Shown here piece by piece: positions 1-26,986 of a stretch of 26,986 nt of DNA (its first letter is position 1; each line of letters begins with the position of its first letter). Origin of the DNA: a virus. The position numbers and the translations under genes were made by a program. Under the pieces are notes generated by a model. It was not told the origin of the DNA. It was given only the letters and a program-made list of their open reading frames with translations, and made no database searches. Location of the stretch: the IMG/VR virus record IMGVR_UViG_3300042868_004606, positions 1-26,986 of that record. One strand, written 5' to 3'.

Positions 1-396
1 AACGATCTATACGCTGCATACCTACACCCACGTCAGGCAGCTGACTTGCGTGCTGAATCAGGCACTGGTGGATTCCAGGCTCTAACCCAGTACGTAGACC
101 GCACACCATTCGTAGCAGGCGCCGTAGGCGTCATCGAAGGTGCCTTCGTTGTTGAGACACCTCGTGTGCCTTACGCAGTGAACACAAACTCTCCAGCAGT
201 AAATGTCTACAAGGCAGTTATTGCGGGTCGTGAAGCCCTAGCAGAAGCACAGGCTCAGGACATTGAGACCATCATTGGACCAGAGATTGACGCTTTGCGT
301 CGTTTCCGCACCATTGGTTGGTACTACTTCGGTGGCTTTGCTCGCCTCCGTGAAGCAGCTCTCTACCGTATTGAGACTTCTTCAAGCCTCGGCTAA
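1..396 (+). CDS. Major capsid protein, C-terminal part (N4-gp56-like), 5' end missing
   Basis: The reading frame is open from base 1 to the TAA at 394-396, so this is the last 131 residues of a longer protein. The first visible residues include HPRQAADLR, followed by a segment with PFVAGAVGVIEGAFVVET and a C-terminus rich in aromatic residues and arginine. Capsid proteins of the N4-gp56 family carry a similar 'HP..AADLR ... G.I.G..VVET' layout, which is the basis for the call. The position upstream of the tail block, with the terminase at the other window edge, fits a capsid gene. An internal TTG at base 46 is not a start. It could be another HK97-like capsid protein, but a capsid role is fairly likely. 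Confidence 0.68.
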   Translation, partial: NDLYAAYLHPRQAADLRAESGTGGFQALTQYVDRTPFVAGAVGVIEGAFVVETPRVPYAVNTNSPAVNVYKAVIAGREALAEAQAQDIETIIGPEIDALRRFRTIGWYYFGGFARLREAALYRIETSSSLG

Positions 397-408
397 TTTG
401 AGCAACGG

Positions 409-434
409 CAGGGGCGGGGTCAAACCCGTCCCTG
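409..434 (+). promoter_or_regulatory. Stem-loop just after the capsid gene
   Basis: CAGGGGCGGG (409-418) pairs with CCCGTCCCTG (425-434) around the loop GTCAAA, giving a 10-bp stem with one G-T wobble. It lies between the capsid stop codon and the Shine-Dalgarno AGAAAGGG of the next gene. No T-run follows, so it is not a classic intrinsic terminator. It may be an attenuator or an RNA-stabilising 3' end that keeps capsid mRNA more abundant than downstream mRNA. That role is inferred from position only. Confidence 0.55.
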
Positions 435-455
435 TCACTATTAGAAAGGGATACC

Positions 456-776
456 GTGTCATACCAATTAAACACTCCTTGGAACAACGAGACTTGGACT
501 GATAATAACTTCTCTCCTTATTCTCGCCTAGCCGGTAAGCGTTTACAAGGTGGCACACCTGATGGAGTTATCGGAGTAAGTCTTACCGATGTTGCTCGTG
601 GTATCACCTTACTTGTTAATGGAAGCGTAGTAACTGAGAACCGCACACCAAGCCAAGATGATCTATCAGATGCTGATGCCTATTATCTAGGTGGTCACGA
701 ATACACGATTAGTGATTCAGAAGCAGCAATCTTAATAGCAGCAGGTTATTCAAGTTACCTAACACCGGTGGTCTAA
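456..776 (+). CDS. Small virion-region protein of unknown function
   Basis: This is a 106-residue protein starting at GTG 456, chosen because AGAAAGGG lies just upstream. It is acidic to neutral, with no clear membrane segment or signal peptide. The middle (SLTDVARGITLLVNGSVVT) and the end (YTISDSEAAILIAAGYSSYL) look like small beta elements and a helix. It lies directly after the capsid gene and its stop overlaps the next ATG (TAATG), so the two are probably translationally coupled. A capsid decoration or head-completion role would suit the position, but no family is recognised. Confidence 0.7.
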   Translation: MSYQLNTPWNNETWTDNNFSPYSRLAGKRLQGGTPDGVIGVSLTDVARGITLLVNGSVVTENRTPSQDDLSDADAYYLGGHEYTISDSEAAILIAAGYSSYLTPVV

Positions 777-1048
777 TGAGTTTACATAGACGAACAGTTC
801 ACCTTGAGTATGTCGAAGGTTGCTTCGGCTGCAAGGTAGGAGAACTACAGTTAGATGTTGGAGCTGCCAAGAGTAATGGCGTACCAACTGCTAAGGCGCA
901 CGATAAGGAACTAGGTTCCTACTACAGCGCTATACGACAGGGAATTGAACCAGTATCAACAAAGCAAAGAGATATTGATGCTGCGGTAATTGCTAGTAAT
1001 ACTGCTGGCAAGGCGTTCAATGGCAACACAATGGGATTCAAAGACTAA
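776..1048 (+). CDS. Conserved small protein with a CxxC motif, unknown function
   Basis: This 90-residue protein overlaps the preceding stop by one base. The N-terminus reads HLEYVEGCFGCKVG, with one CxxC pair at residues 17-20. No second Cys pair is present, so a zinc site would need a partner subunit or histidines. The rest is polar and predicted helical, and it contains an Asp/Ala-rich segment. Similar proteins with 'YVEGCFGCK' occur after capsid genes in actinophages, to my recollection. The position suggests a structural or assembly protein, but the function is unknown. Confidence 0.7.
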   Translation: MSLHRRTVHLEYVEGCFGCKVGELQLDVGAAKSNGVPTAKAHDKELGSYYSAIRQGIEPVSTKQRDIDAAVIASNTAGKAFNGNTMGFKD

Positions 1049-1065
1049 TAACTAAGGAGAAATAA

Positions 1066-1233
1066 ATGGATAAGCCAATGATGATGCAGGAAGTTGAAAC
1101 TCCTGGAGAAGTTGATCTTGTAAAGAATGTAGAAGAAGCTGAGTATTACCCAGCAGCTGATAAGCAATATCCAAATGCTCGCAAGTATATGACTTACGAG
1201 TCAATATCTACTGGCGTAGGCGGCAAGAAGTAA
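1066..1233 (+). CDS. Small acidic protein, unknown
   Basis: A 55-residue frame starts at ATG 1066 with a strong AAGGAG eleven bases upstream. It begins MDKPMMMQEVETPGEVD, is acidic in its first half, and ends with Gly-Gly-Lys-Lys. There is no membrane segment. Its TAA overlaps the next ATG (TAATG at 1231-1235), which places it at the head of a chain of coupled tiny genes. The good ribosome site and tight coupling are the main evidence that it is real. Confidence 0.62.
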   Translation: MDKPMMMQEVETPGEVDLVKNVEEAEYYPAADKQYPNARKYMTYESISTGVGGKK

Positions 1234-1403
1234 TGGCTGGAATGATGAAGAAGGCAGCACCAAAGCCTAAGCCAAAGCCAACACCAACGCTAAAAGGCAA
1301 AGCAGCAATCAAAGAACTTCAAAAACAAACTTCTAAAAAAGGCGTAGCTTCTATGGAGAAAAAAGCCAAAGATGCTCTTGACAAGAAATATGGGTGGAAA
1401 TAA
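1233..1403 (+). CDS. Small Lys/Pro-rich basic protein
   Basis: This 56-residue protein starts MAGMMKKAAPKPKPKP and is strongly basic. A (KP)n-like stretch at residues 10-18 leads into a lysine-rich helical tail that ends in YGWK. Start and stop both overlap neighbours by TAATG. Short basic proteins of this type may bind nucleic acid inside the capsid, but nothing in the sequence proves it. Confidence 0.58.
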   Translation: MAGMMKKAAPKPKPKPTPTLKGKAAIKELQKQTSKKGVASMEKKAKDALDKKYGWK

Positions 1404-1468
1404 TGGCCGTTAAGAAACCAGGTAAGTGTCGTAAGTGCGGTAAGTCAGACAAGATGTGTAAGTGCTAG
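1403..1468 (+). CDS. Very small Cys-rich protein (21 aa)
   Basis: Translation from ATG 1403 gives 21 residues. The four cysteines are arranged C9-x2-C12-x6-C19-x-C21, interspersed with lysines: a minimal zinc-knuckle-like pattern. It is coupled upstream by TAATG, and the next ATG begins two bases after its TAG. The cysteine spacing and its place in an unbroken chain of genes argue for a real peptide, but the small size keeps confidence moderate. Confidence 0.5.
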   Translation: MAVKKPGKCRKCGKSDKMCKC

Positions 1469-1469
1469 T

Positions 1470-1634
1470 ATGAAAAAGAAGCCAGCAAAAATTCAAAAGG
1501 TAATGAAAGAATTTAAGGAAGGCACACTGCACTCTGGTAAAAAGGGTCCAGTAGTCAAGAACAAGAAGCAAGCAATTGCTATTGCTCTATCCGAAGCAAA
1601 GATGTCCAAGAAGAAAATGGGCAAGAAGAAGTAA
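1470..1634 (+). CDS. DUF6496-like small basic protein
   Basis: A 54-residue protein from ATG 1470. The core KVMKEFKEGTLHSGKKG, then KNKKQAIAIALSEA at residues 31-43, matches the pattern of DUF6496 proteins ('K.Gtl.SG...V....QAiAIAlSEA'). These are common in phages and in bacteria and have no proven function. The tail is lysine-rich (MSKKKMGKKK). It is coupled by TAATG to the next gene. The family assignment rests on motif recall only. Confidence 0.72.
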   Translation: MKKKPAKIQKVMKEFKEGTLHSGKKGPVVKNKKQAIAIALSEAKMSKKKMGKKK

Positions 1635-1897
1635 TGGCTAAGAAAGATCCACGCCTAGAGCGTGCTGGAGTAGCAGGCTTTAACAAGCCTAAGCGAACCC
1701 CAAGCCATCCAACTAAGTCACACGTTGTTGTGGCCAAAGACGGCGATCAAGTAAAGACCATTCGCTTTGGTCAACAAGGTGTAACTGGTGATAAACAACC
1801 AACTGCACGTCAAGCATTATTCAAAGCACGTCACGCACAGAACATTGCCAAAGGCAAAATGTCTGCTGCGTATTGGGCAAACAAAGTCAAATGGTAG
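1634..1897 (+). CDS. Conserved basic phage protein, unknown function
   Basis: This 87-residue basic protein has a central beta-like stretch (SHVVVAKDGDQVKTIRFGQQG) and a C-terminal helix ending in AKGKMSAAYWANKVKW. The latter is a pattern I recall from small conserved proteins in many tailed phages. There is no cysteine cluster and no membrane segment. It follows the DUF6496-like gene with a TAATG overlap and closes the chain of tiny basic proteins. A DNA- or capsid-associated role is possible but unproven. Confidence 0.7.
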   Translation: MAKKDPRLERAGVAGFNKPKRTPSHPTKSHVVVAKDGDQVKTIRFGQQGVTGDKQPTARQALFKARHAQNIAKGKMSAAYWANKVKW

Positions 1898-1911
1898 AAA
1901 GAGGTTAATAG

Positions 1912-2198
1912 GTGCCAACAGGAACACCAGGATCAACTCTAGTAGCTGAACTAAACAGGCTTGCCAATGGTGGCACCTATCCCTCTATCTCTACGTATGT
2001 AGATGAGGCAAAGGCCGCACTCAACTGGGCCACTGCTCGTGGAGTTACAACTCAACACACAGATACGGTAGGTATATTAAATGACATTGCGGGGATCACG
2101 ACTCCTGCGTGGCAGCATCTTGACTATAACGGTGTATGTAATTACATCGCTGGCACTACTGGTCTTACTGCTAACGCAGCTCTCCAAGGACTCACATC

Positions 2199-2202
<4 letters not shown>
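1912..2202 (+). CDS. Small Ala/Thr-rich protein of the virion block
   Basis: A 96-residue protein from GTG 1912, with GAAAGAGG a short distance upstream. It begins with PTGTPGSTL and carries helices with repeated Ala-Leu and Trp-Ala patterns, ending in TTGLTANAALQGLTS. The stop overlaps the TTG start of the next gene (TTGA). No known domain is recognised. Its position just before the fibre genes suggests a tail or connector component. Confidence 0.65.
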
Positions 2203-3993
<1,791 letters not shown>

Positions 3994-3997
<4 letters not shown>

Positions 3998-5046
3998 AAG
4001 TTGCCATATACACAATCGCATTGAATGAGGAAAAACACGTTGAACGCTGGTATGAGTCAAGTAAGCAAGCCGATTACCACCTCATTGCTGACACAGGTTC
4101 AACCGACGGAACAGTTGCCAGAGCTACCGCTTTGGGTATCAATGTCATACAAGTTGGGCTTTCACCATTTAGGTTCGATGATGCAAGGAACGCATCTCTC
4201 ACGGCACTGCCGATAGATATTGATTACTGCATATCGTTAGATATGGATGAAGTAATGGTTGAGGGTTGGCGTGAGGAATTAGAAAAGGCTTACGCTGACG
4301 GAATTACTAGACCTGGTTATAGATTTATCTATGCTTGGACAGAAGATGGCAAGCCAAGTGAAGAAATGACTGGCTTTAGAATCCACGCCCGTAAGGGTTA
4401 TAGGTGGAAGTATCCGATCCACGAAGTACCAGATCCATACGGCATAGATGAAACAAAGAAGACTTACGACTTTCAAGTTCACCACTTGCCTGATAACGAG
4501 AAGTCTCGTGGCCAGTATCTACCAATGCTAGAGATGGCAGTAGCTGAAGATCCTAATAGTAGAAACCTTTACTATCTAGGCCGAGAATACTTTTACAAGG
4601 GTAAGTTTGAGGACTCTCTACGTATACTAAAGGGTTACTTAGATATAAGTAAGTTCCCAGAGGAACGTGGTTATGCGCTTCGCTTGATGAGCAAGTGCGA
4701 TCCAAAGATGGAAGAAGAATATCTGATCCGTTCTACCGAAGAATACGGTAGCCGTGAGTCTGTTCTTGCGTTAGCGAACTATTACTACCGAACCCAGAAG
4801 TGGGACGAGTGTTTACTGGTATCACGTAAGTCATTAGAGATAACCAATAAGTCACTTAACTTCTTATCAGAACATTGGGCGTGGGGCCATATGCCTTACG
4901 ACCTTATAGCAATTAGTAGCTGGCAACTGGGTGACTGGAAGACAGCGTATGAATATGGAAAGCAAGCAGTAGAGATAAGCCCAAACGATGAACGCCTAGT
5001 TAATAACTTGGCCTTCTATAAGGAGAAACTGGATGGCAACACTTAA
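3994..5046 (+). CDS. Glycosyltransferase family 2-like protein with TPR-type C-terminus
   Basis: A 350-residue protein from TTG 3994. Residues 1-100 show a GT-A fold: IYTIALNEEKHVERW, DTGSTDGT and the metal-binding SLDMDE. Residues from about 190 on are helical repeats of TPR type (NLYYLGREYFYKGKFEDSL, ALANYYYRTQKWDECL, AYEYGKQAVEISPND). This arrangement is seen in SunS/GT2-type enzymes that modify peptides or proteins, where the TPR part may hold the substrate. It overlaps the GT25 gene at its start and the next gene by 14 bases at its end. Protein glycosylation of the adjacent collagen-like fibre is an inference. Confidence 0.85.
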
Positions 5047-5929
5047 CGATATGATCTCAGAAGTGAGATCTTCACTGGCCGGCTATACGCTGCGTCAGGA
5101 TCGCATCTCATATCTGACGAGTGCTATCACTACTACAGATACCGCAATTCAGATTGGCTCATCTAATAACTTGGCTAAAGGCATCATCGAAATTGATGAT
5201 GAACTTATCTGGGTAGATAATTTTGATAAACAAAACAATACAATGAACGCAGCTCCAGGCTTTGGTCGTGGCTATCAAGGCACATCTCCTGCGCCTCACT
5301 CGACTAATGCTCAAGTAGTTTTAACTCCTACGTTCCCACGCACAAACATTAAGCAAGCGATCAACGACACTATTGGATCCTTGTATCCTAAACTGTGGGC
5401 AATCTACTCAACTACCTTTACCTTTAACGCATCTCAGACTACATACCCGCTACCAGATGACGCAGAGAATGTGCTCTATATGTCTTGGCAGACAACAGGT
5501 TCTAGCCGTGAGTGGCTACCCATTAACCGTTGGCGCCAAGACCTAATGGCTAACGTTGCTACTTTCAATACTCAAAAGACAATTAACATTTACGAAAACG
5601 TACAACCTGGTAGAACTATTCAGGTTTGGTATGCCGCTACCCCTCAGACAATGACCAGCGGAACTGATGACTTCACAGCAGTTACTGGTCTACCAGCATC
5701 TTGCCGAGATGTAATCGTCTATGGCGCAGCCTATCGTCTGCTTTCATTCATTGATCCAGGTCGCATCAACTTGACTTCTGCTGAAGCAGATCTTGCTGAT
5801 AGCAAAGTACCAGGAGCCGCTGGTTCTTCTAACTCTCGTTATATCTATGCTCTATATCAACAGCGCTTGCAGGATGAGTCACTCAAGCTATCTGACAAGT
5901 TCCCAATCAGACTCCACTACACAAAGTAA
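5033..5929 (+). CDS. Putative head-tail adaptor or tail structural protein
   Basis: A 298-residue protein starting at ATG 5033, inside the end of the previous gene (AAGGAGAAACTGG just before). Residues 1-90 carry a beta-rich module (IEIDDELIWVDNF, then GFGRGYQGTSPAPHSTNAQV) that resembles the 'E..Vt......RG..GT....H..G..V' module of the next gene. The middle contains a connector-like helix (INDTIGSLYPKLWAIY). The C-terminus is helical and rich in Tyr/Gln. An adaptor or neck role is plausible from size and position. I cannot place it in a named family with certainty. Confidence 0.6.
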   Translation: MATLNDMISEVRSSLAGYTLRQDRISYLTSAITTTDTAIQIGSSNNLAKGIIEIDDELIWVDNFDKQNNTMNAAPGFGRGYQGTSPAPHSTNAQVVLTPTFPRTNIKQAINDTIGSLYPKLWAIYSTTFTFNASQTTYPLPDDAENVLYMSWQTTGSSREWLPINRWRQDLMANVATFNTQKTINIYENVQPGRTIQVWYAATPQTMTSGTDDFTAVTGLPASCRDVIVYGAAYRLLSFIDPGRINLTSAEADLADSKVPGAAGSSNSRYIYALYQQRLQDESLKLSDKFPIRLHYTK

Positions 5930-5938
5930 GGCAGGCCA

Positions 5939-6730
5939 ATGACTCGTAAGTTTAGTTCCACTAGCGTTGCTACGACACTATCGGCTGGTATCAACAGCAG
6001 TGCCACTAGCATCACCTTAGCAACTGGTACCGGCTCTGCCTTAATGGGTGGAGTAACACTAGCCGCAGGTAACGTAGACTCCTTTGGTATCGCACTAGAT
6101 GTGGATACACAGAACGAAGAAGTAGTCTGGGTTACGGCAGTATCGGGAGATACGCTAACAATCGTCCGTGCCAAGGCTGGCACTTCTGGTATTGCTCACA
6201 CCGCTGGTGCTTCTGTCAAGCACGTCTTTACCGGTGATGACGCAACATTCTTTACTACAGGTACTGCTACTGCTGATGCCGCAATTCCAAAGGCTTTAGT
6301 TACCGCTAAGGGTGACATTGTTGGAGCAACAGCATCTGGTGTACCAGATAACCTAGCAGTTGGTTCTAATGGTCAGATCCTTACAGCTGACTCGACTACT
6401 GCTATGGGTATCACTTGGTCAACACCAACAACCTTGTCGCTGACAATCAACGCGCAAACTGGTACTACCTACACAATCGTATCTGGAGATCTAAACAAGT
6501 TAGTTACTCTTAATAACGCAAGTGCTATCACAGTAACTATTCCTAACGGAGTCTTTAGCACTGGCCAGCAAGTTAACTTCCAGCAGATCGGCGCCGGTCA
6601 AGTGACCTTTGCCTCCGATGGCACAACTACCTTTACAGGAGTTGGAACTAAACTACGCGCTCAGTACAGCGCATCAACTCTAATTTGTACAGGAACTAAT
6701 ACCTTTACTCTGATCGGAGATATAGCGTAA
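5939..6730 (+). CDS. Modular tail fibre or minor tail protein
   Basis: A 263-residue beta-rich protein. Residues about 8-95 form a module ending in EEVVWVTAVSGDTLTIVRAK, then GTSGIAHTAGASVKHVF. A linker KGDIVGATASGVPDNL, then GSNGQILTADS, follows: a 'KGD...G...L.vGs.GqvLtaDs' signature common in phage fibre proteins. The last ~95 residues (INAQTGTTYTIVSGDLN to FTLIGDIA) are repeated almost as a copy in the gene at 7053-7415. It is coupled to the next gene by TAATG. Confidence 0.75.
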   Translation: MTRKFSSTSVATTLSAGINSSATSITLATGTGSALMGGVTLAAGNVDSFGIALDVDTQNEEVVWVTAVSGDTLTIVRAKAGTSGIAHTAGASVKHVFTGDDATFFTTGTATADAAIPKALVTAKGDIVGATASGVPDNLAVGSNGQILTADSTTAMGITWSTPTTLSLTINAQTGTTYTIVSGDLNKLVTLNNASAITVTIPNGVFSTGQQVNFQQIGAGQVTFASDGTTTFTGVGTKLRAQYSASTLICTGTNTFTLIGDIA

Positions 6731-7053
6731 TGGCAACTACTAAAGTACTAGGGCAGTCGTATCCTTCTTCTGCTACAGCAACCACGCTATACACCTGCGG
6801 TGTAGCAGCAGGAACGGTAGTCTCGACTATCAACGTGGCTAACCTCAGCACTAACAACGATACGGTTCGTATCGCAGTACGCCCAGCAGGTGCCACGCTA
6901 GCCAACCAACACTATCAGGTTTATGGCTTAACAGTTCCTAGTAACGGTGTATTTACTTGGACAGTTGGCGCAACACTAGCCAACACTGACGTAATTACAG
7001 TTTATTCAACTAACGGTACTTGCGCTTTTAGCGCATTTGGTCAGGAGCTCTAA
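6730..7053 (+). CDS. Small beta-rich tail or fibre-associated protein
   Basis: A 107-residue Thr/Val-rich protein with alternating strands (GTVVSTINVANLSTNNDTVRI, then NGVFTWTVGATLANTDVITVY). The pattern of a sugar- or surface-binding beta-sandwich is suggestive only. It is sandwiched between two genes carrying copies of the same C-terminal module and is coupled by TAATG on both sides, so it is almost certainly part of the virion fibre set. No enzyme motif is visible. Confidence 0.68.
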   Translation: MATTKVLGQSYPSSATATTLYTCGVAAGTVVSTINVANLSTNNDTVRIAVRPAGATLANQHYQVYGLTVPSNGVFTWTVGATLANTDVITVYSTNGTCAFSAFGQEL

Positions 7054-7415
7054 TGTCAGTTAACTTAGTTTCCGGTGGTATTACCCCAGTATCATCTGTA
7101 GCAATTAATGCTCAGACCGGTACCTCATACACATTTGTAGCAGCTGATGCTAACAACACTCTAGTAACTCTATCCAATGCCAGCGCTATTGCGCTAACTA
7201 TTCCAACTAATGCCACAGTTGCTTTTCCCGTAGGCACAGTCCTTAACTGGGCAGGAATTGGAGCAGGTCAAGTAACCTGTTCTGGCGCCTCTGGCGTTAC
7301 AGTCACTTCCGTCGGTGTTACCGCCGCTACGCCTAAGACTCGTGTACAGTACAGCGGAGTATCGGCTATCCAGACCGCTGCTAATGCTTGGCTAGTGATA
7401 GGAGATATTGCCTAA
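7053..7415 (+). CDS. Fibre module paralogous to the C-terminus of the 5939-6730 protein
   Basis: A 120-residue protein. From residue ~18 it reads INAQTGTSYTFVAADANN, then VTLSNASAIALTIPTNA, GIGAGQVTCSG and VIGDIA. The same order of motifs closes the protein encoded at 5939-6730. The two copies therefore share a beta-strand module of about 95 residues. In the earlier gene it is a domain of a larger protein, here it stands alone. This suggests duplication and domain splitting within the fibre locus. Coupled by TAATG to the next gene. Confidence 0.72.
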   Translation: MSVNLVSGGITPVSSVAINAQTGTSYTFVAADANNTLVTLSNASAIALTIPTNATVAFPVGTVLNWAGIGAGQVTCSGASGVTVTSVGVTAATPKTRVQYSGVSAIQTAANAWLVIGDIA

Positions 7416-7963
7416 TGACACCAATTCTAGGCATTACCGCTTCACAGATTACTGGTCATCTTTGGTCACCAGGCAAAGACTATGACAGCATTGCAACAAC
7501 TACTGTTTCAACAGCAGTTTCATCAATTACTTTTAGTTCTATACCTACTACCTATCGTCATTTACAAATTAGAGCAATTGCTAAAAATGGAACCAGTTCT
7601 TCAAATGTAATTATGTATTTTAATGGAGACAGCGTAACAACTAATTATCGAAGTCACTATATGGAAGGAACTGGTTCCGCTGTTAGTTCTGGGTCTGTTA
7701 CTTCATATAATGGCATTTTTTGTTTTGGTTCTTCTCAGCCAACAAGTATTGTTGGAGCAGGCGTTATAGATATTTTAGATTATTCTTCTAGCGTTAAAAA
7801 CAAAGTAACCCGTGTTTTGGGTGGAGCAGATGAAAATGGAACAGGCGTTATAGATTTTACTTCTGGTATATGGGTGAATACTTCTTCCATTACTTCAATT
7901 ACTTTTAGCGTTTATAGTTCTTTTCAATCTGGAACTCAATTTGCACTTTACGGGGTGAAATAA
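7415..7963 (+). CDS. Tail fibre module, first of three paralogues
   Basis: A 182-residue protein. The start is taken at ATG 7415, which overlaps the previous stop (TAATG). An in-frame upstream codon at 7388 lies inside the previous gene. The order of elements is SSITFSSIPTTYRHLQI, then YFNGDSVTTNYRSHYMEG, then IDILDYSSSVKNK, then GIWVNTSSITSITF and FALYGVK. The same order recurs in the proteins at 7965 and 8480. The low GC and run of T-rich codons set it apart from the preceding genes. It is probably a receptor-binding or fibre subunit. Confidence 0.72.
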   Translation: MTPILGITASQITGHLWSPGKDYDSIATTTVSTAVSSITFSSIPTTYRHLQIRAIAKNGTSSSNVIMYFNGDSVTTNYRSHYMEGTGSAVSSGSVTSYNGIFCFGSSQPTSIVGAGVIDILDYSSSVKNKVTRVLGGADENGTGVIDFTSGIWVNTSSITSITFSVYSSFQSGTQFALYGVK

Positions 7964-7964
7964 T

Positions 7965-8468
7965 ATGGCCGCAGGAAATACATACACACAGATTGCCTCA
8001 ACCACCCTTGGTTCGGCAGCATCAAGCGTTACATTCTCAAGCATTGCTGGTACCTATACTGATTTGGTACTCATTATGAACGCAGGTTCAAGTGTCAATA
8101 ACGCAGACATAGACATAAATGTCAATGGAGATACTGGAGCAAACTATAGCCGTACCGTTCTTTGGGGAAATGGTACATCTACTGGGTCTGTGCGTAATAC
8201 TGGTGCTTCGGTATTTCGTCTTACTTATTACGGAAATGCAACTACTGATTTTAGTTGGGTTGGCATAGTTAATTTTATGAATTATTCCAATACTACAACC
8301 TATAAGACATTTTTAAGCAAGGCTAGAAATGCTATTACTTACGGAATAAACGAGCAAGTAGGACTATGGCGTAACACGGCTGCTATTAGCAGTATGGTCA
8401 TAACTAATGCAAGCGGAACTTTTAATACTGGCAGCACATTCAATCTCTACGGCATCACGGCAGCATAA
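7965..8468 (+). CDS. Tail fibre module, second of three paralogues
   Basis: A 167-residue protein with the motifs SSVTFSSIAGTYTDLVLIMN, INVNGDTGANYSRTVLWGNG, VGIVNFMNYSNTTTYKTFLS, GLWRNTAAISSMVI and FNLYGI, in the same order as its two neighbours. It is entirely beta-rich with no cysteine and no membrane segment. Two bases separate it from the previous stop. A host-surface-binding role is inferred from the fibre context, not demonstrated. Confidence 0.74.
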   Translation: MAAGNTYTQIASTTLGSAASSVTFSSIAGTYTDLVLIMNAGSSVNNADIDINVNGDTGANYSRTVLWGNGTSTGSVRNTGASVFRLTYYGNATTDFSWVGIVNFMNYSNTTTYKTFLSKARNAITYGINEQVGLWRNTAAISSMVITNASGTFNTGSTFNLYGITAA

Positions 8469-8479
8469 GGGGAAACTAA

Positions 8480-9832
8480 ATGGCAAATACATACACACTC
8501 CTAGAGACAATCACTGTCGGTGCTGCTGGGGCAACTACCGTTACATTCAACAGCATCCCTCAAACTGGCTACACCGACTTGGTGATTAAGGCATCTGCTA
8601 GAACAACAAAATCTAGCGTTCAAGACGATCTGGAAATCAGATTTAATGGTTTAACTACTAACAGATCTAGCCGAGATTTATTAGGATCAGGTTCTGCTGC
8701 TAGTTCAAATACTTATGCAACAGTTACTTATGCAGGCTTAGTGGCAGCAGCATCAGCAACGACAAGCACTTTTAGCAATGGTGAAATTTATATTCCAAAC
8801 TACACCTCAAGCAATTACAAAAGTTACAGTTCTGACAATGTTACAGAAACTAATGCTACAAATACTTATGTGGCTTTTGATGCTGGTCTATGGTCTAGCA
8901 CTTCTGCTATTACTTCGCTTACTTTGCAGGCTACATTTCCTTTCGCCCAACACTCAACCTTCTCCCTTTACGGCGTATCTGCCCTTGGCACTACTCCAAC
9001 AAAGGCACCAAAGGCAACCGGCGGTTCAATCATTCAGACTGATGGCACTTACTGGTACCACGCATTTCTTAGTTCAGGCACCTTTACTCCAGCCACAGCC
9101 CTATCTTGCGATGTATTAGTTGTCGCAGGTGGCGGCGGCGGTGGTGGAAATGTGTCTAACGGTAACTCCGCAGGTGGTGGCGGTGCTGGTGGTTATCGTT
9201 CAACAACAGGATTATCAGTATCAACAGCATCAACAGTAACAGTTGGCGCTGGCGGTACAGGCGGCGTTAGCGGCGGTGTTGGCACCAACGGAAGTGATTC
9301 AGTTTTTTCAACAATAACTTCAACTGGTGGCGGTAAAGGTGGCGGTTCTCAAACAGATAATGCTACTTCTGGCGGCTCTGGTGGCGGTGCAGGCGGTTAT
9401 AGCGCATCAACAATAGGTGCTGGTAATACTCCATCAACTTCACCTTCACAAGGTAGTTCAGGTGGAACTGCTACAACTTCAGGTGCTTATCGCGGAGGCG
9501 GTGGTGGTGGCGCTACTGCAGTTGGTGAAAACGGTAGTGGCACAGGCAATGGTGGCGCAGGTTCAAATGCTCTTTCATCTTGGCTATCAACTACAGGCTT
9601 AGGCATTAGCGGTTACGTTGCTGGTGGTGGTGGTGGCGGTGCTTACAACGGAACTGCTGGAACAGGCGGCTCTGGCGGTGGAGGTAATGGTGGTTACACA
9701 TCAGTCGCATCTGCTGGAACTGCCAACACAGGCGGTGGCGGCGGTGGCGGTGCTGGTGCAGCAGCCGCAGGAACCTTTACTGGTGGCGCTGGCGGTTCAG
9801 GTTTAGTCATCATCCGTTACTTGGCAGCGTAA
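8480..9832 (+). CDS. Receptor-binding-type fibre with glycine-rich domain (third paralogue fused to Gly-rich tail)
   Basis: A 450-residue protein. Residues 1-168 repeat the paralogous module (TTVTFNSIPQTGYTDLVIK, then GLWSSTSAITSLTLQ and FSLYGV). A joining region (GGSIIQTDGTYWYHAFLSSG, FTPATALSCDVLVVAGG) leads into a domain of about 230 residues made of runs of glycine with Ser/Thr/Asn. It ends GGSGLVIIRYLAA, a pattern typical of the glycine-rich domain of phage fibres and surface proteins. Such Gly-rich loops form host-binding tips in some phages. The gene has an AAGGGGAAACTAA ribosome site. It is the most likely receptor-binding protein of the window. Confidence 0.78.
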   Translation: MANTYTLLETITVGAAGATTVTFNSIPQTGYTDLVIKASARTTKSSVQDDLEIRFNGLTTNRSSRDLLGSGSAASSNTYATVTYAGLVAAASATTSTFSNGEIYIPNYTSSNYKSYSSDNVTETNATNTYVAFDAGLWSSTSAITSLTLQATFPFAQHSTFSLYGVSALGTTPTKAPKATGGSIIQTDGTYWYHAFLSSGTFTPATALSCDVLVVAGGGGGGGNVSNGNSAGGGGAGGYRSTTGLSVSTASTVTVGAGGTGGVSGGVGTNGSDSVFSTITSTGGGKGGGSQTDNATSGGSGGGAGGYSASTIGAGNTPSTSPSQGSSGGTATTSGAYRGGGGGGATAVGENGSGTGNGGAGSNALSSWLSTTGLGISGYVAGGGGGGAYNGTAGTGGSGGGGNGGYTSVASAGTANTGGGGGGGAGAAAAGTFTGGAGGSGLVIIRYLAA

Positions 9833-9841
9833 GGAGAAATA

Positions 9842-10054
9842 ATGGACTTTACATACTTCGCACAACTAGATGAAAACAATATCGTTACTCAAGTTATTGT
9901 TGCCGATCAATCATTTGTTGATTCAATCGGTGGCACTTGGGCTGAAACCTTTATGGATTCAACAAAGAAATACGCTGGTATCGGAGATACTTACGATGCC
10001 GCAACAGACACATTTATTGCACCACCAACTACTGAAGGAGAACCAATTGTCTGA
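9842..10054 (+). CDS. Small fibre-tip or assembly-type protein
   Basis: A 70-residue protein with a good AAGGAGAAATA ribosome site. It reads FTYFAQLDENNIVTQVIVAD, then GGTWAETFMDSTKKYAGIGDTYD, then DTFIAPP. This order matches small proteins found beside tail fibres in many marine and freshwater phages ('aqlDennvVtqVi.....gG.W..t......yAgiG.tYd...d.F..p'). Their function is not settled; fibre assembly or tip decoration is a common guess. The next gene starts eight bases before its stop. Confidence 0.7.
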   Translation: MDFTYFAQLDENNIVTQVIVADQSFVDSIGGTWAETFMDSTKKYAGIGDTYDAATDTFIAPPTTEGEPIV

Positions 10055-10280
10055 TACACCTATTAAGATCGAAGTAAATTGCGCTACTGGTATTGCTGTT
10101 GAAGTTCCGCTTACTGCGGAAGAAATCCAACAGCGTGAACTAGATGCTATTGCTGCTGCTACTGCTAAGGCAGAAGCCGATGCACTTGCTGCTGCTGAGG
10201 CAGATGCTAAGGCATCAGCACAGGCTAAGTTGGCAGCCCTTGGTTTAACTGACGAGGAAATCGCAGCACTAGCCAAGTAA
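10047..10280 (+). CDS. Small Ala/Glu-rich helical protein
   Basis: A 77-residue protein with the start taken at TTG 10047, because AAGGAGAACCAA sits right upstream. The N-terminus SDTPIKIEVNCATGIAVEVP forms strands. The rest is a long amphipathic helix rich in Ala and Glu (LTAEEIQQRELDAIAAATAK and onward), compatible with a coiled coil, ending in LTDEEIAALAK. It may be a fibre chaperone or tail spacer. No family is recognised. Confidence 0.68.
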   Translation: MSDTPIKIEVNCATGIAVEVPLTAEEIQQRELDAIAAATAKAEADALAAAEADAKASAQAKLAALGLTDEEIAALAK

Positions 10281-10352
10281 TTCACAAAGCATTACCACCT
10301 GAGCACGTGGCTAAACTGCTTCTTTTTTATTTCTATTCTAAGGAGTTAGTAG

Positions 10353-12563
10353 ATGGCTTATGGCGATGACATTACCGAGGGTCTGGTCTATACCCTTTCA
10401 AACCCAGCAGGATCTACTAACTACACAGCTACTGGCTACTCCTACGATATTGCTATCGCCGGTCTGCCATTCTTCATTAGCCCATTAGATGATTCACCCT
10501 ATCGCCGTGTAACGGCGCAGTACCGTAAGCAACAGATTGACCAGAGCCGTGAACCAGGTGAGCAGACGCTTACTGGTTGGTGGCTACGTTCTCAGTCATC
10601 ATTCCACAATGGTCAAGGTATCAAGTTCTTTGAGCCAGCTCAGGATGAATCGCTACGCTTCCAGTACACAAACTCTAAAGGCTTAGATGTATGGACTAAG
10701 GGACAAGCAACGCTATTAAAGTCTTCTACTAGCCAGCACGTAATAACAGGTGGTATTCAAACCAATGGCCGCCCTTGGCAACTGATGCGCTCTATTCAAT
10801 GGGCAACTAGCGGTAATACCTATAACGGTGTGCTATTAACCGATGAGTACGATGTAGATAAAGTCTTTCCAGCAATTACAGTATCTATCAACAACAAGGC
10901 CCTGACTTCTAACGTAGCAACACTGACCACTACAGCAGCACACGGCCTATGTACCGGTATGGAAATTGTTATTACTGGCGTGGATGCTACTTTTAATGGT
11001 ACTTATCGCATTACTGGTGTACCTACAACAGTTACCTTTACCTATGCCAAGATAGCCAGCAATGTAGCATCAACTGCTGTATCTCCAGTAGGTACAGGTG
11101 TTGCTGAAATTATTCACTTTGTTGACTACAACTCTGGCGCAGACTATCCGGTATTTGCAATCTGCGATGATGGAGTCAACGCTTACTGGGTTACAAATAG
11201 ATTAGTTGGCGCAAATCAAAGACTAACTGTGTATAAGAAGCCATTAACTGGTGACTCAACCACCGCAGAAACTCAAATGTTCCAATCAAGTACAGTTGCA
11301 ACCGACAACGCTGTTATGGAATATACCAAAGAACGTATCATTATGTGCGTTAACGACAAGGTGTATGAGTTCCCAACCAACCAATCATCTATGCCTACTG
11401 CGGTCTACACTCACCAAGACCAAGACCATATCTTTACTAGCGTAACCTCATCTGGTACTGCTATCTATGTATCAGGCTACAGCGGTATCCAATCTAATAT
11501 CTACAAGTTTACACTTGATACCACTACTGGTGCTATGCCTACATTGGCACAAGCAATTACCGCAGCTGAATTACCAGTAGGTGAAACAGTATTTAAGATC
11601 TCTTACTACCTAGGCTATATGTCTATCGGCACAAACCTTGGTATGCGCGTAGCGCAGGTATCAGATCAAGATGGATCTATTGCCTATGGCCCATTACTCT
11701 TTGAGACTGAGCAGCCTGTCTATGACTTTGCCTTCCGTGATAAATATATCTGGGCAGCAACTGGCGTTGATGGTCAAGTCGGCGTTACTCGTATCAACCT
11801 TGGTACTGAGATTTCCCCATTAGTATTTGCCTATGCTTGGGATCTATATGATCCAGCTGATGTTCTAGGTACCAGGACAACAGCTTCTGCTTTTATGGGA
11901 GACACTAACCGCTTAGCGTTTTGTAACGCTGGCAATGGAACCGATGGCAAGATCTATATTGAGTCAGCCACAACACTATTAGCTGAAGGTTATTTGCGTA
12001 CTGGTTTCGTGCGCTATAACACACTTGAAAATAAGATCTTTAAGTTACTACAACCACGCATTGATACCACTAATGGTGCCTTTGATATTGAATCCATTGA
12101 CGCTAACGGAACTCCATACAACATTGGTACCTTTGCTCAGGGAGATACAGTTCCTGAAGTCAACGTTAACTACCCAGTAGGTGCGCAACAGTACTTAGGC
12201 TTTAGATTTACTATGTACAGATCAACCAATAACAGTGCGCTAGGGCCACTCTTTACTGGCTACCAGATCAAAGCACTACCAGCTATCCCACGTCAGCGTT
12301 TAATTCAGTACCCAGTAATGTGTTATGACCACGAGATGGATAAGTTCAACAACGAAGTTGGATATGAAGGATCTGCCTATGCGCGTATGGCGCAGTTAGA
12401 GTCAGTAGAAAACCTTGGAGATACCATCAGAGTAGAAGACTTCAGAACTGGTGAGTCTTATATTGGACTCATCGAGGAGATGGACTTCATCAACAAGACC
12501 CCAACAGATAAGCGATTCACCGGTTTCGGTGGCTTGCTACTAGTAACTATCCGGAGCGTGTAA
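10353..12563 (+). CDS. Large virion structural protein (tail/neck), 736 aa
   Basis: The largest complete gene of the window, with AAGGAGTTAGTAG before ATG 10353. It is beta-rich throughout, with many YNG, TGV and DG turns and few cysteines. Residues about 183-235 contain a common phage insert module (ATLTTTAAHGLCTGMEIVIT, then TFNGTYRITGVPTTVTFTY). The centre has repeated blades such as AIYVSGYSG and YIWAATGVDGQVGV, which could be propeller repeats. The C-terminal part resembles a sandwich domain. A role as tail nozzle, hub or minor tail protein is plausible. It closes the structural block before the lysis genes, coupled by TAATG. Confidence 0.65.
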   Translation: MAYGDDITEGLVYTLSNPAGSTNYTATGYSYDIAIAGLPFFISPLDDSPYRRVTAQYRKQQIDQSREPGEQTLTGWWLRSQSSFHNGQGIKFFEPAQDESLRFQYTNSKGLDVWTKGQATLLKSSTSQHVITGGIQTNGRPWQLMRSIQWATSGNTYNGVLLTDEYDVDKVFPAITVSINNKALTSNVATLTTTAAHGLCTGMEIVITGVDATFNGTYRITGVPTTVTFTYAKIASNVASTAVSPVGTGVAEIIHFVDYNSGADYPVFAICDDGVNAYWVTNRLVGANQRLTVYKKPLTGDSTTAETQMFQSSTVATDNAVMEYTKERIIMCVNDKVYEFPTNQSSMPTAVYTHQDQDHIFTSVTSSGTAIYVSGYSGIQSNIYKFTLDTTTGAMPTLAQAITAAELPVGETVFKISYYLGYMSIGTNLGMRVAQVSDQDGSIAYGPLLFETEQPVYDFAFRDKYIWAATGVDGQVGVTRINLGTEISPLVFAYAWDLYDPADVLGTRTTASAFMGDTNRLAFCNAGNGTDGKIYIESATTLLAEGYLRTGFVRYNTLENKIFKLLQPRIDTTNGAFDIESIDANGTPYNIGTFAQGDTVPEVNVNYPVGAQQYLGFRFTMYRSTNNSALGPLFTGYQIKALPAIPRQRLIQYPVMCYDHEMDKFNNEVGYEGSAYARMAQLESVENLGDTIRVEDFRTGESYIGLIEEMDFINKTPTDKRFTGFGGLLLVTIRSV

Positions 12564-12760
12564 TGCAGGCACAAGACTATGCGACAGTAGCGTTAGCGGT
12601 ATCTACAATTATTGGTGGCTTTGTTGGAGTTGTGCGATGGTTAGTTAAACATTACCTAACAGAACTGAAACCCAATTCTGGATCAAGCCTCAAGGACTCC
12701 GTTACAAGATTAGAAACCAAAGTAGAAATTCTCTATCAAATGATGATACAAAAGAAATGA
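12563..12760 (+). CDS. Small membrane protein, possible lysis accessory
   Basis: A 65-residue protein. Residues about 7-29 (VALAVSTIIGGFVGVVRWLV) form one membrane segment, followed by a charged linker and a coiled-coil-like tail (DSVTRLETKVEILYQMM). It starts by TAATG overlap with the large structural gene and lies directly before the endolysin. One-TM proteins with a cytoplasmic coiled coil in this position are often holins, antiholins or spanin-like partners. The sequence does not say which. Confidence 0.65.
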   Translation: MQAQDYATVALAVSTIIGGFVGVVRWLVKHYLTELKPNSGSSLKDSVTRLETKVEILYQMMIQKK

Positions 12761-13246
12761 GTGATACCTGTGACGATTGCCAAACGAGCCACACCTGCCG
12801 CTATTGCTGTCCTGCGACAAGCGACAGCACACTGTCCGAAGCGCAAGAAAGCTAGCGACGGGTTACTACCTAGCGCAGCACATATATCTGCTAGCCCTAC
12901 TAGCGATCACAATACTGGATACGCAGTGGATTTAACCCACGATGTAGTAGGTGGTATTGATTGCAAGCAGATCTTCCAGTATCTAAAGGGTGACAAGCGC
13001 GTTAAGTACTTGATCTTCCAGGGCAAGATCTGGTCAAGAGATCGTATGAATGAAGGTGACCGTGACTATGACGGTTCCAATAAGCACAACAAGCATTTAC
13101 ATATATCTATTAACGATAAGTATGGCAATGATGTTTCACCTTGGTTTCCCTGGTTAGGGAAGCCATCGGTGATTTCTAAGGTAAAGGCTAAAGTACCTAA
13201 ACCTTTACCTAAGAAGAAGGAAGTCCCATCTCAGAAGGAGAACTAA
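12761..13246 (+). CDS. Endolysin, M15-type D-Ala peptidase
   Basis: A 161-residue protein. The zinc-binding motif of M15/VanY-like peptidases is clear: SDHNTGYAVDL (residues 48-58, ligands H50 and D57) and KHLHISI with H114. Residues YLIFQGKIWSRDR form the expected core between them. It should cut peptide bonds in the host peptidoglycan. The C-terminus (residues ~141-161) is Lys/Pro-rich, with no recognisable wall-binding domain. GTG 12761 and in-frame GTG 12770 are both possible starts, neither with a strong ribosome site. It lies between a one-TM protein and a holin-like protein, so it belongs to the lysis cassette. Confidence 0.85.
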   Translation: MIPVTIAKRATPAAIAVLRQATAHCPKRKKASDGLLPSAAHISASPTSDHNTGYAVDLTHDVVGGIDCKQIFQYLKGDKRVKYLIFQGKIWSRDRMNEGDRDYDGSNKHNKHLHISINDKYGNDVSPWFPWLGKPSVISKVKAKVPKPLPKKKEVPSQKEN

Positions 13247-13434
13247 TGGATAAGAAACTACAAGCAATGTTCGCTACGTATTTACGTGCGGGAATTGCAT
13301 CAGTAATCGCACTATTCCTTGCCGGAGTGACAGAACCAAAGGCACTAGCAATGGCAGGTCTTGCTGCTATCGCAGGTCCACTGCTAAAAGCATTAGATCC
13401 AAAAGCCGCAGAGTTTGGTCGTGGGTCTAAGTAA
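13246..13434 (+). CDS. Holin-like membrane protein
   Basis: A 62-residue protein with AAGGAGAACTA before ATG 13246, overlapping the endolysin stop by one base. A basic N-terminus (MDKKLQAMFATYLRAG) is followed by two hydrophobic stretches, about residues 15-29 and 33-48, and a charged tail ending FGRGSK. Two short membrane segments with a tight turn and positive ends fit a small holin. It would release the endolysin to the cell wall. A strong terminator follows, so it is the last gene of the late block. Confidence 0.75.
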   Translation: MDKKLQAMFATYLRAGIASVIALFLAGVTEPKALAMAGLAAIAGPLLKALDPKAAEFGRGSK

Positions 13435-13458
13435 CCCATAGCAACGCGAGGCAAAAGG

Positions 13459-13492
13459 CCCTCCACCCTTACGGGTGGGGGGTTCTTTTTTT
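13459..13492 (+). terminator. Strong intrinsic terminator of the late block
   Basis: CCCTCCACCC (13459-13468), loop TTAC, then GGGTGGGGGG (13473-13482) form a 10-bp stem with one wobble. It is followed by TTCTTTTTTT. It lies 25 bases after the holin-like gene stop and is the clearest terminator in the window. Confidence 0.93.
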
Positions 13493-13560
13493 ATGTCAAA
13501 AAGTTGGGCAGTTTAACATCGTACCCAGGATCAGCACTTGAGATTCGGGAGATCTGCTCC

Positions 13561-13854
13561 CTATTCCGCGTCAACGGGACACGGAACTGTTACTAGATTA
13601 CCACAGTTAACGCATACTGCGTCAAGGAAATACCAGACCATTTCGTGGTCTTCAAAAGAACACATAACATTAAAGACTTGTGAGCCACAAGGACAGACGT
13701 GTATTGGGCCTAGCTCCCGAAGGTCGCTACCAAATACTGGTGGTAATGGGCTAGAGTTTCTTGACAGGGTTGGTAGACGGAGCCAGCGCAGTAGCCCTGT
13801 AGTACCCCTATCGCGCCCCGCAAGGGGGCGCTCACCCCGTTTAATTCGCCTCAC
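13561..13854 (-). CDS. Zinc-ribbon protein, actinophage type
   Basis: A 97-residue frame on the minus strand. The zinc ribbon is obvious: HVCPCGS (C54, C56) and AVCVNCGNL (C81, C84), with the order HVCPCG...F......W.FL...C..CG...T.P.P.D that I recall from many actinophage proteins. The N-terminal ~45 residues are Arg-rich and poorly ordered. The only upstream start is GTG 13854, with no good ribosome site. The start is uncertain, while the zinc-ribbon part is well supported. It diverges from the gene at 13924 and may bind nucleic acid or a transcription protein. Confidence 0.75.
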   Translation of the reverse strand: MRRIKRGERPLAGRDRGTTGLLRWLRLPTLSRNSSPLPPVFGSDLRELGPIHVCPCGSQVFNVMCSFEDHEMVWYFLDAVCVNCGNLVTVPCPVDAE

Positions 13855-13884
13855 GGCTCATATTGTAGCCAAACCAGTAGCGTG

Positions 13885-13927
13885 TCTCTAGTAAGACACG
13901 CCGATCTCTAGTAAGATTCTAGTATGA
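13885..13927 (+). repeat. Tandem TCTCTAGTAAGA repeats between divergent genes
   Basis: TCTCTAGTAAGA occurs at 13885-13896 and 13905-13916, an exact 20-base period. A shorter TCTAGTATGA at 13918-13927 runs into the start codon. Each full copy is a partial palindrome (TCT..AGA), and the first lies in a longer hairpin CGTGTCT-CTAGTA-AGACACG (13881-13900). Position in the 69-base gap between divergent genes suggests an operator or leader element. The regulator is unknown. Confidence 0.6.
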
Positions 13928-14481
13928 CTACGATCTCAGCTATACAAACGGACTATTACGCCGTGCTCTGCGCTGACTCGCAGATCACAGAGGACAACCT
14001 AATAAGTACCTCGACTAGTACACCCAAGATCGTCGAGGTGGGAAAGTTTCTAATAGGCATTTCCGGCGATATACGCCCAGGAGATATACTTACCTACAAT
14101 TGGAAACCACCAGCATATCGCGGTGAGAATCCAGTAACATATATGGGCGCCAAGGTGATACCTAGTATCATCTCAGCGTTTAATGAAAACAACTACGAGT
14201 GGAACAAGGTGGAAAAAGATGGTGGCTTTGATTATCTCTTTGCTTTTAACGGTAATATCTTTAGGGTTGCTTGTGATCTCTCTTTTTTCCAAACAGATCA
14301 CGGAACTTATGGCATTGGTAGTGGTGGGCAGCTTGCTCTTGGCTACCTGTATTCAATCCGCAAGTCTGATATGGAATTAGATTACCTCAAGCGACACGCC
14401 CGTCGTGCTGTTGAGATAGCTTCAGTCCTTGACTCTAATACTGGTAAGCCTTTACAGTTGGTGGTACAAGAAAAGCTATAG
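13924..14481 (+). CDS. HslV/proteasome-beta-like Ntn hydrolase
   Basis: A 185-residue protein that starts MTTISAIQTDYYAVLCADSQ. Removing Met would expose Thr as the nucleophile. The other expected residues follow at the right places: the Asp of ADS (D17 in mature numbering), the Lys of TPKIVEV (K34), the glycine turn GISGD, the IGSGGQLALGY motif (Ser-Gly-Gly near 132-134) and a C-terminal Asp-Ser (SVLDSNTGKP). HslV is about 175 residues and also starts TT and contains IGSGG. It should form a self-processing threonine peptidase. No HslU/ATPase gene is next to it. It heads the early operon, so an anti-host or regulatory protein-degradation role is possible but inferred. Confidence 0.78.
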   Translation: MTTISAIQTDYYAVLCADSQITEDNLISTSTSTPKIVEVGKFLIGISGDIRPGDILTYNWKPPAYRGENPVTYMGAKVIPSIISAFNENNYEWNKVEKDGGFDYLFAFNGNIFRVACDLSFFQTDHGTYGIGSGGQLALGYLYSIRKSDMELDYLKRHARRAVEIASVLDSNTGKPLQLVVQEKL

Positions 14482-14490
14482 GAGGTAGCG

Positions 14491-14709
14491 ATGGAAAAGA
14501 CTATGGAGTATGCGCTTAACGAAGCGCTAGAGATGGGTTACAAGGCCGCTGGCATTAACTCATTTAATGAAATGGCTTTAAGAGAATCACTTGCTCAAGA
14601 TATTGAATCATTCACTTGCGTTGATGGTTGCGGTGAATGTGATTACTGCAAAGGTTTATTCCAAGCAGCAAACCTGGTAAGGGGAACTTCTCGTGAGCGA
14701 CTTTACTGA
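14491..14709 (+). CDS. Small Cys-cluster protein, unknown function
   Basis: A 72-residue protein with a textbook AGGAGG ribosome site. The N-terminal half is helical and acidic. The second half has four cysteines, TCVDGCGECDYCKG (C43, C47, C50, C53), which could bind one metal ion or an Fe-S cluster. The C-terminus overlaps the nuclease gene by 17 bases. Its position before an Fe-S-type nuclease is suggestive, but no function is established. Confidence 0.68.
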   Translation: MEKTMEYALNEALEMGYKAAGINSFNEMALRESLAQDIESFTCVDGCGECDYCKGLFQAANLVRGTSRERLY

Positions 14710-15643
14710 TCCAAAAGAATTACTACTAACAGCACTACGCAGTGCTGATGCTAAGAAGTCTCGTTCAACACAGGTACAGATAGGACCATCAGAGGTTGGT
14801 GGTTGCCGTCGTAGGGTCTGGTACCGGTTGAATGAACAACCAGAAACAAATGATAATCAACTAAAGCTCGCTGCCATTATGGGTACTGCTATCCACGCAG
14901 AGATCGAGAAGGCGCTAGCCGGTAACGATAAGTTAATGATCGAAGCTGAAGTTGAGTACGATGGAATGAAAGCCCACATAGATTTATATGTACCAGAGAC
15001 TGGCGATGTAATTGACTGGAAGACTTCCAAGTTGAAGAACTTGGGTTACTTTCCGTCAACACAGCAACGCTGGCAGGTGCAGCTATATGGATACCTCCTA
15101 TCCAAAAACGGTTACGTAGTCAACCGAGTGTCGCTAGTTGCGATTGCTAGGGACGGCGATGAAAGAGACGTCAAGGTTCACACAGAACCTTACGACGAAT
15201 CTATAGCACTAACTGCACTCGGTTGGCTCGCAACTGTTAAGGAATCAAAGGAACTCCCAGCACCAGAAAAGGATGCTAGTTACTGCCAGCATTACTGCCA
15301 GTTCTACGACGCATCTGGTGAGATGGGATGCGATGGTCTAAAAAAAGAACGTACCGCAGTCAGTGATATAATCATTGATGATGCGGATGTTGACAAGAAC
15401 GCACTGCTGTACTTACAGTTAGGGCAAGCAATAAAGGAGCTAGAGAAGCAACAAGATTCTCTGAAAGAATCCTTCATAGGTTTACTAGGTACTACGCAAA
15501 GTGGTATCGAAGTAAGTTGGTCAACTATTAAAGGTCGCGAGACCGTTGATAGTAGCGAGGTAGAAAAACTATTAGGTTTCGTACCTAAGAAGGTAAGCGC
15601 TGAGAGTCAGCGTTTATCTGTTAAACAAGTTGGAGGTAACTAA
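14693..15643 (+). CDS. Cas4-like PD-(D/E)XK exonuclease with Fe-S cysteines
   Basis: A 316-residue protein from GTG 14693. The N-terminal Cys lies in SEVGGCRRRVWYRL (C38). The nuclease core shows GTAIHAEIEKAL (H68), AHIDLYV (D97), VIDWKTSK (D108, K110) and QVQLYGYLL (Q128/Q130). The C-terminal cysteines lie in SYCQHYCQFY and MGCDG (C198, C202, C213). One early and three late cysteines are the hallmark of Cas4/AddB-type Fe-S RecB nucleases. It probably processes phage DNA ends during replication or recombination. No CRISPR genes accompany it, so a phage recombination role is preferred over adaptation. The last ~90 residues are helical. Confidence 0.86.
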   Translation: MSDFTDPKELLLTALRSADAKKSRSTQVQIGPSEVGGCRRRVWYRLNEQPETNDNQLKLAAIMGTAIHAEIEKALAGNDKLMIEAEVEYDGMKAHIDLYVPETGDVIDWKTSKLKNLGYFPSTQQRWQVQLYGYLLSKNGYVVNRVSLVAIARDGDERDVKVHTEPYDESIALTALGWLATVKESKELPAPEKDASYCQHYCQFYDASGEMGCDGLKKERTAVSDIIIDDADVDKNALLYLQLGQAIKELEKQQDSLKESFIGLLGTTQSGIEVSWSTIKGRETVDSSEVEKLLGFVPKKVSAESQRLSVKQVGGN

Positions 15644-16027
15644 ATGGCTACAGAAGGAACAAAGTTCCAAGTCAACTACAAGTTAGCTGACGGAACACTT
15701 ATCAATCTTTACGCAGCAGATGTGCGTGAACTAGAAGCAGGACTTGCTGATATTGCAATGAACGCACTGAACATTATTACTACTGGCAAAGAACTATCAC
15801 AAGGATCAGTAGCACCAGCTGCTGTATCACCTACAGTTTCTGGTATCGCAGCACAATTCAAAGAGCCAGCACCAGTAGCAGCAGCACCAGCAGGTGCCGG
15901 TAACTCCTGTAAGCACGGCCCTATGGCCTATAAGACAGGCGTATCAGCCAAGGGTCCTTGGCAGGGCTGGATGTGTTCAACTCCGAAGGGTGCACCTGAT
16001 AAGTGCGACACTATCTGGGTTAGATAA
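15644..16027 (+). CDS. Zinc-binding protein of the replication/recombination block
   Basis: A 127-residue protein directly after the nuclease. Residues 1-50 form a small alpha/beta part. Residues 52-88 are an Ala/Pro/Val-rich flexible linker. The C-terminal domain has C89, H91, C111 and C121 in NSCKHGPMAYKTG, then GPWQGWMCSTPKG and DKCDTIW. That CxH...C...C layout recurs in phage proteins next to Cas4-like nucleases. A single-strand DNA-binding or nuclease-partner role is plausible but not shown. Confidence 0.75.
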   Translation: MATEGTKFQVNYKLADGTLINLYAADVRELEAGLADIAMNALNIITTGKELSQGSVAPAAVSPTVSGIAAQFKEPAPVAAAPAGAGNSCKHGPMAYKTGVSAKGPWQGWMCSTPKGAPDKCDTIWVR

Positions 16028-16030
16028 CAA

Positions 16031-16306
16031 ATGCGGGGGCCGCAAGATTATGAAGCTCCCAGTTGTGCCGAAGTCGGTGGTGATTTTTGGTTTGCGGAAA
16101 AAGATGTTGACGATAATGAGTTAAAGGTAATCAATGATTACAACTTTGCTAAGTCAATATGTAATAGATGTATCCATAAAATCGAGTGTGCCGAATGGGG
16201 TTTAAGGAAAGAAGCCTGGGGTATGTGGGGCGGTCTTTCACCAAAGGATCGAAAAGAAATCCGTAGACAACAGAATATATTCCTTGAAGGAGATAGACGT
16301 GCTTGA
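16031..16306 (+). CDS. WhiB-family iron-sulfur transcription regulator
   Basis: A 91-residue protein. The four WhiB cysteines are present: C12 (PSCAEVGGDFWF), C44 and C47 (SICNRCIHK) and C53 (IECAEWG), followed by the turn GMWGG at residues 64-68 and a basic tail (KDRKEIRRQ). WhiB proteins bind a [4Fe-4S] cluster and contact the primary sigma factor in actinobacteria. Phage copies such as that of phage TM4 alter host division and superinfection. The gene points strongly to an actinobacterial host. It overlaps the next gene by eight bases. Confidence 0.92.
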   Translation: MRGPQDYEAPSCAEVGGDFWFAEKDVDDNELKVINDYNFAKSICNRCIHKIECAEWGLRKEAWGMWGGLSPKDRKEIRRQQNIFLEGDRRA

Positions 16307-17153
16307 TCTTTCCCGTGCTTGGGGTGGTGTGCTCACTAGAGCAACTCCCCTACCGGATGTATGGGCTGGCTTAGCTGCCAAAGAGATCAAGTTCAGGCGT
16401 GGGCAAGTATGTATGGTTGCCGCAGCACCTAATGCTGGCAAGTCAATGTTCGCATTGGTTTACGCAATTAAGGCAAAGGTGCCTACGCTTTTCTTCTCAG
16501 CTGATACTGATACAACAACCGTGATGATGAGGGCAGCATCCCACGTCAGCGGTCACTCACAGATCTCTGTAGAAAATAACTTAGCAAACGATAGTCACTA
16601 CTACGATTCTCGCTTTGAGAAGTTAGGCCACATCAAGTGGGTCTTTGATTCATCACCATCTATTGATGATCTTGAGTTAGAGATACGAGCATACGTTGAA
16701 CTATATGGTCACGCACCAGAGCTGATCGTAATAGATAACCTAATGAACGTAACAGCAGAGACTGACAATGAATGGGCAGGACTACGTGCGATTATGATGG
16801 AGTTGCACGATATGGCACGCAAGACAGAAGCGTGTGTACTAGTACTACACCACGTATCGGAACAGAGCGAGTATGGAACTCCGGCTAATCCACCACATCG
16901 TCGGGCTATTCACGGCAAGGTAAGCCAACTACCGGCGTTGATCTTGACTCTGGGTTACGACCCAGGACAGGCAACACTGAAGGTGGCTGCTGTGAAGAAT
17001 CGTTTTGGACCACACACAGCTGATGCTTCTAATTACGCACAGCTACTAGTAAACTATGCGGCGTGCCAGATTAGTGATGAAGACCAATTTGGTAGGATGT
17101 TAAGACGAGATGCGATGGTTGGTTACCAAGGAGGATATATTGTCCAAGACTGA
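16299..17153 (+). CDS. RecA/DnaB-fold ATPase, probable replicative helicase
   Basis: A 284-residue protein. Start GTG 16299 is chosen over TTG 16284 because AAGGAG lies at the right distance before it. The Walker A motif is AAAPNAGKSM at residues 41-50. Walker B is ELIVIDNLMN at 141-150. VLVLHHVSEQ near 181-190 looks like the sensor strand, and the hydrophobic strand TLFFSAD sits after the first helix. The size and motifs fit a RepA/KaiC/DnaB-type ATPase lacking a DnaB N-terminal domain. The neighbouring primase parts support a replication role. A RecA-like recombinase is an alternative. Confidence 0.85.
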   Translation: MLDLSRAWGGVLTRATPLPDVWAGLAAKEIKFRRGQVCMVAAAPNAGKSMFALVYAIKAKVPTLFFSADTDTTTVMMRAASHVSGHSQISVENNLANDSHYYDSRFEKLGHIKWVFDSSPSIDDLELEIRAYVELYGHAPELIVIDNLMNVTAETDNEWAGLRAIMMELHDMARKTEACVLVLHHVSEQSEYGTPANPPHRRAIHGKVSQLPALILTLGYDPGQATLKVAAVKNRFGPHTADASNYAQLLVNYAACQISDEDQFGRMLRRDAMVGYQGGYIVQD

Positions 17154-17301
17154 GATGGCTTATGTTAAGAATCGTATTGCTAAATTAGAGAAAGACTTTA
17201 TGGCTTTTGCTTCCTTGTTAATTCAAGCAGGCATTGTCCGTGTAGATGAGCAAGATGGAGAACAAGTATTTGCGGTCAATAAGGTAAAGCTAGATGGCTA
17301 A
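17140..17301 (+). CDS. Small helical protein after the helicase-like gene
   Basis: A 53-residue protein. TTG 17140 is the preferred start, because AAGGAGG sits five bases before it. ATG 17155 is possible. The sequence is a helix with heptad character (AYVKNRIAKLEKDFMAFASLL), then a short beta hairpin (IVRVDEQDGEQVFAV). It overlaps the helicase-like gene by 14 bases and the next gene by eight. No family is recognised. Confidence 0.62.
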   Translation: MSKTEMAYVKNRIAKLEKDFMAFASLLIQAGIVRVDEQDGEQVFAVNKVKLDG

Positions 17302-17644
17302 TCCTAATGGGCGCAAAGGTGCCAAGTTCGAGACAGATGTTATGCGGTGGTTACGCGATAAAGGCGTAAGCGCTGAACGTCTGACAAAGGCTGGTGCCAA
17401 AGACGAGGGTGATTTGGTCGCTGTAATAGCGGGAGAAACGTTCATCCTTGAACTCAAGAACCGAGGTACATTATCACTGCCGGAGTTCTGGAGAGAAGCT
17501 GAGGTTGAGGCGCTTAACTACGCTAAGGCTCGCGGTAAAGGGGAAGTACCGCTGCACTATGTAATAGTTAAGCGTCGCAACTCAGGCATTGAGAACGCTT
17601 GGGTAATCCAAGATCTTAAACAATGGATAAAGGAGAAGGAATAA
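17294..17644 (+). CDS. Holliday-junction-resolvase-like PD-(D/E)XK nuclease
   Basis: A 116-residue protein. The motifs are GRKGAKFETDVMRWLRDKG (E13), AKDEGDLVAV (D40), and FILELKNRG (E53, K55), the core of archaeal-Hjc-like and related endonucleases. The basic N-terminus and small size fit a junction resolvase. It would cut branched DNA made during replication or before packaging. Coupled to the next gene by TAATG. The alternative is a VRR-NUC or restriction-type nuclease of the same fold. Confidence 0.83.
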   Translation: MANPNGRKGAKFETDVMRWLRDKGVSAERLTKAGAKDEGDLVAVIAGETFILELKNRGTLSLPEFWREAEVEALNYAKARGKGEVPLHYVIVKRRNSGIENAWVIQDLKQWIKEKE

Positions 17645-17829
17645 TGCCAGTACCACAAGGAGTAATCAGCACATCAGAAGGCCCAGTAGATCCAGAAGTC
17701 GTACAAGAAGTCGTACAAGAAGATGTACAGATTTTAGAAGAAAATGTACAATTAGATGAAGCAATCATTGAGGCTGATGCAGAAGAAGCAGTAACAGAAT
17801 ACGATGACATTAACTCGGATCAAGCGTGA
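17644..17829 (+). CDS. Small acidic protein
   Basis: A 61-residue protein, very rich in Glu, Asp, Val and Gln (PEVVQEVVQEDVQILEENVQ, then EADAEEAVTEYDD). It contains a short internal repeat of VVQE/DVQ. The start is ATG 17644, overlapping the resolvase stop. The AAGGAGAAGGAATA upstream is a good ribosome site. Strongly acidic phage proteins sometimes mimic DNA, but that is speculation here. Confidence 0.62.
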   Translation: MPVPQGVISTSEGPVDPEVVQEVVQEDVQILEENVQLDEAIIEADAEEAVTEYDDINSDQA

Positions 17830-18005
17830 CTACCAAGATAGGTTTACCCATCAATCGCCAAAGACTTAAAGGTTTAGGCGTTGAGCACGCTAAGAACACC
17901 TCATTCGATGAGGGTTACAACGCTGGCTTTGATGCTGGAGTTGCCTACCAAAAGATTCAAGTTGAACTACAGAAAAGCAAAGAGGCTAGCAATGATGTGC
18001 TCTAA
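17826..18005 (+). CDS. Small protein of 59 aa, unknown
   Basis: Translation from GTG 17826 gives 59 residues: a basic N-terminus (TTKIGLPINRQRLKGLG), a Tyr/Gly-rich centre (FDEGYNAGFDAGVAYQ), and a polar helical end. It overlaps the previous gene by GTGA and the next zinc-finger gene by 14 bases. The repeated 'GYNAGFDAGV' pattern is common in small phage proteins. Function unknown. Confidence 0.6.
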   Translation: MTTKIGLPINRQRLKGLGVEHAKNTSFDEGYNAGFDAGVAYQKIQVELQKSKEASNDVL

Positions 18006-18171
18006 CTGCATCCAAGCCGGTGCTGAGAACACACTAGGACACCTGAAGCGTGCCGCCCATAAGCACGAGAAGTGCGATATGAAGGGGTGCGTATGTCAAC
18101 ACAAGACTGGTCCAGGGTACGTAAGAACAAAGGATTCAAAGGTTCCGTTGATGCGAACACAATCCCCATAG
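17992..18171 (+). CDS. Small Cys/His-rich protein, probable zinc finger
   Basis: A 59-residue protein beginning MMCSNCIQAG; a second ATG at 17995 is equally possible. The cysteines and histidines are C3, C6, H17, H23, H25, C28, C33, C35 and H37, which could bind one or two zinc ions. The start lies inside the previous gene, with AGAGG just upstream. The end overlaps the primase zinc-finger gene by 79 bases in another frame, so the true end or one of the two starts could be questioned. Both have reasonable ribosome sites. Confidence 0.58.
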   Translation: MMCSNCIQAGAENTLGHLKRAAHKHEKCDMKGCVCQHKTGPGYVRTKDSKVPLMRTQSP

Positions 18172-18470
18172 GGGCTATTGTTGCCAGCTTTGGTGGTGAA
18201 GTAAGAGAAGGCAAGTCGGTATCGGTTAGGTGCTGTTTACATAATGACAGTCGCAGGTCAGCTGTGATGAATACCTATGACAATTTATATTTCTGTCACA
18301 CCTGCGGTAAGGGTGGCAACGCAGTGAACCTAGTATGTATCCTAGAGAACTTGGAGTTCAACGATGGCCTCAAACGTGCAATCGAAATTGCTGCTGGAAG
18401 CGGCGCAGCGATACGCTCAAGCAATAAGTCCAGAGGCGCTGGCCGTACTAGACGCACGTGGGATCTGTGA
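18093..18470 (+). CDS. Primase zinc-binding (CHC2-type) protein
   Basis: A 125-residue protein. ATG 18093 is chosen because GAAGGGG sits just before it; a longer start at 18072 has no support. The zinc ligands are C47/C48 and H50 (VRCCLHNDSRR), then C68 and C71 (LYFCHTCGKGG), followed by DAVNLVCILE-like helix text here read as NAVNLVCILE. This is the DnaG N-terminal zinc domain, which recognises priming sites. The last ~25 residues are Arg/Ser-rich. The TOPRIM part is a separate gene in another frame, overlapping by 107 bases, so this phage has a split primase. Confidence 0.84.
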   Translation: MSTQDWSRVRKNKGFKGSVDANTIPIGAIVASFGGEVREGKSVSVRCCLHNDSRRSAVMNTYDNLYFCHTCGKGGNAVNLVCILENLEFNDGLKRAIEIAAGSGAAIRSSNKSRGAGRTRRTWDL

Positions 18471-19014
18471 AGTTACGGCAGCCAAGTTCCAACTTGGCAC
18501 CATCACCGATCCAATCAATGGTCACGAGATGTATGAGGGTTGGATCTCCATTCCTTATATTACTGCTAGTGATTCTTGTGTTGGGTTCAAGTTCCGCAGA
18601 CTAGATGAAGGCAAGCCTAAGTACGGTAGCCCTACCGGACAGAAGGCTCACCTCTATAACGTATCGGATATAACTATTATGAAACCATACATAGTTGTAT
18701 GTGAAGGTGAGTTAGATACCATAATCGTTTCAGGTGAACTGGGCATACCAGCAGTTGGTGTACCAGGAGTTGCTGCTTGGAAGCCACACTTTCCAAAGCT
18801 ATTTGGTGGGTATGAAACTGTATATGTTGTTGGCGATAATGATGTTAAAGAGGATGGCTCTAACCCAGGTGCGGAGTTTTCTAAGCGCGTGGCTAACGAG
18901 GTGATGAACTCTACAATTGTTACACTTCCACCTAATATGGACATTAACGATTACTACCTAGCACACGGCGCTAGCGCCACCCGTAAACTACTGATAGGAG
19001 AGTCCGGTGAATGA
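18364..19014 (+). CDS. Primase TOPRIM-domain protein
   Basis: A 216-residue protein. The N-terminus is helical (EAAQRYAQAISPEALAVLDA). A primase core then follows (RGICEVTAAKFQLG, GFKFRRLDEGKPKYGSPTG), and the TOPRIM motifs are VVCEGELDTI (E114) and VVGDNDVKEDG (D158, D160). The protein should synthesise primers together with the zinc protein encoded just upstream. GGAG lies seven bases before ATG 18364, so separate translation is likely. The long overlap makes a programmed +1 frameshift an alternative. It ends eight bases inside the next gene. Confidence 0.85.
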   Translation: MASNVQSKLLLEAAQRYAQAISPEALAVLDARGICEVTAAKFQLGTITDPINGHEMYEGWISIPYITASDSCVGFKFRRLDEGKPKYGSPTGQKAHLYNVSDITIMKPYIVVCEGELDTIIVSGELGIPAVGVPGVAAWKPHFPKLFGGYETVYVVGDNDVKEDGSNPGAEFSKRVANEVMNSTIVTLPPNMDINDYYLAHGASATRKLLIGESGE

Positions 19015-19393
19015 CGGATCAAGATTGGGAAAGATTGCTACAGACTATGCTTACTATGGGCTTACAGATCCTGGACTCGGACAGAGCGAGCGAGACTATA
19101 TTGATAAGGCCAATACCGACGCGTTTATAGCAGCGATGTGGGATGTGCTAGATGGTGCTGGTAACTTGCTTCTAAAGAAGCATAGGGATTACGGCCCAAG
19201 CAATATAGCTGGCGCACCAGGTGGGCCGCTAAATGGTTTGCGTGTACGTATGTGGGATAAGACAGCACGCATTAACCACTTGATTGATAGCGGTGCTACT
19301 CCTGAGAACGAATCGCTACGCGATAGCTTCATTGATCTATTAAACTACAGCGCTATTGCTTTACTAGTACTGGACGGTAAGTGGCCTGAGTGA
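19007..19393 (+). CDS. Nucleotide-modification-associated domain 1 (DUF1599-like) protein
   Basis: A 128-residue helical protein from GTG 19007, with AGGAG before it. The motifs KKHRDYGPSNIAG (residues 57-69), LRVRMWDKTARINHLI and SLRDSFIDLLNYSAIALLV match the Nmad1/DUF1599 family ('Kn.dYG......l..Rl.DK..R...L....e...D...DL.nYa'). This family is linked by gene context to modified bases in phage DNA. Which reaction it supports is unknown. No other obvious base-modification gene is visible in the window. Confidence 0.82.
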   Translation: MNDGSRLGKIATDYAYYGLTDPGLGQSERDYIDKANTDAFIAAMWDVLDGAGNLLLKKHRDYGPSNIAGAPGGPLNGLRVRMWDKTARINHLIDSGATPENESLRDSFIDLLNYSAIALLVLDGKWPE

Positions 19394-20025
19394 CCGGTGT
19401 TGATCCAGTTATCTATGACATAGCACCTGGCGTTGCTCGTGCTATTCACAATAGGTACAAGGCTTACGTCGAACGTGAGGATGTAGTACAGGAGTGTCTA
19501 TCGTGGGCGCTAACGCGCCATAGTTGGATAGCTGACCAGTTACTAGAAGCAACTGATCCTGATAAGCGTAAGCACGCTGAGTCACGCATAGCGTGGCAGA
19601 TGAGACGTGCTGCTGAACGCTACTCGCGTCGTGAGAAGGCTACTAAGTCTGGCTATCAGATAACTGATGAGGCTTACTACCAAGGCTACACGCTTGGTCA
19701 GTTGTTGCCATTCGTCATCGCATCTGTTGTTGATGGCACAGTGCTTGAACAGATCCAAGATATGATTCAAGATGGGCAACCACGCGGATCATCTAGCCCA
19801 TCTGAAGGTGGCAACCTACTCGCTAACCTAATAGATATTAAGATTGGCTACACCAAACTCGAAGCCGAGGATAAGATTCTATTGCGTGTTAGATACCTAG
19901 ATAGCTTCACCTTACAACAGATAGCTAACCACTACCAGTGTTCAGTATCTACTGCTGATCGCAGGATTGATGGCGCTATGCGCCGGCTACAGGATCTACT
20001 AGGAGGGGTGAGTCCTTTCCAATGA
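19390..20025 (+). CDS. Sigma-70-like transcription factor
   Basis: A 211-residue protein, starting by GTGA overlap. Residues ~15-50 resemble sigma region 2 (AIHNRYKAYVEREDVVQECL, then ALTRHSWI). Residues ~157-203 form a region-4 helix-turn-helix (DKILLRVRYLDSFTLQQIAN, then CSVSTADRRIDGAMRRL). The middle is more divergent and carries a Ser/Gly-rich linker. Such proteins can direct host RNA polymerase to phage promoters. The WhiB gene in the same operon supports a transcription-takeover role, inferred. Confidence 0.78.
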   Translation: MTGVDPVIYDIAPGVARAIHNRYKAYVEREDVVQECLSWALTRHSWIADQLLEATDPDKRKHAESRIAWQMRRAAERYSRREKATKSGYQITDEAYYQGYTLGQLLPFVIASVVDGTVLEQIQDMIQDGQPRGSSSPSEGGNLLANLIDIKIGYTKLEAEDKILLRVRYLDSFTLQQIANHYQCSVSTADRRIDGAMRRLQDLLGGVSPFQ

Positions 20026-20405
20026 AAGAGATAGAGTTATTTGATTACCTTAAAGTAAACCTATACCCAGACTTAGAGAAGTCTATTGGTATCTATGATT
20101 CATTCGACTGTATATCAGCGCAAGCTGGTCATTACATAGAACTCAAGTGCCGGCACACTCACTACGATACGTTGCTGATCGAGGAGATGAAGTACCGGAA
20201 GTTAATAACCCAAGCTGCTGAACGAGATCTAATCCCGTTCTATATTAACTCGACACCGAAGGGTGTCTTTTCTTTTGATCTAATGGATGTTGCTGAGCCT
20301 GAGTGGTTTACTCATCGTATGCCAGCGACTACTGAGTTTGCTCGTAATAAGAAGATTGATAAGTTGGTAGGTTACTTACCAATAGATGAGGCGGTGCAGC
20401 TGTGA
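20022..20405 (+). CDS. Candidate PD-(D/E)XK-fold nuclease
   Basis: A 127-residue protein, coupled by ATGA to the sigma-like gene. The segment HYIELKCRHTHYDTLLIEEM has an E-x-K (E40, K42) preceded by Asp residues (D26, D29), followed by KYRKLI and VFSFDL. That order fits a small restriction-endonuclease-like fold found in many phage proteins, where it is often annotated only as hypothetical. No HNH or GIY-YIG motif is present. The enzyme call is moderate, because the fold is inferred from few residues. Confidence 0.6.
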   Translation: MKEIELFDYLKVNLYPDLEKSIGIYDSFDCISAQAGHYIELKCRHTHYDTLLIEEMKYRKLITQAAERDLIPFYINSTPKGVFSFDLMDVAEPEWFTHRMPATTEFARNKKIDKLVGYLPIDEAVQL

Positions 20406-20581
20406 ACTACGATTACAAGTGCGACAAGTGTAATAGCCAACTAACTATCGAGCGTTCTATTCACGCTGAAGCTAGTGATCCTATGTGCTTTGATTGCCAT
20501 ACAACTATGAGCCGTGTCTGGTCATCGCCCTCCATTACTTTCAATGGTGCCGGCTTCTACTCTACCGACTACAAGAAATGA
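20402..20581 (+). CDS. FmdB-type zinc-ribbon protein
   Basis: A 59-residue protein from GTG 20402, overlapping the previous stop. It contains KCDKCNS (C7, C10) and MCFDCHTTM (C29, C32), then VWSSPSITFNGAGFYSTDYK. That is the usual FmdB-like ribbon followed by 'P...F.G.GFY.tDy'. Proteins of this type are small zinc ribbons of unsettled function in bacteria and phages. It is the last gene of the plus early block; a terminator-like hairpin follows four bases later. Confidence 0.8.
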   Translation: MNYDYKCDKCNSQLTIERSIHAEASDPMCFDCHTTMSRVWSSPSITFNGAGFYSTDYKK

Positions 20582-20584
20582 CAA

Positions 20585-20604
20585 AGCCCCGCCGAAGCGG
20601 GGCT
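20585..20604. terminator. Hairpin terminator between convergent blocks
   Basis: AGCCCCGC (20585-20592), loop CGAA, then GCGGGGCT (20597-20604) form a perfect 8-bp stem. No T-run follows on the plus strand. On the minus strand the stem (UUCG loop) is followed by TTTGTCATTT, a weak T-rich tail. It lies between convergent blocks and may stop transcription from both sides, better for the minus strand. Confidence 0.72.
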
Positions 20605-20661
20605 AAGCCAGTGAACGAGAGAGCGTTCAATAGTTATTACTCTATCACAGTGCCGGATTCT

Positions 20662-21069
20662 TTAATACCAGTTCTTGCGGTTATGGAAACTAAGCGCGTT
20701 ACACGGGGTGCCATATCGGTGCTTAATGTATTTAAGACCTGTGATAATTTGTTCTCTAGGATCTGACTTTGTTTCTCTAAGTAGCTGAGCAATTCCGAAA
20801 GCACTAGATCTGGGATTGTTCGCCTTGTGGTCATATCGGCTCTCACGGGTCCAAAGGGTGACAAGGCAGGTCTGCTGCTCTCTCCCCCACCCGTGTATGA
20901 GGTAAGCGTAACGCTTGGATACGCGTATGTTTTCACGCTTCTCCTCCATCGTTGCTTGCTTGGCTACTGGTTTCTCTGGTGCTGGCAATATCCCGACTCG
21001 GTGTTCTGGCACTAATGTCCAAACGAGTATTGCCAGCAATATCAATCCAACTCTTGCCCTCGTGCTCAT
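20662..21069 (-). CDS. Lysozyme-like muralytic protein with N-terminal membrane anchor
   Basis: A 135-residue protein with AAGG near its ATG (21069). Residues 6-20 form an uncleaved signal anchor (RVGLILLAILVWTLV), followed by a Pro/Lys-rich linker. The lysozyme-fold core is LVTLWTRESRYDHKANNP, with E76 as the likely catalytic acid. SSAFGIAQ, GLKYIKHRYG and a NALSFHNRKNWY end follow. It resembles the C-terminal transglycosylase domain of aggregation-promoting or Rpf-like actinobacterial proteins. It is separate from the late lysis cassette, so it may modify the wall early or be a virion protein. It overlaps the next minus gene by 137 bases. Confidence 0.82.
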   Translation of the reverse strand: MSTRARVGLILLAILVWTLVPEHRVGILPAPEKPVAKQATMEEKRENIRVSKRYAYLIHGWGREQQTCLVTLWTRESRYDHKANNPRSSAFGIAQLLRETKSDPREQIITGLKYIKHRYGTPCNALSFHNRKNWY

Positions 21070-21217
21070 CTATTGCCTTCTCAATCCCAAGCAGTTGCTT
21101 GTAAGTGTCGGGGTATAAATGAGAGAGCTTCGCCAGCGCTCTCTCTCTAGCTCTACGGTAGTTGCGGTAATGAACTGCTTGCTTAATTGCGCTCTCTATC
21201 CTGCGCTCAACGGTCAT
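20933..21217 (-). CDS. Basic helical protein, unknown function
   Basis: A 94-residue protein. The N-terminal part is Arg-rich and helical (RRIESAIKQAVHYRNYRRAR, then ALAKLSHLYPDTYKQLLGIE). A short segment KSWIDIAGNTRLDISART follows, resembling the end of small actinophage proteins of 'ALxRLsxxYPdxYxxLxxxE ... GKxWIDIxG' type. The last ~45 residues lie over the N-terminus of the lysozyme-like gene in another frame. If that overlap is real, both are translated from one mRNA segment. Confidence 0.66.
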   Translation of the reverse strand: MTVERRIESAIKQAVHYRNYRRARERALAKLSHLYPDTYKQLLGIEKAIDEHEGKSWIDIAGNTRLDISARTPSRDIASTRETSSQASNDGGEA

Positions 21218-21290
21218 TGAACTTATCCTCTCCCACTATAAGTAAGTAGGCTATCACTAATACAGCTATGATCCCTATTAAATAACTCAT
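21207..21290 (-). CDS. Tiny membrane protein (27 aa)
   Basis: Translation from the ATG at 21290 gives MSYLIGIIAVLVIAYLLIVG followed by EDKFNDR and a stop. The whole first half is one membrane helix. A GAGGGAGAGA tract lies right before the start, and its stop overlaps the next start by 11 bases. Single-TM peptides of this size are common in phages and easily missed. Function unknown. Confidence 0.58.
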   Translation of the reverse strand: MSYLIGIIAVLVIAYLLIVGEDKFNDR

Positions 21291-21302
21291 TCTCTCCCTC
21301 TA

Positions 21303-21542
21303 CTATCTACTAAAAGCGATAGCAGATACTACCGCACTTGTTATATCTATGGGTTGCCCTACTAGGTGAGCGTCATCTGCGTCACTATCCCACGCAGATA
21401 CTATTAGCCGACAATTTACTGGACTATTGCGGAACTGTATGATCGCCTCATAGCCCGACTCTCCGCCCCAAAGAGCGTTACCGGCAGCGTCTACGACTTC
21501 GTATAGGTTGATTAAACCTGTATTGGTTGGGTGAAAGCTCAC
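21303..21542 (-). CDS. Small protein, unknown (79 aa)
   Basis: A minus-strand protein from GTG at 21542, overlapping the preceding stop by GTGA, with GGGAGAA before it. The sequence has strands and a mixed alpha/beta look (GLINLYEVVDAAGNALWGG, then CRLIVSAWDSDADDA). No motif is recognised. Confidence 0.65.
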   Translation of the reverse strand: MSFHPTNTGLINLYEVVDAAGNALWGGESGYEAIIQFRNSPVNCRLIVSAWDSDADDAHLVGQPIDITSAVVSAIAFSR

Positions 21543-21733
21543 GTTAATTCTCCCGTCTTAGTTACTGAAACTGAGTCGTACTCTGGAATTGTTAAGCCAT
21601 TTTGATCTGCTACCGCGATAGCCCAGTTGATTATTTCGGTATCACCAAATTCGCTATCTTGTTCGTGGTAACAAAGTACGTTTATTACCCATTGGCTACC
21701 ATAAAACTTTACTTCGTACTCATACTCATTCAT
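21539..21733 (-). CDS. Small protein, unknown (64 aa)
   Basis: The ATG at 21733 is preferred over the upstream TTG at 21754, because it overlaps the previous stop (TAATG) and has AAAGGAG upstream. It begins with NEYEYEVKFYGSQWVINVLC and contains acidic turns, then a helix. The alternating charged and aromatic residues suggest a small alpha/beta fold. No family is recognised. Confidence 0.65.
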   Translation of the reverse strand: MNEYEYEVKFYGSQWVINVLCYHEQDSEFGDTEIINWAIAVADQNGLTIPEYDSVSVTKTGELT

Positions 21734-21870
21734 TACGCTATCTCCTTTACACAATCGGGATATGGATATTCGTGAGGCTCTAAGTCCTCACACATACAGA
21801 AATTAAACTGCTCTACCTGTGTGACGTGGGTTAGTTCTGCTAACTCACCCCAACTAATTGACTCACTCAT
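21733..21870 (-). CDS. Small acidic Cys-containing protein (45 aa)
   Basis: Translation from the ATG at 21870 gives 45 residues, with NFCMCEDLEPHEYPYPDC near the end: three cysteines plus a His that could bind metal. AGGAG lies six bases upstream, and the gene overlaps its neighbours by ATGA and TAATG. Function unknown. Confidence 0.6.
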   Translation of the reverse strand: MSESISWGELAELTHVTQVEQFNFCMCEDLEPHEYPYPDCVKEIA

Positions 21871-22001
21871 TTGATCTCCTCAATTACTACGTCCTCGTAG
21901 CCTTTTGCTTTCCACGCTTGTGCCATATTTTCTGCTTGCTGTTGAGATAGGTAACATAGATTAACTTCGCTACCGCCAACCCATACTGTCCACTTACTCA
22001 T
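21867..22001 (-). CDS. Small protein, unknown (44 aa)
   Basis: Translation from the ATG at 22001 gives SKWTVWVGGSEVNLCYLS, then a helix (QQQAENMAQAWKAKG) and an acidic strand (YEDVVIEEIK). This beta-alpha-beta order looks like a real mini-domain. AAGGA lies just upstream, and it overlaps both neighbours. Confidence 0.6.
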   Translation of the reverse strand: MSKWTVWVGGSEVNLCYLSQQQAENMAQAWKAKGYEDVVIEEIK

Positions 22002-22170
22002 TATCCTTGCCCTCTCTCTCGATTATTATTCCGACTTCGCCTAACGCTTTAACCATACGCATTAGGTTTTCAGCTGCCTTCTCGCCCTCTCCCGCATTGA
22101 TCTGGGTGAGTGCTAGGTTACGGCACATATTGGCCTTCTGTAATAGGTATTCTTTAGTAGGTGCGCTCAT
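21994..22170 (-). CDS. Small helical protein (58 aa)
   Basis: Translation from the ATG at 22170 gives a nearly all-helical protein with two helices (TKEYLLQKANMCRNLALTQI and GEKAAENLMRMVKALGEVG), compatible with a helical hairpin. Its C-terminal IEREGKDNE is encoded by the (GA)n tract that also serves as the next gene's ribosome site. Confidence 0.62.
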   Translation of the reverse strand: MSAPTKEYLLQKANMCRNLALTQINAGEGEKAAENLMRMVKALGEVGIIIEREGKDNE

Positions 22171-22406
22171 TGTTTACCTTCTATCTCATTCCAATTAGTA
22201 TCTCCCGCGTCTAGCTTGTGCCAGATATGAAAGTTTTGAATTAAGTTTTCTACGATCTGGATACAATCTCCATTCGTATATTCAAAAGGTTGTAGGCTAT
22301 AGACCTGTTGAATAAGCTCCATAGTCTGCTCATCAATCGTGTCTATACCGTCAATATAGGCATAGTATTCCGCAAAACTATCGGATAGTTTAATTACGTC
22401 GCTCAT
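22167..22406 (-). CDS. Small acidic protein (79 aa)
   Basis: A minus-strand protein, acidic and mostly helical (IKLSDSFAEYYAYIDG, then TMELIQQVYSLQPFEY, and a second helix). Some elements (Y.A(Y)I...D..., CIQIVENLIQ) resemble the protein at 22720-22935 ('NAYIGSLD', 'CLETIKDIVD'), which suggests distant paralogy. The start overlaps the previous stop; GAGGAGAGAGAG is a clear ribosome site. Confidence 0.66.
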   Translation of the reverse strand: MSDVIKLSDSFAEYYAYIDGIDTIDEQTMELIQQVYSLQPFEYTNGDCIQIVENLIQNFHIWHKLDAGDTNWNEIEGKQ

Positions 22407-22717
22407 TACTCTCTCTCCTCTACAAATAAATAGTGCTTACCTTCACTCTGAAAGTATTCATATTGGGTAGTGCCACCGTCTATGACATACCACTCGCCAC
22501 CGCCAGAATTGGAGATAGCTTCTAATATGTCATACCAGTATTTACCTTGGAACCACGCGTTACTCTCGAACTCTTTCAGCGTTAGCCCGTCTACGTCATA
22601 GGTATCACCGTCTACTGGTGAGGTAAAGCGCAATCCGCCCTCTACCTCCGTGATCTCGATATTCGCCCACGTTACGCCGTGTTCGTTGCGCTCATATTCT
22701 TTAGTTAATGTGCTCAT
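22406..22717 (-). CDS. Small protein, unknown (103 aa)
   Basis: An acidic/aromatic protein. ATG 22717 has GGGA at a proper distance and is preferred; ATG 22723, overlapping the preceding stop, is possible. The sequence has strands (VTWANIEITEVEGGLRFTSP, then GGEWYVIDGGTTQYEYF) and one helix (EFESNAWFQGKYWYDILEA). A small alpha/beta fold. No function recognised. Confidence 0.66.
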   Translation of the reverse strand: MSTLTKEYERNEHGVTWANIEITEVEGGLRFTSPVDGDTYDVDGLTLKEFESNAWFQGKYWYDILEAISNSGGGEWYVIDGGTTQYEYFQSEGKHYLFVEERE

Positions 22718-22719
22718 TA

Positions 22720-22935
22720 TCATTCCCAACTATGAGTGTTACGGTAGGCGTTAGTCATATCTACAATATCTTTAATGGTCTCCAGACATTCTTCATCTGT
22801 CCATTCTTCACCGTCCACGCCCGCTACCTCTAGCACTAGGCTTAAAGCTAGCCCGCTTAGGCAATCTAAACTACCGATATAAGCATTGAAATTATCGGTA
22901 CTATCTATAACTGTAAGTATCTCTTGCTTATTCAT
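22720..22935 (-). CDS. Small acidic protein (71 aa), paralogous to the 22167 gene
   Basis: Start at the ATG 22935, which overlaps the previous stop (TAATG); a longer start has no support. The protein is acidic and helical (NKQEILTVIDSTDNFNAYIG, then LSLVLEVAGVDG, then CLETIKDIVDMTNAY). The 'aYI..l......l.L.L......... .ECLE.I..I' order is shared with the 22167-22406 protein. Function unknown. Confidence 0.66.
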   Translation of the reverse strand: MNKQEILTVIDSTDNFNAYIGSLDCLSGLALSLVLEVAGVDGEEWTDEECLETIKDIVDMTNAYRNTHSWE

Positions 22936-23108
22936 TATTTGCTCTCTCTCTCGCATACACATTGATTAGCTATTGGCTTACCTTGATTATGGTAAAAGTG
23001 GTCACAGATACCGCATTGATCTATATTTTCTTCACGTGAACAGTCTGCTAGGTGAGTACCGTGAAAATCTTCACCGCACTCACAGCACTTATCTAATAGG
23101 TTACTCAT
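22935..23108 (-). CDS. Small Cys/His-rich protein, probable zinc finger (57 aa)
   Basis: Translation from the ATG at 23108 gives DKCCECGEDFHGTHLADC, then QCGICDHFYHNQGK, then QCVCERESK: ten or so metal-binding candidates (eight or more Cys, four His). It would bind one or two zinc ions. The CERESK end is encoded by the (GA)n tract ahead of the next gene. TAATG overlap at both ends. Confidence 0.64.
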   Translation of the reverse strand: MSNLLDKCCECGEDFHGTHLADCSREENIDQCGICDHFYHNQGKPIANQCVCERESK

Positions 23109-23320
23109 TACGCGCTCTCTTCCGCTAAATAAAATTGAGGCTCATCAATCGTACTTTCATAATTCTTTACTTTAGAATAAAAATTAGGAAGATCATCTAT
23201 CGTAATCTCTCCGTCTTGTAACTGTTTCATTAGATATTCTCCCTGCTCTTTACTTTCAGCGGTAAAATAGGCTTTATTCACTATCTCTTCCGCGTACCAA
23301 AACACTACGTTTACGCTCAT
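23108..23320 (-). CDS. Small protein, unknown (70 aa)
   Basis: A minus-strand protein starting SVNVVFWYAEEIVNKAYFTA. It is strand-rich at first, then has a helix (ESKEQGEYLMKQLQDG) and an acidic tail. The beta-alpha layout is compact and plausible. It overlaps the next gene by TAATG, with GAGAGAGAGGGC upstream. Function unknown. Confidence 0.65.
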   Translation of the reverse strand: MSVNVVFWYAEEIVNKAYFTAESKEQGEYLMKQLQDGEITIDDLPNFYSKVKNYESTIDEPQFYLAEESA

Positions 23321-23323
23321 TTA

Positions 23324-23479
23324 TTAGCCCTCTCTCTCTATTGCTAGCTTGAATAGTGCCTTAGCCTCGCGTAGCGTGTAGCCGTAATAGGTGCGGGTAA
23401 ATAGGTATTCGCCCGCGCCCTCTCCAATAAAATCGGAGATGACATAAGCTCCGCTATGTCGCACTCTCTCTATGCTCAT
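23324..23479 (-). CDS. Small protein, unknown (51 aa)
   Basis: Translation from the ATG at 23479 gives a basic 51-residue protein: strands (GAYVISDFIGEGAGEYLF), a YYGY turn, and a helix (LREAKALFKLAIEREG). GAGAGAGTGAGAGAGCGA lies upstream. Such 'TLREAKALFK' helices occur in many small phage proteins. It is the first gene after a structured 107-base gap. Confidence 0.62.
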   Translation of the reverse strand: MSIERVRHSGAYVISDFIGEGAGEYLFTRTYYGYTLREAKALFKLAIEREG

Positions 23480-23586
23480 TCGCTCTCTCACTCTCTCTTA
23501 CTTAGGGCGATCTGCCCTCCACTCTCCCCTGCCCTACCTAAGCAAGGGAGAATAGATAGCCTACCGATATGGGTGACTATACCGTA
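23480..23586. other. Structured gap between the clamp-like gene and the small-gene run
   Basis: The gap holds AGGGC-GATCT-GCCCT (23504-23518) and a wider inverted repeat CTTAGG (23501-23506)/CCTAAG (23537-23542). It also contains GACTATACCGTA (23575-23586), whose minus-strand reading TACGGTATAGTC recurs as TACGGTATAGAC near 24946. A -10-like TATAGT sits inside it, so a promoter for the small genes is possible. No good -35 is visible. Confidence 0.4.
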
Positions 23587-24174
23587 TTAAATTATACGCA
23601 TAGGCATAAGTAAAGCGCGCCACGCTACCGCCTTAGCGGGTAAGTGAATGATAATCGGCTTACCCTTACCCATAAACTCTACGCGTACAGGGTTACCTTT
23701 ACCCGCTATCTTCCCATAATCTGCGAATAGAGCAGGGTTGAAAGCGATCTCGCCTAGTGGCTCGCGCTCACTCTTGCTTAATAGATCTTCAAAAGTAGCA
23801 GGGTAATTATCATCTAGTAATTGAATGGTTACCGCGCTACCGCTAACGCTAACGGTTAGCAGGTTACCTAAGCGGTTAAGTGTGACTAGTGCTAATTTCA
23901 TACTCTTAGCAAGCGCGATCACGCGCTTAACGTCATCTAACGCAATAAGGCTAGGCGCTAATTGCCCGCCCTCTATCTCTAGCTTGCCCTCTATTAAGCG
24001 GTAGCGATCTGTTGCGCGGGCTATTAGATAGCCCTCTCCCGCTGTTAGTTGAACACTACTAAGCGCCCGCAGGTCACCTTTATCTGCGTGAGTGCTCGCG
24101 CCCTCTAATAGGGTCAATAAATCGCTAGCCTTAACGGTTAGCGTATCGGTTAGAGTTTTCTCCATTGTATCCAT
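23587..24174 (-). CDS. Half-length beta sliding-clamp-like protein
   Basis: A 195-residue protein. Beta-clamp motifs appear: LTVKASDLLTLLEGAST, LIARATDRYRLIEGKLEI (the 'atDgyRL' loop), VTIQLLDDNYPATFEDLL (the 'lid..yP' turn), FADYGKIAGK and a C-terminus ending in ALLMPMRII, as in clamps ('LMPmr'). A bacterial clamp has ~370 residues in three domains; this one has room for about one and a half to two. It may form a larger ring or pair with the host clamp. Two ATGs (24174, 24165) are possible. GAGAGAGGGCAAG precedes them. It would tether a polymerase, probably the host's. Confidence 0.72.
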   Translation of the reverse strand: MDTMEKTLTDTLTVKASDLLTLLEGASTHADKGDLRALSSVQLTAGEGYLIARATDRYRLIEGKLEIEGGQLAPSLIALDDVKRVIALAKSMKLALVTLNRLGNLLTVSVSGSAVTIQLLDDNYPATFEDLLSKSEREPLGEIAFNPALFADYGKIAGKGNPVRVEFMGKGKPIIIHLPAKAVAWRALLMPMRII

Positions 24175-24277
24175 ATTCTTGCCCTCTCTCTCGCCCTCTC
24201 CCGCGCTCGCGGGTTAGGGTCTGCCTTGATAGCAGACCGCCACGCATAGGCTCTCACCTATGCGCGACGGTACGCGA
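24175..24277. promoter_or_regulatory. Gap with two perfect inverted repeats
   Basis: GTCTGC (24219-24224)/GCAGAC (24232-24237), with a seven-base loop, closely resembles the inverted repeat beside the DnaA boxes. CGCATAGG (24243-24250)/CCTATGCG (24257-24264) is a second perfect 8-bp stem. Neither has a T-run. They could be operators or leader structures for the clamp-like gene. Confidence 0.55.
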
Positions 24278-24427
24278 TCAACCGTTAAAGCATTGCGCGA
24301 TAGTGCCAAAACAGTAGTGACCCTTAACGGTATCGGTTGCGGGTACGTACCAAACTAGACCCGTGACCGCTAGCACTATGACCGCAACCGCTAGCGCGAT
24401 AAGCGCGCCCGCTATGACTTTACGCAT
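24278..24427 (-). CDS. Small secreted or membrane-anchored protein (49 aa)
   Basis: The ATG at 24427 is chosen because GAGGAGATCA lies just before it. Upstream in-frame starts sit inside the previous gene. The first 27 residues (MRKVIAGALIALAVAVIVLA and on) form a signal peptide or membrane helix. The short outside part has two cysteines (HYCFGTIAQCFNG) able to form a disulfide. It could act at the envelope, for example in superinfection exclusion, but that is only a guess. Confidence 0.68.
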   Translation of the reverse strand: MRKVIAGALIALAVAVIVLAVTGLVWYVPATDTVKGHYCFGTIAQCFNG

Positions 24428-24884
24428 TGATCTCCTCATACTTTCCCGCCTTAAACTCAGCGATCTCATCATCAAGCCAATTTTCCGCGATCTCTCTAAA
24501 GTTCACGCGATAAAGCGAGCCTATGTCGCTAATCATTGAATAGATGTCGCGGGTCATTCCGCCCATATCTGCCCAATAATCGAATGAGAATAAATCCTCT
24601 ACCCAATCCTTGAGCCAATCTTCAGCAGCAATAAGCCCGTCCATATAGCCATTCTCGCGGTCATCTATATCCATATTTTCTAAGAATAATTGGCAGATAT
24701 TCTCACTAGCCAATTCATATAGCCCGTGATCGTTATTAATCCATAACGCGGTTGCCCACGTCTCACGATTAGACCAACCGTTATAGTCACTATTCTCTAA
24801 TTCACCAATAGCGAAATGAATCGAATCGCTATCGCCATTTAATAAAGCATCTTTCAAGAGTTCGGCTATCTGCTTGTTATTCAT
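24420..24884 (-). CDS. Conserved acidic protein with WSNRETW motif
   Basis: A 154-residue acidic protein, first of the minus-strand block. The N-terminal helix (NNKQIAELLKDALLNGDSD) leads to the motif NGWSNRETWATALWINND at residues 36-53, then further helices (LKDWVEDLFSFDYW, REIAENWLDDEIAEF). The 'W.NRETW...LW..Nd..ly' pattern is widespread in phage and plasmid proteins whose function is unknown; anti-restriction-like activity is sometimes suggested. (GA)n precedes the ATG. It overlaps the next gene by eight bases. Confidence 0.75.
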   Translation of the reverse strand: MNNKQIAELLKDALLNGDSDSIHFAIGELENSDYNGWSNRETWATALWINNDHGLYELASENICQLFLENMDIDDRENGYMDGLIAAEDWLKDWVEDLFSFDYWADMGGMTRDIYSMISDIGSLYRVNFREIAENWLDDEIAEFKAGKYEEINA

Positions 24885-25052
24885 TGAACTACTCTCTCTC
24901 TTATGAGCGTGTTAGGTAGGTTGCTCACGGTCTAATTATGGGGGTCTATACCGTACAAAAGCAAGCCCATTTCGTAACTATTTTCTGCCCGTGTCGCGGG
25001 TTATATCTGCCCAATAAATGAGCTGTATAACAGGGCGCAGGGTTAGGCAATA

Positions 25053-25129
25053 GGTCACGGGTTAGCGGGCAAGGTATCGGGTCACGGTCTAGCCGATTAG
25101 GTCACGGGCTAAGGGTTACGGTCTAGCGG
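25053..25129 (+). repeat. Four imperfect iteron-like direct repeats
   Basis: The unit GGTCACGG-KYTAGCSG appears at 25053-25068 (GGTCACGGGTTAGCGG), 25080-25095 (GGTCACGGTCTAGCCG), 25100-25115 (GGTCACGGGCTAAGGG) and 25114-25129 (GGTTACGGTCTAGCGG). Start-to-start spacings are 27, 20 and 14, so they are not helically regular. Further GGTCTA units follow to about 25190. Such repeats near DnaA boxes are typical initiator-binding sites. Confidence 0.7.
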
Positions 25130-25147
25130 TTGGGTTGGTTGGTTGGG
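25128..25147 (+). other. G-rich tract, possible two-tetrad quadruplex
   Basis: GGTTGGGTTGGTTGGTTGGG gives five G-runs with TT loops on the plus strand, enough for a two-tetrad G-quadruplex in single-stranded DNA. It directly follows the iteron-like repeats. Structure formation is inferred from the sequence only. Confidence 0.5.
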
Positions 25148-25266
25148 TCTAATGGGTAGCGGTTGGGTCTAGGTCTATGGGTCTAGGTCATTACTTAATA
25201 GTTAGGGCTTAGGGGATTAGGTCTGCCCAATTAGAGTTACTTAATTACTAGAGTAATGAGTCAATA

Positions 25267-25285
25267 GTCTGCCGATAGGGCAGAC
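25267..25285. repeat. Inverted repeat GTCTGCC/GGCAGAC, left of the DnaA boxes
   Basis: GTCTGCC (25267-25273), GATAG, then GGCAGAC (25279-25285): a perfect 7-bp inverted repeat. GTCTGCC also occurs alone at 25221-25227. A possible protein-binding site or cruciform. Confidence 0.72.
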
Positions 25286-25309
25286 CGCCCTACAGTTTTT
25301 TACAATAAC

Positions 25310-25330
25310 TTATCCACAACCTTATCCACA
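25310..25330 (+). promoter_or_regulatory. Two perfect DnaA boxes
   Basis: TTATCCACA occurs at 25310-25318 and again at 25322-25330, twelve bases apart, in the same orientation. This is the consensus DnaA box. Two exact copies in a noncoding repeat region make host-DnaA binding likely, so replication may start here. Confidence 0.85.
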
Positions 25331-25345
25331 GGCAGACAGTCTGCC
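25331..25345. repeat. Inverted repeat GGCAGAC-A-GTCTGCC abutting the second DnaA box
   Basis: GGCAGAC (25331-25337), A, then GTCTGCC (25339-25345): a perfect palindrome with a one-base centre that begins at the very next base after the DnaA box. It uses the same 7-mer as the repeat at 25267-25285, in reversed order. Likely a dimeric protein site. Confidence 0.75.
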
Positions 25346-25557
25346 CTGAAATGTCTAACCCTTGACCTGAACTAGACCCCAGATGCTTAAATCCAGCGCG
25401 GGGTGTACGTATACTCCCCAACAAAATATATTTGATAAAGTGAAATGGCCGGTAAACCTCTGACCTGCGGTTATGGGCTGTAATAATAGTGTGACGCAAA
25501 ACACAGTACTAGATGCGGTAAACGCACTATTTTTTCTGCCTTATATATAGTAGAGGA

Positions 25558-25674
25558 GCAAAGCGGGGTTAATTAGCTTTGCGACGAAAGGTTGGCCTCT
25601 AACGAGGCCCCTAGGCCGAGTACTGACTTACCCCTCAGTTCGCTGTAGCTCCCTCGGGCGCTAAGCCCGAACTG
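25558..25674 (+). other. Structured leader-like region upstream of the terminase gene
   Basis: Four inverted repeats lie in about 115 bases: GCAAAGC/GCTTTGC (25558-25564/25576-25582), GGCCTC-TAAC-GAGGCC (25594-25609), CAGTTCG/CGAACTG (25636-25642/25668-25674), and inside the last, TCGGGC-GCTAA-GCCCGA (25654-25670; it overlaps the outer arm by three bases, so they may be alternatives). The density suggests a folded leader RNA or a packaging-related DNA site. No tRNA cloverleaf fits. Confidence 0.5.
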
Positions 25675-25716
25675 TCCGGTATTTTTAGTGGGGATAGTTC
25701 TATTAAAATCGCAGAC

Positions 25717-25742
25717 GCCTAGTAATCACTTCCTGCCTAGTA
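25717..25742 (+). repeat. Short direct repeat GCCTAGTA
   Basis: GCCTAGTA occurs at 25717-25724 and 25735-25742, an 18-base period, followed by ATC and TCA. The core CTAGTA is also the core of the repeats at 13885-13916 upstream of the early operon. Both lie ahead of a plus-strand operon's first gene. CTAG is frequent in this genome, so chance is possible. Confidence 0.4.
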
Positions 25743-25794
25743 TCAAAGAAATGACATTTCGCGCCATTCACGGCGCTCAGCTTGGAGGCACTAC

Positions 25795-26986
25795 GTGGCA
25801 GATAACAGTGCCGATATTGCCAAAAGAATCATCCTTGGCTGTGTAGCAGAAGGTATGACCATAGACGCGGCTTGTTCATCAGCCGGTAAGTCTATGAAGA
25901 CCTATGAGTATTACCGTCGCTCCGATAAGATCTTTTCTGACAAAGTAGACCGTACTAGGCTCGGGCTAAAGGACAAGCAGTTCGCCTCCGGCGATGTTCA
26001 CGATATGTCCTTTGCCGAGTTTCGCCAGAAGTTCCTGCACTCACGTACCTTTCCACACCAGCAGAACATTGTTGATGTAATCGAAGGTAGAGAACCTGGC
26101 TGGCTACATCCCAGTATGAAATTTGAACTGGGTCTGGCTAATAACCGTATCCTAGTAAATATCCCGCCGAACCACGCCAAGTCAATGACCATCACGGTTG
26201 ACTATGTAACTTGGCAGGTTTGCCGCAACCCTAACTTTCGAGTACTGATAGTCTCCCAAACGCAGCAATTAGCTGCCGACTTTCTCTACGCCATTAAGCA
26301 ACGTCTGACCCATCCAATGTATGAAGAACTTCAGACCGCCTTTGCTGCTGGCGTAGGGTTTAACTCTAAGTCTGCCTCGTGGCAAGCAACCCGTATCACC
26401 TTCGGTGACGAACTCAGAGAATCCTCAGAAAAGGATCCAAACATTGAGGCCGTCGGTATCGGTGGTCAGATCTACGGTAAACGTGCCGATATGATTATTG
26501 TAGACGATGCTGTAACTCTGAAGAACGCCAATGAGTTTGAACGACAGATTAAGTGGCTTACCCAAGACGTTAGATCTCGTCTGAACCCTACTGGTAAGTT
26601 AATTATTATTGGAACTCGCGTAGCCTCGGTGGACTTATACCGCGAACTACGTTCCGAGGACCGCTACCCAGGTGGCTTAGTCCCTTGGAAGTATTTAGCG
26701 ATGCCGGCGCTTTTGACGCCGGACGAGGATCCTGATAAATGGGAAACCCTCTGGCCAGCATCTGATGCTCCATTTGATGGGCAAGAGGAAGCGGATAAGA
26801 ACGAAGACGGCCTTTACCCTAGATGGAATGGTCGCAACCTTTACAACGAACGCCAAGCTATGGATGCTTCGACCTGGGCGTTGGTTTACCAGCAACAGGA
26901 CGTTTCTGAAAACGCAGCCTTTGACCCAGTATGTGTTCGTGGCTCCATTGACGGTATGCGCAAGTCTGGGCGGCTTGAACCTGGTA
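25795..26986 (+). CDS. terL: Terminase large subunit, 3' end missing
   Basis: The frame is open from GTG 25795 to the window end (397 codons), with CTTGGAGGCACTAC as ribosome site. Residues ~18-45 look like a helix-turn-helix (AEGMTIDAACSSAGKSMKTY). The ATPase motifs follow: the Walker A variant NIPPNHAKSM (residues 122-131), Walker B DMIIVDDAV (232-240) and the coupling strand KLIIIGTR (268-275). An adenine-binding/entry motif with FPHQQNIVD near residue 86 precedes them. The C-terminal nuclease domain is incomplete here. It drives DNA packaging into the prohead. A small terminase gene is not visible upstream; the N-terminal helix-turn-helix may replace it. Confidence 0.9.
   Translation, partial: MADNSADIAKRIILGCVAEGMTIDAACSSAGKSMKTYEYYRRSDKIFSDKVDRTRLGLKDKQFASGDVHDMSFAEFRQKFLHSRTFPHQQNIVDVIEGREPGWLHPSMKFELGLANNRILVNIPPNHAKSMTITVDYVTWQVCRNPNFRVLIVSQTQQLAADFLYAIKQRLTHPMYEELQTAFAAGVGFNSKSASWQATRITFGDELRESSEKDPNIEAVGIGGQIYGKRADMIIVDDAVTLKNANEFERQIKWLTQDVRSRLNPTGKLIIIGTRVASVDLYRELRSEDRYPGGLVPWKYLAMPALLTPDEDPDKWETLWPASDAPFDGQEEADKNEDGLYPRWNGRNLYNERQAMDASTWALVYQQQDVSENAAFDPVCVRGSIDGMRKSGRLEPG

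Follow-up and report, generated by a model that had tools for sequence, protein, structure and literature searches.

The window analysed here (the whole 26,986-nt stretch of viral DNA, positions 1 to 26,986 of IMG/VR record IMGVR_UViG_3300042868_004606) appears to belong to a virus of freshwater bacteria that carries, at the start of an apparent early gene block, a small protein related to the proteolytic subunit of the proteasome. On balance, we lean towards reading this protein as a catalytically competent, ATP-independent threonine peptidase resembling the betaproteobacterial proteasome homologue (BPH), with the assembly, substrate class, early role, and leaderless expression proposed below. 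Phage proteasome homologues are already known (PHROG 1040, and the PPH and AAH families), and an earlier note on this DNA overstated the case in calling such an enzyme unusual, since phage homologues have been on record since 2021 (PMC8665760) and have a PHROG family. What is new here is that two related groups of freshwater phages, the window group and a sister group that includes phage E7, each keep one copy of the gene at a fixed place, and that their probable hosts mostly lack a proteasome.

The enzyme gene and its active site

The gene lies at 13924–14481 on the plus strand, starts with ATG, and encodes a 185-aa proteasome-like Ntn hydrolase of the group-I/BPH-like kind. Its translation (MTTISAIQ...ADSQ...TPKIV...GISGD...IGSGGQLALG) contains a Thr after the Met, followed by the ADS, TPK, GISGD, and IGSGGQLAL motifs in HslV/proteasome order, just as the earlier note had described. 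The product matches the Pfam Proteasome profile PF00227 (1.7e-9, 38 bits vs a cut-off of 22.4) and PHROG 1040, 'peptidase HslV family' (5.4e-25 across residues 1–182); as sequence matches, both are far above chance.

From stop to stop, the frame is only 188 codons long, which leaves no space for a propeptide. Thr2 would therefore become residue 1 upon removal of the initiator Met, with nothing else needed to expose Thr1. In an alignment of 53 diverse phage homologues, which reaches down to about 30% identity to the window's enzyme, M1, T2, T3, D18, K35, G48, G132, and G134 are invariant. The catalytic set is thus complete: the nucleophile Thr2 (codon 13927–13929), Asp18 (13975–13977), Lys35 (14026–14028), and Gly48 of the oxyanion hole (14065–14067), all on the plus strand, which in mature numbering (Thr2 = 1) are Thr1, Asp17, Lys34, and Gly47. 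Both glycines of the Gly132-Ser133-Gly134 motif (14317–14325, plus strand) are among the invariant residues, but some sister-group members have Thr in place of its Ser, a point against the peptidase reading. T2, D18, and K35 are also kept in homologues from five other phage records, down to 23% identity. An N-terminal Thr that can be exposed and is conserved, as the earlier note had anticipated, is therefore present; Thr1 and Asp17 fall where it placed them, but the lysine, which aligns with that of BPH and is the equivalent of proteasome Lys33, is Lys34 in mature numbering. Judging from its codons, the gene is under purifying selection (pairwise median dN/dS of about 0.11 in the close group).

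Fold and family placement

An AlphaFold2 model of the protein, built with phage sequences only, has a mean pLDDT of 88.8 and a pTM of 0.86, and its strands and helices (the latter including 50–59 and 70–88) follow the superfamily's order. A sister-group member was modelled with its core elements in the same order (pLDDT 92.1, pTM 0.88). The predicted fold is thus an Ntn fold, and the top match in the PDB is BPH of Thiobacillus denitrificans (5ovs, TM 0.77), followed by HslV and then by proteasome beta subunits. Membership of the PF00227 superfamily, which the earlier note had proposed, is borne out by the profile score above cut-off, by the alignment of T2/D18/K35/G48 with BPH, by the PHROG match, and by the modelled fold.

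The HslV part of the note's label was not supported. With the two NCBIfam HslV models, the protein scores 18.5 bits (cut-off 157.75) and 19.4 bits (cut-off 137), and BPH is the nearest solved relative, so we rejected the HslV label. When the family profile is compared with solved sequences, BPH again comes first (8.9e-11, full length). The proteasome beta model TIGR03690 (PrcB) has no match to the window protein at E 0.01, and the window holds no second PF00227 gene that could be a PrcA-type partner. Because BPH is best by both profile and fold, and the HslV scores are far under their cut-offs, we place the product as a group-I proteasome-like protein that is closer to BPH than to HslV.

A scan of genome contigs with the query protein found no relative. 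The phage family profile was also used to look for a widespread chromosomal counterpart in actinobacteria, and it gave four weak matches in 397 genomes: one HslV-like and one PrcB-like protein, a short fragment, and a divergent MTT-type protein.

Phage relatives and probable host

The best matches of the window's TerL and helicase are in OX376640 (titled LanE43-AprE7) and OX376641, i.e., the Planktophila phages E7 and F5, which were isolated on 'Ca. Planktophila' LanE-43 (PMC10202952). The window is largely collinear with phage E7, and its G+C content of 44–47% fits the 46.5% of LanE-43 (host figure from PMC10202952). A host in the Nanopelagicales is therefore likely for the window's phage. 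The window also encodes a beta-1,4-glycosyltransferase within its structural block (3994–5046; phrog_13126, 1.4e-114), and glycosyltransferases have been reported in Planktophila phages. Its replication block holds a WhiB-like regulator (16031–16306) and a sigma-70-like factor (19390–20025), as in isolated Planktophila phages.

Host proteolysis machinery

The acI loci, LanE-43 included, were obtained with a published acI probe sequence (PMC3699509). PF00227 has no match in any of 12 acI genomes, including LanE-43, the proven host of the sister phages, and neither Mpa nor HslU was found above cut-off in the same 12. The phage family profile likewise has no match in LanE-43. More broadly, PF00227 occurs in 5 of 201 sampled Nanopelagicales genomes, in each of which two neighbouring genes match it, as a 20S alpha/beta pair would. 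A cognate HslU, sought in the phage and in its inferred host, was not found, and the earlier note was right that no partner ATPase lies nearby, as none is present among the ORFs profiled in the window.

The probable hosts are thus mostly without proteasome, HslV, HslU, and Mpa, which leaves the phage enzyme with neither the customary ATPase partners nor a host proteasome that it could poison. Explanations that invoke HslU, Mpa, or subunit poisoning lose force accordingly. For example, homology to a beta subunit could suggest that the phage protein co-assembles with the host's proteasome or HslV and so poisons or caps it, but a target that is absent from the 12 acI genomes and rare in the order, together with catalytic residues which a decoy would not need, makes this extremely unlikely, and we rejected it.

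The earlier note had also suggested that host ATPases might be exploited, an idea that loses ground with the absence of HslU, Mpa/ARC, and HslV, leaving ClpX and FtsH. LanE-43 encodes both of these above curated cut-offs, and its sub-threshold matches to the Mpa and HslU models are in fact FtsH and ClpX. HslV, a relative of the window's enzyme, needs HslU, which is a ClpX-type ATPase, so the phage protein could conceivably serve as the proteolytic core of an ATP-dependent protease, binding a remaining host unfoldase (ClpX or another Clp/FtsH ATPase) and redirecting host degradation. We consider this unlikely: the canonical partners are absent from the probable hosts, the profile and fold are closer to BPH, for which no partner unfoldase is known (PMC5777263), and Fuchs, Alva and Lupas saw no AAA+ partner co-occurring with homologues of this kind (PMC8665760). 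Since the probable hosts lack the HslUV/Mpa/20S set, proteasome-type activity during infection would be the phage enzyme's own.

Genome position and evolution

Each of 24 phage records examined has exactly one copy of the enzyme gene, and no second copy was found in the structural module of any of them. The window group has the gene between the end of the structural block (upstream neighbour in 62/62 loci) and a Cas4/RecB-like exonuclease (downstream in all 79 loci that reach it). In the window, an intrinsic terminator at 13457–13492 (plus strand) closes the structural gene block; downstream of the enzyme are a 72-aa gene (14491–14709, plus strand) with a good Shine-Dalgarno sequence, AGGAGG at 14480–14485, and then the exonuclease (14693–15643, plus strand; PF01930, phrog_1674). 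Gene order, terminator, and a dedicated promoter-like element support the earlier note's placement of the gene at the head of an early (replication) operon, the early timing being inferred.

The sister group has a different arrangement, with the portal gene as the nearest upstream neighbour in 78/78 assessable loci, in a block that also contains TerL and, at a greater distance, scaffold-like and capsid genes. An exclusively early role therefore cannot be general. This location would suit a protease of virion morphogenesis or maturation, but the window-group gene is outside the structural block and still single-copy, timing would differ between the two groups, and a profile search of the Streptomyces Beephvirinae, whose portal and TerL mark them as relatives, turned up no homologue even at E 10. 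We regard a maturation protease as quite improbable, and such a role is unlikely to be general across both groups, though the sister group by itself might use the enzyme in this way. The near-complete window-group genomes that were examined have no homologue after the portal. One gene may have moved within the lineage or the two groups may have acquired theirs separately. An unrooted tree places the window group with DSL-LC01-like proteins.

The gene's rate of change also differs between the groups. Within the sister group, it is the least conserved of the genes compared (52% identity vs 75–87%), whereas the window-group gene does not stand out from the genome average; between the groups, its identity is 35% vs 40–63% for other genes. 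In phage E7, the homologue occupies 7500–8036, straight after the portal gene, and across the sister group it changes far more quickly than the structural genes around it. Faster change than in neighbouring genes is expected for a partner in an arms race, so the protein might instead be a highly specific enzyme, either a connectase-like ligase/transpeptidase or an amidohydrolase, that acts on one host or defence protein; connectase is an example of ligase/transpeptidase activity in the superfamily, which is thus capable of such specificity (PMC8665760). However, the modelled elements have no connectase-type two-helix insertion between S3 and S4, and the window-group gene keeps to the genome average, making this reading improbable.

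Putative promoters and a divergent gene

A putative -10 element, TAAGAT, at 13912–13917 (plus strand) ends 6 nt before the enzyme's ATG, as would suit a leaderless promoter. Among unique window-group upstream sequences, 49 of 52 have TANNNT 4–9 nt before the ATG, compared with a mean of 5.2 after shuffling, although relatives are not independent observations, and only 6/52 have a Shine-Dalgarno-like tetramer. Sister-group genes have a Shine-Dalgarno-like stretch, e.g., aggaggggaca-ATG.

On the minus strand, a divergent gene (13561–13854) encodes a 97-aa zinc-ribbon-like protein (CxCG...CxxCG). Its frame is conserved in relatives, where just 2 of 75 matches contain stops, and a weak homologue occurs in phage E7. 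A plus-strand ORF at 13538–13891 was rejected as a gene, as it has stops in 57/74 relatives while the minus frame is conserved. The divergent gene has its own putative -10 element, TACAAT, at 13862–13867 (minus strand), 7 nt before its GTG; TANNNT is found at exactly this distance in 36/36 unique relatives (TACAAT in 34), which again are not independent observations.

Midway between the two -10 elements, at 13880–13901, is a palindrome, GCGTGTCT-6 nt-AGACACGC, a putative shared control site. Stems of 6–8 bp are present in 44 of 52 relatives, and the arms vary in sequence between relatives yet stay complementary (GCGTGTCT/AGACACGC, GTGTCG/CGACAC, CGTTGC/GCAACG). No Rfam family was found in 13400–14600. 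The region as a whole resembles a pair of leaderless promoters that point away from each other on either side of a common control site, and the zinc-ribbon-like protein is possibly the regulator that acts there. This paired pattern supports the enzyme gene opening a transcription unit. At three loci (L037, L063, and L066), the enzyme starts at TTG, and the upstream sequence is different, with no palindrome directly before the start.

Proposed role

The peptidase reading that we favour starts from an intact active site without a propeptide, in a gene that is under purifying selection, occurs once per genome, and has a fixed position. Transcription would begin at the leaderless promoter, which would point away from the promoter of the zinc-ribbon protein and share with it the palindrome as a control site. 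The host's Met aminopeptidase would expose Thr1, and the subunits may form a ring or double ring, as those of BPH do. Without a dedicated unfoldase, the enzyme would cut unfolded, flexible, or specific proteins, and it would do so early in infection, in a host that has neither proteasome nor HslUV. Catalysis should not be taken for granted, however, because no activity of BPH was seen on model substrates (PMC5777263).

A broader and rather doubtful extension is that phages of bacteria without a proteasome supply an ATPase-free, proteasome-like machine of their own. A leaderless promoter under divergent control would have it made at the very outset of infection, to reshape the host's proteome or clear away defence proteins, while related phages would express an enzyme of this type from within the structural module. 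The two fixed genome positions offer a natural comparison between structural-module and early deployment. E7, F5, and LanE-43 are in culture, so the enzyme's role is directly testable in one of the most abundant groups of freshwater bacteria; Microbacterium phage Pumpernickel, which is also culturable, has a homologue as well (gene 135). For the earlier note, the outcome is a confirmed observation and a partly supported interpretation.

Comparison with known proteasome homologues

HslV (ClpQ) resembles the window protein in its MTTI start exposed by Met removal, its Asp17, its oxyanion Gly, and its GSGG motifs, but neither the window nor the probable hosts have HslU. By profile, the window protein is a direct member of PHROG 1040, whose name implies an HslV identity that finds no support in the curated HslV scores.

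In 2021, PPH and AAH were among 22 new families of proteasome homologues reported by Fuchs, Alva and Lupas (PMC8665760). Like the window protein, both are group-I proteins carried by tailed phages with no AAA+ partner. PPH, however, is about 140 aa long and lacks helix H2 (PMC8665760), whereas the window protein has 185 aa with both H1 and H2, which sets it outside PPH. For AAH, the difference is one of reported occurrence: the authors found none in actinobacteria-specific phages (PMC8665760), while the window protein belongs to inferred actinophages. A Citromicrobium phage likewise has a gene that was named as BPH-like (PMC8953757).

BPH (5ovs, 5ovt, and 5ovu), which has a long acidic pore loop, is encoded on a bacterial chromosome rather than by a phage, and it shares about 23% identity with the window protein in the fold alignment. 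It forms tetradecameric double rings, binds epoxomicin at Thr1, and has no partner unfoldase that could be found (PMC5777263). The window's enzyme is likewise without a known partner unfoldase, and it has the same Thr1/Asp17/Lys/Gly set as BPH.
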